Below, piece by piece: positions 1 through 64,000 of a DNA stretch of 64,000 nucleotides. The stretch spans positions 62,001-126,000 of the forward strand of contig JAABRD010000004.1 in the NCBI GenBank assembly GCA_011391085.1, in the 5' to 3' direction. The position numbers were made by a program, and so were the translations under genes. The DNA comes from Thiotrichaceae bacterium. Lineage in GTDB: Bacteria; Pseudomonadota; Gammaproteobacteria; Beggiatoales; Beggiatoaceae. Below the pieces are notes generated by a model. That model did not search any database and was not told the DNA's origin. It worked only from the letters and a program-made list of their open reading frames with translations. Every line of letters begins with the position of its first letter. Position 1 is the first letter of the stretch.

Positions 1-1
1 G

Positions 2-1147
2 GCATTGATCGATGGTGGTAAAATTAGCTTTGGAATAGTTAACTATAACACTACCATCAAATCAACTTCGCTAGTTAATGATTCAGACTGGCATTTGATT
101 GTTGGTACTAGAAACCAAAATAGTGGTGTTTTTCAACTGTATGTGGATGGTGCCTTACAAGCCACAGGGGAAGGTAGTAAAAACTTGCTACAAGCGGCCC
201 CATGGATTGGAGTTGGCAACAATCCTTGCGATGTATCAGCGAATCGACGGTGGTTTGATGGTGTGATAGATGATGTACGTATTTACAATCGTACTCTTTC
301 GGATGAGGAAATTCAGCAACTGTCTCCAGTTAACGATACTTCTATCACCCAATCCACTTACCTGGGCTGTTTCAGAGATAATGATAAAGCTGATCTTTGG
401 GGCACGAATGGTCGTGATTTGTCAGGGCTGATTTTGGTGGACGATAATATGACCACAGAACTTTGTATAGCTTCTTGTCAAGGTTTTACTTATGCTGCCA
501 CACAATATAGTAAAGCATGTTTCTGTGGAAACAGTTATGGCAAATATGGCACAGCCAGCAATTGTGATATGCCTTGTCCAGGTAACTCTGGACAAATATG
601 TGGAGGAGGTTGGGCAAATAGTGTTTATGTAGTCAAGACTAGCCCTGCACTCAAGTTTCCTGAACCAACAGTTTTTCCTTGTCCATGTCCATCACTTGGA
701 CCAGCCCGCGCTACTGATACTAACGGTAAATCGGTTATCACTTCGACCAAACATGAAGCCGGCATTTCCGTCAACAACCAACCACCCGTCATCCAGGTCA
801 TACAAAACTTATCTGACACGGTGAACGTTGCAGGCGACATCATTGTGGACCCAGTGGATGTCGGCCAACCGGTGGACATTTTCGTCTATGCGGCAGCCAC
901 CTTCCCAGGTCTCAGTGCGGTCTCCTACTACATGTTAGGCCCCGGCTTAACTATCTTGCCTTGGAACCAACAACCAGCTAGTTTAGTGGCCTTCTCCAAT
1001 GGAACGTTGGGAGTGGTGCAAACGGTGCAAATGTACAGTGGCACCTTTTTCTACCCAGGAACGCTGAAAGTCTATTTTGGCTACCGCTTACCTAACGGAA
1101 TAGTGGTGACTAGCAACACACCGATTGATATTTCGATAGAACCGTAA
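2..1147 (+). CDS. LamG/WSC-domain extracellular protein (5' end outside window)
   Basis: The frame is open to the left edge, so only the C-terminal part is present. Residues ~1-105 look like a LamG/concanavalin A-like fold (WHLIVGTRNQ, GVIDDVRIYNRTLSDEEI). Residues ~118-212 form a WSC domain, a Cys-rich carbohydrate-binding module starting YLGCFRDN and including CFCGNSYG and CGGGW. The last ~140 residues are an unrecognised beta-rich region. No membrane anchor or catalytic motif is visible. A secreted or surface sugar-binding role is inferred from the two domain types. Two T-rich hairpins follow the stop and may terminate transcription. Confidence 0.75.
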   Translation, partial: ALIDGGKISFGIVNYNTTIKSTSLVNDSDWHLIVGTRNQNSGVFQLYVDGALQATGEGSKNLLQAAPWIGVGNNPCDVSANRRWFDGVIDDVRIYNRTLSDEEIQQLSPVNDTSITQSTYLGCFRDNDKADLWGTNGRDLSGLILVDDNMTTELCIASCQGFTYAATQYSKACFCGNSYGKYGTASNCDMPCPGNSGQICGGGWANSVYVVKTSPALKFPEPTVFPCPCPSLGPARATDTNGKSVITSTKHEAGISVNNQPPVIQVIQNLSDTVNVAGDIIVDPVDVGQPVDIFVYAAATFPGLSAVSYYMLGPGLTILPWNQQPASLVAFSNGTLGVVQTVQMYSGTFFYPGTLKVYFGYRLPNGIVVTSNTPIDISIEP

Positions 1148-1154
1148 GGGGAAC

Positions 1155-1238
1155 GAAAAACCGAGTTTTTTCAAAAACTCGGTTTTTTTGGGCTGGACGG
1201 GAACGAAAAACCGAGTTTTTGAAAAAACTCGGTTTTTT
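1155..1238. repeat. Pair of AAACCGAG hairpins, terminator-like
   Basis: Two near-identical perfect inverted repeats (1155-1189 and 1205-1238) have arms AAAAACCGAGTTTTT and AAAAACTCGGTTTTT, each ending in a T run. The same hairpin occurs at 1858-1886, 1905-1938, 2940-2973, 4374-4409 and 13626-13656, so it is a dispersed repeat. The T run after the stem would fit intrinsic termination in either direction. Confidence 0.75.
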
Positions 1239-1251
1239 TTTGGTGGAGAAT

Positions 1252-1260
1252 TGATATAAT
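1252..1260 (+). promoter_or_regulatory. Extended -10 promoter box TGATATAAT upstream of YoeB pair 1
   Basis: TGATATAAT lies 14 bp after the second hairpin and 48 bp before the antitoxin start. It contains a perfect TATAAT and an extended TGN. No clear -35 is present; the hairpin T run occupies that position. The same box recurs at 2985, 4421, 4632 and 20883, with a variant at 1952. Confidence 0.5.
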
Positions 1261-1307
1261 AATGATTGAAGAACCTCTCCCCCCTGTTCAACTAAGAGGA
1301 TAAAACC

Positions 1308-1541
1308 ATGAACTTACTCCCCCCTCTCCCCCTTCACCCTTCCTTCTTCAATCCGTTGGAAAGATACTCGGAAGACGAATGGGAACAACTCGATCCTGAC
1401 TGGCGAAGTGAATTGGAAACGTTGTATGTGCTAAACAATCCAGTTCTGCGTGAGAAAGTGGAAAGAGGACTGGAAAGTTATCGCCAAGGAAAAGGATATA
1501 TTCCTACCACAGAAGAATTGAGATTGATAGAAGATGCGTAA
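1308..1541 (+). CDS. Antitoxin of a YoeB-type pair (copy 1)
   Basis: This 77-aa acidic protein immediately precedes a YoeB-like toxin and overlaps it by 8 bp, the usual arrangement of a co-translated type II toxin-antitoxin operon. An AAGAGG ribosome site precedes the ATG. The N-terminal ~50 residues (PLPLHPSFFNPLERYS, EEWEQLDPDWRSELE-like region) are almost identical to the second antitoxin at 3819. The C-terminal ~27 residues differ, and these would be the toxin-binding part. I do not recognise a Phd/YefM fold with certainty. The antitoxin role is inferred from position and size. Confidence 0.7.
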   Translation: MNLLPPLPLHPSFFNPLERYSEDEWEQLDPDWRSELETLYVLNNPVLREKVERGLESYRQGKGYIPTTEELRLIEDA

Positions 1542-1806
1542 CCTAAGTTTTGAAGGTGATTCCTGGGAAGATTACGAAACTCTAAGAATACAGGATAAAA
1601 AACTCCATCAAAAGCTTTGTACCATGTTGCGAGAAATGCGACGTAGCCAAGACCCCTCGAAAGGAACAGGACACCCTGAACCGCTGAAACATCGCTACCC
1701 AAGTTGCTATTCTCGACACTTGTCAAAGAAAGACCGGTTAATCTATCGATTTGACCAGGACTGTCTTTATATCATTTCGATTGGCGGACATTATGGAGAT
1801 AAATAG
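1534..1806 (+). CDS. YoeB/Txe-family mRNA interferase toxin (copy 1)
   Basis: This 90-aa protein aligns by eye with E. coli YoeB. It has the SWEDYETL start, GTGHPEPLKH (Glu equivalent to E46), DRLIYRF (Arg equivalent to R65) and a C-terminal GGHYGDK (His equivalent to H83). YoeB toxins cleave mRNA on the ribosome and are neutralised by their antitoxin. The catalytic residues are all present, so it may be active. From 1641 onward the DNA is nearly identical to the toxin at 4059, including the sequence beyond the stop up to the hairpin, whereas the first ~36 codons differ. Confidence 0.85.
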   Translation: MRNLSFEGDSWEDYETLRIQDKKLHQKLCTMLREMRRSQDPSKGTGHPEPLKHRYPSCYSRHLSKKDRLIYRFDQDCLYIISIGGHYGDK

Positions 1807-1857
1807 CTGGCGTTATCTTCATTTCAGGATAGAACAATGAGGCGATGGAAATTGAAG

Positions 1858-1938
1858 AAACCGAGTTTTTGAAAAAACTCGGTTTTTGGGGGCTGGGCGG
1901 GAACGAAAAACCGAGTTTTTGAAAAAATTCGGTTTTTT
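1858..1938. repeat. Pair of AAACCGAG hairpins after YoeB pair 1
   Basis: Two hairpins, 1858-1886 and 1905-1938, are of the same family as at 1155. They end the YoeB cassette and precede the next promoter-like box. Confidence 0.7.
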
Positions 1939-1951
1939 TGAAGGGACGATA

Positions 1952-1960
1952 TGATAGAAT
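1952..1960 (+). promoter_or_regulatory. Variant extended -10 box TGATAGAAT
   Basis: TGATAGAAT lies 14 bp after a hairpin, the same layout as TGATATAAT at 1252. It could drive the antitoxin/PIN pair starting at 2093, though the 133-bp leader contains another palindrome. Confidence 0.35.
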
Positions 1961-1993
1961 GATTATTGGTAGTGATGCACAAGGTAGTGGTTT

Positions 1994-2026
1994 AAACCTG
2001 ACAGGTCTCGCAGACCTGTCAGGTTT
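1994..2026. repeat. Palindrome AAACCTGACAGGTCT...
   Basis: A 33-bp near-perfect palindrome has the core CCTGACAGGTCTCG. A sister copy of its core lies inside the coding sequence of the restriction enzyme at 42601-42630, so this is a mobile or dispersed palindrome family. Confidence 0.7.
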
Positions 2027-2092
2027 GAGAACCGTCATCACTACCTGATTATTCAACTTTAAATACTTCACTTCCAAAATTATTTTTCTCAA

Positions 2093-2386
2093 ATGAACAT
2101 TCAATATGTCACAGACCCTCAAGGGAATCCTATCAGTGTCATGTTACCCATTCAATTCTGGCTACAAATTGCTAAAAGGCTAATGATTGATAAGCCCCAA
2201 CATGACCGTGAGGATAGCATTCCAACACCCCAAGACATGCTAGAAAAAGCTTTGCAACGTTTTTATGCCTTACCAGTCTCACAATTGGGCAACGTACCTG
2301 AAACGCCTTCGGCTTATCAAGGTCGAGTATTATCTTTAGAAGAAATGGAAGAAGCCATCCAAGCGCATATTAGTCAATCACTATGA
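2093..2386 (+). CDS. Antitoxin partner of PIN toxin (pair 2)
   Basis: This 97-aa protein precedes a PIN-domain toxin and overlaps it by 4 bp. The N-terminus (MNIQYVTDPQGNPISVMLPI) resembles the short beta-strand dimer-binding start of Phd/YefM-like or 'DUF' antitoxins that read a ligand phrase about the partner. The C-terminal region (SLEEMEEAIQ) is an acidic helix suited to toxin binding. No specific family can be named with confidence. Function is inferred from context. Confidence 0.65.
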   Translation: MNIQYVTDPQGNPISVMLPIQFWLQIAKRLMIDKPQHDREDSIPTPQDMLEKALQRFYALPVSQLGNVPETPSAYQGRVLSLEEMEEAIQAHISQSL

Positions 2387-2790
2387 TGGTAATAGACACC
2401 AACATTTTAGTACGTTACTTAGTCAAGGACGATAAACCACAGGAACGGCTTGCTACACAGTTTCTTCGTGAACATCCGTGTCTTATTTTAAAGACCGTGT
2501 TATTAGAAGTCGTCTGGGTACTCAGTTCAAAGACTGGTTATAATCTGCCGCGTGAAACCGTGGTTTCAAAAATCAGGCATTTGTTGCGTTTACCTAATGT
2601 CACTATGGAGGACTTAGCCAATGTCGTTTTAGCTTTAGAATGGTATGAAGAAGGAATGGATTTTGCCGATGCGTTGCACTTGTCTTCCAGTTTGAATGCC
2701 AGTGGTTTTGCAACTTTTGATGGAAAAGTTGCTAAGAAAGCCACCTTATTAAATATTCATCATCCGGTTATTTTGTTATCAACCGAGTGA
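2383..2790 (+). CDS. VapC-type PIN-domain ribonuclease toxin (pair 2)
   Basis: This 135-aa PIN domain has the four conserved acidic positions: VIDTNILVRYL (Asp near residue 5), a central Glu in VLLEVVWVL, DFADALHL and a late Asp in FATFDGK. PIN toxins of the VapC family are Mg-dependent RNases acting on tRNA or rRNA. The start overlaps the antitoxin stop (ATGATGG), giving translational coupling. A truncated copy of its 3' end lies at 4494-4586. Confidence 0.85.
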   Translation: MMVIDTNILVRYLVKDDKPQERLATQFLREHPCLILKTVLLEVVWVLSSKTGYNLPRETVVSKIRHLLRLPNVTMEDLANVVLALEWYEEGMDFADALHLSSSLNASGFATFDGKVAKKATLLNIHHPVILLSTE

Positions 2791-2939
2791 GAAACAAAAA
2801 ACTAGCGTGTGTGCAATACTCCTTTTCGTGCATGAAACCGCTGAAACGTTGAAGTAGTTCGCCAGTGAGGGAATGGCACTCAGTTAAACAACGGGGTATT
2901 TTCACCGGCTAAAGCCTCTACTCCAACAGTCCAATTGAA

Positions 2940-2973
2940 GAAACCGAGTTTTTGAAAAAACTCGTTTTTTTTT
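2940..2973. repeat. AAACCGAG hairpin after PIN pair 2
   Basis: One copy of the terminator-like hairpin with a long T run. It lies 150 bp downstream of the PIN toxin stop and 12 bp before a TGATATAAT box. The 2791-2940 stretch between shows no gene. Confidence 0.7.
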
Positions 2974-2984
2974 GAATGACCATC

Positions 2985-2993
2985 TGATATAAT
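2985..2993 (+). promoter_or_regulatory. Extended -10 box TGATATAAT upstream of VapBC pair 3
   Basis: The same TGATATAAT box follows the hairpin by 12 bp and lies 43 bp before the antitoxin ATG at 3036. Confidence 0.5.
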
Positions 2994-3035
2994 ATTCTCA
3001 AAATCTTCTACTCATCACCCCAAAGAGAAAATTCG

Positions 3036-3287
3036 ATGACGACACTCACTCTTTCCCCCGGCGGACAACTCACTCTCCCGCCAGACGTATTACAACAAAC
3101 TACTTGGAAACACGCCGATAAATTAGTGATGCTTTGCTTAGGTGATGTTTTGGTGTTACGGCCGGCCCTGTCCTCCAAAACGGCTGACATTTCTGATTTA
3201 GCAGGCTTTTTCAAACGGCAGAGTCTCCCACTCACCACCGAAGAACTATGTCAGCCGGTGGAGTTAACTGAGGAACCTGCGTTATGA
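3036..3287 (+). CDS. AbrB/MazE-like VapB antitoxin (pair 3)
   Basis: This 83-aa protein begins MTTLTLSPGGQLTLPPDVL, the swapped-hairpin AbrB/SpoVT DNA-binding start (strand-G-Q-L-TLP-strand). A toxin-binding tail follows. It overlaps the PIN toxin by 4 bp (ATGA). Family knowledge predicts a dimeric autorepressor that binds the operon promoter and masks the toxin. Confidence 0.8.
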   Translation: MTTLTLSPGGQLTLPPDVLQQTTWKHADKLVMLCLGDVLVLRPALSSKTADISDLAGFFKRQSLPLTTEELCQPVELTEEPAL

Positions 3288-3676
3288 TAGTTGCGGTTGA
3301 TACCAATATTATGATTCGCCTGGCCGTGCAAGATGATGAGGTGCATTACAAAAAAGTCTTGGCTTTGTTAAGAGAACATGATTTCTATATCAGTAAAACC
3401 GTTCAACTCGAAATGGAATGGGTGTTGCGTTCTCGTTATAAGCAATCTCGCCAAAACATAGCTGATTTCTTCACCTTGTTATTACAAAAAACTAAAATCA
3501 TTTGTGAAAACGAGGATGAACTCATGAATGCAATTAGCTGGTATCGTTTGGGTGCTGATTTTGCCGACGCTATGCACTTAGCGACTATCAAAGACAGAAG
3601 GTTTTATACCTTTGATGCGAGTTTTTGTAAACAGGCTATCAGGGAAGGATTTGCACCACCAATTAATATTTTGTAA
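3284..3676 (+). CDS. VapC-type PIN-domain ribonuclease toxin (pair 3)
   Basis: This 130-aa PIN domain has AVDTNIMIRLA, the Glu of QLEMEWVL, DFADAMHL and FYTFDASF, giving a complete acidic set. It shares fold and length with the toxin at 2383 but is clearly diverged, so it is not a recent duplicate. Co-translated with the AbrB-type antitoxin. Confidence 0.87.
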   Translation: MIVAVDTNIMIRLAVQDDEVHYKKVLALLREHDFYISKTVQLEMEWVLRSRYKQSRQNIADFFTLLLQKTKIICENEDELMNAISWYRLGADFADAMHLATIKDRRFYTFDASFCKQAIREGFAPPINIL

Positions 3677-3818
3677 TCAATGAACCTAATTATCGCGGGA
3701 CTAGAGGCTTTCGCCGGTGGAAGGTTGGCATACCACCGAAGAAAAGGATAACTTGACACTGGTTTTCACCCATAATCTCGCCGTACCTTACATTCAACTT
3801 TTCAATGAGGATAGCACT

Positions 3819-4052
3819 ATGAACCCACTCCCCCCCCTCCCCCTTCACCCTTCCTTTTTCAATCCGTTGGAAAGATACTCGGAAGCCGAATGGGAACAAC
3901 TCGATCCCGACTGGCGAAGTGAATTGGAAACGTTGTATGTGCTAAACAATCCAGTTCTGCGTGAGAAAACCGACAGAGGTTTGGAAGCTTTTTACCGCGG
4001 CGAATTCTTTGAAGTGACGCCTCAACAACTGGGAATCGATTTGGATGAATGA
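3819..4052 (+). CDS. Antitoxin of a YoeB-type pair (copy 2)
   Basis: The ATG at 3819 gives a 77-aa protein that aligns from its first residue with the antitoxin at 1308. An upstream in-frame start at 3717 would add 34 unrelated residues and is rejected. The first ~50 residues are nearly identical to copy 1. The tail after VLREK differs (TDRGLEAFYRGEFFEVTPQQ). It ends 6 bp before its toxin rather than overlapping it as copy 1 does. Confidence 0.7.
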   Translation: MNPLPPLPLHPSFFNPLERYSEAEWEQLDPDWRSELETLYVLNNPVLREKTDRGLEAFYRGEFFEVTPQQLGIDLDE

Positions 4053-4058
4053 AATGTT

Positions 4059-4331
4059 ATGAGGTCATTATTGTTTACTCAGGATGCTTGGCGTGATTAT
4101 GTGCAAGTGACTGCGGCAGACCGCAAACTACAGAAAAAATTCAATGATATTATTGAAGAAATGTTACGTAGCCAAGACCCCTCGAAAGGAACAGGACACC
4201 CTGAACCGCTGAAACATCGCTACCCAAGTTGCTATTCTCGACACTTGTCAAAAAAAGACCGGTTAATTTATCGATTTGACCAGGATTGTCTTTATATCAT
4301 TTCGATTGGCGGACATTATGGGGATAAATAG
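4059..4331 (+). CDS. YoeB/Txe-family mRNA interferase toxin (copy 2)
   Basis: This 90-aa protein carries the same catalytic set as copy 1 (GHPEPLKH, DRLIYRF, GGHYGDK). The last ~54 residues are identical to copy 1, and the N-terminal ~36 residues (LLFTQDAWRDYVQVTAADRK) are different. The DNA match with copy 1 resumes at 4166 and continues past the stop to the hairpin, so the pair was duplicated as a cassette and its middle was later replaced or diverged. Confidence 0.85.
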   Translation: MRSLLFTQDAWRDYVQVTAADRKLQKKFNDIIEEMLRSQDPSKGTGHPEPLKHRYPSCYSRHLSKKDRLIYRFDQDCLYIISIGGHYGDK

Positions 4332-4373
4332 CTGGCTTCATCTCAGGATAGAACCATAAGGCGAGGAAAATTG

Positions 4374-4409
4374 AAAAAACCGAGTTTTTTCAAAAACTCG
4401 GTTTTTTTT
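4374..4409. repeat. AAACCGAG hairpin after YoeB pair 2
   Basis: A terminator-like hairpin with T run, 43 bp after the toxin stop, of the same family as at 1155. Confidence 0.7.
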
Positions 4410-4420
4410 GGTTGATGAGT

Positions 4421-4429
4421 TGATATAAT
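4421..4429 (+). promoter_or_regulatory. Extended -10 box TGATATAAT, now driving only a VapC remnant
   Basis: This TGATATAAT lies 12 bp after the hairpin. The cassette behind it contains only the short remnant at 4494, so this promoter appears to have lost its pair. Confidence 0.45.
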
Positions 4430-4493
4430 AGTTACCGAACCTTGAACACTTCAACACCACCACCATTTTTATTCCTTTACTTAGAAGAAAAAT

Positions 4494-4586
4494 ATGTCCG
4501 TTACTGAAAAGTTTGATGGAAAAGTGGCTAAGAAAGCCACTTTGTTAAATATTCATCACCCGGTTATTTTGTTATCAAAAGCGTAG
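4494..4586 (+). pseudogene. VapC 3'-end remnant with a captured start codon
   Basis: A 30-codon ORF starts ATGTCCGTTACT and continues with KFDGKVAKKATLLNIHHPV. From KFDGK on it matches the last ~24 residues of the PIN toxin at 2383. The antitoxin and the catalytic N-terminus are gone. It is therefore a deletion remnant of a VapBC cassette, unlikely to encode an active RNase. Confidence 0.75.
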
Positions 4587-4613
4587 TTTTGTGCGTGACA
4601 AAGCTACGCTTTT
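4580..4613 (+). terminator. Intrinsic terminator after VapC remnant
   Basis: The stem AAGCGTAG/CTACGCTT is followed by a T run. The left arm includes the last codons of the remnant. Confidence 0.65.
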
Positions 4614-4631
4614 TCCTCCTGGAGAATTCTA

Positions 4632-4640
4632 TGATATAAT
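4632..4640 (+). promoter_or_regulatory. Extended -10 box TGATATAAT upstream of PHP gene
   Basis: A perfect TGATATAAT lies 35 bp before the PHP ATG and 19 bp after a terminator. It suggests that the PHP gene has its own promoter of the same kind as the toxin cassettes. Confidence 0.5.
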
Positions 4641-4674
4641 GGGTTGAAGATATAAACACAGGAATCTTTCAATA

Positions 4675-5361
4675 ATGACTCGATTAAGATGTGATTTTCA
4701 TATTCATACAACGAATAGTGATGGGACGTGTTCTATTCAAGAAGTGTTGCAATTATACGCCCGGCAACGGTTTGATGTGATTGCTATCACTGACCATGCG
4801 GTAGAACAAGCGTCGTTACGAGAATTTGCATTGCAAGGGGGGCCGCAGACGGTGACTCAGGAAACGTTTGCTGACTATTTGCATTTGTTGGAAAAGGCTA
4901 AAAAAGAGGCACGAGAGAGGTATGATTTACATTTAATTCCTGGAATAGAGGTGACCAATAATACGAAAGAATACCATATCTTGGCGTTAGATGTGAAAGA
5001 ATGGATTGACCCCGATTGGTCGGTACCTGAGATTGTGGCAGAGATTCATCGGCAAGGGGCAATTGCGGTGGCTTGTCATCCTGCTAAGAAAGAGGGGGAG
5101 GTGTTACAAGGGCCGTTTCGGCATTTGTATGAGAATCGGGAGAAATACCGAACGTTGTTTGATGCATGGGAAGTGGCCAATCGTTATCATTTGTTTCCGT
5201 CAATCGGCTTGCTGAAAGTGCCCTTTTTGGCTAATTCAGATTTGCATCGTCCGAACCATATTTTTTCATGGAAGACGTTATTGACGGCTGAGAAGTTTAA
5301 TATGGCTTCGGTGAAACAGGCAATCTGCAAGGGGGAACGGGCGATTTTTTGGCATGGGTGA
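4675..5361 (+). CDS. PHP-domain metal-dependent phosphoesterase
   Basis: This 228-aa protein has the PHP signature. Metal ligands sit in DFHIHTTNSDGT near the N-terminus, AITDHAV follows, then a Glu in LIPGIEVTN, ACHPAK and ANSDLHR near the C-terminus. The family includes histidinol phosphatase, RNase AM-type 5'-3' exonucleases and polymerase-associated PHP domains. Its substrate cannot be told from sequence. It stands alone, with its own promoter-like box upstream and a perfect palindrome directly after the stop. Confidence 0.85.
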   Translation: MTRLRCDFHIHTTNSDGTCSIQEVLQLYARQRFDVIAITDHAVEQASLREFALQGGPQTVTQETFADYLHLLEKAKKEARERYDLHLIPGIEVTNNTKEYHILALDVKEWIDPDWSVPEIVAEIHRQGAIAVACHPAKKEGEVLQGPFRHLYENREKYRTLFDAWEVANRYHLFPSIGLLKVPFLANSDLHRPNHIFSWKTLLTAEKFNMASVKQAICKGERAIFWHG

Positions 5362-5362
5362 A

Positions 5363-5388
5363 GGAGTCCAAAACAGGTTTTGGACTCC
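5363..5388. repeat. GGAGTCCAAAAC palindrome, possible terminator
   Basis: A perfect 26-bp palindrome starts 2 bp after the PHP stop. Related GGAGTCCAA palindromes are at 37686-37741, 41601-41626 and 62130-62152, so it is a repeat family placed at gene ends. Confidence 0.6.
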
Positions 5389-5418
5389 GTGGTTTTGGAC
5401 GCCGCGGTTCTAAATTTT

Positions 5419-5533
5419 GGTAGTGATGCAATGTGGGTGATATGTTTACCCTCACCCCCGGCCCCTCTCCCTCTGGGAGAGGGGCCGGGGGTGAGGGCAA
5501 CTCCATGAATATCACCCAGATTGCATCACTACC
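5419..5533. mobile_element. R1 MITE-like element
   Basis: The ends GGTAGTGATGCAAT and ATTGCATCACTACC form terminal inverted repeats of ~25 bp around a GC-rich core hairpin (CCTCACCCCCGG/CCGGGGGTGAGG). It is 115 bp long and encodes nothing. Its last base is part of the stop codon of the histidine kinase gene. Sister copies are at 16969, 21838, 35472, 37899, 42013 and 49261, with a core only at 9621. Confidence 0.85.
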
Positions 5534-6654
5534 TAAATTTCCACGACAAAAATGGACCCCTGTGGCTGATTCGTTTTAATAAAAATTCTGCCGCCGTGGG
5601 CATCTACAGCCATTTTACAAAAGGTTAAACCCAGTCCAATTTGTGGTATGCCTTTGCGTTTCATGTCCACCACTTCAAATTTTTCAAACACGCGAGTGCG
5701 ATATTCTTCGGGGATGCCAGGGCCTTCGTCAATGACTTGTAAACATAAATGAGGTTTATCATCAATATGTTTAGCAGGTTCTAAGCGTAACGTCACGGTC
5801 GTATCCCCAGGCGAATATTGCAAGGCATTGGCCAGTAAATTGGCAATCACGCGGCGGAATAAATTGCTGTCTAAGGACATTTCTAAAGGTAGTTCTGGTA
5901 ATTGAAGTTGCAGTTTAATTCCTTTGGAGTGGGCGATAATGCTAAAGTGTTGTTCGGCATCTAGGGCCAGTTGGTTCACATCCACAAGAGACAAACTCAG
6001 TAGCAATTTACTTTGTTCCATCTTGGCCATCATCAGCATGTCGTTGACAAAGGAATCTAAACGTTCAGCGGCCAGACGTATCATTTCCAGATGTTTCAGC
6101 AATTCAGGGTCCGTAATTTTATCTTGCATCAAAGTCGCATGTAGCAACACGGAAACAATGGGACTGGACATGTCATGGACAATCATACTTGACAGTTCCT
6201 CGCGCATTCGTAGCGTCGCTTGAAGTTCATCATATTGTTTCTTAATGCGTAACATGGAACGCACCCGCACTTGCAATTCTAATTTACTCACGGGTTTTTG
6301 TAAAAAGTCCACGGCACCTGCTTCTAAGCCTTTGGCTAAGACTTTTTTGCCATCCATGACAGTCACGAGAATAATTGGAATATGTTGAAATTGGCCTTGT
6401 GCCTTGATGCGTCGACACACTTCAAAGCCATCCATTTCTGGCATAATGACATCGAGGATAATGAGGTCGGGAGAAAGAATGGGCAATTTTTCTAATAATT
6501 CCTTACCATTAGCCAGCGAGACGAGTTCATACTCGTGATTGGCTAACATGGATTCAATTTGCATTCTCATGCTTTGTTCATCGTCAACAATTAAGATTTT
6601 GCTACGCGGTGTCATGTTTAAAGAGGATTCTCTGGATTTTTCAATATTGTACAT
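5533..6654 (-). CDS. Response regulator-histidine kinase hybrid (REC-HisKA-HATPase)
   Basis: In this 373-aa protein residues ~18-135 are a receiver domain with DD at 24-25, phospho-acceptor D68 and K120. HisKA follows with H160 in MIVHDMSSP. A HATPase domain ends the protein (NLLANALQYS, DEGPGIP, GLGLTFCK). An N-terminal receiver feeding directly into a kinase, with no membrane segment, means a cytoplasmic phosphorelay node driven by another kinase. M14 (start 6615) is an alternative start; neither has a good ribosome site. The stop codon is formed at the junction with the R1 element. Confidence 0.88.
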   Translation of the reverse strand: MYNIEKSRESSLNMTPRSKILIVDDEQSMRMQIESMLANHEYELVSLANGKELLEKLPILSPDLIILDVIMPEMDGFEVCRRIKAQGQFQHIPIILVTVMDGKKVLAKGLEAGAVDFLQKPVSKLELQVRVRSMLRIKKQYDELQATLRMREELSSMIVHDMSSPIVSVLLHATLMQDKITDPELLKHLEMIRLAAERLDSFVNDMLMMAKMEQSKLLLSLSLVDVNQLALDAEQHFSIIAHSKGIKLQLQLPELPLEMSLDSNLFRRVIANLLANALQYSPGDTTVTLRLEPAKHIDDKPHLCLQVIDEGPGIPEEYRTRVFEKFEVVDMKRKGIPQIGLGLTFCKMAVDAHGGRIFIKTNQPQGSIFVVEI

Positions 6655-6896
6655 TTTTTTCTATAGACTCATTATCGTGATTTGCAGGAGGGCAATATAC
6701 CATTTAAATGGGGCAGGATTCTAACACGATATGGGAAATTTTTATCTGTGTTAGTTGTCATTATAGTTGATTTATTTGAAACTTGATAAGTCATGGAATT
6801 GATGAGGACTGGCAATCCTTAGAGGATTGCTAGTTCTGATTCCCATGCAATCAGGAAATTCCTTAATCTCTAAATACATCATACACCTCACATACA
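6655..6896. other. Intergenic region with degenerate palindrome
   Basis: There is no gene in this 242-bp gap between the kinase and waaC. 6803-6838 is an imperfect palindrome around GAGGACTGGCAATCC, related to AAGGACTGGCAGTCCT near 47880. Nothing else is recognised. Confidence 0.5.
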
Positions 6897-7934
6897 TTAT
6901 AGTTTTAACACACTTTGCAACCCTTCCCACACTTTATCCACCGATAACTGGGCATAACAGGGTGGATATACGCCCGTTGAGTCAGGATAAATACATTTCT
7001 TTTTTAAACAAGGTACACAAGAAAAATGGGCTTGCAAATGGACCTGGTGCGGTCCATACGTGCCTGTCCAAGCCGGTTGAGTCGCCCCATATAACGTCAC
7101 CGAAGGAACTGCTAAAGCCGCGGCCAGATGGGCCAACCCTGTGTCCACGCCCACGACGGCCTGGGCCTGGGCGATTTCTTGGGCCAGACCATGCAAATTC
7201 GTCTTAGGAATCAAACTGATATGGGAATGAATGGTGGCCATTTGTTGGGCACGCCTCTGTTCAACCGCATTGCCCCACGGCAACCGTACCCGATAGCCCC
7301 TCGCCGTCACTCGTTGGGCTAATTCCATCCAGTAACAGTCGGGCCAATGTTTGGTCGCCCACGTCGTCCCATGCAAAAATATGATAGTCGGTTTATGTGT
7401 AAAAGACGGATTTTTTGATAACATGGTTTGAAAGTGGCCTACTATGCCATAATCTGGTAGAGAATCAGAAAAACCATAGTCTAAAACGGTTGCCAATAAT
7501 TGTCTCACACGAGTGACTGCATGTATACCTTTTGAAATATGAAAACGCTTTTGGTAAACTAGGGTGGCTAAAGGTTCACGCGCACAATGAAAGTCTAAAC
7601 CACAACTTGTCCCTTTGGCTAGATACGTCAAAACAGCACTTTTCAGCAACCCTTGGGCGTCAATCACAAAATCATATTTTTGTTGAGTGAGATTTTGTCT
7701 AAACTGCTGCCAAATGCCACTTGACCAAGTGTGCCAAAGGTTTTTACGCCAACGCCGCAATGCCACAGGAATCACTCGTGTGACCGCAGGGTGCCAGGTA
7801 GGAATTTCTGCAAAATTTTCCTCAACCAACCAATCACATTGTAAATTTGGGTCGTGTTGCAGGGCATCAGTTAAAGCGGGCAAAGTGTGAATGACATCCC
7901 CCAAGGAGGAAGTTTTAACAATTAAAATATACAT
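6897..7934 (-). CDS. waaC: Lipopolysaccharide heptosyltransferase I
   Basis: This GT9-family protein starts MYILIVKTSSLGDVIHTLPA, the classic WaaC/RfaC N-terminus. The C-terminal donor site is VVGVDTGLAHLAAAL...TLYGAT. It transfers the first L-glycero-D-manno-heptose from ADP-heptose onto Kdo2-lipid A at the cytoplasmic face. Starting at 7934 gives 345 aa, the usual length. A longer ORF starting at 7961 would add nine residues and overlap rluB, and is less likely. It diverges from rluB with only 9 bp between start codons. Confidence 0.9.
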   Translation of the reverse strand: MYILIVKTSSLGDVIHTLPALTDALQHDPNLQCDWLVEENFAEIPTWHPAVTRVIPVALRRWRKNLWHTWSSGIWQQFRQNLTQQKYDFVIDAQGLLKSAVLTYLAKGTSCGLDFHCAREPLATLVYQKRFHISKGIHAVTRVRQLLATVLDYGFSDSLPDYGIVGHFQTMLSKNPSFTHKPTIIFLHGTTWATKHWPDCYWMELAQRVTARGYRVRLPWGNAVEQRRAQQMATIHSHISLIPKTNLHGLAQEIAQAQAVVGVDTGLAHLAAALAVPSVTLYGATQPAWTGTYGPHQVHLQAHFSCVPCLKKKCIYPDSTGVYPPCYAQLSVDKVWEGLQSVLKL

Positions 7935-7943
7935 CTTAAAGTT

Positions 7944-8723
7944 ATGACGGAAAAATTGCAAAAAGTATTAGCCCGTGCCGGTTTCGGTTCACGACGCCAG
8001 ATAGAAGGCTGGATTCAGCAAGGACGCATCCATCTGAATAAGCAACCTGCCACTTTGGGAGACCGTATCAGCCACCTAGACGAGGTATGGATAGACGGGC
8101 GTAAGGTAGAATTGACCCATTCATTTCTCGCCACTCGGCAAATCTTATGTTATCACAAACCCATCGGCGAAGTCTGTACTCGTGTGGATCCCGAAGGACG
8201 TGTCACGGTCTTTGAACACCTCCCCAAACCCAGGGTAGGACGGTGGGTTGCCGTGGGGCGTCTGGATGTGAACACCGCCGGCTTACTGTTATTGACCACT
8301 GATGGACAATTGGCCCACCGTCTCATGCACCCTTCCTATCAGATGGAACGAGAATATGCGGTGCGAATTTTAGGAGAAGTCAATGACGAGATGCTAAAAC
8401 GGTTGAAAAGTGATATTCAATTGGAAGAAGGCCCCGCCAGATTTACCCGGGTTGTGGAAGCCGGCGGTGACGGTGCCAATCACTGGTATCATGTCACCAT
8501 CCAAGAAGGACGGAAACGCGAAGTGCGTCGTTTATGGGAAGCGCAAGGCGTGACCGTCAGTCGCCTAATTCGGATCCGCTTCGGTCCCGTCTGGTTGCCC
8601 AAAGGATTGCGGGCTGGGCGGTATGTGGAACTCGATAGTGAAACCGAAAATAAATTGTTAGAACAAGTCCATTTAACCTCTTTGCCAAAATTGCCAGCGC
8701 GTCCCTTTAAAAGAAACCGATAG
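7944..8723 (+). CDS. rluB: 23S rRNA pseudouridine-2605 synthase
   Basis: This 259-aa protein has an N-terminal S4 RNA-binding domain (residues ~3-60, KVLARAGFGSRRQIEGWI) and then an RsuA/RluB-type catalytic domain with D108 in GRLDVNTAGLLLL. The closing EGRKREVRRLWEA motif is typical of the family. It modifies U2605 in helix 93 of 23S rRNA. RluE/RluF are alternatives, but the S4 domain and motif spelling favour RluB. Confidence 0.9.
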   Translation: MTEKLQKVLARAGFGSRRQIEGWIQQGRIHLNKQPATLGDRISHLDEVWIDGRKVELTHSFLATRQILCYHKPIGEVCTRVDPEGRVTVFEHLPKPRVGRWVAVGRLDVNTAGLLLLTTDGQLAHRLMHPSYQMEREYAVRILGEVNDEMLKRLKSDIQLEEGPARFTRVVEAGGDGANHWYHVTIQEGRKREVRRLWEAQGVTVSRLIRIRFGPVWLPKGLRAGRYVELDSETENKLLEQVHLTSLPKLPARPFKRNR

Positions 8724-8781
8724 GAGAACCAACCTGAAATGAAATGCACCGGTTGGATTCCAAGAGAGGAGAATTTTATCC

Positions 8782-9615
8782 ATGTCTTACAAACCACAAA
8801 ATGTCAATGAATCAGGAGACCGGCTTATGTCTTATAAACCTCTCAGCACTTCCACTCCAGAAATCACCCAATATGAAAGATCTCGCGGTGTGTCAGTGAC
8901 ATCGCAAGGCGGAGAAACCAAAATGATAGATGATAAACTTGAACGTGTGAGTAGCTTGCTGGGTGCCGATATGTCGGACAAAAAATCACGCTTAACCGAC
9001 AACAATTTTTCCTCACGGGAGGACCCTAAAATCGGTTCTTTATCGTCTGCGGCCGCGGCTGCTATGGACTTATCCGAAAGTATTGGAGGGGCCAAAATTG
9101 GTAATATCGACCAAGTTCGCGATATTCTGTTTGGTGGACAGATGCGCGATTATGAGAAGCGTTTCAAGCGCGTCGAAGAACGCTTCTCGCAAGAAAGTTT
9201 GCATTTGCGAGATGACATCATACAACGGCTTCGCGTGTTGGAAGAACGGGTTAATGGTGAAGTCGAAAGTTTGACGGAAAAAACTAAGGTGGACCGTCAA
9301 GAACGTCTTCTCGCCCAACAGGATTTTAGGCAAGAACTGAGTGCCCTGAAAAATGAACTGAACACCCGCCTCACTCAGTTGGATGAACAGTTCACCAAAG
9401 AACTGAAAAACTTGCGGCAACAAACACATACCAAGTTTCAAGAGGTAACGCTACAAATGCGTCAACAAAATGAAACGTTGACCACTCTGATTACCCAGGA
9501 GGTCGCCCATCTACACGATGACAAAGTTAGCCGCGGTGATTTGGCCGCGTTCTTTAACGAAATGGCCGTGCGGTTGACGCGAAATTTGGAAAGGCCTGTG
9601 AGTTTGGGGCAGTAG
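8782..9615 (+). CDS. Coiled-coil protein, function unknown
   Basis: This 277-aa protein has a low-complexity N-terminal third (~1-100), an Ala run (SSAAAAAM near residue 92), and then a long charged heptad region (~115-255) that should form a coiled coil (RVEERFSQESLHLRDDI). No membrane segment or signal peptide is visible. Two start codons, 8782 and 8827, each have an AGGAG site and nearly the same first codons (MSYKP), so two isoforms are possible. It lies 58 bp after rluB and could be co-transcribed. I do not recognise a named family; a scaffold or filament-binding role would be a guess. Confidence 0.7.
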   Translation: MSYKPQNVNESGDRLMSYKPLSTSTPEITQYERSRGVSVTSQGGETKMIDDKLERVSSLLGADMSDKKSRLTDNNFSSREDPKIGSLSSAAAAAMDLSESIGGAKIGNIDQVRDILFGGQMRDYEKRFKRVEERFSQESLHLRDDIIQRLRVLEERVNGEVESLTEKTKVDRQERLLAQQDFRQELSALKNELNTRLTQLDEQFTKELKNLRQQTHTKFQEVTLQMRQQNETLTTLITQEVAHLHDDKVSRGDLAAFFNEMAVRLTRNLERPVSLGQ

Positions 9616-9620
9616 CGTAG

Positions 9621-9722
9621 TCCCCTCACCCCCGGCCCCTCTCCCAGAGGGAGAGGGGAGTGTCGCGTGACACGCTGATGTTGTCTCCCCTCTCCCTTTG
9701 GGAGAGGGGCCAGGGGTGAGGG
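9621..9722. repeat. Core of an R1 element without its ends
   Basis: Two GC-rich arms (CCCTCACCCCCGGCCCCT and its complement) flank a short centre. The GGTAGTGATGCAAT ends are absent, so this is a decayed or end-less R1 copy. It lies between convergent genes and could form a bidirectional terminator hairpin. Confidence 0.65.
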
Positions 9723-9731
9723 CGCGTCTTC

Positions 9732-10682
9732 TTACCCCTTCTGCCACCACACTTCCAATCCCTGTGCATTCAACTCAATATCCATGGCTAACAACTCCCG
9801 ACACGTTTTCGCAGGCAGAGGACAACCCAATTGTTTCAGTTCCATCCAAAAATAATTCCACAGCGACTCCACTAACATATCATGATTCAGTTCGCCCCCT
9901 TCTTCAGTGACAGCATCCATCAACGTCACTTGTGTGTCAATGGAATCATGGAGTTTATCCGCCAACTTGAGAACGTTTGTCACTTCACCATAATGAGTCA
10001 AATACATCTTCTCGGGTTGATAAGACATCAAACGCACAATGGAGTTGTGCATCTCATTGGGTTCAAACTGCACAGGTGTCGTGGTGGCAAAAATGAACAC
10101 TTCTCCCTGGGTATCAAAATCTCGATAAGAAATTCCAAAGGCATCGCCGGTGAAGAAACTTTTGGAACGTTCATCAAAGATACAAAAATGATGCTTGGCA
10201 TGACCAGGTGTGTCTAAAAACAATAAGGGACGACCTTGAAATTCCAAAGTATCCTTATCCCCTGGCTGAATCACCCGGTCTGCGGAGACTGGGACAATGT
10301 CACCATAATTGACTCGAAAGGCTTCTTCTCCATACACGGCCATCGCCCCTGTTATCAACTTAGCCGGGTCAATCAAATGTCGGGCCCCGCGTGGATGAAC
10401 CACCAAATGGGCATTCGGAAACAGTTGCATCAATTTCCCCGCCCCGCCGGCATGGTCTAAATGAACGTGAGTGACAATCACATAGTCGACGTTTTCGGGA
10501 GGAATATTTTTGATTTGTAACACTTCTAACAAATGGGGCACCGAATGATTGGTGCCCACATCAATGAAGGCGGCGTGATGATTCTCTAAGAGGAGATGAC
10601 TGGCAGCCAGTCGTGGTCGGCTAAAGCCTGTATCGATGGTCGTGATGCCGAAGGCGTGGTCTTGAAAAAGATGATTGTTCAT
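9732..10682 (-). CDS. MBL-fold metallo-hydrolase
   Basis: This 316-aa metallo-beta-lactamase-fold protein has THVHLDHAG (two His plus Asp-His), then LDTPGHAKHH (third-metal His), FFTGDAFG (bridging Asp) and LTHYGEV. Most members are glyoxalase II-like or thioester hydrolases. Closest in layout are single-domain hydrolases with a ~70-residue helical tail after the MBL core. The substrate is unknown. Convergent with the coiled-coil gene. Confidence 0.85.
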   Translation of the reverse strand: MNNHLFQDHAFGITTIDTGFSRPRLAASHLLLENHHAAFIDVGTNHSVPHLLEVLQIKNIPPENVDYVIVTHVHLDHAGGAGKLMQLFPNAHLVVHPRGARHLIDPAKLITGAMAVYGEEAFRVNYGDIVPVSADRVIQPGDKDTLEFQGRPLLFLDTPGHAKHHFCIFDERSKSFFTGDAFGISYRDFDTQGEVFIFATTTPVQFEPNEMHNSIVRLMSYQPEKMYLTHYGEVTNVLKLADKLHDSIDTQVTLMDAVTEEGGELNHDMLVESLWNYFWMELKQLGCPLPAKTCRELLAMDIELNAQGLEVWWQKG

Positions 10683-10780
10683 GATAATCTTGTTTAATAA
10701 ATTGAACTGTGATGTATGTGATATATTATGAGGAACCAGTCCCCAAAATGGGTAGTGTTGTGGGAGTCATGCTGGAACAA

Positions 10781-10889
10781 GAACCGCTGGACTAGAGGCT
10801 TTAGCCGGGGGCGGGGCCCCACGATTTCAATGATGTTCCGCCCCCTCCGGCTAAAGCCTCTAGTCCAAAAGCCTCTAGTCCAGCGGTTC
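10781..10889. mobile_element. R2 MITE-like element
   Basis: A 109-bp element has symmetric ends GAACCGCTGG/CCAGCGGTTC, inside which lie the R2 arms GGACTAGAGGCTTTAGCCGG and CCGGCTAAAGCCTCTAGTCC. One arm is partly duplicated (AAAAGCCTCTAGTCC). It encodes nothing. Confidence 0.8.
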
Positions 10890-10963
10890 CCTGTCATAGA
10901 CATCATACACCTCACAGGCATCACAGTTCAACTATTTAACTCCACTATAGGAAATCCAAATCC

Positions 10964-12646
10964 ATGAGTCAACCCCTTAACCAAATCAGTTCCCATATTA
11001 CGCAACCCAAATCTCAAGGTGCCTCGCAAGCCATGTTATATGGCACCGGTTTAACCGCAGAGGATATGAATAAACCTCAAGTCGGTATTGCCAGCGTTTG
11101 GTACGAAGGTAACACTTGTAATATGCACCTGTTAGACCTCGCCGCGAAAGTGAAAGAAGGTGTCGTAGCCGCCGGTCTCGTGGGAATGCGTTTCAACACT
11201 ATCGGCGTCAGCGATGGCATTTCTATGGGAACTTCTGGCATGAGTTACTCTCTCCAATCCCGTGACCTCATTGCCGATTCCATTGAAACTACTATGGCAG
11301 CCCATTGGTACGATGCCAATATCTCCCTGCCAGGGTGTGATAAAAACATGCCAGGTTGTATCATCGCCATGGCCCGTCTTAACCTCCCCTCCCTAATGAT
11401 TTATGGGGGCACGATCAAACCGGGCTATAGCAAAACTCAACAACCGTTGGATATTGTATCCGCATTTCAATCTTATGGACAATGCCTGGCTGGCACGATG
11501 ACGGAAGACGAACGTCAAGATGTGGTCAAACATGCTTGTCCTGGGTCGGGTGCCTGTGGTGGTATGTACACCGCCAACACGATGGCTTCTGCCATTGAAG
11601 CCTTGGGTATGAGTCTCCCCTACAGTTCCTCTACCCCTGCGGAAGACCCCGGCAAATTGGCAGAGTGTTTGCGGGCTGGCACCGTGATTCGTCAGCTGTT
11701 GGAAAGGGGGATTACTCCACGCGACATTATGACCCGTGACGCCTTTGAAAATGCCATGGTTGTCCTCATGGCCCTGGGTGGTTCCACCAATGCTGTGTTA
11801 CACCTCATCGCCATGGCCAGGGCTGTCGGTGTTTCTTTAACCATTGACGATTTTCAAACCGTTAGCAACCGGGTTCCCTTCCTAGCCGACCTCAAACCCA
11901 GTGGCAAATATGTCATGGAAGACCTTCATAACGTCGGCGGCATCCCAGCCGTGATGAAATATTTATTGGAGAACGGCTTACTTAACGGGAATTGTTTGAC
12001 CGTGACAGGCAAAACGGTGGCGGAAAATTTAGCCAAGGTGCCTGGTTTAACCGAAGGTCAACCAGTGATTCACTCTCTTGAAAATCCTATCAAAGCGTCC
12101 GGTCACATCCAAATTCTCCGGGGCAATCTGGCCCCCGGTGGTGCCGTTGCCAAAATCACTGGCAAAGAAGGCTTACGTTTTAGCGGTCCTGCCAAAGTGT
12201 ATGACCGTGAAGAAGACATGTTGCGGGCGTTGGAACAAAACCAGATTCATAAAGGCGACGTGGTGGTGATTCGTTACGAAGGCCCTAAAGGAGGCCCTGG
12301 GATGCCTGAAATGTTGACGCCCACCTCTGCCATTATGGGTGCCGGACTGGGTAAAGATGTCGCATTACTGACAGATGGACGTTTTTCCGGCGGTTCGCAT
12401 GGCTTCATTGTCGGCCATATTGTCCCTGAGGCCCAAGAAGGAGGACCTCTGGCATTAATCAAAGATGGGGATGTTGTCACCATTGATGCCCAACACAATA
12501 TCCTAAACGTGGCCGTCAGTGAAGAGGAGATGACCAAACGCAAAGAGGCCTGGCAAATGCCTCCTTATCCTGCCACCCGCGGGACGTTGTATAAGTACAT
12601 CAAATTGGTCAAGAACGCTTCGGAAGGTTGTGTGACAGATGAGTAA
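10964..12646 (+). CDS. ilvD: Dihydroxy-acid dehydratase
   Basis: This 560-aa IlvD/Edd-family protein dehydrates 2,3-dihydroxy-isovalerate and 2,3-dihydroxy-3-methylvalerate in valine and isoleucine synthesis. The three Fe-S ligands are visible in [18 protein letters not shown] and [14 protein letters not shown]. The 560-aa length with [11 protein letters not shown] matches the short [2Fe-2S] type rather than the ~610-aa E. coli [4Fe-4S] form. It has no ilv neighbours, so it is a stand-alone copy flanked by repeats. Confidence 0.94.
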
Positions 12647-12673
12647 GCAGGTGTTATGATGAGTTAAGCTGCC

Positions 12674-13076
12674 ATGCCATTAAGTTAAGGAAAACATCCC
12701 CCCGAAATTAAAATACAGATGGTCTAGAGGCTTTAGCCGGAGGGGGGTGGAACATAATTGAAATAGCGGGGCCCCGCCCCCGGCTAAAGCCTCAATGCCA
12801 TTAAGTTAAGGAATTAAAGTAGCAAAGAAATTAAAATAGCGGTGGACTAGAGGCTTTAGCCGGAGGCTGTGCCCCGCTAGTTAATTATGTTCTGCCCCCC
12901 TCCGGCTGAAGCCTCTAGTCCACCTATATTTTAATTTCGGGGGACTTTTTTCCTTAACTTAATGGCATTGCGGCTAAAGCCTCTAGTCCACCCGTATTTT
13001 AATTTCGGGACATAATTAAAATCGCGGTGCCCCGCACCCGGCTAGAAACTAAGTTTCTTTAAGAAACTTAGTTTCT
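12674..13076. repeat. Composite of nested R2 and R3 elements plus palindrome
   Basis: The 12647-13076 space holds several stacked repeat arms. R3 left ends (ATGCCATTAAGTTAAGG) lie at 12674 and 12795, and an R3 right end (CCTTAACTTAATGGCAT) lies near 12951-12967. Complete R2 pairs are at 12720-12793 and 12844-12922, and an orphan R2 right arm follows the R3 end. A perfect palindrome AGAAACTAAGTTTCTT... closes it at 13044-13076. No gene is visible. Confidence 0.75.
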
Positions 13077-13450
13077 GTCGTGCCGTTGCGTAAGGTGAGT
13101 TGGTTATCATTTTGTATGTAAGGATAAATTGAATTTTGGTTTTTTACCTTGATCACTATTGAAAAAGTTTTATAAAGACCTTATACTATGTTTTTGAGTG
13201 GTTATTAAGTTTGTTCTCTCGAAGTTTATTCTCCATCAAGTCATTTGGAAAATGGTCTTTTAGGAGACAATGAGACAATTATCATTCACAAATTCTTACA
13301 AACCTTAAATGAGACGACCGTTTCTTGATTGACAATTCCAGTGCAGACTAATTGGTAGTGTCAACAATTAGCGAGTGTTGTTAATATCTGTTGATTAAGC
13401 ACTATCGTCATAAGTTAAGTTCAACATTAAATCAAAAAGGAGTATCAATA
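13077..13450. other. Long AT-rich leader upstream of the membrane-peptide/ATPase cluster
   Basis: This stretch of ~370 bp has no ORF of note and no repeats, in contrast to its surroundings, so it is likely the promoter/leader of the cluster. AATGAGACAATTATCATT at 13268-13285 is a partial dyad loosely like a Fur box. The match is too weak to call. Confidence 0.35.
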
Positions 13451-13615
13451 ATGAATCCAGAAACCGTCACAACAACCCCTTCCATCCTCGGGGCATTCAA
13501 AGCATCTATGGTAGTCCATCCAATACTGTGGACCCTGGGTGGTGTCGCAGTTATCGGTGCAGTGGGCTATTTCATTTTCAGAAAGAAACCCGCAGAGGTT
13601 AAGGCAGCTGCCTAA
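13451..13615 (+). CDS. 54-residue single-pass membrane protein
   Basis: The ATG at 13451 has a strong AAAGGAG site 9 bp upstream. A longer frame starting at 13391 lacks one. One hydrophobic segment (WTLGGVAVIGAVGYFIF, residues ~28-44) is followed by RKK, so an N-out/C-in one-pass topology is predicted, with a short Ala/Lys tail. It precedes a P-type ATPase by 139 bp on the same strand. By analogy with KdpF or other small ATPase partners it may be an accessory or regulatory peptide; that is inference. I do not recognise a named family. Confidence 0.75.
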   Translation: MNPETVTTTPSILGAFKASMVVHPILWTLGGVAVIGAVGYFIFRKKPAEVKAAA

Positions 13616-13625
13616 CCTCAATTAA

Positions 13626-13656
13626 GGAACCGAGTTTTTTCTAAAAACTCGGTTTC
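13626..13656 (+). terminator. AAACCGAG hairpin between membrane peptide and ATPase
   Basis: A hairpin of the toxin-island family begins 11 bp after the small gene and ends in T-rich sequence. It could attenuate read-through and set a high peptide-to-ATPase ratio. Confidence 0.55.
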
Positions 13657-13754
13657 TTTTCGATTTATCCCTTTCAATATTATCTCAAAGTCGCCCACAA
13701 AATTTTCAATATTAGAATTAATTGGCATTTTTGTACTACATAATAGGCGTTTAA

Positions 13755-15821
13755 ATGTTCTTATTGGGTCTTGAAGTTGTATTCATCAGCTATTTCGGCG
13801 TCCGTATATACGAAAAATCTTCCGCAAAATTACTACCATCGACAGAATCCGTGACCACCGATGACCCACCCAATGAGTCGTTGTCGGTGATAGAACAATC
13901 ACGGTTGCTGAAAGGGACTCGTGAAAAAAATCTGCATTATCTCAAGATGAGTGGCCTTACCTTAGGGCTTTCCATTCTGACTCACCTTAGCCCCGCCTGG
14001 ATACCGATTACCTTAATAGGTTTTACCTATATAGCCTTTCCATATTTACGAGTGATTGAACACTCTTTGCTGAACAAGAAAAAAGTGGATGGTTATGTGT
14101 TATACGGTATTGCAGATTTTATGACGCTGGGGTTAGGCAGAATTGCTACCGCTTCCTTGGCAATCGGAACAGTTCATGCGGCCCATTTTGTGATTGCTAA
14201 CGCTGAAGAAAATTCAAAACAAAGTCTCGTCGATATATTCAACCAACAACCGCGCACCCTCTGGTTACTGAAAGATGGGGTAGAAATAGAAGTACCACTA
14301 GAACAAGTCACCATCGATGATATAGTGGTAGTCAACACTGGCGAAATGGTTCCCGTGGACGGCACCGTGGTCGCAGGGGTTGCAACCATCGATCAACACA
14401 TCTTGACCGGCGAGTTTCAACCGGCGGAAAAAACGGTGGGTGACATAGTGTTTGCCTCCACTTTGGTGCTGTCCGGACGTATTCAAGTACGAGTGACCCA
14501 ATCTGGGCACGAAACCACCGTGGCGAAAATCACCGACCTTCTCAACCATTCCATCGATTTTAAAACGAATACCCAACTCCAAGGTGAACAATGGGCTGAT
14601 AGTTGGAACCTACCGGTACTAGGTTTGGGATTTGCCGCTTTACCATTTTTGGGACCTGCCACAACCGTCGTGATTCTCAATGGCCATATTGCGCAAACCA
14701 TTCGTATTGTGGCACCGTTAAGTACACTGAATTATCTCACGATTGCTTCTCACAAAGGAATTTTGATTAAAGATGGACGAGTGTTAGAAGACTTGCCCAA
14801 TGTGGACGTTTTCTTATTTGATAAAACTGGTACGCTGACTAGCGACGAACCCACCGTGGGGCGCGTGTTGGTTTATCATCAAGACTACCGTGAACCGGAC
14901 ATTTTGAGATTGGCCGCGGCCGCCGAACGCAAACTCGCCCATCCCATGGCCCGCGCCATTGTCAATAAAGCTGAAGAACTGGGTTTGGCGTTGCCAGAGA
15001 TTGCCGATGCCCATTTCCAAATCGGTTATGGCGTCAGTGTGCGAATCGACGGTAACTTAATTCGAGTCGGCAGTTACCGGTTTATGCAACAAGAGGGAAT
15101 TGCGTTACCTGAACACTCGGCGGAGGAACTACAATATGCACACGAAGCTGGCCATTCACTGATTCTGGTAGCCCGGAATGAACATCTGATTGGCATCTTG
15201 GAAATGCACGCGACCGTGCGACCAGAAGTCGTCGCATTACTCGCCAGCCTGCGCCAGCGCGGTGCGAAAGTGTTGGCCATCGTGTCCGGTGACCATCAGC
15301 AACCTACCCAAAAATTGGCGGAACGCTTAGGCATGGATGACTATTTTTATAACGTCCTCCCGCAACACAAGGCTGACATTGTTGAACAACTCCAACAACG
15401 GGGACATACGGTATGTTTTATCGGTGATGGGGTCAACGATACTCTTGCCATGAAAAAAGCCAACATCTCGATTTCACTCAGTGGCGCCACTTCCATTGCC
15501 ACCGATACGGCCCAAATTGTTTTGATGGATGGTTCCTTGAAACATTTGCCAGAGTTGTTAGATATTGCCACTGAACTCAAGCGCAATTTGAATCGCGGTT
15601 GGCTTTTCAACATTGTCCCAGGTACGCTTACCATCGCCGGCGCCTTTCTCTGGCACTTCAGTATTATCACAGCCATTCTGCTTACCCAATCAGGGCTTGG
15701 GTTAGGAGTAGTCAACGCGATGTTGCCGTTACGCCGCTTGAATGAGGAACCTCCTTTATTGCCAAATCAGAACACTAACCTGTCATATCAGAAGAATGAG
15801 GAGAGAAGTGCGAATGAATAA
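13755..15821 (+). CDS. P1B-like P-type ATPase lacking the CPC transport motif
   Basis: This 688-aa integral membrane ATPase carries the full P-type core: actuator loop TGEFQPAEK, phosphorylation D356 in DKTGTLT, the P1B-type His-Pro in KLAHPMAR, and GDGVNDTLAMKK in the hinge. There is no N-terminal HMA or Cys-rich metal domain. The helix before the phosphorylation domain reads IRIVAPLSTLNYL, with A320-P321-L322 where heavy-metal pumps have CPC, SPC or TPC. The Pro is kept but both metal-binding side chains are missing. The substrate is therefore not predictable from known classes. It overlaps the downstream radical-SAM gene by 8 bp. Confidence 0.87.
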   Translation: MFLLGLEVVFISYFGVRIYEKSSAKLLPSTESVTTDDPPNESLSVIEQSRLLKGTREKNLHYLKMSGLTLGLSILTHLSPAWIPITLIGFTYIAFPYLRVIEHSLLNKKKVDGYVLYGIADFMTLGLGRIATASLAIGTVHAAHFVIANAEENSKQSLVDIFNQQPRTLWLLKDGVEIEVPLEQVTIDDIVVVNTGEMVPVDGTVVAGVATIDQHILTGEFQPAEKTVGDIVFASTLVLSGRIQVRVTQSGHETTVAKITDLLNHSIDFKTNTQLQGEQWADSWNLPVLGLGFAALPFLGPATTVVILNGHIAQTIRIVAPLSTLNYLTIASHKGILIKDGRVLEDLPNVDVFLFDKTGTLTSDEPTVGRVLVYHQDYREPDILRLAAAAERKLAHPMARAIVNKAEELGLALPEIADAHFQIGYGVSVRIDGNLIRVGSYRFMQQEGIALPEHSAEELQYAHEAGHSLILVARNEHLIGILEMHATVRPEVVALLASLRQRGAKVLAIVSGDHQQPTQKLAERLGMDDYFYNVLPQHKADIVEQLQQRGHTVCFIGDGVNDTLAMKKANISISLSGATSIATDTAQIVLMDGSLKHLPELLDIATELKRNLNRGWLFNIVPGTLTIAGAFLWHFSIITAILLTQSGLGLGVVNAMLPLRRLNEEPPLLPNQNTNLSYQKNEERSANE

Positions 15822-16845
15822 TAACCTTCAACCTAATCCAACCTATATCACCCTGAATACGATGGAAAAATTTGCCGGTCAACTGCGTTGGAAAGTAGGA
15901 CTGGGAACCCTTCCCTGTATTCGGACTCGTGTGGACAAGCGATGCACATTTTGCGGATTCAAAGATTTAGAAAATCCACTGCCAGCCGATGAAGTTGACA
16001 CCGTCTTTCAAAATCTCTTAAAACGTACGACGACAGACACGGTGAACAGATTGGAATTATACGTGTCTGGCAGTTTTTTTGACGATGTCGAAGTCTCCCC
16101 CAAGTCACGCCTGGCCATTTTACGCACCTTCAGTGACACTCAAATACCTGAAATTCTGATTGAATCGCGTCCAGAATTTATTCATGCCACCTATTTAAAT
16201 GCGTTGACCACTGTCGTAGAACCGGGCCGTGTAACAGTAGGCATCGGTGTCGAAACCATGGATGATAAGACTAGAAAACCCTTATTAAAAGGGACGACCA
16301 CCAAAAAAATTATTCAAAGCATTCGGTTAATAGCCGAGACAGGCATGAATTTTCAAGCCTACTTGCTGTTAAAACCTCCCCGTGTCAGAAGTGATCGGGA
16401 AGCCGTCCACGGTTTTATGAGAGATGTGCAGACCTTAATCGACGTGACGCAAGATCAAGCCTGTACTTTAACTATCGCAGTTCAACCAACCTTTGTCGCA
16501 CATAATACCGTTCTTGTACCAGATTTCGAACAAGGTCAGTTTCGACCTGTTTGGTTATACACGATCGCGCTGGTATTGCAGAAGTTGCAGGCCATGAAAG
16601 CCGAGAATCCACGACTTAGAATTATTTTAGGCAATGAAAATGACAATGTGGACGTGATCGCACTGCCGGCCAATTACACACACCCAACCGCATATCAGCC
16701 TTGTCCATGTAGCCCCCAAATACGCGAACATTTACAACACGCCAACGAATCAGAACAGGATTTGGAAAGAGTTCTTCACCAACTCTTGAAAACCTCTTGT
16801 GCGTGTCAATCACTTTGGCAAGCTGAAATGGAGGGCGTGTGGTAG
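15814..16845 (+). CDS. Radical-SAM enzyme, Elp3/RaSEA-like
   Basis: The ATG at 15814 has an AGGAG site 9 bp upstream inside the ATPase gene; the frame opens earlier at 15742. The cluster motif is CIRTRVDKRCTFCGF (C-x8-C-x2-C). Further blocks SGSFFD, ESRPEF, VGIGVET, AYLLLKPP, QPTFVAHNTVL and RPVWLY match by memory the archaeosine-synthase partner RaSEA (COG1244-type, Elp3-like). The C-terminal Cys pairs (CPC, CAC) fit a second metal site. RaSEA acts on lysine-preQ0 tRNA in archaea; what a bacterial homologue modifies is unknown. Translationally coupled to the ATPase. Confidence 0.8.
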   Translation: MNNNLQPNPTYITLNTMEKFAGQLRWKVGLGTLPCIRTRVDKRCTFCGFKDLENPLPADEVDTVFQNLLKRTTTDTVNRLELYVSGSFFDDVEVSPKSRLAILRTFSDTQIPEILIESRPEFIHATYLNALTTVVEPGRVTVGIGVETMDDKTRKPLLKGTTTKKIIQSIRLIAETGMNFQAYLLLKPPRVRSDREAVHGFMRDVQTLIDVTQDQACTLTIAVQPTFVAHNTVLVPDFEQGQFRPVWLYTIALVLQKLQAMKAENPRLRIILGNENDNVDVIALPANYTHPTAYQPCPCSPQIREHLQHANESEQDLERVLHQLLKTSCACQSLWQAEMEGVW

Positions 16846-16968
16846 TGATAGCCAACCCTCAACCAACCCAGGAATCCAAAGCGAAGCTTTGCTATAGACA
16901 ATGTCAAAGAAACTCAGTTTCTGGCCACCGTTGATTTCAGATGAGTTGCGTAAGTCCTAACCTGATTG

Positions 16969-17121
16969 GGTAGTGATGCAATCTGGGTGATATTCAGGTT
17001 GCCCTCACCTTCGGCCCCACGCCCGTAGGGAGAAAACCACGGGTGCCGCCTGTCTCCCCACGCCCTCTGGGAGAGGGGCCGGGGGTGAGGGGAAACATAT
17101 CACCCACATTGCATCTCTACC
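16969..17121. mobile_element. R1 MITE-like element overlapping ampD 3' end
   Basis: The ends are GGTAGTGATGCAAT and ATTGCATCTCTACC (one mismatch). The core hairpin is longer than in other copies. The element supplies the last five codons (EMQCG) and the stop of ampD. Confidence 0.8.
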
Positions 17122-17660
17122 AAATTATACAATTTCCCCCACTCAAACGCCGGCCCAGGGTCCGTTTTGCGACCTGGGGCAATCTCACTATGCCCCACGA
17201 TTCTCTCCTCTGTTAACACAGGCCACGCCTGTTGCAATATCTTGATAATCTTAGCAAGTTGTTGATATTGTACTTCTGTATAAGGAATATTATCACATCC
17301 TTCCAATTCAATTCCAATCGAAAAATCGTTACACGTCGAACGTCCTTGAAAATGAGAAACGCCAGCGTGCCAAGCCCGTTGTTGAAAGGACACATATTGC
17401 GTCACCTCTCCCGTGCGTCGGATTAATAAATGTGCCGAAACTCGCAAATTGGCAAGGTGTGCAAAATAAGGATGGGTGTCCTTATCCAACGTTTGCGTAA
17501 ATAATTGGTCAATATAAGGTCCTCCAAATTCCCCCGGCGGTAAACTGATGCCATGAATGATCAATAATTCAATCTCCAGGCCGGCGGGACGCGCATCACA
17601 GTGGGGCGAGGGATAATGACGGATTCCTTCTAACCAGGACTTGTTTATATCTAATTGCAT
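17100..17660 (-). CDS. ampD: 1,6-anhydro-N-acetylmuramyl-L-alanine amidase
   Basis: This 186-aa cytoplasmic Zn amidase of peptidoglycan recycling has the zinc ligands His in LLIIHGISLPPGEFGG, His in VGHSEIAPGRK and Asp in TDPGPAFEW, with Glu in GIELEG. It releases the stem peptide from anhydro-muropeptides, lowering the AmpC-inducing signal in species that have one. Length and motifs are complete. Its C-terminal residues EMQCG and the stop come from the adjacent R1 element, so the original end was lost without touching the catalytic core. Confidence 0.93.
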   Translation of the reverse strand: MQLDINKSWLEGIRHYPSPHCDARPAGLEIELLIIHGISLPPGEFGGPYIDQLFTQTLDKDTHPYFAHLANLRVSAHLLIRRTGEVTQYVSFQQRAWHAGVSHFQGRSTCNDFSIGIELEGCDNIPYTEVQYQQLAKIIKILQQAWPVLTEERIVGHSEIAPGRKTDPGPAFEWGKLYNLVEMQCG

Positions 17661-17712
17661 CGTTTTTCTCTTCTAACATTAATCTCACATTCCATCACCA
17701 GCTAAAGCCTCA

Positions 17713-17822
17713 ATGTCATTAAGTTAAGGTAGGGTGCGTCCCACGCACCATGTTTGAAACCGCACGGCGCCTACCGTGGTGCGTAGGACGCACCCTACCC
17801 AACGCGCTTAACTTAATGGCAT
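17713..17822. mobile_element. R3 element containing an R4 element, set in an R2 arm
   Basis: R3 ends ATGTCATTAAGTTAAGG and CTTAACTTAATGGCAT enclose an R4 palindrome (17729-17798) with ends GTAGGGTGCGTCC and GGACGCACCCTAC. Outside lie R2 pieces GCTAAAGCCTC and GGAGGCTAAAGCCTCTAGTCC. The same order of nesting recurs at 26825 and 53774. Confidence 0.8.
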
Positions 17823-17868
17823 GGAGGCTAAAGCCTCTAGTCCAGCGGTAGTTCTGGCTAAAGCCTCA

Positions 17869-19290
17869 TCAACACCTTTCCCCCGCCCGTTGCAACCTCC
17901 CCCGCGCCCTCTCCATTCCTAACAAAGGCAACACATGCACCATTTCTGGCCCATGTGTCTCCCCCGTCAAAGCGGCCCGTAACGGCATAAATAACGTCTT
18001 CCCTTTCTTCCCAGTCCGGTCTTTTAATAACGCTACCCATTTTTTATAATCCGCTTGCGTCTCCCCCAACGTCTTCACTGCCTCCTCAAAAAACGCCATC
18101 CCAGCTTCGACTATCACGGTGTGCGCGTCTGCTTGAATCTGCCAATCTTCTGTGAAAAAAATCTGGGCCAAGTGTAACGCATCCTGGGGATAGACCACAT
18201 TGGGGCGAACCGCTACGATAAATTCTGCACGGGCGGAAGTAGGCACGATGGCCTGGACTGCCTCCCCCATCCATTGCCACAACTGTTCTTCAGTCGTATG
18301 AGACACGGCGACTTGTTGCCAATGATGTAATTGTTGTTCATCAAAGTGGGCGGGGGCCCGTCCTAAACGTTCTACCGAAAATTCTTGGGCTAAGGCCGAT
18401 AAAGATAAGAAATGGTCATGGGAACAGGTATGCCCTAAACGCGCTAAATAATTGACCACGCCTTCGGCTAACCAACCTTGACTTCTTAGTTCTTGAACAC
18501 TTTGACTCCCATTGCGTTTGGACAATGGGGTACCGTCATTGCCTAAGATGAGAGAGATATGTCCATACTGTGGAATCGGCAACCCTAATGCTTGTAAAAT
18601 CAATTGCTGACGCGGCGTATTGGCCAAATGGTCTTCTCCTCGTAAGACGTGAGTAATCCCCATTAACGCATCATCCACTGCATTGCAAAAGAAGAAGGCC
18701 GGCGTTCCATCAGCCCGTCGAATAATAAAATCGCCCAAATCGTCGCAAGCAAATTTTTGGGGACCACGCACCAGGTCCGTAAATTCCACTGTTTGCCCCC
18801 GCGGTACGCGAAATCGTAGCGTCGGTTGCAACCCTTTGGCCAGTTTGGCGGCAATGTCAGCGGGACTCAAACGGGCACAAGTGTCTGCATACCGCGGTGC
18901 TTGGCCTGCGGATTGTTGGACTCTCCGGGATAACGCGAGTTCTTGAGGACTACAGAAACACGGATAGACAACTTGTTCTAGCTGTTCCAACTGGGCGTAA
19001 TATTTTGCATAAGTTTCACCTCGTTGCGATTGATAATAAGACGTTTCTTCTCCTCCCACTAGCGGTCCCTCTTGCCAGTCTAAACCTAACCAACGAAGGT
19101 CTTCCAACAGTTGACGGGCGAAGTCTTCCTGACTCCGTTCTATGTCAGTGTCTTCAATGCGTAACAAAAAGATGCCACCTTGTGAATAAGCATAGAGGGC
19201 GTTAAACAAGGCCGTGCGGGCGTTGCCCAAGTGCATCAAGCCGGTGGGACTGGGGGCGAAACGAGTTTTGAGTCGAATATGGGTGTTCAT
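17869..19290 (-). CDS. gltX: Glutamate-tRNA ligase
   Basis: This 473-aa class I synthetase has the HIGH-equivalent MHLGNARTALF after RFAPSPTG, RIEDTD, and PLSKRNG as the KMSKS-equivalent loop. It charges tRNA-Glu with glutamate. Length is typical of discriminating GluRS. The last residues (RAGERC) run up to a repeat arm, and the stop lies 4 bp from it. A second GluRS elsewhere cannot be excluded. Confidence 0.93.
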   Translation of the reverse strand: MNTHIRLKTRFAPSPTGLMHLGNARTALFNALYAYSQGGIFLLRIEDTDIERSQEDFARQLLEDLRWLGLDWQEGPLVGGEETSYYQSQRGETYAKYYAQLEQLEQVVYPCFCSPQELALSRRVQQSAGQAPRYADTCARLSPADIAAKLAKGLQPTLRFRVPRGQTVEFTDLVRGPQKFACDDLGDFIIRRADGTPAFFFCNAVDDALMGITHVLRGEDHLANTPRQQLILQALGLPIPQYGHISLILGNDGTPLSKRNGSQSVQELRSQGWLAEGVVNYLARLGHTCSHDHFLSLSALAQEFSVERLGRAPAHFDEQQLHHWQQVAVSHTTEEQLWQWMGEAVQAIVPTSARAEFIVAVRPNVVYPQDALHLAQIFFTEDWQIQADAHTVIVEAGMAFFEEAVKTLGETQADYKKWVALLKDRTGKKGKTLFMPLRAALTGETHGPEMVHVLPLLGMERARGRLQRAGERC

Positions 19291-19348
19291 AGTTTAATGG
19301 AGAATGGAAAATGAACCTATCCAAACATGGAAAGTTAATGTAGTTAAT

Positions 19349-19432
19349 GTAGGGTGGATTAAGCGAAGCGTATCCACCATCCCAAAAAATGCAAAAAATA
19401 CTGGTGGATACGCTTCGCTTAATCCACTCTAC
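19349..19432. repeat. R4 palindromic element
   Basis: The ends GTAGGGTGGATTAAGCGAAG and the complement ending in CCACTCTAC surround a short centre. An almost identical palindrome is inside the composite at 26926-26999. It overlaps the last 4 bp of the TPR-glycosyltransferase frame. Confidence 0.75.
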
Positions 19433-20850
19433 ATTAAAGAAAAATTCCTTAACTGAATGGCATTGCGGCTAAAGCCTCTAGTCCCGTTTGAGTCATTCTC
19501 ATTATTCATTATTATTTCCTTGACCACTCTAACAAATACCTCCTCCCAATCTCCCAAACGTTGTTGCCGAAACAATCGCATCGTTGGATACCAAGGACTG
19601 TCTTCGCGGTTCATCAACCAACGCCAATCGGAAGCAAAGGGTAATAACACCCAAACTGGTTTCCCCATCGCCCCAGCTAAATGGGCAACGGCGGTATCGA
19701 CAGAAATCACTAGGTCCAAACAGGCAATGACCGCGGCAGTTTCACTAAAATCGGTTAATTCCTGGGTTAAGGAAGTCAGGTGGAGACCTTCTGGCACAAG
19801 TTGACCGGCCGCGTCTCCTTTTTGCAAACTGAACAGGGCGAGAGAAGATAACTTTGCTAATGGTGCAAAGTGGGTGAGAGAACAAGAACGTTTGCCGTCA
19901 TTTTCATGTCCTGGACTCCCGGCCCAAACGATTCCAACGTTGAGTTGCTGATAACTGAAACGCGAACGCCATTTTTCGACCTTCTTCCAATCTGGATAGA
20001 GATAGGGAACGTGGGCTGGAATCGTCTCTAATGTGGTTGCAAACAGATTGGGCAAACTTAATAGAGGAGTCCATACGTCGAAAGCCACTTGAGATAACTC
20101 TTGTGCTTCGTTCACCACGATAAGTTTATGCACACCGGCCACTTTGTCAAGCAATGTAACCAGCGCAGGTTGACAAACCAAAATCACTGTGCCACCCTTG
20201 ATAAGAGAGAGATAACGAATAAACTGTAGAGTATCTCCAAATCCTTGTTCCCAATGTACAAGAAGTCGTCGCCCTAACAGCGGTGTGCCATCCCAACGTG
20301 GACGAGGTAATTCGATAATTATATCCCTTGTACCCATTCGCCATTCGTGTGCTTGCCAGCCTTCCCTCAAAAAACCAGATTTTAACAAAATCATGGCAGA
20401 GGAAAAATGGATTTCTGCATTATTTGGTTGCAAATGCAAGGCTTGCCGACAATGTTGTAAAGCCGCCTCCAAATTATTCTGGGCCAATGACAAGTGACCC
20501 ATCTGGCGAAACGTCTGTGCATCCTCTGGTTGAATACGCAAGACTTGTTGATAACAAGTCATCGCCTCTTCGAATTTGTCTTGGGCGAAATAAATATTGC
20601 CCATGTTGCCATACACACTTGCACAATCGGGCCAGAGTTGCAATACTTTCTGATAACAGGCTAAAGCATCCTCCCATTTTTTTTGCACTTGTAACACATT
20701 GCCCAAATTACCGTAAGCATGGGCGTCGTCTGGTTGCAGACGTATGGCCTCTTGAAAATGGAACTGGGCGGCATCCAGATGGCCTTGGTTAAAAAGTTCT
20801 TGACCGAGACAATGGTATTCCGTTGCGGACTGAGATGGTAGTATACTCAT
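19429..20850 (-). CDS. TPR-repeat protein with GT9-like glycosyltransferase domain
   Basis: In this 473-aa protein the N-terminal ~145 residues hold four TPR repeats (AYGNLGNVLQVQ, VYGNMGNIYFAQ, TFRQMGHLSLAQ). The C-terminal part has the heptosyltransferase-like donor site (VISVDTAVAHLAGAMGKPVW) and LLVHWEQGFGDTLQF. Such TPR-GT proteins are common in cyanobacteria and sulfur bacteria and are thought to modify proteins or cell-surface glycans. The acceptor is unknown. The final ~22 residues (GTRGFSRNAIQLRNF...) are encoded by R2/R3 repeat arms, so the original C-terminus has been replaced. Confidence 0.82.
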   Translation of the reverse strand: MSILPSQSATEYHCLGQELFNQGHLDAAQFHFQEAIRLQPDDAHAYGNLGNVLQVQKKWEDALACYQKVLQLWPDCASVYGNMGNIYFAQDKFEEAMTCYQQVLRIQPEDAQTFRQMGHLSLAQNNLEAALQHCRQALHLQPNNAEIHFSSAMILLKSGFLREGWQAHEWRMGTRDIIIELPRPRWDGTPLLGRRLLVHWEQGFGDTLQFIRYLSLIKGGTVILVCQPALVTLLDKVAGVHKLIVVNEAQELSQVAFDVWTPLLSLPNLFATTLETIPAHVPYLYPDWKKVEKWRSRFSYQQLNVGIVWAGSPGHENDGKRSCSLTHFAPLAKLSSLALFSLQKGDAAGQLVPEGLHLTSLTQELTDFSETAAVIACLDLVISVDTAVAHLAGAMGKPVWVLLPFASDWRWLMNREDSPWYPTMRLFRQQRLGDWEEVFVRVVKEIIMNNENDSNGTRGFSRNAIQLRNFSLM

Positions 20851-20882
20851 AAATTAACACACGGTGATATTTTTTTAAAGAG

Positions 20883-20891
20883 TGATATAAT
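20883..20891 (+). promoter_or_regulatory. Extended -10 box TGATATAAT
   Basis: The same promoter-like box as in the toxin island lies 164 bp upstream of the UPF0175 antitoxin, with a hairpin in between. Confidence 0.4.
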
Positions 20892-20902
20892 ATATTAATG
20901 TC

Positions 20903-20937
20903 TAGCTTTACTAAACTTTTGAGGTTTAGTAAAGCTA
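20903..20937. repeat. Perfect hairpin in leader of UPF0175/DUF3368 pair
   Basis: Fourteen-base-pair arms TAGCTTTACTAAAC/GTTTAGTAAAGCTA enclose a 7-nt loop. In the 5' leader it could control the operon or stop read-through. Confidence 0.6.
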
Positions 20938-21054
20938 ATTGTCGATAACCTTTTGCAGTATAAAACTATGATGTATGTGATAAATATGAGGTATATGAGG
21001 TATGTTGTGATGACTTCATAATATGTTCTATACTGATTATAAAGGAGAATTCAA

Positions 21055-21387
21055 ATGAAATTCTACCCATACCAAAACGAAAATGATTTCTCAGGAGGAC
21101 GGCAGGCACCCACCTTAGAAATCCCAAAGGAAATTTCCGTTAATTATCCAACTGTTAAGGAACTCAAACAAACGCTATATGAAGACATGGTGGCAAGCGA
21201 GTTTCAAAGAGGTCATCTGTCCATACGACAAGGGGCCGCATTATTGGGTCTCACTTATGAAGAGTTTATGATAGATTTTTTGGGTGACCGGCAAATTTCC
21301 TTTATTAATGGGGAACCCAACGAACTGGCGGCTGAATTTCAGCAAGAACAACTTTGGCTAGAAGAAGCTTGTGGCAATCTCTCATGA
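21055..21387 (+). CDS. UPF0175-family antitoxin
   Basis: This 110-aa protein has the UPF0175 pattern: LEIPKEI, then an acidic helix, HLSIRQGAALLGLTYEEFMDFL-like helix-turn-helix, ending in a negatively charged tail. UPF0175 proteins are predicted antitoxins partnered with DUF3368 PIN-like toxins, and such a toxin follows with a 4-bp ATGA overlap. A good AAAGGAG site precedes the ATG. It should bind DNA and repress its operon, by family knowledge. Confidence 0.8.
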   Translation: MKFYPYQNENDFSGGRQAPTLEIPKEISVNYPTVKELKQTLYEDMVASEFQRGHLSIRQGAALLGLTYEEFMIDFLGDRQISFINGEPNELAAEFQQEQLWLEEACGNLS

Positions 21388-21830
21388 CGGTCATTTCTAA
21401 TTCCAGTCCACTGATTGCGTTATCGCAAATTCACCAATTGTCCTTGCTTCAACACTTGTTTCAGAAAGTGTATATTCCAGAGACCGTGTTTCAAGAAACG
21501 GTGCTACAAACGCGGAACCTTCTGCAAAGAGAAAACATCTCAAGGGCGATAGCAGAACATTTTATCGTGGTTGCCCAGCCGCAAAGTAATTATCCGTTTA
21601 AAAGAACCATTGATAAAGGTGAAAGAGGAGTATTGAATTTAGCGTTTGATAACCATGCCGATTTTTTGATAATGGATGATAAAAAGGCTAGGAATGAAGC
21701 CCAAGAATTGGGTTTTAAAGTATTAAGAACTTGTACTCTGCTGAAACGTGCAGAACAGTTGAAACTGATAGATTCTCACAGCATTCTCCTACAAGCACTG
21801 GCAGACCTCAAGATTTATTTGCCGAAATAA
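21384..21830 (+). CDS. DUF3368 PIN-like toxin
   Basis: This protein starts MTVISNSSPLIALSQI, the DUF3368 signature (SNSSPL replaces the usual first PIN Asp region). A Glu in PETVFQETV, DKGERGVLNLA and LIMDDKKAR complete the acidic set. It is 148 aa. Members are predicted RNases of type II pairs. An in-frame start at 21354 is rejected because 21384 gives the ATGA overlap with the antitoxin and the conserved N-terminus. Confidence 0.82.
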   Translation: MTVISNSSPLIALSQIHQLSLLQHLFQKVYIPETVFQETVLQTRNLLQRENISRAIAEHFIVVAQPQSNYPFKRTIDKGERGVLNLAFDNHADFLIMDDKKARNEAQELGFKVLRTCTLLKRAEQLKLIDSHSILLQALADLKIYLPK

Positions 21831-21837
21831 TTTTTTC

Positions 21838-21958
21838 GGTATAGATGCAATGTGAGTGATTTCTCTGTAGGGGCAACTCTTGTGGTTGCCCATGGTGGCA
21901 GATTTCAAGGGCAACCAAAAGGGTTGCGCCCCTACCTCACTCACATTGCATCACTACC
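21838..21958. mobile_element. R1 element with a different core
   Basis: The R1 ends (GGTATAGATGCAATGTGAGT and its counterpart) are kept, but the core is GTAGGGGCAAC.../GTTGCGCCCCTAC instead of the CCCTCACCCCCGG hairpin. The ends, not the core, define the family. It begins 8 bp after the DUF3368 stop. Confidence 0.8.
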
Positions 21959-21992
21959 AACTTTTCATCAGTTAGTTGTGATGCGAAAACCA

Positions 21993-22028
21993 CGATGGAG
22001 TCCCAAAACATGTTTTGGGACTCCATCG
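21993..22028. repeat. CGATGGAGTCCCAAAAC palindrome
   Basis: A perfect 36-bp palindrome, 77 bp upstream of the TsaP-like start. It may end transcription from the toxin pair or be a plain dispersed repeat. Confidence 0.6.
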
Positions 22029-22104
22029 TAGATAGAATCGCACACAAGGTATCATAATACATCATACAAATCACAGTCAGTCAACCATTCATCATAAAAA
22101 ATTT

Positions 22105-23013
22105 ATGTCCCCCAAAACCCTTTATCTCTCCCTTCTCATACCATTCACGTTACTGGTCAATCCACTGACCTACGCCCAATCTACCCCCTCATCTCCTTCT
22201 CCCGCCACGGAGGAAGAGTCACCGCTTCCCCGTAAGCCATCACAGACGCTTGTCAGACCCACGGTTAAATTATCTCCTCAAGAACGCACGATTGAACAAA
22301 AACGGCCTATTCCTACTATTCCTAACGAGGCCATTCATCAATTCTTGAATCGTCCTCGGGTTATCACGCCCGCAGATATGGAAACGACTGGTTACATCGT
22401 TGACAATGCAGACCGGTCGGTACTTTCTACGGCGGGGACCAAAATTTATGCCTTGAATTTGGAAGCCCCGGGCAAACACAAAGATTACACCATATTAGGT
22501 CTTGGAAAGGCTTTTTACAATCCTGGTGAAGAGGAGGTACTGGCTTATGAAGCCACTTATCTGGGCGATGCCATTCTGGACAAAATTGGCGAAGCTGGTG
22601 AACCAGATACGTTGATTATTACCAACGCTGTGCATGAAATTGAAAAGGGTGCCCGACTGATTCCTACCACCGAACAACCTGTCGTCGAGGATTTTTACCC
22701 GCATTCGCCGGCTAAATTGGAAGACGCCTGCATTGTTGGTGTCGTAGATGATCCAAAAGAAATTGGTCAATATCAAATCGTGGTCATCAACAAAGGGAAA
22801 GACGAAAAACTGGAAAGAGGTCATATCTTAGTTGTTCATAAGAGTGACCCCCCAATTGAGGATGCGGTTGACAAGAACCAAGACAACATCCATTTACCTA
22901 TCCGGCAAGCTGGCACCCTGCTAATTTTTAAAGTGTTTGACAATATTAGCTATGCACTAGTGTTGAAGTCCACCTTGCCCATTAACCTCTTTGATAAAGT
23001 CGCCGTCCCTTGA
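22105..23013 (+). CDS. TsaP/FlgT-C-like exported protein without LysM domain
   Basis: This 302-aa protein has an N-terminal signal peptide (SLLIPFTLLVNPLTYA), a Pro/Ser-rich linker (~25-80) and a C-terminal domain containing GYIVDNADRS, GRAFY-like GKAFYNP, ERGHILVVHKS and RQAGTLLIFKVFDNISYALV. This C-terminal part matches TsaP, the secretin-associated pilus protein usually encoded before dprA. TsaP normally has an N-terminal LysM peptidoglycan-binding domain; here that place is low-complexity sequence. The identity comes from the C-terminal motifs and the dprA neighbour. It overlaps dprA by 4 bp. Confidence 0.72.
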   Translation: MSPKTLYLSLLIPFTLLVNPLTYAQSTPSSPSPATEEESPLPRKPSQTLVRPTVKLSPQERTIEQKRPIPTIPNEAIHQFLNRPRVITPADMETTGYIVDNADRSVLSTAGTKIYALNLEAPGKHKDYTILGLGKAFYNPGEEEVLAYEATYLGDAILDKIGEAGEPDTLIITNAVHEIEKGARLIPTTEQPVVEDFYPHSPAKLEDACIVGVVDDPKEIGQYQIVVINKGKDEKLERGHILVVHKSDPPIEDAVDKNQDNIHLPIRQAGTLLIFKVFDNISYALVLKSTLPINLFDKVAVP

Positions 23014-24185
23014 CACCTCAAACCACTCAAGCAGAATACTGGTTAGCCTTAGCCCGTGCGCCGGGGGTGGGCCCCATGACTTTCATTCGTCTCCTCAAAT
23101 ACTTTGACAATCCTCGTAATGTGTTTGACGCAGGCCCTTTGCAATGGCAGGCCCAGGGTCTCAAATCCGATCTCATTGACTATCTCCTCCATCCCGACTG
23201 GGGTGCAGTCGAAAAGGATATGCAATGGTTGGAACAGCCAGAGAATCATTTGTTGACCTTGACGCACCCAGATTATCCTCCGCGTTTACGAGATATTCAC
23301 GACCCACCGCCGCTGTTATTTGTACATGGTGATGTCACGTTACTATCGAGTTTACAATTGGCTGTGGTGGGTACTCGCAATTCCAGTGAACGAGGGAAAC
23401 GACTCGCTTGGGAATTTTCTGACTATCTCTCCTCCAAAGGTTTTACCATCACCAGTGGTCTCGCCCTGGGCATTGACGCGGCTTGCCATGAAGGTGCTTT
23501 GCATGGTAGCGGAAAAACGATTGCGGTAGCAGGCACTGGATTAGACCGCGTATATCCCGCCCAACATCGTGACCTCGCCCATCGAATTGGCAAAACTGGG
23601 GCGTTGGTTTCCGAATTTCTGCTAGGCACCGTGGCTAAACCAACTAATTTTCCGCGTCGCAATCGTATCATTAGTGGTTTGAGTGTGGGCACCTTGGTGG
23701 TCGAAGCCCCGTTACACAGTGGCGCTTTATATACTGCCTACCAAGCGTTGGAACAAGGACGAGAGATTTTTGCTATTCCCGATTCTATCCAAAATCCACT
23801 TGCAAAAGGTTGTCATAAATTGATTAAAGACGGTGCCAAATTAGTGGAAACGGCAGTTGACATTATAGAAGAGTTACTCAATCATTTTCCTACGTTGTCC
23901 TTGCAAACGTTATCCACCTCTTTGTCAAATTCAGAACCACTGGTTCGCCCTTCCTCCACTCCGCCTACCACACCTCCTGTGGTTTCTCTCCCAGGCTTGG
24001 ACGATGTGGAGTCGGAAGCGGATTATATTAATTTACTCAAACATTTAGCAATCGCCCCCACCTCGATTGACAATTTAGTGGAACTCAGTGGCTTGACAGC
24101 GGAAGCGGTTTCATCTATGCTGTTAATCCTTGAACTACGTGGCATCGTGACCTCTCTAGCGGGGGGGCGATATGCGCGAAAGTGA
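23010..24185 (+). CDS. dprA: DNA-processing protein DprA
   Basis: This 391-aa protein has an N-terminal SAM-like region, a Rossmann core (VVGTRNSSERGKR, SGLALGIDAACHEGAL, FPRRNRIISGLS) and a C-terminal winged helix (~325-390). It loads RecA onto incoming single-stranded DNA in transformation. The start is TTG at 23010 inside TTGA, overlapping the upstream stop, so translation is coupled. The length matches the family. Confidence 0.92.
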   Translation: MTPQTTQAEYWLALARAPGVGPMTFIRLLKYFDNPRNVFDAGPLQWQAQGLKSDLIDYLLHPDWGAVEKDMQWLEQPENHLLTLTHPDYPPRLRDIHDPPPLLFVHGDVTLLSSLQLAVVGTRNSSERGKRLAWEFSDYLSSKGFTITSGLALGIDAACHEGALHGSGKTIAVAGTGLDRVYPAQHRDLAHRIGKTGALVSEFLLGTVAKPTNFPRRNRIISGLSVGTLVVEAPLHSGALYTAYQALEQGREIFAIPDSIQNPLAKGCHKLIKDGAKLVETAVDIIEELLNHFPTLSLQTLSTSLSNSEPLVRPSSTPPTTPPVVSLPGLDDVESEADYINLLKHLAIAPTSIDNLVELSGLTAEAVSSMLLILELRGIVTSLAGGRYARK

Positions 24186-24238
24186 CGGCCATCACCCCTG
24201 GCCCTAATGCCATTAAGTTAAGAAATTAAGACACTGGT

Positions 24239-24314
24239 GGACTAGAGGCTTTAGCCGGTGGGGGCGCCGTTAAAAAAAAGGTGGCACCACCCCACCGGCT
24301 AAAGCCTCTAGTCC
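24239..24314. mobile_element. R2 MITE-like element (with R3 left end upstream)
   Basis: R2 arms surround a short core (GGTGGGGGCG...CCACCCCACC). A lone R3 left end (ATGCCATTAAGTTAAG) lies at 24207-24222. The gap between dprA and topA contains no smg gene. Confidence 0.8.
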
Positions 24315-24368
24315 CCCCGTTCCCGCAGTCTAACCCTTTTTCCCAACTCAACCGAATCCGTTAACACC

Positions 24369-26717
24369 GTGAAAAATTTAGTCATTGTCGAATCTCCTGC
24401 CAAAGCGAAAACTATCCAAAAATATTTGGGCAAAGACTTTCAAGTGCTGGCCTCCTTTGGTCATGTCCGCGACCTCCTCCCTAAAGATGGGGCCGTGGAC
24501 ACCAATAAAGGTTTTGCCATGCACTATCAACTCATTGAAAAAAATGCCAAACATGTGCAAGCTATCCTCGCCGCTATGGAATATGCGCAAGCCCTTTACC
24601 TGGCTACCGACCCTGACCGAGAAGGGGAGGCCATTTCATGGCACTTATGTGAAGTTCTCCAAGAGAAGCAATTGTTACAGGGAAAATCTGTGCATCGAGT
24701 CGCCTTCCATGAAATTACGCAACGGGCCATTACCGAAGCGATTCAACATCCGCGCACCCTTTCCATGGACTTGGTCAACGCCCAACAAGCCCGTCGCGCC
24801 TTGGATTATCTAGTCGGTTTCACCCTCTCGCCACTGTTATGGCGCAAAATTCGTTATGGTCTTTCGGCGGGACGAGTGCAAAGTCCAGCGTTACGCATGA
24901 TTGTGGAACGCGAACAGGACATTGAAAGTTTCAAACCACGGGAATACTGGACCGTAGAAGCCGATTGTAAAAAAGAACGGCAAGCCTTCACGGCCAAACT
25001 TAACCTGTTTGAAGGCAAAAAACTCAAACAATTTGAGACGGACATCAGCGAAGCCGACAAAGCCTCTTGTCTGTGCATTAACACCGTTGAATTGGCCACA
25101 CAGGTCAAGACTACGTTGTTGCAATTAGCCGATGGCAAATTACAAGTTACCAAGGTCGAAAAGAAACAACGCAAACGTCAACCGGCGGCCCCGTTCACAA
25201 CTTCTACTTTACAACAAGAAGCGGCCCGTAAATTGGGTTTCACCACTAAACATACCATGCAAATGGCCCAACAACTGTATGAAGGTATCGACACGGGAAA
25301 TGGTGCAGTGGGCATCATCACCTATATGCGAACCGATTCGGTTAACTTAGCCACGGAAGCCGTCGAGGAAATTCGTCAAGTCATTCTGGAACGGTATGGA
25401 GACCATAACCTCCCCAAACAGTTGCGTCAGTATAAAACCAAATCCAAGAACGCCCAAGAAGCGCACGAAGCCATTCGTCCTACCGCGGCCATTCGTTACC
25501 CAGAAACGATTAAAGAGACCTTGACGCAAGATCAATTCAAACTCTACAATCTGATTTGGCAACGTACCATCGCTTGCCAGATGATTGATGCCACCCTAGA
25601 CACGGTGGCGGTGGACTTAGCCTGTGGGGAAGGCAATAATTTCCGGGCCACCGGTTCCGCATTAAGCGACCCTGGTTTTATGACCGTCTATCAAGAAGGT
25701 ATCGACGACAAAAAGGAGAATGCCGAAGAGGATGAAAAAATGTTGCCGGTGATGACGGTGGGAGAGGAAATCAAACTCAAAGACATTATCGCCGAACAAC
25801 ATTTTACCGAACCGCCACCGCGCTTCTCGGAAGCCACTTTGGTCAAAGCGTTAGAAGAATATGGCATAGGTCGTCCCTCCACGTATGCTGCCATTATTTC
25901 TACGTTGCAACAACGTGAATACGTCATCTTAGAGAAGAAACGTTTTAGTCCCACCGACGTGGGGCGCATTGTCAACAAATTTTTAACCGAACATTTTACC
26001 CAATATGTGGACTATGATTTCACCGCCAAACTAGAGGATAACCTAGATGAAGTGTCCCGTGGTGAACAAGAATGGGTGCCTCTGTTGGAAAAATTCTGGA
26101 TCGAATTTAAACAACGTATTGACGAAAAAGCCAAAACCGTGTCTCGTAAAGATGTAACCCATGAAGCTATCGATGAACTGTGCCCCAAATGCAACAGTCC
26201 ATTGACCATTCGTTTAGGCAAACGTGGACGTTTCATTGGTTGTTCCACTTATCCCAAATGTGACTATACTCGCAATTTGGAGGGCGACGCGAATGGCACC
26301 AATGGCACTGATCAACCGGCGGCCCCGACCACTCCCGAAATTGTTCCTGACCGCGTTTGCCCGACCTGCGGTGCCACCTTACACATTCGCCAAGGTCCTT
26401 ACAGCAAGTTTATTGGTTGTAGCAAATATCCCAAATGTAAGTTCAATGAACCGTTAGAAAAACCAGCCGACACGGGTTTGGAATGTCCAATGTGTCACAA
26501 AGGTAAGTTAATCAAGCGGAAGACCCGTTATGGTACCTTCTTCTATTCATGTTCCGATTACCCCACTTGCAAATACGCCGTGAACAACGACCCCATCGCA
26601 GGTCCATGCCCCACTTGTGGTTGGTCCATTTTAACCATGAAGACCACGAAGCGTTGGGGCACTGAAAAAGTCTGCCCGCAGAAGGAATGCGATTATCGGG
26701 AACAGGTGAGTGGATAG
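24369..26717 (+). CDS. topA: DNA topoisomerase I
   Basis: This 782-aa type IA topoisomerase starts at GTG. The Toprim domain has IVESPAKAKT, then ATDPDREGEAI. The active-site Tyr is in ITYMRTDSVNL, and LSAGRVQSPALR is also present. Four C-terminal Cys4 zinc ribbons start at CPKCNSPL, CPTCGATL, CPMCHKGK and CPTCGWSI. It relaxes negative supercoils. The last codons (SG and stop) fall within the GTGGATAGTGGATAG tandem repeat, so the gene end has been reshaped by repeat DNA. Confidence 0.95.
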   Translation: MKNLVIVESPAKAKTIQKYLGKDFQVLASFGHVRDLLPKDGAVDTNKGFAMHYQLIEKNAKHVQAILAAMEYAQALYLATDPDREGEAISWHLCEVLQEKQLLQGKSVHRVAFHEITQRAITEAIQHPRTLSMDLVNAQQARRALDYLVGFTLSPLLWRKIRYGLSAGRVQSPALRMIVEREQDIESFKPREYWTVEADCKKERQAFTAKLNLFEGKKLKQFETDISEADKASCLCINTVELATQVKTTLLQLADGKLQVTKVEKKQRKRQPAAPFTTSTLQQEAARKLGFTTKHTMQMAQQLYEGIDTGNGAVGIITYMRTDSVNLATEAVEEIRQVILERYGDHNLPKQLRQYKTKSKNAQEAHEAIRPTAAIRYPETIKETLTQDQFKLYNLIWQRTIACQMIDATLDTVAVDLACGEGNNFRATGSALSDPGFMTVYQEGIDDKKENAEEDEKMLPVMTVGEEIKLKDIIAEQHFTEPPPRFSEATLVKALEEYGIGRPSTYAAIISTLQQREYVILEKKRFSPTDVGRIVNKFLTEHFTQYVDYDFTAKLEDNLDEVSRGEQEWVPLLEKFWIEFKQRIDEKAKTVSRKDVTHEAIDELCPKCNSPLTIRLGKRGRFIGCSTYPKCDYTRNLEGDANGTNGTDQPAAPTTPEIVPDRVCPTCGATLHIRQGPYSKFIGCSKYPKCKFNEPLEKPADTGLECPMCHKGKLIKRKTRYGTFFYSCSDYPTCKYAVNNDPIAGPCPTCGWSILTMKTTKRWGTEKVCPQKECDYREQVSG

Positions 26718-26812
26718 TGGTTTGAGTGGATAGTGGATAGTGGATAGTGGTTTGAGTGGATAATGGATAGTGGATAGTGGTTTTAGTGGATAATGGATAG
26801 TGGATAGTGATT
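26708..26812. repeat. GTGGATA-based tandem repeat at topA 3' end
   Basis: GAGTGGATAGTGGATAGTGG units repeat three times as a ~35-bp higher-order unit with a GTTT spacer. It starts in the last codons of topA and continues into noncoding DNA. Confidence 0.7.
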
Positions 26813-26824
26813 TTTCATGGTGGT

Positions 26825-27036
26825 GGACTAGAGGCTTTAGCCGGAGGGCGGGGGCCTGCAATTTCAATTATGTTCCGCCACCGGCTAAAGCCTCAATGCC
26901 ATTAAGTTAAGGAATATCCATCCAAGTAGGGTGGATTAAGCGAAGCGTATCCACCAGAGTTTCGACCATGGTGGATACGCTTCGCTTAATCCACCCTACC
27001 TTAACTTAATGGCATTGCGGCTAAAGCCTCTAGTCC
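26825..27036. mobile_element. Three-level nested element: R4 in R3 in R2
   Basis: R2 left arm and inner right arm (26825-26894) are interrupted before the last bases by R3 (26896-27015). R3 contains R4 (26926-26999, GTAGGGTGGATTAAGCG ends), after which the R2 right arm repeats (GCGGCTAAAGCCTCTAGTCC, to 27036). No gene lies in 26718-27145. Confidence 0.8.
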
Positions 27037-27145
27037 ACCTGTATTTTAATTTAGACGGCATTCCCACGCAGGCGCGTGGACCAGATAAGGGGATAACACC
27101 CCAGTCCGGGGTTATCCCGAGATTTTTAAACCGAGGAGTTAAACT

Positions 27146-27982
27146 ATGCAAGTCGCTTCTTTACGCTACGACGTGATTTTTAAAAAAGCCTTTGGCGATG
27201 TAGAGGTCTTCAAAGCGTTTGCCAAAGATTTTCTCGGCGTGGACTTGAACATCGATAAGGTCGAAACGGAGAAGAAATTCAGTCCCCCCATCGGCAAGGT
27301 CGATTCACGTTTTGATTTATATGCCGAAGATTTAACCAACCGCGTGATTGTGGATATTCAACATCGGCGTTATGATGACCATTACGACCGCTTTTTACAC
27401 TACCACTGTGCGGCCCTGTTGGAACAGGTGAGTACCGCTAAAAATTATTCGCCCGCGTTGACCGTCTTCACGATTGTGGTGTCCACGTCGGGGACGAAAG
27501 AAGACGTGGCAATAGCGGAAATCAATTTTGACCCCTTTGATTTTCTCACCCAGCAACGGCTTTCTAAAATTCCGCACCGGGTGCTGTACTTGTCCCCCAA
27601 ACATGTCAATCAGCAAGTGCCAGAACCCTATCGGCAATGGTTACAGTTGATTCAAGATAGTTTGGATGAACAAGCGGAGGAGTCATGCTATGACAAGCCC
27701 GAACTCCGACACGTTTTGGACCTGATTAAAGTGGACGGCTTAACACCCCAAGACCGCGCCCGCTTGAAGGATGAATATGCCCTGGAACAGGCGTTGCGAC
27801 AAGAGAAACGGGAGGAGTTTGAGAAGGGAGAACAACGGGGTTTGGAAAAGGGCTTGGAACTTGGGGAACAACGGGGGCTGGAACTGGGTAAGTTGGAAAT
27901 TGCCCGCAAACTACAAGCCCAAGGAATGTCCATCGAACAGATTGAACAATTAACCGGACTCTCCCGTGGTCTCTGGCAGTGA
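27146..27982 (+). CDS. Rpn-family PD-(D/E)XK nuclease/transposase-like protein
   Basis: This 278-aa protein starts SLRYDVIFKKAFGDVEVFKAF, the PDDEXK_2/Rpn N-terminus. The putative active site is RFDLYAED followed by IVDIQHRR. The tail has repeated GEQRGLE/KGLELGE units and an SIEQIEQLTGLS helix, standard for this family. Rpn proteins promote recombination or cut DNA in stress. It has a good GAGGAG site. It is intact, unlike relatives at 41706 and 49421. Confidence 0.85.
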   Translation: MQVASLRYDVIFKKAFGDVEVFKAFAKDFLGVDLNIDKVETEKKFSPPIGKVDSRFDLYAEDLTNRVIVDIQHRRYDDHYDRFLHYHCAALLEQVSTAKNYSPALTVFTIVVSTSGTKEDVAIAEINFDPFDFLTQQRLSKIPHRVLYLSPKHVNQQVPEPYRQWLQLIQDSLDEQAEESCYDKPELRHVLDLIKVDGLTPQDRARLKDEYALEQALRQEKREEFEKGEQRGLEKGLELGEQRGLELGKLEIARKLQAQGMSIEQIEQLTGLSRGLWQ

Positions 27983-28300
27983 CTCCGTGACACGGAGAGG
28001 GAATAGCCGTTGGAGTACGGAATTTATTTCGACGGAAACGGAATGAATTCCAGACTCCAAATTCGGTTTTCTCGTTCCCACCCGCCCGCGTGGGAATGCG
28101 GTGGGCAACACCAAAGCGTTGTGGAACAGAACGAAGGGATAACCCCCCTGCGAGGGATGTAAGTTTTTTGAAGAAACTGAGTTTCTTTGCAGGGGAAGCA
28201 TCACAGAAACTCAGTTTCTTCAAGAAACTGAGTTTCCTGTAGGAATGCGAACAAACACGCAATAATTTTAATGAGTAATTTGCTTAATATAATCATCCAT
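27983..28300. repeat. Palindrome-rich intergenic region
   Basis: No gene is present. It holds TTCCCACCCGCCCGCGTGGGAA at ~28075-28096 and the perfect palindrome GAAACTCAGTTTCTTCAAG... at 28206-28236, with a related half at 28162-28186. The AAACTCAG palindrome recurs at 62084-62119. Confidence 0.6.
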
Positions 28301-28302
28301 CC

Positions 28303-28331
28303 TTGACTTTTTAATGTTTAAACACCATTAT
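28303..28331 (+). promoter_or_regulatory. Candidate promoter of the giant repeat protein
   Basis: TTGACT at 28303-28308 and CATTAT at 28326-28331, 17 bp apart, lie ~190 bp before the ATG at 28519. The -10 matches consensus at four of six positions. Confidence 0.35.
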
Positions 28332-28518
28332 ATAGTGTGCTGAAGTATCTCTAATGACCCTTCTTCTGGGCAAATACTTCACACATACAGAACGATTAAC
28401 CCCCACCTGAAATTCCCGAACCGGTTGGTGTCTCCTGTCTCCCTCTTCCCGAAAACCATCTGTCGGTTGACCATTCTCTCAAGCTTCTCAGACCAATCTA
28501 GCTTTACAGGAGAATTTT

Positions 28519-35252
<6,734 letters not shown>

Positions 35253-35324
35253 ATTCCGTACTCCAACAAGAAACTCAGTTTCTGAACCCTTCTTATCTCG
35301 TTCCTACGCACCCGAAATTAACAT

Positions 35325-35450
35325 ACAGGTGGACTAGAATACAGGTGGACTAGAATACAGGTGGACTAGAATACAGGTGGACTAGAATACAGGTGGACTA
35401 GAGGCTTTAGCCGGAGGTCGTGGCACGTCACCGGCTAAAGCCTCTAGTCC
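35325..35450. repeat. 16-bp tandem repeat grown from an R2 element
   Basis: Five copies of ACAGGTGGACTAGAAT (last one GG instead of AT) run from 35325 to 35404 straight into an R2 element (35395-35450). The unit includes the outer R2 end, so the array probably grew by slippage at the element boundary. Confidence 0.8.
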
Positions 35451-35471
35451 GGTGCCCGTTTTTCATTTTCC

Positions 35472-35587
35472 GGTAGTGATGCAATGTGGCTGATATTCAT
35501 AAGAGTTGCCCTCACCCCCGGCCCCTCTCCCTCTGGGAGAGGGGCCGGGGGTGAGGGTAAACATATCACCCACATTGCATCACTACC
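35472..35587. mobile_element. R1 MITE-like element downstream of ligA
   Basis: Complete R1 ends and the CCCTCACCCCCGG core hairpin. It ends 21 bp from the ligA stop. No gene is present in 35253-35607. Confidence 0.85.
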
Positions 35588-35607
35588 CATTTTCCATTAT
35601 GTTTCCA

Positions 35608-37893
<2,286 letters not shown>

Positions 37894-37898
37894 TTACC

Positions 37899-38052
37899 GG
37901 TAGTGATGCAATGTGGGTGATAGACACTTTCCCCCCAGCCCCTCCCCCAAAAGGGGAGGGGAGAACGGCGGTACCCGTGGTTTTCACCCCTCTCCCCCTG
38001 GGAGAGGGGCCGGGGGTGAGGGCAAACATATCACCCACATTGCATCACTACC
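37899..38052. mobile_element. R1 MITE-like element upstream of DUF262 gene
   Basis: Complete R1 ends with an enlarged core containing two GC-rich stems. It ends 29 bp before the DUF262 start, so it may carry or replace the promoter of that pair. Confidence 0.85.
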
Positions 38053-38081
38053 TATTTTACCAACTCAGGTGAACATTTGCT

Positions 38082-39194
38082 ATGAAAAATACAGAGAAGT
38101 TGTTGCATATAATAGATGAGAAATCTTTAACCGTGAGAACGGATTCATTGGATATTTCGTTTGGGGAAATAAATTCAATGTATGATGACGGTGAATTGGA
38201 AATAAGCCCCGATTATCAACGTTTATTTCGTTGGAATGTGACTCAACAATCTCAGTTTATTGAATCCCTGTTGTTGGGATTTCCCCTTCCACCTATCTTC
38301 GTGTTTGAGACAGAAGCGAGAAAATATGCGTTGATTGATGGACTTCAACGAATTTCGACTTATCTTCATTTTACAGGAAAGTTAAAAGACAAGGATAAGT
38401 TAAAATTAACCAATTGCGATATTGTACCAGAATTAAACAATATTACGATTGATGACCTTTCGCCGGCACTGAGAATCCAGGTGAAGCGTAGTTATATCAA
38501 AATGTACATTATCAAAACACAAAGTCCCGCACGGGTCAAATATGATATGTTCAAACGCCTAAATACTGGCGGTTCCCTATTGGAAGCACAAGAAATTCGG
38601 AACAGCACCATACGTTTGCTGGGGGAAGATTTCATCAACTTCATTCAACACTTGTCTGAAGACAAAAATTTTAAAGACTGTCTCGGCTATGTGCAAGATT
38701 ATCAGTTCGAAAGACAATTTGACGACGAATTGGTATTGAGGTTTTTTACGCTAAAAAATGGCAATTTGAAAAAATATCAACAAGACGGTTTAGAGACACT
38801 TGCAGATTTTTTGACCAAATATGCGGAACAAGTGTCATCGAAAGAGGTTGTCTTCGACTATGCTACAGAAGAGAAGGTGTTCACCCGTACTTTTGCAGTA
38901 TTGAACAAGGTACTTGGGAAAAATGTCTTTTCAAAAGATGGTGAGTCCTCAAAACAGTTTCATGCGTTTCAGTATGAGGCCATATCAGTAGCAATGGCTT
39001 CTATTATAGACAAAATGGATGTCAACAATATTGACCCTAAAGTCAAGCGCAATATCCTCGCCCTCAAACAAGACCCGAAATTTCAAGATGCGACAGAAAA
39101 TAGGAGAGGTAAAAGAACCAGTGGAGAAGCCTATCTGCCCTTTCTCGACAAAAGGATTTCCATTGCAAAAAATTCATTAAGTAAAGGATTCTGA
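38082..39194 (+). CDS. DUF262-domain (GmrSD N-like) protein
   Basis: This 370-aa protein has the ParB/Srx-like DUF262 core. SPDYQRLFRWNVTQQSQFIESLLLG-type start (split here: PDYQRLFRW, then SQFIESLLLGFPLPPI), the DGLQR motif in ALIDGLQRISTY, and FKRLNTGG. DUF262 proteins are the nucleotide-sensing or hydrolysing half of GmrSD restriction and of several predicted defence pairs. The HNH half (DUF1524) is absent. Instead a HEPN-like protein follows 10 bp later. Confidence 0.82.
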   Translation: MKNTEKLLHIIDEKSLTVRTDSLDISFGEINSMYDDGELEISPDYQRLFRWNVTQQSQFIESLLLGFPLPPIFVFETEARKYALIDGLQRISTYLHFTGKLKDKDKLKLTNCDIVPELNNITIDDLSPALRIQVKRSYIKMYIIKTQSPARVKYDMFKRLNTGGSLLEAQEIRNSTIRLLGEDFINFIQHLSEDKNFKDCLGYVQDYQFERQFDDELVLRFFTLKNGNLKKYQQDGLETLADFLTKYAEQVSSKEVVFDYATEEKVFTRTFAVLNKVLGKNVFSKDGESSKQFHAFQYEAISVAMASIIDKMDVNNIDPKVKRNILALKQDPKFQDATENRRGKRTSGEAYLPFLDKRISIAKNSLSKGF

Positions 39195-39204
39195 GGCATT
39201 GTTT

Positions 39205-39981
39205 ATGACTCCAGACGAGGTTCGTTTTCAGCTTGAACAGAACTTAGAATGGCGGCTTGAGGAAATTGCGTTTCTTACGGCCCAACTCAATACGTTTGAC
39301 CAATCAAATTCAAGTGATGACGAAAGACGACGGGTTGAGAATGACAAAAATCGTTTCCGCAAAGCCTTAGTCTTGATGCTGTATGCTCATTTTGAGGGCT
39401 TTTTTCGCTTTTCATTTTCGCTATATGTGAACGTTCTCAATGACAAACAGATAAATCTTTCCAAAGCCATTGATGAGCTTGTCGCTTCTTCACTGTATGA
39501 CGTGTTTGGTAAATATGACGGCTTCAAAAAAGAATTTGTAAATCCAGAAAGTGATGAAGTTAATAAAGCCAATAAGCGTCTGAAAAATAGAATTAGCCTG
39601 ATACAAGAATTGAATAAACTTCACCAAGAGGGTATTGTTAAGTTGCCTATCAGTGACAGACATAACGATACTGGTTCTGTCATTTATACCAAATCTAATC
39701 TAAATTTCGATGTTATCGAAAAGATTCTCCATCGTTTAGGCTTTTCTACGGATATTCTTCAATTAGAAATTGATGGAAAAAAACTTAAAGATGTTCTAAA
39801 TGAATTTCTGGGCCGAAGAAATACTATAGCACATGGAGATGGCAGGTTTAGAGAGGGTATAGACGAAAGAGAATATAATAAGTTTAAAGAGGTTTTTGAT
39901 AAGATTACCAACATGATTTCTATAGTAATTACTCAGGCTTTAAGCGAAAAAAGGTATCTAAAAGAAGAATTTCGTAATTAA
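39205..39981 (+). CDS. MAE_28990-type HEPN protein
   Basis: The ATG at 39205 gives 258 aa. The N-terminal half is a charged helical bundle (KALVLMLYAHFEGFF). The C-terminal RRNTIAHGDG contains the R-x4-H signature of HEPN ribonucleases. The overall pattern resembles the MAE_28990/MAE_18760 family, which is often found beside DUF262 genes. RNase activity against phage or host RNA is a family-based prediction. Together with the gene at 38082 it forms a likely two-gene defence unit. Confidence 0.75.
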   Translation: MTPDEVRFQLEQNLEWRLEEIAFLTAQLNTFDQSNSSDDERRRVENDKNRFRKALVLMLYAHFEGFFRFSFSLYVNVLNDKQINLSKAIDELVASSLYDVFGKYDGFKKEFVNPESDEVNKANKRLKNRISLIQELNKLHQEGIVKLPISDRHNDTGSVIYTKSNLNFDVIEKILHRLGFSTDILQLEIDGKKLKDVLNEFLGRRNTIAHGDGRFREGIDEREYNKFKEVFDKITNMISIVITQALSEKRYLKEEFRN

Positions 39982-40075
39982 GGGTTAGAAATGTCCTATG
40001 CCGTAGTTTGAACGTGGGTTAGACTGGTCAAAAGAGTTGACAGTTTTTTAAAAATCGTCAACTCTTAACCAAATC

Positions 40076-40816
40076 TCAACCAGATTCTGCACTCAATAAC
40101 CGTTGCACCACCACCCCCGCTAACATCATTCCAAATAACGCCGGCATATATGAAATCGTTCCATTGACGGCCCGCGGCCGACCTGCGGGACCACTTTCTA
40201 CAGGTTGATGAGGCAAGGGAGGACGAGGTAACTCGGTAGAATACACCACGGGATAATTGGTGCGCATTCCCATCTCTCGCAATTTAGCCCGCATTTCTCG
40301 CGCCAGTGGACATACGGAAGTTTGATTTAGGGAAACCACTTTCACCTGGGTCACATCCAGACGATTCCCCGCCCCTAAACTGGAAGCAACCGGCACCTCT
40401 AATTTTAAACAAGCCGCTACCAATGCCGCTTTACAGGCAATGGAGTCAATGCAATCTACAACAAAATCAAACTTCCCCTCTCGCACTAACTCCTCAGCTT
40501 TTTCCTTCTGTAAAAACTCGGTCAACAACGTCAACGATACCTGGGGATTAATATCGCGTAGCCGTGCCGCCATCACTTGGGTTTTAGATTGACCTAGTGT
40601 TGACTGTAATGCCACCAATTGCCGATTGAGGTTAGAAGGTGACACCACATCATGGTCTAACAAGGTCAACCGGGTAAAACCAATGCGCCCCAACGCTTCT
40701 GCGACAAAACTGCCTACTCCTCCTAGTCCTGCAATCAAAATATGGTGAGAAATTAAGGAAGCGACCGCCTCCTTACCTAATAAAATTTCGGTACGTGAAA
40801 AAAAATCGTCATTCAT
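40076..40816 (-). CDS. tcdA: tRNA threonylcarbamoyladenosine dehydratase
   Basis: This 246-aa E1-like ThiF/HesA fold has ATP-binding AGLGGVGSFVAEAL and DHDVVSPSNLNRQ, DCIDSIACKAAL and a C-terminal membrane-leaning segment (YMPALFGMMLAGVVV). TcdA (CsdL) cyclises t6A37 to ct6A in ANN-decoding tRNAs using ATP. Adenylation residues are present. It overlaps tatD by 4 bp and is the downstream gene. Confidence 0.92.
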   Translation of the reverse strand: MNDDFFSRTEILLGKEAVASLISHHILIAGLGGVGSFVAEALGRIGFTRLTLLDHDVVSPSNLNRQLVALQSTLGQSKTQVMAARLRDINPQVSLTLLTEFLQKEKAEELVREGKFDFVVDCIDSIACKAALVAACLKLEVPVASSLGAGNRLDVTQVKVVSLNQTSVCPLAREMRAKLREMGMRTNYPVVYSTELPRPPLPHQPVESGPAGRPRAVNGTISYMPALFGMMLAGVVVQRLLSAESG

Positions 40817-41583
40817 GGTAAAATATTAAACAAAGTTAACGCATTATGGGTTGTCACAGCGGCTATTTCCGCAGGGTCTTGGGAACGTAACTCAGCCATT
40901 GTTTGCAAAATTTCGAGTAGAAACGCGGGTTCATTCCGCACACCCCGGTGGGTCACTAACGGTTGATCTGGAGAATCGGTTTCCAATAAGATACGTTCTA
41001 ATGGCAACGCCTGCACGAGGCTACGCAACTTATTCGCCCGTGGATAAGTAATCGGCCCCCCAAAACTCAAGTAGAAACCCAAGTCTAACAGACGCTGGGC
41101 TTGTGGTAAACTGCCTGAAAAACTGTGTACGACACCACGACTGCCAGGGACGCCACGCACCAATTGAATCACCTCCTCCACGGCCCGACGTGCATGAATA
41201 ATTACAGGTAACTGGGCCTGTTGGGCAAGTTGTAATTGTGCCAGAAAAAAATCGGTTTGTCTAGTTCTATCAAGTCCTTCCACATAAAAATCTAATCCAC
41301 ATTCTCCCACTGCCACGGGTTTTTCTTGAATTATCCAACGGGCCAATTCATCCAAATGGGCGGGTTGATGTTCGGACAAATACATAGGATGCAAGCCATA
41401 CGCGGGATACAAGCCGGTCCCTTGGGTACATATTTTTTGCAACCGTGGCCACCATGCAAATGTTACCGCAGGCACAATTTGTTGAGTCACTCCAGCCACC
41501 TGGGCGCGTAACAAAGTTGCTTGCCGGTCTGGTTCAAAGGTGTCATCATCGAAATGAGAATGGGTGTCTATCAAAGTTAGCAT
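40813..41583 (-). CDS. TatD-family metal-dependent hydrolase
   Basis: This 256-aa TIM-barrel has metal ligands IDTHSHFDD, VGECGLDF, VIIHARRA, VVHSFSG and LLETDSPDQPL. TatD proteins are 3'-5' exonucleases or D-aminoacyl-tRNA deacylase-like hydrolases; YjjV-type is also possible, so no gene symbol is given. It is the first gene of a two-gene operon with tcdA. Confidence 0.88.
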   Translation of the reverse strand: MLTLIDTHSHFDDDTFEPDRQATLLRAQVAGVTQQIVPAVTFAWWPRLQKICTQGTGLYPAYGLHPMYLSEHQPAHLDELARWIIQEKPVAVGECGLDFYVEGLDRTRQTDFFLAQLQLAQQAQLPVIIHARRAVEEVIQLVRGVPGSRGVVHSFSGSLPQAQRLLDLGFYLSFGGPITYPRANKLRSLVQALPLERILLETDSPDQPLVTHRGVRNEPAFLLEILQTMAELRSQDPAEIAAVTTHNALTLFNILP

Positions 41584-41600
41584 GTAGTTACCATTGAGTT

Positions 41601-41626
41601 GGAGTCCAAGACCGGTCTTGGACTCC
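41601..41626. repeat. GGAGTCCAAGACCGGTC palindrome
   Basis: A perfect 26-bp palindrome of the GGAGTCC family, 18 bp upstream of the tatD start codon. Confidence 0.6.
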
Positions 41627-41705
41627 GTACTGTTGCAACGCTATTGACCAGTCCTCCTGTCTCGTAAGGTATTTCAAGGCTACGCTTTGGACTCCTGGTC
41701 ATCCT

Positions 41706-42342
41706 CTATTTCTTCCGTGAAGTTATCTCTTTAAACTTCGCAATTAATTCTCCTCTGGACGCTTGCAACAACAAGGGCGCCACTTCCTCTGGAGGCAATT
41801 ATATGACCCCGTCAATCACGTTTGACAACGGTTTGTCTAACTTGCCAAACCGAGACTTTAGCAAGTGTTCCACAAAGAGGCGTTGGCCTTCTACGCGGCC
41901 TTGTTGACGTCCTTCTTGCACGGCCTGTTGCCGGGCTTGTTGATAAACAGGTGAAATATTCATGAGTAACTCCTTATCTCGTTCGGTTAAAGTCGTTTTG
42001 AGTTCAATTTCTGGTAGTGATGCAATCTGGGTGATATTCATGGAGTTGCCCTCACCCCCGGCCCCTCTCCCTCTGGGAGAGGGGCCGGGGGTGAGGGTAA
42101 ACATATCACCCACATTGCATCACTACCAAAAATTCCATCAAGCAGGGTTTCATCGCCAATTTGCCAAATAATCCCAGTTGAGAAGCAGCGGCGATGTCAG
42201 TGGTGGTTGCCGAGGGTTCAAAACTCAAGTCGACATAAGATACTTCGGCCCAGAGTTAGTGTTGTACGTTCACATTGCCACCAACATATTCTAACATTCC
42301 TGCCGCACATTCTTTGGCAAACTGGTCGTGTGATTGTCTCAT
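41706..42342 (-). pseudogene. Rpn-like gene broken by an R1 insertion and two stop codons
   Basis: An ATG at 42342 with AGGAG upstream begins MRQSHDQFAKECAAGMLEY. TAA then interrupts after NVNVQH, and the frame continues LWAEVSYVDLSFEP... to MEF, where R1 (42013-42127) is inserted. The frame goes on with EIELKTTLTERDKELL, a QEGRQQGRVEGQ tail and a second in-frame TAA after NVIDGVI, then PPEEVAPLLLQ to a final stop at 41706. The tail is typical of Rpn-like proteins. The gene is clearly dead. Confidence 0.75.
42013..42127. mobile_element. R1 element inserted in the Rpn-like pseudogene
   Basis: A complete 115-bp R1 copy almost identical to those at 5419 and 35472. This is direct evidence that R1 transposes or did so recently, since it splits an otherwise readable gene. 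Confidence 0.85.
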
Positions 42343-42427
42343 AAATTCTCCTTGGAAAAAAACTTAACTTCTCTTTTATACTTCTTGATTTGGCTAGTAT
42401 AGAGAAGTTGGAAAAACTTGTCAAATC

Positions 42428-45400
42428 CTAAAAACGCAGTTTCTTTAAATACTCCCCCATCGCCCGTTCTTTCACCTCTTCCTTGACCAACGGAAAAGTT
42501 GTTAAAATATAGCAAAACTCCTCTTTCGTCAAGCCATATAAATGCGCAATCATGCCATCCAACTCCGCCCGCACTTGGGCACGTTGTACGGAATCGGTAA
42601 GACCTGTCAGGTCTCGAAGACCTGACAGGTCGGCTACCTCTTTCGCTAATTCCTCATATTCCGGCGTGGTGCAGATGAGTCGCGCAGCACGGGTGACAAT
42701 GGGGAAGAATCGCGGGTCTTTGAGGGTGAGACGAGGTACGGGAAGTTGGTAAATATGAAAAAAAGTTAAATTGGTAGTTACCCGTTGCCTTACAAGATAG
42801 TCAAAGACGAAATTATTCCAGATGGCACTCAAGCAGACTGAAGAAAGTAGGTCGTTCGGCTTTTGATCGAACGGTGTAACTACATAAGGAAGTTTATTGT
42901 TTAGATAGATATTTTTAGGCAACACCGTCGCAATCATCGTTCTCTCATTCGTGTTACCCGCCACATCTCGAAACCCCAACCGATACCCCTGATACTCCAG
43001 CCATTGCCCCTTATTCTCCTCCTTTTTTCCCAACAACGCCTTTCTCCCTTCTGTCTCATCAATCCAATACTTCGGTTCCCCCCAACGATGATCAAACTGA
43101 TGAATCATCTTCCCCTCATACAACGGCAAGCGTCCCTTTCCTGGCGATGTTTGAAACAGATGACTGTCGTTGGTCATGTGAAATTCATTGGCCAACACCA
43201 AATTCCAAGTCCCCTCCAGTTTCTCCCCCAACAACGAAAATGTCAACATTTTTTGGGCAATCGCAATATCTTTTTCATTCTTAAATTCCATGACCGAATG
43301 TGAATTGGGAGACAATTTGCGAATCAAGTCGGTGCTTAACCACAGTCCACCTATCTTGGGGAAACGTGCCAATTCTTGAACCTCGTGACGCATAAACGCC
43401 GCTGGAAATTGACTCGTTTGACGACCTTTAAGAAAAGTCAACACGACAAATTTAAAGCGACTGTCCACCCCCTCAAAAATCGCTTTACGATTCTCGAAAC
43501 CAAATAAAGTCGTCACTTCAGCATGGTCAAATAACAAGTCCCGCAATCCTGTTGCCCCCAGGTCCGTATAAATGCCACTGGGAATGACAATCCCACATTG
43601 ACCACCGTCCCGCAACAAATTATGACACTGTTCGACAAATAACTTGTACAAATTAATATCGGTCCCAGTCTTTTTTCCATTCACCACTGCGCTTTGATGA
43701 GGATATTGGGGACTGCTACGAAAATATTGACTGACATACGGGAAACGACTCTGATAGGCCAACCAGGCGTGCTTCACTTCAGCAGTCTTCAACAACTGGG
43801 CTTGCGCTTTTTCAAACTCCTTGATGGTCATTTTATTCTTCGTCACCACCTCTGAATAGTCGGCGAAAAATTCCTTGGCTTGCGGTTTGAAAACCTCCCA
43901 CGGTGGATTCGTGATAATCGCATCAAACCCACCCCGTTTCAACACTTCATCAAACTCATACCCCCAATGGAAAGGATGCAACGTCACCAGGTCCGCCACC
44001 GTCAAAGGACGCTTTTTCGCCTTCCCTTCCTTCTGTTTCGTTTCATCCCAAGTCACCTCCTCAAACTGAATCTTCAGCCGTTCAAATTCTTTCAACAACA
44101 ACTGATTCAACTGGACTTGCGCGGCCTGTTTCTGGTGATAAATCTCATCCCGCAACCCTTGCAACTGGTCGGCAGCATAGCCAGAAGCGTCCCGATATAA
44201 CCCAATCAAACGATTCTTCTCGGCCAACACTTGTTGATAAGTCTTAGCTTCCCCCGCTTTGAACAAATACCCCGTCTTCCCGACTTCCATAAACTTCTCC
44301 CCATCCACTTTCAACAACCCAACCAACGAATTACCCGCTAACAAATTAAAATCAATATTGGGCAACGGTTCTAATTGATCCACCCGTTCCGCAGACGACA
44401 CCAACGCCAAAAACAGCCGCAACTTAGCAATTTCCGTCGCCTCCTCCATCACATCCACGCCAAATAAATTCTGCGAAATAATTTGCTTCTTAATATAATA
44501 CAGGACATTGGGATGATCCTTCTCCACTTCCCGCAACCGTTGCTTTAACTCCGCATCGGCTAAAAATGGAATCCGTCCCAAAACAGCAGTATAAACCTGA
44601 ATCAACATTTTCATGGCCGCCACCAAAAACGCCCCTGACCCACAAGCGGGGTCTAACAAAGTGAGACGTGGCAACACTTGCAACCATAAGTGCCGACACG
44701 AGTTGGCATCCAAGTGTATCAACAAGTCTGGCACACTGTCAAAAGGTCCCTTCCCCCCTTTGGAAAAGACGCCGTATGTGAAGAAAGCATTCACCTGTTC
44801 CAAAATCAATGGATAAATGGTCTGTTCGCATAAATACTCGGTAATCTCAGGCCGCGTATAATACGCCCCAAATTGCTTCTGATTAATATACTTCTCAAAA
44901 ATATACCCCAACACATTCGGATTGACCTCATTATCAGCCCCACCTGGCGTATCATTCAAGGACCAAGTATATTTCGCAAACAAGACAAACAAATTTGCAA
45001 ACGCCCGATCTGGCACCGTAATTGACGGCCACCGCTGTTCGATGGGATGGTGCAAAAACAACCCCCCATTGAGATAACGAATCTCCCCAATCAACCTGAC
45101 CACTTGCGCCGCCCGTTCCGGTTGCGGCTTGGCAAACCCGTCAAAAAACAACGCTTGCAAGAACTCCGCATAAAACCGATTCTCCCCCCGTTGCTGACTC
45201 TCCGCCAACTTCTTGACCAAGTAATCATGGTTGCCGTTATCCAAAAATCCTGTCTTCTGCAAAAACCAAATAAACATCAAACGGTTTAACAAAACTGAGG
45301 CATACCACCGCCGATCCCGATCCTCCTCAATCCCCCCAATCAAATCCGTAAACGTCAAATGTTGGGTTTCAAAATCTTGATAAAATTGTTTCGTGACCCG

Positions 45401-45901
45401 TTCCACATCCAACGCTTTCTGTAACTTCTCGACCACCTTTAACACCGAGACGTTGCCCGCCTCATCAAACTCGTTGAAGTCAATCAACATGGCGGGGAGT
45501 TGACTGATCAACAACTCCCCGGTTTGCCCTTGACAATAATACAACTCCCGCGCCTGCGCCTCCCCAGGTTTCACCCAGGACCAAAGACTTTGCGTCGGTT
45601 GCGGAGACTTGTCTAGGAAGATCAGCAGATGTTCATGATGATACTGACGAACATGTTGATGAATCGCCAACCGTTCTGTCGCATTCGGCAATCGCTTCGT
45701 CGCGGAGATTATTTCAAACACCCACACTCCCCCCAATTCCGCAATCGGCCGCCGGGTCCATTGACACTCGGCCACCGCCTCCGCCTCCGTAACCACATTG
45801 AACGACGGTGGATTCGACCAACCGAGTTCCTCAATCAAGAGGTCGTGAAATTGAAATTGTTGAATGCGTTGTTTGGTGTTTAAGAGATTGAGTTGAGACA
45901 T
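42428..45901 (-). CDS. Type IIG restriction-modification enzyme (Eco57I-type N6-adenine methylase)
   Basis: This 1157-aa single-chain enzyme has an N-terminal ~300 residues with a possible nuclease segment (VWVFEIISATKRLPN), a methylase core with motif I DPACGSGAFLVA and motif IV NPPWEVF, ALIGGNSLVG-like AGNSLVGLL, and C-terminal target recognition sequence. Family knowledge: it methylates adenine and cuts beside an asymmetric site, or works as a BREX/DISARM-like methylase. Near the C-terminus a dispersed palindrome has inserted in frame (42601-42630, encoding DLSGLRDLTGL). The frame is otherwise complete. Confidence 0.85.
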   Translation of the reverse strand: MSQLNLLNTKQRIQQFQFHDLLIEELGWSNPPSFNVVTEAEAVAECQWTRRPIAELGGVWVFEIISATKRLPNATERLAIHQHVRQYHHEHLLIFLDKSPQPTQSLWSWVKPGEAQARELYYCQGQTGELLISQLPAMLIDFNEFDEAGNVSVLKVVEKLQKALDVERVTKQFYQDFETQHLTFTDLIGGIEEDRDRRWYASVLLNRLMFIWFLQKTGFLDNGNHDYLVKKLAESQQRGENRFYAEFLQALFFDGFAKPQPERAAQVVRLIGEIRYLNGGLFLHHPIEQRWPSITVPDRAFANLFVLFAKYTWSLNDTPGGADNEVNPNVLGYIFEKYINQKQFGAYYTRPEITEYLCEQTIYPLILEQVNAFFTYGVFSKGGKGPFDSVPDLLIHLDANSCRHLWLQVLPRLTLLDPACGSGAFLVAAMKMLIQVYTAVLGRIPFLADAELKQRLREVEKDHPNVLYYIKKQIISQNLFGVDVMEEATEIAKLRLFLALVSSAERVDQLEPLPNIDFNLLAGNSLVGLLKVDGEKFMEVGKTGYLFKAGEAKTYQQVLAEKNRLIGLYRDASGYAADQLQGLRDEIYHQKQAAQVQLNQLLLKEFERLKIQFEEVTWDETKQKEGKAKKRPLTVADLVTLHPFHWGYEFDEVLKRGGFDAIITNPPWEVFKPQAKEFFADYSEVVTKNKMTIKEFEKAQAQLLKTAEVKHAWLAYQSRFPYVSQYFRSSPQYPHQSAVVNGKKTGTDINLYKLFVEQCHNLLRDGGQCGIVIPSGIYTDLGATGLRDLLFDHAEVTTLFGFENRKAIFEGVDSRFKFVVLTFLKGRQTSQFPAAFMRHEVQELARFPKIGGLWLSTDLIRKLSPNSHSVMEFKNEKDIAIAQKMLTFSLLGEKLEGTWNLVLANEFHMTNDSHLFQTSPGKGRLPLYEGKMIHQFDHRWGEPKYWIDETEGRKALLGKKEENKGQWLEYQGYRLGFRDVAGNTNERTMIATVLPKNIYLNNKLPYVVTPFDQKPNDLLSSVCLSAIWNNFVFDYLVRQRVTTNLTFFHIYQLPVPRLTLKDPRFFPIVTRAARLICTTPEYEELAKEVADLSGLRDLTGLTDSVQRAQVRAELDGMIAHLYGLTKEEFCYILTTFPLVKEEVKERAMGEYLKKLRF
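42601..42630. repeat. Palindrome inserted inside the restriction enzyme gene
   Basis: GACCTGTCAGGTCTCGAAG and its complement form a 30-bp palindrome, the same family as 1994-2026. It is read in frame and adds about ten residues without a stop. Confidence 0.75.
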
Positions 45902-45931
45902 AATTTAACCTTTTTATACTGATTCAGTAAA

Positions 45932-46343
45932 GTGTTGGAGTAGAGGCTTTAGCCGGTGACGGTGTTGGAGTAGAGGCTTTAGCCGGTGACGGTGTTGGAG
46001 TAGAGGCTTTAGCCGGTGGGGGCAGAACAGAATTGAAAGCGCGGTGCCCACCCACCGGCTAAAGCCTCTAGTCCATCGGTATATTGAAATTGTTGTGCCC
46101 ACCCACCGGCTAAAGCCTCTAGTCCATCGGTATATTGAAATTGTCGTGCCCACCCTCCGGCTAAAGCCTCTAGTCCATCGGTATATTGAAATTGTCGTGC
46201 CCTCTCTCCGGCTAAAGCTGCCAAAAAGTTCCCCGAAATGAATCGCCAGGTGGAGTGGAGGCTTTAGCCGGCCGGCGGTAGGCGCCCCGCAATTTGAGTG
46301 GGGGGGTGATGCCTACGGCCGGCCGGCTAAAGCCTCCACTCCA
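45932..46343. repeat. Array of amplified R2 arms: 30-bp and 51-bp tandem repeats
   Basis: Three copies of a 30-bp unit (GTGTTGGAGTAGAGGCTTTA...) fill 45932-46021. A 51-bp unit containing CCGGCTAAAGCCTCTAGTCC then repeats at 46044, 46095, 46146 and 46197 (last copy cut). A further R2-like pair with GGAGTGGAGGCTTTAGCC ends covers 46252-46343. The 497-bp gap between the restriction enzyme and the helicase fragment is entirely repeat DNA. Confidence 0.85.
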
Positions 46344-46398
46344 ACAAAGCCTCTAATCCATCGCCATTTTAACTCTTTGGCCACTTTAATTCCTTTAA

Positions 46399-47535
46399 CT
46401 ATACCAACCCCATCGAACAAACAATTTGTGCCTCCTGCACCACGTCTTCTTCACTGATCACACATAACTGGTCTGCTTCATAGAGGGTCACGACTAATTC
46501 TAGCAGAGTGTCGTCACGAATACCAACTCGCAATTGTCGCGTCAACGTCTCTCGCGCACTGTGTCGCAAGGGATAACGATACAGTAAATCTATGGCTTTG
46601 GGAAGCGCGGGCGATTCTAACAACTTGCCACGTTGTTGCACATAATTTTTTAACCGTTCATACGTGCGATAACGCGCCCCAGTTTTCTTTCCCAATTGCC
46701 CACCCGTTTGCTTCTCTTCCTGCAATAAGCGTTCAATACCCAGTTTCACCCACTCATGATGATGGTCTTGCCGAGGCAATGCAGGCGTAGTGGGGAGACA
46801 GTAAGCCGCGTTTAAAATCGCCAATTGCGATTCTGTCATCGCTTGACCAGTCTCGTCTAGCCAGGCTAACGCATCATTACCTTCGGTGGTGCGCAAGTAC
46901 ACTAATACACCCTTATAAGATTGCGCTGGTAGAGATGGAATCAAGGCTTCTAACTTAGGGTCTTGCTGGATAGCCTGATGCCAAATTTGATAGGCATAAG
47001 AGGACAAGTCAATATCTTTATCATCGTCATCCAAAATCCCGGCGGCTTCATTGTACAAATCTTGCCAACGTTGCGTATTCAAACTGTCTTCTTCAAAAAA
47101 AGTTTCGTCAGTCCCCACCACTTCGGCATTTTCACGTAATCGTTGGGCGACCCGCGCCCGCAGTTGAATAATTTTTTCGACACCAGCGGCCGGCAAAAAA
47201 GAGTAGCAAAAAATTCGGTCTGCCGTTTGGCCAATGCGGTCCACGCGCCCAGCCCGTTGGACAAGACGAATAATTGCCCAAGGGAGGTCATAGTTGATAA
47301 TGATGTGACAATCTTGCAAATTTTGCTCTTCCGATAACACATCGGTAGCAATTAAGACTCGCAATTCTGGTACCGCCTCCAAGGAGGAGGACTTAGGAGT
47401 GAGGTGGCGTGGATTACTGTGCGGACTAAATCGGTGTGCCAAGGCGGTTGGATTTTCCACTGCCCCCGTGACTTCTGCCAGGTTAGGAATCTCCTCTTGC
47501 AGTTGTTTGACCAGATAATGGGTGGTGTCTGCAAA
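46399..47535 (-). pseudogene. C-terminal fragment of an SNF2/SF2 helicase, cut by an R6 element
   Basis: The frame encodes FADTTHYLVKQ, then the helicase C-lobe: VLIATDVLSE (motif V region), NYDLPW and QRAGRVDRIGQ (motif VI), followed by ~260 residues of accessory sequence. The N-terminal ATPase lobe with Walker A/B is missing. A TAA at 47536-47538 lies at the boundary with the R6 element and the expected upstream part is not found nearby. In related genomes such helicases sit beside Eco57I-type methylases, so this was probably the partner of the gene at 42428. A GTG at 47460 could start a shortened protein. Confidence 0.75.
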
Positions 47536-47536
47536 T

Positions 47537-47636
47537 TATAGAGGTGAGAATTAATTTTTAATGAAGACCTCGTAGGTTTTCAAAACCTACGAGGTCTATG
47601 GCGAGAAACTATTAAAAAACTATTCTCGCCTCTATA
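47537..47636. mobile_element. R6 MITE-like element ending the helicase fragment
   Basis: A 100-bp element has ends TATAGAGGTGAGAATTA and TATTCTCGCCTCTATA. Inside is the perfect palindrome GACCTCGTAGGTTTTC... (47566-47596). Confidence 0.75.
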
Positions 47637-47767
47637 AACTTGTATGATTTTCCCTGGAGCGCAAAATGATGGCGCCTTTGTACCCCCCAGCCTCCCCGCA
47701 CGCAGGGGGGTCACTCCCCCCGTGTACGGGGGGCTGGGGGGGTACCAAAATAAGTGAATATCACTAT
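47637..47767. mobile_element. R5-like element, left end degraded
   Basis: Shares TTGTATGATTTTCCCTGGAGCGC with the R5 copy at 49130 and ends GAATATCACTATA. The core is a CCCCCC.../GGGGGG hairpin (TACCCCCCAGCC and complement). The expected left TATAGTGATATT end has been lost next to R6. Confidence 0.6.
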
Positions 47768-47822
47768 ATCTAGTCAGACTATCCGCAATTTGAGTGAAAG
47801 TCAAGGGGGGTGAGGAAAAATT

Positions 47823-47999
47823 TTATTTTTGTTTCTTCGTTTTTGGGACAACACCATGTAGCACAAGGGTCAGGACTGCCAGTCCTTGAAAATTCTTCAA
47901 CTTAATCGCGTGGAATGGTTGGAAATACTGTAAAAATTGTTCAGGTCTCATCGCCGCCAGTTGATTCTTGATAGCCTCTTGAATCAACAAGTCATCGTC
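47823..47999 (-). pseudogene. Short gene remnant
   Basis: An open stretch of 58 codons without a start reads DDDLLIQEAIKNQLAAMRPE and ends LVLHGVVPKTKKQK. It looks like real protein composition but matches no family I can name. Its orientation is that of the helicase and restriction genes. It contains the AAGGACTGGCAGTCCT palindrome. Confidence 0.35.
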
Positions 48000-48056
48000 T
48001 CAGCAGTTTCATCCTTTTTAAGAAACTATCACTGTACTTTCGAAACGAATCTAAGT

Positions 48057-48062
48057 TATAAT
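48057..48062 (+). promoter_or_regulatory. -10 box TATAAT upstream of smpB
   Basis: A perfect TATAAT lies 41 bp before the smpB start. A matching -35 is not obvious. Confidence 0.4.
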
Positions 48063-48102
48063 ATCACATTCTTTAACAAATTTACAACGTTCACATCACA
48101 CT

Positions 48103-48570
48103 ATGGCCAAAACAGCAAAAACTCCAAGTAGTACCATCTGCCTGAACAAAAAGGCAGGGTTTGATTATTTTTTACAGGAACGCATAGAAGCGGGCGTAGT
48201 TTTGACGGGTTGGGAAGTCAAAAGCCTACGGGCGGGACATGTGCAAATTCGGGACACCTATGTATTGTTGAAGGGAGGCGAAGCCTGGTTACTCGGTTCT
48301 GTGATTACGCCTTTAAACACGGTCTCTACTCACTTTATACCGGATGCCCAACGGACTCGTAAATTGTTGTTGCATCGGGCGGAATTAAGTAAATTGATAG
48401 GTGCCGTAGAACGCAAAGGGCAAGCGTTGATACCCACGGCTATGTATTGGAAAAATGGGCGCGTGAAAGTAGAAATTGCGTTGGCCAAGGGTAAAAAAGA
48501 ACATGAAAAACGCGATGCGGAAAAAGACCGGGAATGGCAACGTGAGAAAGAGAGGTTATTCAAACACTAA
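48103..48570 (+). CDS. smpB: SsrA-binding protein
   Basis: This 155-aa OB-fold protein has [29 protein letters not shown], the DTYVLL strand and a basic C-terminal tail ([17 protein letters not shown]) that enters the ribosomal mRNA channel. It delivers tmRNA to stalled ribosomes for trans-translation. Full length. It is followed 1 bp later by dtd, an apparent two-gene translation quality-control operon. Confidence 0.95.
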
Positions 48571-48571
48571 G

Positions 48572-49012
48572 ATGATTGGACTGTTACAACGAGTGACCAC
48601 AGCTAAGGTGGTCGTTGACCATCACCAGATTGCCCAAATTGAGGAGGGATTGTTAGTCTTCATTGGTGTCGAACGAGGCGATACCACTTCTCAAGCAGAC
48701 CGTCTCTTAGAACGATTGTTAACTTATCGAATCTTTTCTGACGAGATGGGAAAGATGAATGTCAGTTTGAGTGAAACGGGTGGCGGACTGTTGTTAGTTC
48801 CTCAATTCACCTTACCTGCTGATACTCGCAAAGGCACTCGTCCCAGTTTTACGCCGGCGGCCTCTCCTGACTTGGGGGAGAGGTTGTTTAACTATTTATG
48901 TGTTCAAGCCAAGCAACGGCATCCTCAAGTGGCGACGGGACAATTTGGGGCATCTATGCAAGTCAGTTTGGTCAATGATGGACCGGTGACATTTTGGTTG
49001 CAGGTGAAATAA
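48572..49012 (+). CDS. dtd: D-aminoacyl-tRNA deacylase
   Basis: Starting at 48572 ([13 protein letters not shown]) gives 146 aa, the usual Dtd length. A longer frame inside smpB is rejected. The two active-site motifs are present: [11 protein letters not shown] (SQxTL-like) and [10 protein letters not shown] (GP-cis-Pro motif). It removes D-amino acids and glycine wrongly attached to tRNA. Only 1 bp separates it from smpB. Confidence 0.94.
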
Positions 49013-49129
49013 GAAAAAGGACTTACGCCCTCACCCCAACCCTCCCCTCCCTGCACACAGGGAGGAAGTCATTCCCCCCCGCGTGCGGCTAGGGGTACAC
49101 TCAACGAGTGGCAATCAGGGCTACGTAAG
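49013..49129. other. GC-rich hairpin remnant
   Basis: A degenerate CCCTCCCTGCACACAGGGAGG stem and CCCCCCGCGTGCGG pieces resemble the R5 cores at 47690 and 54030. No gene. Confidence 0.4.
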
Positions 49130-49258
49130 TATAGTGATATTCCTCCAAATTTGTACGATTTTCGCTGGAGCGCCGGGCGCACGGGGCGCAATAATTTTTA
49201 TTGCGCTCCAGAGGACAAGGTAGAGGACAAGGTACAAGTTTGTATGAATATCACTATA
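49130..49258. mobile_element. R5 MITE-like element
   Basis: Ends TATAGTGATATT and AATATCACTATA. The inner arms include GGAGCGC...GCGCTCC. 129 bp, noncoding. Confidence 0.75.
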
Positions 49259-49260
49259 AG

Positions 49261-49413
49261 GGTAGTGATGCAATGTGGGTGATATGTTTCCCCTCACCCC
49301 CGGCCCCTCTCCCTACGGGCGTGGGGAAAAAACTACGGATTCCGCCGTTCCCCCCACGCCCGTAGGGCGTGAGGTGATGGTAACATGAATATCACCCAGA
49401 TTGCATCACTACC
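49261..49413. mobile_element. R1 MITE-like element
   Basis: Complete R1 ends. The core contains an extra CCCACGCCCGTAGGG arm similar to the copy at 16969. It lies 2 bp after the R5 element and 7 bp before the stop of the frameshifted nuclease. Confidence 0.85.
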
Positions 49414-49420
49414 GGCAATT

Positions 49421-50589
49421 TTAACCAATACTACTTCCTAACTCCGTCTCCGCCAAGGAATTGGCCATCATCACTTGAGTCAGCCAATTTTCTAACTGTT
49501 CCAGATTAGCCGTGGCCTCAATCCGATGCCTCACCGTTTCGGTAAATTCGGTAAATTTTAGTTGTAATTGCCGCAACAAGAGTTTCTTGGTTTGTTGTTG
49601 CATCCCTTGTTGCATCCCTTGCTGCATCCCTTGCTGCATCCCTTGCTGCATCCCTTGTTGCATCCCTTGCTGCATCCCTTGCTGCATCCCTTGCTGCATC
49701 CCTTGTTGCATTCCCTTTTGCAAGCCTTGCTGTAGCTGTTCGGCCAACAGCGTGTTGGTTATCGACAAGCGTCTTAAATCCTCTGGATAGGTTTGGAAAT
49801 AACGCTCGATATAGGGAATCACCGCTTCGTGTACTTCTACATCATGGGTTTGCATACGTTGAACCTCCCAAATTTTTTGCCAAATCGTTAAAGGATCAGC
49901 CGTTAGGCCAATCCTCAAGGTTAATAAGATATAGTCTAGCAGACCTTCCTTAAAACATAAAGCAATAAAATCCGCCAGTTTTTTCCCTCGTGCTAAGGGT
50001 AGCAGGGGATAATTGGCTGGTTTCAAGTCCAATTCGCTGGGATGAATCAGCCATTGGGCAATCCCAACCGTAGAGTGATAAATCCCATTATCGTCCGTGG
50101 GTTTGAAATGAAATTCCTCTTGTAACTTTAAAATTTTGTCAGGCCTGGTGACGCAAACTATCGTCAGAGTTCGCTGACTAGGTAATTGATTCAGATGGCT
50201 GTCTGACGATTCTGGGTCAGGGGTGTCATCGGGGTTTGAAGCATCCTCCGGGTCTGGTGTATCCTCCTCCGTAGTTTTCTTCTCTAGTACCGCACCCAAG
50301 CCCCACGCCCGCATCATAATTTTGTTATAATCCAGAAGGTGAGTGGGTCATGAATGCCTTTAAATTCCAGTGCATTGAGGCGTTTGAAATAGGCGAAAAT
50401 GGTGGGTTGTAAACATTGCCGTTGTTCGGCCGTTGGACAACTGACGACTAAATCAATCGCCCGCCCACGAAAGAAGACTTCGCGTTGGGTTTCGACGGTT
50501 AGTCCCAACCCTTCAAATAATTTACGGTAGAAATCTTTGGCCGTATCATCAAACGGTTCGGCGGTGATATGGGGTACATTGTTATCCAT
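49421..50589 (-). pseudogene. PD-(D/E)XK nuclease-like gene split by a frameshift
   Basis: The first frame (50589 to 50314) starts MDNNVPHITAEPFDD and carries GRAIDLVV and LEFKGIHDPLTF, a restriction-endonuclease-like D...E-x-K set. The second (50317 to 49421) continues IMMRAWGLG. Reading through the junction with a one-base shift gives DPLTF then DYNKIMMRAWGLG, which looks like the ancestral join, so this is probably one gene with a frameshift near 50320-50326. The tail contains ~10 MQQG repeats (12-bp units) and a helical end. Sequencing error or programmed shift cannot be excluded. Confidence 0.65.
49595..49714. repeat. 12-bp tandem repeat encoding MQQG units
   Basis: Nine GCATCCCTTGYT units plus one variant in the plus strand, encoding (MQQG)n on the minus strand. 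Units are multiples of three, so copy changes alter length, not frame. Confidence 0.85.
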
Positions 50590-50660
50590 ATGTGCCTGTA
50601 GTCGGTGTTTGGGTCGGTTTGACAATCTGGGAGGTGAGGTGATGAATGGGTTGGTAGTTA

Positions 50661-50790
50661 GACCTCCGAGGTGCTCTGCGACCTCGGAGGTCTGGCCGAC
50701 TGACACTTTTGCACAGTGAGACCTCCGAGGTCTGGCCAACTGATATGTTTGCGCAGAGAGACCTCCGAGGTCTCGAAAACCTCGGAGGTC
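50661..50790. repeat. Cluster of GACCTCCGAGGTC palindromes
   Basis: Three related palindromes built from ACCTCCGAGGTCT and ACCTCGGAGGTCT lie between the nuclease gene and ppdK. An R4 half (GACGCACCCTAC) follows at ~50829-50842. Confidence 0.7.
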
Positions 50791-50853
50791 TTGGCCAACG
50801 GTGCAATCACTACCCCCAAACGGTGCGTGGGACGCACCCTACAATTTGTTACC

Positions 50854-53619
50854 CTATACCTTACTTTCCAACAATTTGGCATGGGCCGCCGCTAGACGTG
50901 CAACGGGAACTCGTGGGGCCGAACAAGACACGTAGTCTAACTTGATGGAGTGGCAGAACTGAATCGAAGCGGGATGACCGCCATGTTCTCCGCAGATTCC
51001 CACTTTCAAGTCAGGACGTGCCTTACGTCCGTTCTCTACGGTCATCTTCATCAAGAAACCAACGCCTTTGACATCCAACACTTCAAACGGGTTGTCATGC
51101 AGGATGCCTTTTTCGTTGTACAACGGTAAGAATTTGTTCTCGGCATCTTCGCGGGAGAAGGAGAAGGTCGCTTGCGTCAAATCGTTGGTGCCAAAGGAGA
51201 AAAATTGGGCTATTTCAGCCAGTTGTGGCGCACGAGTGCAGGCCCGTACCGTTTCTATCATGGTGCCAAACTTGAAGTTCAGTTTGACCTTCTCTTTCCC
51301 TTCGACCAGTTGTCTAACCTGGTCCACCGAGGCTTTGACGTGTCGCAATTCTTGAGACGTAATCACTTGAGGCACCATGATTTCGGGATGTACGTCTATC
51401 CCTTGTTTCCGACATTCAGCTTCGGCTTCCAAAATGGCCCGAATTTGCATGGCGTAAATTTCGGGATAGGTGATACCCAAGCGTACTCCACGATGTCCCA
51501 GCATGGGGTTCACTTCGTACAATTCTTTCACTTTGCGCAACATTTGTTCTTTCTTAGAAATGGCGCCATTGACCAGTTCTTCGCCAGTCTCATCAAACGG
51601 AGGAGGCATTTCCGCCGGCGTTTCGCCGGGTTTTAGCATTCGCATACTACCAGCCAAATCGGCTAAACCACGCATGGTGCCACGGAGTTGCCGCAGGTGT
51701 TCCAGTTGTTCATCCAACTGTTTTTCCGACGGTAAAAATTCGTGCATGGGGGGATCCAATAAACGCACGGTGACGGGACGCGGGGACATCGCTTGGAAGA
51801 CTTCTACAAAGTCTTTCCGCTGAATGGGTAACAGTTTGTCTAACGCCGCTTGCCGTTCTTCCTGGGTGGTGGCCAGAATCATCTCGATCACAATTGGCAG
51901 CCGGTCCACATCGTTGAACATCCGTTCGGTGCGGCACAGACCAATGCCCATGGCCCCGTATTCGACGGCCTTCTTGGCGGTATCAGGGGTGTCAGCATTG
52001 GCCATCACTTTCAATTGGGACATATCATCGGCCCAAGAGAGTAACTCTTTCATGTCTTCGGAGAAGATCGGTGGAATGGTGGGGAGTTCGCCCAGATAGA
52101 CGTTGCCGGTGCTGCCATCAATGGTGATGATGTCTCCTTCCCGTAACACTTGGTCGCCGATTTTGGCTTGCCGTAATTTGACATCGACTTCAATGCCTTC
52201 GGCCCCTGCGACGCAGGCTTTACCCATTCCACGCGCTACGACGGCGGCATGAGAGGTTTTGCCACCGCGGCTGGTCAAAATACCTTGAGAGGCAAAGAAG
52301 CCATGAATGTCCTCTGGCTTAGTTTCTTCACGTACCAAGATGACTTTCTCGCCTTTCTTTTTGCCTAATAGTTCCGCATGGTCAGCATCAAATACGCATT
52401 TGCCACATGCTGCACCGGGGGAGGCGGGTAAACCTTGGGCGAGAGGTTTTTCGCCACCGCGTAAGTCTAAGCGGCGGTGCAGAAGTTGTTCTAAGTCGCT
52501 AGGATTAATGCGTAACAGGGCTTGTTCTTTGCTAATCAAGCCTTCTTTGAACATTTCTACAGAAGTGCGCACCATGGACGCGGCATTCATTTTGCCGTTG
52601 CGCGTTTGCAAGCAGTACAGAACGCCTTTTTCGACGGTGTACTCGTAATCTTGTACTTCGTGATAGTGGGATTCTAACTTGTTGCGCAATTCCACCAGTT
52701 GTTTGTAAATCTCTGGCATCTCCTTTTGCAGTTCTTGCACGGGTTTGGGGGTGCGAATCCCTGCTACCACGTCTTCCCCTTGGGCGTTGACGAGATATTC
52801 TCCATACATTTCATTCTCGCCGGTGCCTGCGTTGCGGGTGAAGCCGACGCCTGTGGCACTGTCATTCCCCATGTTGCCAAAGACCATGGCAACGATGTTA
52901 ACCGCGGTGCCGTGGGCTTTGTCGGGGGTGATGTGAAATTCGCGACGATAGTCTATCGCCCGTTTGCCCATCCAGGAGCTGAATACGGCTTTGATGGCAA
53001 TTTCCAACTGTTCCATCACGTCTTCGGGGAAGGGACGACCGGTGTGTTGTCTGACCACTTGCAAGAAGCGGTCAGCAATTTCTTTCAATTCCGGGATGCC
53101 TAAATCGACATCTACTTTGGCGCCCACGCGCTTTTTGATTTCCGTAAAGGGTTTATCGAAGTGTTCATCGGGAACGCCCAGGGCGATTTTGCCATAGAGT
53201 TGGATGAAACGACGGTAGGCGTCGTAACCAAAACGTTCATTGCCGGTTTGGGCAATCAAGCCTTGTAAGGTTTGGGCATTGAGTCCCAAATTTAAAATGG
53301 TGTCCATCATGCCCGGCATCGACATAGCGGAACCGGAACGGACGGAGACCAGCAAGGGATTTTTAGGGTCTCCAAAGCCTCGGCCGGTGGCTTTTTCGAC
53401 TTCTTTGAGATGTTGTTTCACATCGTCCATTAGGCCCGCGGGCAAGGTCCGTTGTGGGTCATCCAGATAGGTTAAGCAGGCTTCGGTGGTGATGACGAAT
53501 CCGGGGGGGACGCGCAAGCCGATTTGCGTCATTTCGCAGAGGTTGGCACCTTTGCCACCGAGGAGTTTTTTGTTTTTGCCGTCACCTTTTTGGAAGGAAA
53601 AGACGAATTTTTTGGACAT
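50854..53619 (-). CDS. ppdK: Pyruvate, phosphate dikinase
   Basis: This 921-aa protein has an N-terminal nucleotide-binding domain (KLLGGKGANLCEM, VSVRSGSAMSMPGMMDT), a central phospho-His domain (GGKTSHAAVVARGMGK) and a C-terminal PEP/pyruvate TIM barrel (GIGLCRTERMF, SFGTNDLTQ, GICGEHGG). It interconverts pyruvate, ATP and Pi with PEP, AMP and PPi, a reversible PPi-linked route between glycolysis and gluconeogenesis. All three sites look intact. It has no associated regulatory kinase gene here. Confidence 0.95.
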   Translation of the reverse strand: MSKKFVFSFQKGDGKNKKLLGGKGANLCEMTQIGLRVPPGFVITTEACLTYLDDPQRTLPAGLMDDVKQHLKEVEKATGRGFGDPKNPLLVSVRSGSAMSMPGMMDTILNLGLNAQTLQGLIAQTGNERFGYDAYRRFIQLYGKIALGVPDEHFDKPFTEIKKRVGAKVDVDLGIPELKEIADRFLQVVRQHTGRPFPEDVMEQLEIAIKAVFSSWMGKRAIDYRREFHITPDKAHGTAVNIVAMVFGNMGNDSATGVGFTRNAGTGENEMYGEYLVNAQGEDVVAGIRTPKPVQELQKEMPEIYKQLVELRNKLESHYHEVQDYEYTVEKGVLYCLQTRNGKMNAASMVRTSVEMFKEGLISKEQALLRINPSDLEQLLHRRLDLRGGEKPLAQGLPASPGAACGKCVFDADHAELLGKKKGEKVILVREETKPEDIHGFFASQGILTSRGGKTSHAAVVARGMGKACVAGAEGIEVDVKLRQAKIGDQVLREGDIITIDGSTGNVYLGELPTIPPIFSEDMKELLSWADDMSQLKVMANADTPDTAKKAVEYGAMGIGLCRTERMFNDVDRLPIVIEMILATTQEERQAALDKLLPIQRKDFVEVFQAMSPRPVTVRLLDPPMHEFLPSEKQLDEQLEHLRQLRGTMRGLADLAGSMRMLKPGETPAEMPPPFDETGEELVNGAISKKEQMLRKVKELYEVNPMLGHRGVRLGITYPEIYAMQIRAILEAEAECRKQGIDVHPEIMVPQVITSQELRHVKASVDQVRQLVEGKEKVKLNFKFGTMIETVRACTRAPQLAEIAQFFSFGTNDLTQATFSFSREDAENKFLPLYNEKGILHDNPFEVLDVKGVGFLMKMTVENGRKARPDLKVGICGEHGGHPASIQFCHSIKLDYVSCSAPRVPVARLAAAHAKLLESKV

Positions 53620-53773
53620 TGTTTTATGGTTCTCCTATAGAACTGTGAGTTTAATTCAAAATAATTTAAGAAACTCAGTTTTCAACAAACTGGGTTACTC
53701 ATAATAAAGTTTGGCAAGCGGCAGTTACGGAATCAACCAGTAACTGCAAAGAATTGACAAAATTTTTCAACGC

Positions 53774-53992
53774 TGGACTAGAGGCTTACGCCTCCATGCC
53801 ATTCAGTTAAGGTAGGGTGCGTCCCACGCACCGTTTCTGGAATTGCACCAGGCCTACTCGGTGCTGAGGCACGCACCCTACTCATTGCTACTCATTGCGC
53901 TTAACTTAATGGCATGGAGGCTTTAGCCGGTGAGGGTTGGCACACAGTTATAGTATGGGGTAGGCCAACCACCGGCTAAAGCCTCTAGTCCA
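53774..53992. mobile_element. Nested R4-in-R3-in-R2 element
   Basis: R2 left arm, then R3 (53796-53915, ends ATGCCATTCAGTTAAGG and CTTAACTTAATGGCAT) containing an R4 palindrome (GTAGGGTGCGTCCCACGCAC...), then another R2 pair to 53992. Same architecture as at 26825. Confidence 0.8.
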
Positions 53993-53994
53993 GT

Positions 53995-54105
53995 TAGAGT
54001 GATATTCCTCTACTCTTGTAGACCCCCCCGCACGCGGGCGGGGGGGAGTCATTCCCCCCGTGTACGGGGGTTAGGGGGGTACAAATGAGAAGGAATATTA
54101 CTATA
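53995..54105. mobile_element. R5 MITE-like element
   Basis: Ends TAGAGTGATATTCC and GGAATATTACTATA around a C-rich/G-rich hairpin (CCCCCCGCACGCGGG...). 111 bp, noncoding. 53620-53773 upstream shows only a degenerate AACTCAGTTTTC palindrome. Confidence 0.7.
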
Positions 54106-54288
54106 GATATTGAAATCTTAATAATTATTGTAACATGACCAATTTTTTTTTACAACTACGATTCTGATTTTATCGGTGAACAATTTTTTTAGGAGTGGGT
54201 AAAAAACACAAAGTAAATGTCAAATATATTTATTTTTATTTGGAATTTAAACCTCATATTAACAATATAGAAAAATGATTACACTCTA

Positions 54289-54318
54289 TTGACAACTTTA
54301 AAATTTTTTTGTTATCAT
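54289..54318 (+). promoter_or_regulatory. Sigma-70-type promoter of the CBS-like gene
   Basis: TTGACA at 54289-54294 and TATCAT at 54313-54318, 18 bp apart, match the consensus at 6/6 and 5/6. They sit in AT-rich DNA 37 bp before the ATG at 54355. This argues against the in-frame TTG at 54289 as a start. Confidence 0.6.
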
Positions 54319-54354
54319 CCAAATCCTTTTTATAACCATCTGAAGATTCACAGC

Positions 54355-55119
54355 ATGAGGACTAATACCACAACTAAAATTGCAAAACCACAATCAGTAG
54401 GACTTAGAGATATTCTTGCCCTCAGCATTACAGGCGTGTCGGTACTGGGTGTTATTGTCCTATCCATTGTGTTGATTTCTCTATCTGGTGGAGAAAAAGC
54501 GGATACCATTTTGGCCGCGGTTTTACCCCTACTGGGTAGCTGGGTAGGCATCGTATTGGCCTACTATTTTTCCAAAGACAACTTTGAGACTGCCAATCGT
54601 AGCCTCTCAGACATGGTGGACAAAATGGCGCCCCCGACGGAAAAGTTGAAATCTGTCTTTGTGACAGAGAAAATGATAACCAAGGGGAAGATTTTCTATA
54701 AAAGGTTAGCCGAAACACCTCAAACTAAACTGGTTGACATCTTGCAAAAATTCAACGAATCCAACGAAGTATGGAGTCGTCTGCCCCTGCTGGATGAACA
54801 AGACTGCCTCAGATACATCATCCATCGCACCGTGATTGATAAATTTCTGGTCGATAAACTCTGCCATCCAGACCCGTCATCCTCTAAGATGATAGACCAG
54901 TTCACGGTGCAAGACCTGTTGGATGAACCCAAGTACCAAAGACTGTTGGAAACTAATTTTGCCATGGTAGGCGAAGAGAGCACTTTGGCAGATGTTAAGG
55001 AAATCATGGATGCCGTGCCAGAGTGCAAAGACGTGTTTGTCACCAAAACGGGCAGTCCAGAGGAACCTCTCATGGGTTGGATAACCAATGCGGTTTTGAT
55101 AGAGAATGCCCAGGTGTAG
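54355..55119 (+). CDS. Two-pass membrane protein with CBS-like C-terminus
   Basis: This 254-aa protein has two transmembrane segments near residues 22-46 (ALSITGVSVLGVIVLSIVLI) and 57-74 (ILAAVLPLLGSWVGIVLAYY), then a cytoplasmic domain of ~170 residues with CBS-like phrases (TKLVDILQKFNES, RLPLLDE, TLADVKEIMDAVP, DVFVTKTG, LMGWITNAVL). CBS pairs sense adenine nucleotides. No channel or enzyme domain is attached, so it may be a regulatory membrane sensor. The CBS call is by eye. Confidence 0.65.
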   Translation: MRTNTTTKIAKPQSVGLRDILALSITGVSVLGVIVLSIVLISLSGGEKADTILAAVLPLLGSWVGIVLAYYFSKDNFETANRSLSDMVDKMAPPTEKLKSVFVTEKMITKGKIFYKRLAETPQTKLVDILQKFNESNEVWSRLPLLDEQDCLRYIIHRTVIDKFLVDKLCHPDPSSSKMIDQFTVQDLLDEPKYQRLLETNFAMVGEESTLADVKEIMDAVPECKDVFVTKTGSPEEPLMGWITNAVLIENAQV

Positions 55120-55146
55120 TACCTTTCCAACTGAAAAGTTAACGCC

Positions 55147-55203
55147 GGACTAGAGGCTTTAGCCGGTGAAAGGGGCACCCCACCTGGCTAAAGCCTCTAG
55201 TCC
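55147..55203. mobile_element. R2 MITE-like element (short core)
   Basis: R2 arms with an 18-bp centre, 57 bp in all, 27 bp after the CBS-like gene stop. Confidence 0.75.
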
Positions 55204-55350
55204 CACATTCCTCAAATGATGAATATAACGGATTGATGGAATCGACGGAATCAATCCAATTCAAACGTGATGAATCCTTTGATTTCCTCAATCTGTTGTA
55301 CTCAACAACCACATCAACAACTGTTGTTTTAAAGAAGGAGAATCTCAACT

Positions 55351-55851
55351 ATGAAATTAACCAAAATGCTTGGTATGGCCAGTTTGGCCGTGACTATGGG
55401 TGTCAGCTATTCCGTGTTAGCGGCTGATACTGCTACCATCGACGAAGTGAAAGCCAAAGTGACCGAAGCGGCCAAATATTTGGCTGACAAGAAGGACGCC
55501 GGCTTGGCTGAATTTGATGGCAAAGACAAAGCGTGGGCGTGGAAAGACACTTACGTGTTTGTCTATGACTGCAAAGCTGACAAAGCGATAGCACATCCTA
55601 AACTGAAAGACAAACCCATTATGGATCTCAAAGACAAAGCTGGCAATCCGATCTTTGGCGGTGACAATGGGTTGTGCAAAGCCGGTGAACAAGCTGGTGG
55701 TGGCTGGGTGGTCTATATGTGGCCCAAGCAGGGCAGTGAAGACCCCGTCCCCAAAGCTACGTTTGCCATGAAAGTGGAAGGCACGGATTATCAAGTGGCC
55801 GCTGGCATCTATGCTGATAAGAAAGTGGAGAACTTTCAATTGAAGGACTAG
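55351..55851 (+). CDS. Periplasmic single-Cache domain protein
   Basis: This 166-aa protein has a strong AAGGAG site and a signal peptide (KMLGMASLAVTMGVSYSVLA, cut before ADTAT). The mature part is one Cache-type sensor domain (VFVYDCKADKAIAHPKLKD, GGGWVVYMWPKQG, DYQVAAGIYAD). Such small Cache proteins bind small ligands in the periplasm, sometimes feeding a receptor. Two Cys in the mature part could form a disulfide. It is flanked by a terminator and is its own transcription unit. Confidence 0.85.
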   Translation: MKLTKMLGMASLAVTMGVSYSVLAADTATIDEVKAKVTEAAKYLADKKDAGLAEFDGKDKAWAWKDTYVFVYDCKADKAIAHPKLKDKPIMDLKDKAGNPIFGGDNGLCKAGEQAGGGWVVYMWPKQGSEDPVPKATFAMKVEGTDYQVAAGIYADKKVENFQLKD

Positions 55852-55888
55852 AAGAGAATTAGAACTGCGTGGTATTTCGCAGTCTCTT

Positions 55889-55925
55889 CCACTAAGCGTT
55901 CAAGGCTATGCTTCGAACGCTTGGT
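55889..55925 (+). terminator. Intrinsic terminator after the Cache gene
   Basis: Stem AAGCGTTC/GAACGCTT, extended by CAC/GTG, with TTTT after it. 38 bp after the stop. Confidence 0.7.
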
Positions 55926-55973
55926 GTTTTACCGTTAAATTTTATCTTGTCTCGGTTTTAGGGAAACAACCAG

Positions 55974-56810
55974 ATGGCAACTTTTCTATTTTGGAATCTC
56001 AAGGGAAAAAATCTTACTCCTTATCTCGTGACACTGTGTCGTGAAAATGAGATAGATGTTCTTATTCTTGCCGAAAGCGAAGGGATTAAGAAGACCGATT
56101 TTCTGGAAGCGGTTAATCGGGGCCAACCAACCAGATTTGTTAGTCCGCATAATAACTCAAGCTATATTTCCTTTTTCGTCAAAGAATCCCTCCAAATTCA
56201 AAATGTTCGAGATGATAATAACCATCGTTTTGCAGTTCGTGAAATTTCTTTGCCCACAAATTTGAAAATCTTGTTGGTTGGACTGCATCTTCCAAGTAAG
56301 TTATATATGAGTGAAGACGAACAGAACTTTAAAGCCATGAAAGTCATCCGAAGGATTGAAGAATGTGAGAACCAAATAGGCCACAACAATACGTTGGTCA
56401 TTGGTGATTTCAATATGAATCCTTTTGAAAAGGGCTTAGTCGGCGCAGACAGCTTTCATGCCGTGATGACCCAACAAACGGCTATGGAATATGGTAGAGA
56501 AGTGGATAGCCAACACCGACGATTTTTTTATAATCCCATGTGGGGAAGAATGGGCGATACCTCAGTAGGACCACCAGGAACATATTATTATCGTGGAGGT
56601 GCCCTTTGTTATTTTTGGAATACGTTTGACCAGGTTTTATTAAGACCTGACCTCCTCGACTATTTTGCTAATGACCAACTGCGGGTCATTGATAAAATTG
56701 GCCAGGAAACCAGTTTGCTTATAAAAAAGGAAGGCAAGACTAAAGGCAGAATTGATCCAAACATCAGTGACCATCTACCAATCATGATTACTTTAAATAA
56801 ACGAAGATAA
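55974..56810 (+). CDS. Endonuclease/exonuclease/phosphatase (EEP) family protein
   Basis: This 278-aa EEP domain has LFWNLKGKN (Asn), ILAESEG (metal Glu), VGLHLPSK, LVIGDFNMNPFE (catalytic Asp/Asn) and ISDHLPIMI (Asp-His at the end). The fold covers DNase I-like nucleases, sphingomyelinase-like and inositol phosphatases. The full catalytic set means it is likely active. It is followed after 6 bp by a 172-aa protein of unknown family with no other neighbour, suggesting a two-gene unit. Confidence 0.85.
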   Translation: MATFLFWNLKGKNLTPYLVTLCRENEIDVLILAESEGIKKTDFLEAVNRGQPTRFVSPHNNSSYISFFVKESLQIQNVRDDNNHRFAVREISLPTNLKILLVGLHLPSKLYMSEDEQNFKAMKVIRRIEECENQIGHNNTLVIGDFNMNPFEKGLVGADSFHAVMTQQTAMEYGREVDSQHRRFFYNPMWGRMGDTSVGPPGTYYYRGGALCYFWNTFDQVLLRPDLLDYFANDQLRVIDKIGQETSLLIKKEGKTKGRIDPNISDHLPIMITLNKRR

Positions 56811-56816
56811 TTCGCC

Positions 56817-57335
56817 ATGACAGACATCAACGATCTTTGGGGAACTCTTCCTGAAATGGAGGAGATTAGAACACCCTATACGGTTTTACTTGAACAAGCC
56901 TCATTACTTGAAGAAAAGACCAACAGCTTGCTGATTGGAAGGGTCGAACGTTACTTATCACCCGATGACCCATCTGTTCCACAACAGCAGGGGGAACTGG
57001 AATTGTTAATTGTGGCGCCTGAATTGGACGATTATTCTTATGTGGTGTTGAGTATCACTTACCCGGTCGCAACACTTTATCCCGTGACGGTGGAGTATGG
57101 CAATGAAGACGATAAGTCTATCATTTGTCATTCTGAACAAGAACTGCTACGGGCATTGAAAAGAATCCTGTCTTCAGAAAAAACCCGTCGTGTCATCGCA
57201 AATTTGTTAGCACAGATTTCCGAGGAGACACAGGCCTCCGAGGAACGCTGGAAACTTGCGGACGAGAAACGGAAAACTAGGGAACGGATGAGAAAGGCAG
57301 AAGAGGTGAGAAAGGCAGAAGAAATGACTGCTTGA
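56817..57335 (+). CDS. Small soluble protein paired with the EEP nuclease, family unknown
   Basis: This 172-aa protein has no signal or membrane segment. The middle (~55-110) looks like an alpha/beta domain (GELELLIVAPELDDYSYVVL). The C-terminal ~45 residues are a highly charged helix (EERWKLADEKRKT, then KAEEVRKAEE). The start is 6 bp after the EEP stop, so it is co-transcribed. An immunity, adaptor or sensor partner for the EEP protein is a plausible but untested idea. Confidence 0.6.
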   Translation: MTDINDLWGTLPEMEEIRTPYTVLLEQASLLEEKTNSLLIGRVERYLSPDDPSVPQQQGELELLIVAPELDDYSYVVLSITYPVATLYPVTVEYGNEDDKSIICHSEQELLRALKRILSSEKTRRVIANLLAQISEETQASEERWKLADEKRKTRERMRKAEEVRKAEEMTA

Positions 57336-57345
57336 TTTCCCCACC

Positions 57346-57477
57346 CCAAACCACTGGGTTACCCCCAAAAATGTGGCCGCCCTCACAACCCTCAACGCGG
57401 GTAACAATTTGCGCAAAATTGGATTCCAACCGCCCGTATTTAGAAATACTTTGGACTTAACCAACTATCCACAATGA
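57346..57477 (+). pseudogene. 3'-end remnant of an unknown gene
   Basis: An open frame without a start reads WVTPKNVAALTTLNAG then IGFQPPVFRNTLDL before TGA. The composition looks coding. It begins right after the EEP partner gene and is probably the tail of a deleted gene. Confidence 0.3.
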
Positions 57478-57615
57478 TTCCGCACGGTGAATCAGAACCG
57501 AATCTCACGTACCCATTGCCACACTAGCGTCTGGCTTGCTGTGAAAAATGACGAGAGTGATTTTCATCACTTTGCCATTTTCACGGAAGACGACCACGGG
57601 ACTACATTTTGTATG

Positions 57616-57689
57616 ATTTGGAACAGGAATCGAACCTGCTACACACTGATTATAAAGTCAGTCGCTCTACCCAAATGAGCTATCCAAAG
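57616..57689 (-). tRNA. tRNA-like gene with an 8-nt anticodon loop
   Basis: The minus strand folds as a full cloverleaf: acceptor (six of seven pairs, first pair C/T mismatched), TA at 8-9, D arm GCTC/GAGC with GG in the loop, anticodon stem ACTGA/TCAGT, 5-nt variable loop, T arm GCAGG-TTCGATT-CCTGT. The anticodon loop is CTTTATAA, eight bases, against CTTATAA in Ile(UAU)-type tRNAs or CTCATAA in CAU types. CCA is not encoded. It is either a decayed tRNA gene or an unusual four-base-decoding tRNA. Confidence 0.55.
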
Positions 57690-57886
57690 ATAGTGAGTTT
57701 GCTACTAACTGGGCCAGATCTTTTCCCAAGTTCGGTACACACAGGCCAATTTTCAGGTACAGTGCGCCAGTCAGGTATAGTGAACCTGAACCGCTGAAAC
57801 CAGGGGCTAGACAAAACCTCATGTAAGAGATTAAACTCAATATTAAGTTTAGATAACGACGAACAAAATGTCAAGTGTATTTGTCT

Positions 57887-58029
57887 GTGGAGTCCGGAAT
57901 TTATTCCGCCCATTGAAACGGAATAAATTCCGGACTCCACGATTTTGTCTGTGGAGTCCGGAATTTATTCCGCCCATTGAAACGGAATAAATTCCGGACT
58001 CCACGATGCGGAATAAATTCCGGACTCCA
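57887..58029. repeat. GTGGAGTCCGGAATTTATTCC palindrome in tandem
   Basis: Two identical 54-bp palindromes (57887-57940, 57951-58004) and a third half (58010-58029) share the arm GTGGAGTCCGGAATTTATTC. They lie 50 bp before the hyfE start. A shorter relative is near 28015-28060. 57690-57886 shows nothing else. Confidence 0.75.
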
Positions 58030-58081
58030 AATTATCGTCACCTCAAAAAACCAATTAACCCTTTATTAGAAACCCTTCATA

Positions 58082-58759
58082 ATGAACATAGAAACTCTAA
58101 GCCCTTATGAACAAGGCATCTTAGTTCTCGCCGCCTTGTTACTCTACACTTCTTTTGGCCTTCTGGCCAAATCCCGCTTATTAGACCTCATCAACACCTT
58201 TGCCTGGCAAGGTGCCCTTCTTGCTGCCACCGCGGCCCTCGTTGCCCTGGTGTCTCATCAACCACACCTCTATATTTCCGCCCTGTTGACTTTGGCACTC
58301 AAGGCCTGGCTAATTCCCTGGATGTTACGGACGCAAGTGTTAAGACTCCGCCTCCACCATGAAGTTGAAAATCTCGCCCATCCTACCCTCTTGCTACTAG
58401 GTGGAGTGGCTTTGGTGATTTTCTGCTATTATGTCACCTTGCCAGTGGAACACCTCTCCACTTTGATCACTCGCAATACTATCGCCGTGAGTCTGGCCAA
58501 TGTGTTACTTTCCATGCTTATCCTCATCTCCCATCGCCAAGCGGTTAGTCAAGTCGTCGGTTTTATGGCGATGGAAAATGGACTGTTTTTTGCTGCACTG
58601 GTTTCCACTTATGGAATGCCGATGGTGGTAGAACTTGGCATTGCCTTTGACGTGCTAGTGGCCGCGGTTCTCTTCGGCGTCTTCTTCTTTCACATTCGTG
58701 AAAATCTTGATTCTCTGGATGTGGACCAGATGAGTCGATTGTCGGAAGCGGAAGAGTAA
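58082..58759 (+). CDS. hyfE: Hydrogenase-4 component E (HyfE/NuoK-like) membrane protein
   Basis: This 225-aa, very hydrophobic protein has about seven membrane segments. Features are SRLLDLINTFAWQGALLA, LTLALKAWLIPWML and GFMAMENGLFFAALV, the last matching NuoK/HyfE, including the conserved Glu in a helix. In formate hydrogenlyase-like and related membrane complexes it contributes to proton or sodium translocation. Other hyf genes are absent: repeats lie on both sides. It could serve a complex encoded elsewhere. Confidence 0.82.
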   Translation: MNIETLSPYEQGILVLAALLLYTSFGLLAKSRLLDLINTFAWQGALLAATAALVALVSHQPHLYISALLTLALKAWLIPWMLRTQVLRLRLHHEVENLAHPTLLLLGGVALVIFCYYVTLPVEHLSTLITRNTIAVSLANVLLSMLILISHRQAVSQVVGFMAMENGLFFAALVSTYGMPMVVELGIAFDVLVAAVLFGVFFFHIRENLDSLDVDQMSRLSEAEE

Positions 58760-58794
58760 ATAATGGAAAATGGAAAATGAAACAAACCATGGCC

Positions 58795-58851
58795 GGATTA
58801 GAGGCTTTAGCCGGTGACGTGCCTCCAACCACCGGCTGAAGCCTCTAGTCC
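58795..58851. mobile_element. R2 MITE-like element (short core)
   Basis: R2 arms (with GGATTAGAGG at the left) and a short centre, between hyfE and the CZB gene. Confidence 0.75.
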
Positions 58852-58894
58852 AGTCTCCATTTTCCATTCTCCATTAACAAAGAGAACCCTAAAT

Positions 58895-59242
58895 ATGAAA
58901 TTATCCCTAGATTTCGACGTGGTGATACAAAGCCACAGTCATTGGAAATACCTGCTTAAAAACGCCATACAACAAGGTCAAAGTGAACATACCGTGACGG
59001 ATGCACGGAACCCTCACCATTGCGCCTTTGGTCAATGGCTTTACTCACCTGCTGGAAAAACGTTGCCCGATTACTTAGAAATCGTGGAAATGCACAAACA
59101 GTTTCATGAAGAGGCGGCCAACGTGCTAGAATTAGCATTGCGGAAACAAACCAACCAAGCCTTGGAGGGTCTCAAATTGGGCAGTCCCTTTAATCAGGCG
59201 TCGGCTAAACTCATTAACAAGTTGACCGACATAAGAAGATAA
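58895..59242 (+). CDS. CZB (chemoreceptor zinc-binding) domain protein
   Basis: The ATG at 58895 (MKLSLDFDVVIQSH) gives 115 aa. The CZB pattern is present: early His in QSHSHWKYLL, HHCAFGQWLY with the Cys-x-x-x-x-W core, and MHKQFHEEA. CZB domains bind Zn through three His and one Cys and sense redox or hypochlorite, usually at the end of chemoreceptors. Here it is a stand-alone domain next to a chemoreceptor gene, so partner sensing is plausible. An upstream in-frame start in the R2 repeat is rejected. Confidence 0.85.
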   Translation: MKLSLDFDVVIQSHSHWKYLLKNAIQQGQSEHTVTDARNPHHCAFGQWLYSPAGKTLPDYLEIVEMHKQFHEEAANVLELALRKQTNQALEGLKLGSPFNQASAKLINKLTDIRR

Positions 59243-59279
59243 ATTTAAAATGGGTAGGAACAAAATTTAAAATGGTGGT

Positions 59280-59358
59280 GGACTAGAGGCTTTAGCCGGT
59301 GGGTGGGCCCCGCGATTTCAATTATGTTCGGCCCCCCACCGGCTAAAGCCTCTAGTCC
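59280..59358. mobile_element. R2 MITE-like element
   Basis: Complete R2 arms with core GTGGGTGGGCC...GGCCCCCCACC. It lies between the CZB protein and the chemoreceptor. Confidence 0.8.
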
Positions 59359-59428
59359 ACCGCTACTTTGATTTTTTGACTATTTTAACTCCTTCATTCT
59401 CTATTCTCCATTTTCCATTCTCTTAAAT

Positions 59429-61891
59429 ATGTTCAAACTCAACAACCTCAAAATTGGTACCAAACTCGTTACCTCCATTGCCCTCTCAACCATTGTCGTC
59501 GTCACTCTGATTTCTGCCATGATTGGCTACCAAGTGCAACGTCTGGCAGAAGACAATGCCCAAATTATCGCACGGGAAACTGCTTATCACTACGCCTATG
59601 TTATCAAGAATAAATTAGAAGTGGCTTTGGATGAAGCGAGGGCCCTGGCCCACGTTTTTGAATCAGTCATCAATGCCAAAACAACAGACACCTCTTTGGT
59701 GTTCACTCGTGCAGAAGCCAATGTCATTCTCGAAGATTTCATTGAACGCAATCCAGATTTTATCGGCGTCTATGTGATGTTTGAACCCAACACCTTTGAT
59801 GGCAAAGATGCTGAATTCGTAGGCAAGTCCGGTCATGATGACACTGGCCGCTTTATTCCCTATTGGAGTCGCGATGAACAAGGTCAGGGGGTTTTGGAAC
59901 CCTCCCTGAATTACAATTTGGAAGGTAAAGGGGATTATTATCTCATCCCCAAGAAAACGCGCCGGGAAGCCGTGATTGACCCCTATCTGTATCCCGTGCG
60001 TGGTAAAGAAGTCTTAATGACTTCGCTGGTGGTTCCCATTTTAGACAAACAAAAGAATTTCGTGGGCCTGGCAGGAATTGATTTGGGCCTACAAGACATT
60101 CAAAAACTGATAAGTAGCCTCCGATTGACCGACTATACCACGGCGTATGCCACTTTTTACTCAGCGGATGGGACCATCATCAGCACCAGAAATGCCTCCT
60201 ATATAGGACAAAATATCAAAGAGGTTGATAACCAAGATTCACAATATGTCACTGCTATTTTAAGTCACCAACCGTTTTTTATCAAACGGCAGTCTAGCAT
60301 CCTTCAAGACGCGGTGATAACGTCTAGCGCACCCCTAGAAATCGGTAACAGTGGAATTCACTGGACAGTAGTCATCAACATTCCTGAAACAGAACTGAAC
60401 CACGCGGCACAACGTCTGCTGTTACAAATCGCGGTGGTTGGTGCAATGGCTATCCTACTGATAATACTAGCCGTCTATTTAATGGCTAGAAAAATTTCTC
60501 ACGCTTTGCGTAACATGGTAGATTTGTCCCAAAGCATTGCGGAAGGTAAGCTAGACAACGTCATTTCGGTCACTAGCACCGATGAAACTGGGCAACTGTT
60601 ATCGGCTTTCCAGGCGATGCAAACCCAGCTACGGGAACGTTTTACCGAAAATCAACGTATCACCACGGAACTTCAGGAACGTTTTGAACAAGACCAACTG
60701 GTCACCGCAGAAATCCAAACCGTCACCCAAACCGCTTCACAAGGAGATTTTAGCCAACGTATCCAGCTTGAAAATAAAACCGGTAGTTTCCAAACGATTG
60801 CCCAAAGTATCAATCAAGTCTTAGACTTTAACCAACTAGCGGTAACTGACTTAGGACGCATGTTTGCTGCCTTTGCCCAAGGCGATTTGACGCAAACGAT
60901 TACCACGGACTACTCTGGCGAATTGGAACAATTGAAACATGATGCCAATGCCACCGTGCAGAAATTGACCGAAGTCCTGACGGTGATAAGACAATCAGCA
61001 CAAGTAGTCAGTTCTGCGGCAGAGGAACTCTCCCAGGGCAATGCGGATTTAAGTCAGCGCACCACCGAACAAGCGGCGTCTCTCCAAGAGACCGCCGCCA
61101 GTATGGAACAGATGACAGGCACGGTGCAACAAAACGCCGATAACGCGAAACAAGCTAACCAGTTGGCTAGTAGTGCCAGAGAACGGGCGGAACAAGGCAG
61201 TCGGGTGGTTAATGAAGCGGTTCTCGCGATTCACGAGATTCACAAGAGTAGCAAGAAAATTACCGACATCATCGGCGTGATAGATGAAATCGCCTTTCAA
61301 ACGAATTTACTCGCCTTGAATGCTGCCGTTGAAGCGGCCCGGGCTGGCGAACATGGACGCGGTTTTGCCGTCGTGGCTTCGGAAGTTCGCAGTCTCGCCC
61401 AACGCAGTGCCGCCGCCGCGAAGGAGATTAAAGCCTTGATACAAGACAGTAATACGAAAGTGGAAGAGGGAACGAGATTGGCTAATCAATCGGGTCAATC
61501 TTTGGAAGAGATTGTGATAGCGGTGAAAAAAGTCAGTGACATCATTGCGGAAATTGCCGCCGCTTCCACTGAACAATCAGCAGGTATTGCCCAAGTCAAT
61601 AAGGCCGTGGGTCAGATGGATACGATGGTCGAACAAAATTCGGCCATGGTTGAACAAGCCTCGGCTGCCAGTGAATCCATGAAACAACAAGCGCAAGAAC
61701 TCAAACGACAAGTGGCATTTTTCAGTATCGTAGAGGAGGTGGCGGAGGTGGCAGAAAAAGTCACCAAACCGCGGACTTCTCCCCCCCTTAAAAAGGCGCC
61801 TCACTCTGCTGTTAAAGTGTCTGTCTCTAAAACCCAATCGCGCCTGTCACGTCAGGAGGATTCGGATAAGAAGGGGTGGGAGGAGTTTTAG
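59429..61891 (+). CDS. Methyl-accepting chemotaxis protein (dCache-HAMP-MA)
   Basis: In this 820-aa protein TM1 is near residues 12-32, a periplasmic double-Cache domain spans ~40-320 ([31 protein letters not shown]), TM2 is near 332-352 ([19 protein letters not shown]), followed by HAMP, a helical linker, and a signalling domain with the conserved hairpin tip ([20 protein letters not shown]). The C-terminal GWEEF fits the xWxxF tether that recruits CheR. It senses a small ligand and controls CheA. The Cache domain, plus the Zn-binding CZB gene upstream, gives it two possible sensory inputs. Confidence 0.92.
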
Positions 61892-62191
61892 AAAGTGACA
61901 GATTAGAACTGTGATTGATGTGATGTGTGTGATAGAAGTGATGCGTATGAGGAGTAAATTCTAAAGCATCAATTTTCGGGCCCATATTGAAATGATCACG
62001 GTAATCATGTTAAGATGGGCAAAGAAACAAAGGCCACGCGGGACTAGAGGCTTCAGCCGGTGGCAGTTCCACCGGCTAACGTCAAAGAAACTCAGTTTCT
62101 TTAAAGAAACTGAGTTTCTGTCCAAAACAGGAGTCCAAAACAGGTTTTGGACAAAGAGTGAAATTGTTTGAGTTAAGAAGAGGAAAATCGA
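61892..62191. repeat. Repeat-filled intergenic region before the RHH/YafQ pair
   Basis: It holds GTGATGTGTGTGAT-type degenerate DNA, a shortened R2 pair (62041-62077), the AAACTCAG palindrome (62084-62119) and a GGAGTCCAAAACAGG palindrome piece (62130-62152). No gene. Confidence 0.65.
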
Positions 62192-62473
62192 ATGTCTGTG
62201 AATACAGTGAAAATCGACAATGAGTTACTACAACAGGCTGTGCAAGTTTGCGGGTTAGCTACGAAACGAGAAGTAGTAGAAAGAGCGTTGCAGTTATTGA
62301 TTTTACTACAAAATCAGTCACCCCTCGTAACACCAGTTCCCAGACTGTTATCTCCAACCACAAACTATCATCCAGAGGTGGTCAAGGGGTTACAGACTCT
62401 GGCCGCGGCAGAACCCCTTACGCCTCCTCAAGACACGGGGGAATTTTTAAAATGGCTGAAACAGGATGTTTAA
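62192..62473 (+). CDS. Ribbon-helix-helix (VapB-type) antitoxin
   Basis: In this 93-aa protein the N-terminal ~45 residues are an RHH domain of the kind found in VapB antitoxins (MSVNTVKIDNELLQQAV, then ATKREVVERALQLLI). A Pro-rich linker and an acidic C-terminal helix (TGEFLKWLKQDV) follow, likely to mask a toxin. It has an AGAGG ribosome site. The downstream toxin is RelE/YafQ-like, not a PIN protein, so antitoxin and toxin families are an unusual pairing. Confidence 0.78.
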   Translation: MSVNTVKIDNELLQQAVQVCGLATKREVVERALQLLILLQNQSPLVTPVPRLLSPTTNYHPEVVKGLQTLAAAEPLTPPQDTGEFLKWLKQDV

Positions 62474-62474
62474 C

Positions 62475-62816
62475 ATGTCAAAAGTCCCCTCTTCCTCACG
62501 AATAGCGAAATTTGTGGTTTCGCCCGCGTTTAGAAGTTCATATCAAGAACACCTGGCAAAGTTTCCCAACCTTGAAGAGAAGTTAATACTATTTAAGGAA
62601 TTTAAGCAGTTACGCCCACCTAAACGATTACCCGCTGGATTTCGCGACCATACTTTGAGTGGTGAGTTAGCAGGTTTTCGGGAGTGTCATCTGGGGGACG
62701 ATATTCTTCTCATCTACTTAGATAAGAAGGATGTAGTGACTCTATTGGTTATTTGTCGACATGATGATCTAACGCGACGGTCATTTGCGGAAAAATTAAA
62801 GGATTATCGAGTTTAG
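62475..62816 (+). CDS. YafQ/RelE-family mRNA interferase toxin
   Basis: This ~113-aa protein has the YafQ-like core LPAGFRDHTLSGELAGFRECH and then DDILLIYLDKKDVVTLLVICRHDDL. This matches YafQ positions for the His/Asp/His catalytic set (RDHTL, RECH, RHDDL). It should cut mRNA on the ribosome. ATG 62475 is preferred because AGGA sits 9 bp upstream; an in-frame ATG at 62466 overlaps the antitoxin stop and would add three residues. Confidence 0.82.
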   Translation: MSKVPSSSRIAKFVVSPAFRSSYQEHLAKFPNLEEKLILFKEFKQLRPPKRLPAGFRDHTLSGELAGFRECHLGDDILLIYLDKKDVVTLLVICRHDDLTRRSFAEKLKDYRV

Positions 62817-62836
62817 TTTTAGTTATTGTAGTTATT

Positions 62837-62906
62837 GTAGGGTGGGCAACAGGTTTATCGTTGCCCACCAAATGAAGGTGGGCAAAGAAACATTTGCCCA
62901 CCCTAC
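62837..62906. repeat. R4 element with double stem
   Basis: GTAGGGTGGGCAAC and its complement form the outer stem (62837-62906). A GGGCAAC.../GTTGCCC inner stem and a second GGTGGGCAAA.../TTTGCCCACC stem lie within. It ends 33 bp before the WD40 gene start. Confidence 0.75.
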
Positions 62907-62938
62907 ATGAATTTAATCAAATAAGGAGGAATATCACA

Positions 62939-64000
62939 ATGATAACTTTGAAAATGGCCTTTTTAGGCATTCTATTTTTACTCAGTGGCGGGTCCCTGTT
63001 TGGACGAATTTTTCAGGGCAAGTTATGGCTAGAACTTCTAGCTGGCATAGTGGCCACGGTTTCGTTTAGTTACTTGGCTATGGATGTTATTTCGCAGATG
63101 GTGGCTGAGAAGATTGATGAGAAGATTGTCATCACGCAACCGCCTGTTAATCCAGAACCGCCGAAGCTGCCCGTGTCATCTTCAGTGTCCAGTACGCCAC
63201 CTGTATCACCGCCGCCACCGCCGCCAGTGGTTGAACCGCCTAAACCCGTGTCACCGCCCCCCTCTAATTTGCCTCTCACCAGCAATGGCGAGGTGGATTT
63301 TCAAGCGATTTTTCATCCCACTCAGGATGCGTTTGAAACCTCTGCGGAGTTTGAAGCACGGCGGAAGGAGTTGGTGGCGCGGTTTAATCAGGCTGCCCAG
63401 CAACATGATGTACGAGTGCAGGCCGGGACCGTGCATTTGGATAAGGCCAATTATAATATCGAGACGGGTATGTTTCCTGTATCCATTCAATTATCGCCTT
63501 GGGTGACGAGTTTTAGAATAAGGAACAAGGGCACCATTCAAGCGGTACGGGAGGAGGCAAAACGTTTGTATGAAGAAGGACCTGAAAAACCGTTTTTTAT
63601 CACTGTCGTCGTCAATAAAATTGTGAACAATGGGTTCTTAGTGGGTTTGGGCAAGGAGATTATGGTTGTTCGAGTGCTAGTGCCAAGCCAAAAAGTGCGA
63701 AGTTGGAGGGCACATTCATCGAAAAATGGATATACAGCAATATGTACAAATTGCCTAACCTTTACCTCTGATGGGCAACTTTTAGCCTCAGGCGGTTTGA
63801 GTGATAGGACCCTCAAACTTTGGCAAGTGAGTACAGGTCAGTTACTCAACACTTTGACGGAGCATGAGGATGATGTGTGGTCTGTCGCCATCAGTCCCGA
63901 CGGGCAGTGGTTGGCGTCGGGCAGTTGGGATAAGACCGTCAAACTGTGGCAAGTGAGTACGGGGCAGTTACTCAAGACGTTGACGGGGCATGAAGGAGAG
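62939..64000 (+). CDS. Membrane-anchored Pro-rich WD40-repeat protein (3' end outside window)
   Basis: An ATG at 62939 with an AAGGAGG site opens a frame that runs off the right edge (354 codons visible). Residues ~4-58 contain two hydrophobic segments (AFLGILFLLSGGSLFG, ELLAGIVATVSFSYLAM). A Pro/Val linker (~80-115) follows, then a region of ~140 residues with EARRKELVARFNQAA. WD40 repeats begin near residue 255 (LLASGGLSDRTLKLW, GQWLASGSWDKTVKLW). Most of the beta-propeller is missing from the window. A membrane-tethered scaffold is likely. Confidence 0.82.
   Translation, partial: MITLKMAFLGILFLLSGGSLFGRIFQGKLWLELLAGIVATVSFSYLAMDVISQMVAEKIDEKIVITQPPVNPEPPKLPVSSSVSSTPPVSPPPPPPVVEPPKPVSPPPSNLPLTSNGEVDFQAIFHPTQDAFETSAEFEARRKELVARFNQAAQQHDVRVQAGTVHLDKANYNIETGMFPVSIQLSPWVTSFRIRNKGTIQAVREEAKRLYEEGPEKPFFITVVVNKIVNNGFLVGLGKEIMVVRVLVPSQKVRSWRAHSSKNGYTAICTNCLTFTSDGQLLASGGLSDRTLKLWQVSTGQLLNTLTEHEDDVWSVAISPDGQWLASGSWDKTVKLWQVSTGQLLKTLTGHEGE

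Follow-up and report, generated by a model that had tools for sequence, protein, structure and literature searches.

The metal motif in membrane helix M4 defines the P1B class of P-type ATPases. In our tree the nearest described class to the ATPase reported here is P1B-6, for which a His-Asn (HN) pair in transmembrane helix 6 (M6) is a published feature (PMC9374683) and which has been called biochemically unexamined (PMC4932525). A further point of comparison is the PacL1-CtpC zinc efflux platform of mycobacteria, in which a P1B ATPase is accompanied by a small one-helix protein (PMC9374683). We compared these systems with an ATPase encoded in a 64,000-nucleotide stretch of DNA (the window) and with the family of ATPases to which it belongs. 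The window ATPase has the overall fold, the His-Pro motif and the TIGR01525 assignment in common with CopA, CadA and ZntA, whereas CPC is missing from the family throughout and the HMA domain from the window ATPase. With P1B-6 it has in common the catalytic motifs and a basic residue after the M4 motif, but the Ser-Cys of M4 and the HN of M6 are lost in the family, HMA_2 is absent from the window ATPase, and the extra N-terminal helix and the operon context differ. As in the PacL1-CtpC platform, a gene for a small one-helix protein lies nearby; CtpC, however, retains CPC, and the small protein of the window matches no Pfam family, DUF1490 included.

The reading frame of the window ATPase is uninterrupted and intact (Table 1), and Pfam finds the actuator and hydrolase domains. 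Its score against TIGR01525, the NCBIfam model for heavy-metal P1B ATPases, is 386 bits (cut-off 346), while it falls below the cut-offs of TIGR01497 (P1A KdpB; 131 against 528 bits) and TIGR01657 (P5B polyamine ATPases; 72 against 618 bits). Neither an HMA domain nor the N-terminal HMA_2 domain, which is present in a P1B-6-like relative (L028), was detected by Pfam in the window ATPase. The original prediction that all catalytic motifs are intact, that His-Pro points to P1B and that no HMA domain exists is thus borne out, with TGE, DKTGT, His-Pro and GDGxND kept in 62/62 family members. Divergence from four orthologues is dominated by third codon positions (0.29, 0.14 and 0.60 per position), and selection on the gene is purifying. 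The protein is probably catalytically competent, which would imply a phosphorylation cycle and pumping.

The AlphaFold model of the window ATPase (pLDDT 87.5, pTM 0.81) displays the P1B membrane layout of MA, MB and M1-M6 and was aligned to CopA over residues 43-662. The top structural matches are CopA (7r0g; VIA Z 30.4, rmsd 7.1 over 609) and CadA (7qbz; Z 30.0), and the folds of KdpB and Pma1 match more weakly. In the model M4 is broken at residues 310-312, beside the metal-binding position of P1B pumps, and the additional helix at the N-terminus is predicted to be a membrane helix.

Table 1. Features of the ATPase gene and its immediate surroundings, with positions in the window.
Feature	Position	Strand	Remarks
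P-type ATPase, P1B-derived, CPC-less	13755..15821	+	688 aa; coordinates include stop
Extra N-terminal hydrophobic helix, residues 2-26, beyond the eight P1B membrane helices (predicted)	13758..13832	+	AlphaFold secondary structure, alignment columns
TGE, actuator domain, residues 218-220	14406..14414	+	conserved 62/62
I312-A313-Q314, true CPC position in M4	14688..14696	+	spacing, alignments; Cys 0/62
R317, basic, M4	14703..14705	+	R/K in 38/62; K in P1B-6-like relatives
A320-P321-L322, earlier-flagged motif, equivalent to TP after CPC	14712..14720	+	MAFFT, phmmer alignments
DKTGT phosphorylation motif, residues 356-360	14820..14834	+	conserved 62/62
His-Pro, nucleotide domain, H396-P397	14940..14945	+	conserved 62/62
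GDGVND hinge motif, residues 557-562	15423..15440	+	GDGxND conserved 62/62
T644-Q645, M6, at HN position of P1B-6-like relatives	15684..15689	+	alignment
Radical SAM protein	15814..16845	+	ATG overlaps ATPase stop by 8 bases
Small one-helix protein, candidate accessory of the ATPase family	13451..13615	+	54 aa; distribution of relatives
Terminator-like hairpin, between small gene and ATPase	13624..13658	+	consensus scan; sites not above shuffles

It had been claimed that Ala-Pro-Leu (A320-P321-L322) replaces CPC. These residues do exist, but the register was off by eight residues, and CPC corresponds to I312-A313-Q314. The same genome encodes two CPC ATPases (L006, L007) whose first Cys precedes the Asp of DKTGT by 44 residues, against only 36 for A320. 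MAFFT alignment of eight sequences placed CPC over I312-A313-Q314 and the T-P of CPCALGLATP over A320-P321, and a gap-free phmmer alignment with Legionella CopA (3rfu) set CPC over the same three residues. A phmmer alignment with Archaeoglobus CopA dissents, with A-P over C-P, at the price of compensating gaps. Spacing to DKTGT and alignment together rule out APL as the CPC equivalent. Since the M4 motif contains neither Cys nor a conserved His in either register, the broad observation that a metal ligand is missing stands. Among family members the most frequent residues at 320-322 are A/G, P/S and L/I.

The ancestry of the family, for which a tree had been proposed, was assessed with a quick maximum-likelihood tree of 84 ATPases, in which long branches are present and support is given as SH-aLRT without bootstrap. 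The family forms one clade (100%), its sister is a group of cyanobacterial and Chloroflexi ATPases (99%), and the next to join is a P1B-6-like clade (96%). An ATPase-like sequence (L199_1) sits on a long branch that is not part of the family. Members of the P1B-6-like clade have D-Y/F-S-C-A-L-K in M4 and HN in M6, with HMA_2 in those checked; because of the HN feature alone, we take this clade as probably P1B-6. The sister ATPases (L042, L049, L237, L041), which carry MTGIR in M4, likewise lack Cys there and have I-R in common with the family. They differ from it in that His-Asn of M6 is kept in 2/4 and an Asp starts the M4 motif in 4/4; one of them (L042) has a weak HMA_2 match, and with the family profile they score far below family members. 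Along the tree the M4 site runs as a series from CPC through YSC-ALK and MTG-IR to IAQ-TIR, with HN lost in the family.

Across the alignment of 62 family members, Cys at positions 312-314 and HN in M6 are each found in 0/62, and 21/62 lack Cys throughout the membrane columns. In the window ATPase I312-A313-Q314 stand in place of the Ser-Cys of the P1B-6-like M4, and no CPx-type M4 motif with Cys, Ser or His is found. These family-wide losses at M4 and M6, together with the missing HMA domain of the window ATPase, support the original suggestion of a cargo other than a soft metal. They also speak against continued export of a transition metal or metal-ligand complex by way of a rearranged site, possibly in metallophore or cofactor chemistry; we consider this improbable, even though the family descends from metal pumps, the window ATPase has copper and cadmium pumps as its closest structures, and NRPS operons can make metallophores.

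Residues 314 and 315 rank as the 15th and 12th most variable among the 163 membrane positions that were ranked. As to charged membrane residues, which had been proposed for inspection in a predicted structure, the sequence alignment gives an acidic residue in M1 in 48/62, a basic residue at 317 of M4 in 38/62, and both in 37/62, the M1 acid shifting its position between subclades. Conserved catalysis, the break in M4, the loss of Cys from M4, the variability at 314-315 and the M1 and M4 charges argue for an active pump whose site has been changed and diversified. The charges would also suit an ion pump in which the M1 acid and polar residues of M4 and M6 serve a non-soft inorganic cargo (proton, K+, Na+, Mg2+ or similar), its operon context being incidental or energetic. 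An Asp/Arg pair in the membrane is likewise employed by proton pumps, and the weaker KdpB and Pma1 matches fit as well. A fixed ion site, however, is hard to reconcile with an M1 acid whose position varies by subclade and with the highly variable 314-315, and a single ion would hardly account for the many diverged copies in a genome. We regard such an ion pump as unlikely in itself, yet as the serious, main rival to a pump for organic metabolites.

Giant sulfur bacteria have an expanded set of family members, and elsewhere the family is patchy. All 43 genomes of the order that were searched gave P-type ATPase matches and most contained family members, with up to 25 matches per genome, a count that at the threshold used includes some ordinary P1B pumps. 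The host is assigned to Thiotrichaceae by NCBI and, since two of these 43 genomes are Thioploca, lies within the giant sulfur bacteria. Among about 397 other sampled Pseudomonadota genomes only 5 gave a strong match. An Acidobacteria MAG (G452, L233-L236) has six family ATPases, one adjoining an amidinotransferase-like gene and one a methyltransferase gene, which suggests horizontal transfer together with gene clusters. Some family copies have in-frame stops or are fragmentary, as expected of birth-and-death evolution. The host genome holds five copies, the other four being 41-47% identical to the window ATPase. Close homologues that all carry CPC would have pointed to a local mutation in a dying gene; CPC occurs in 0/62 relatives, and the four intact, CPC-less paralogues of the same genome together with the purifying selection rule out such a mutation.

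At 61 loci the neighbours of family copies are strikingly often enzymes of small-molecule biosynthesis. They include AMP-binding enzymes, thioesterases, methyltransferases, aminotransferases, epimerases, TauD, sulfotransferases, a carbamoyltransferase, amidinotransferase-like proteins, saccharopine dehydrogenase and alanine dehydrogenase. A same-strand gene lies within 50 bp in 34/72 copies, and 16 have an overlapping gene. In the first six genomes an NRPS/PKS carrier or condensation domain is found no more than 5 kb away from 9/34 copies, where 0.9 were expected; since these genomes had been chosen with the neighbours already seen, ten more were then tested, for carriers alone. There the replication was weak (4/57 within 5 kb of a carrier against 1.3 expected, P=0.04). 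Both sets pooled give 13/91 against 2.2 expected (P=3.8e-7), and 10/84 against 2.0 (P=3.6e-5) when the genome likeliest to have been chosen for its clusters (G011) is left out. Other P-type ATPases of the same six genomes, read from coordinates, stand at 1/18 against the 9/34 of the family (P=0.07). The linkage to NRPS/PKS is real and concerns a minority of copies; with about 14% that close, it is ruled out as a rule for every copy. Another bacterial family offers a case of direct coupling between NRPS and ATPase (L220, L221). Certain ATPases and enzymes are paired repeatedly in different genera; the ATPases of these pairs are 62-87% identical, where the median is 42%, and such common neighbours may be ordinary synteny.

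The company of these enzymes also bears on whether the ATPases are flippases for a lipid or a lipid-like product. In P4 and P5 ATPases the same engine drives the movement of lipids and polyamines, and some of the partner synthases could yield lipidic products, but many neighbours are of amino-acid type (epimerase, saccharopine dehydrogenase, alanine dehydrogenase, aminotransferases), and we give this idea little weight. Two other kinds of neighbourhood were observed. In G011 an 874-aa family ATPase frame (L188, 8971-11595) apparently stands among genes of NADH dehydrogenase (nuo) type, on a reading of the sequence only. Band_7/SPFH and DUF697-type proteins are encoded close to family ATPases in two genomes that do not belong to the family of the host (L218, 3762-5627; L219, 6083-13460), which brings to mind what has been discussed about flotillins and metal pumps (PMC9374683).

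At the window locus itself the radical SAM gene is probably co-transcribed with the ATPase as an operon partner, given the 8-base overlap of its start with the ATPase stop. Its product scores 131 bits against TIGR01210 (RaSEA), under the cut-off of 212. No relative of this protein was found in 39 related genomes searched, which rules it out as a conserved partner of the ATPase; orthologues of the window ATPase adjoin other genes, and the radical SAM gene is possibly a recent acquisition. Relatives of the small one-helix protein upstream occur in 15/25 genomes with the ATPase family, 0/5 without it and 0/15 others (P=0.005, phylogeny ignored), and adjoin an ATPase at 4/18 places (P=5.5e-5, a rough estimate). 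That a one-helix protein tracks the family recalls the metal-pump scaffold PacL1 (PMC9374683) and, along with a transport site that is not recognisable, would fit an ATPase acting as a sensor, scaffold or regulator without cargo. Every catalytic motif is fully conserved, however, and the M4 break is kept, which speaks for a full transport cycle; the sensor or regulatory ATPase of the original prediction gained no positive support, since the catalytic residues are all kept, and we consider such a role quite improbable. Between ilvD and the small gene lies a cluster of palindromic repeats (12664-13009) around GGCTAAAGCCTCTAGTCCACC, with 96-nt inverted arms, which looks mobile or of REP type. Farther along the window (49421-50317, minus strand) a protein with about ten QGMQ repeats near its C-terminal end is encoded.

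We tentatively prefer the explanation that the ATPase is a pump of P1B-6 descent which has exchanged its metal cargo for small organic metabolites. A metal pump of the P1B-6 branch would have lost its metal site while keeping the catalytic engine, so that the phosphorylation cycle and pumping would be retained. The cargo would be a small organic metabolite, probably polar or charged, made or modified by the adjoining enzymes, and each operon would have its own paralogue. Judging from the sequence, the new pocket may lie where M4 is broken midway (310-312) and include polar residues such as D121 (M1), H141 (M2), N309, H311, Q314 and R317 (M4) and Q645 (M6). For the window copy, the overlapping radical SAM enzyme would be the cargo-making partner. 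Transport, its direction, the organic cargo and the pairing with operons are what we infer from the descent of the family, its intact catalytic motifs, its loss of metal ligands, its expansion in one lineage and its operon linkage. Rather more doubtful is the wider proposal that the family evolved from metal pumps into exporters of diverse organic metabolites, each paralogue fitted to what its own operon makes, and so consists of primary P-type pumps for bacterial natural products. Weak replication, the location of most copies away from NRPS/PKS genes and a radical SAM protein without relatives in the 39 genomes searched count against an organic cargo, and we are aware of no P1B-derived pump for an organic molecule.

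No report of the family was found in the literature searched, which covers few subscription journals, nor any relevant paper there on P-type ATPases that serve NRPS/PKS clusters or have multiplied in Beggiatoa or Thioploca. The automatic label of heavy metal translocating ATPase is probably wrong for the genes of this family. An expanded family that has the engine and lacks the metal site shows that the P1B scaffold can be re-purposed. It presents a single transport pocket in dozens of natural versions, many of which come with a partner enzyme as a clue to what is carried. Should the cargo be organic, these ATPases would be natural-product exporters of a new class and would provide a handle on the cryptic gene clusters of giant sulfur bacteria.
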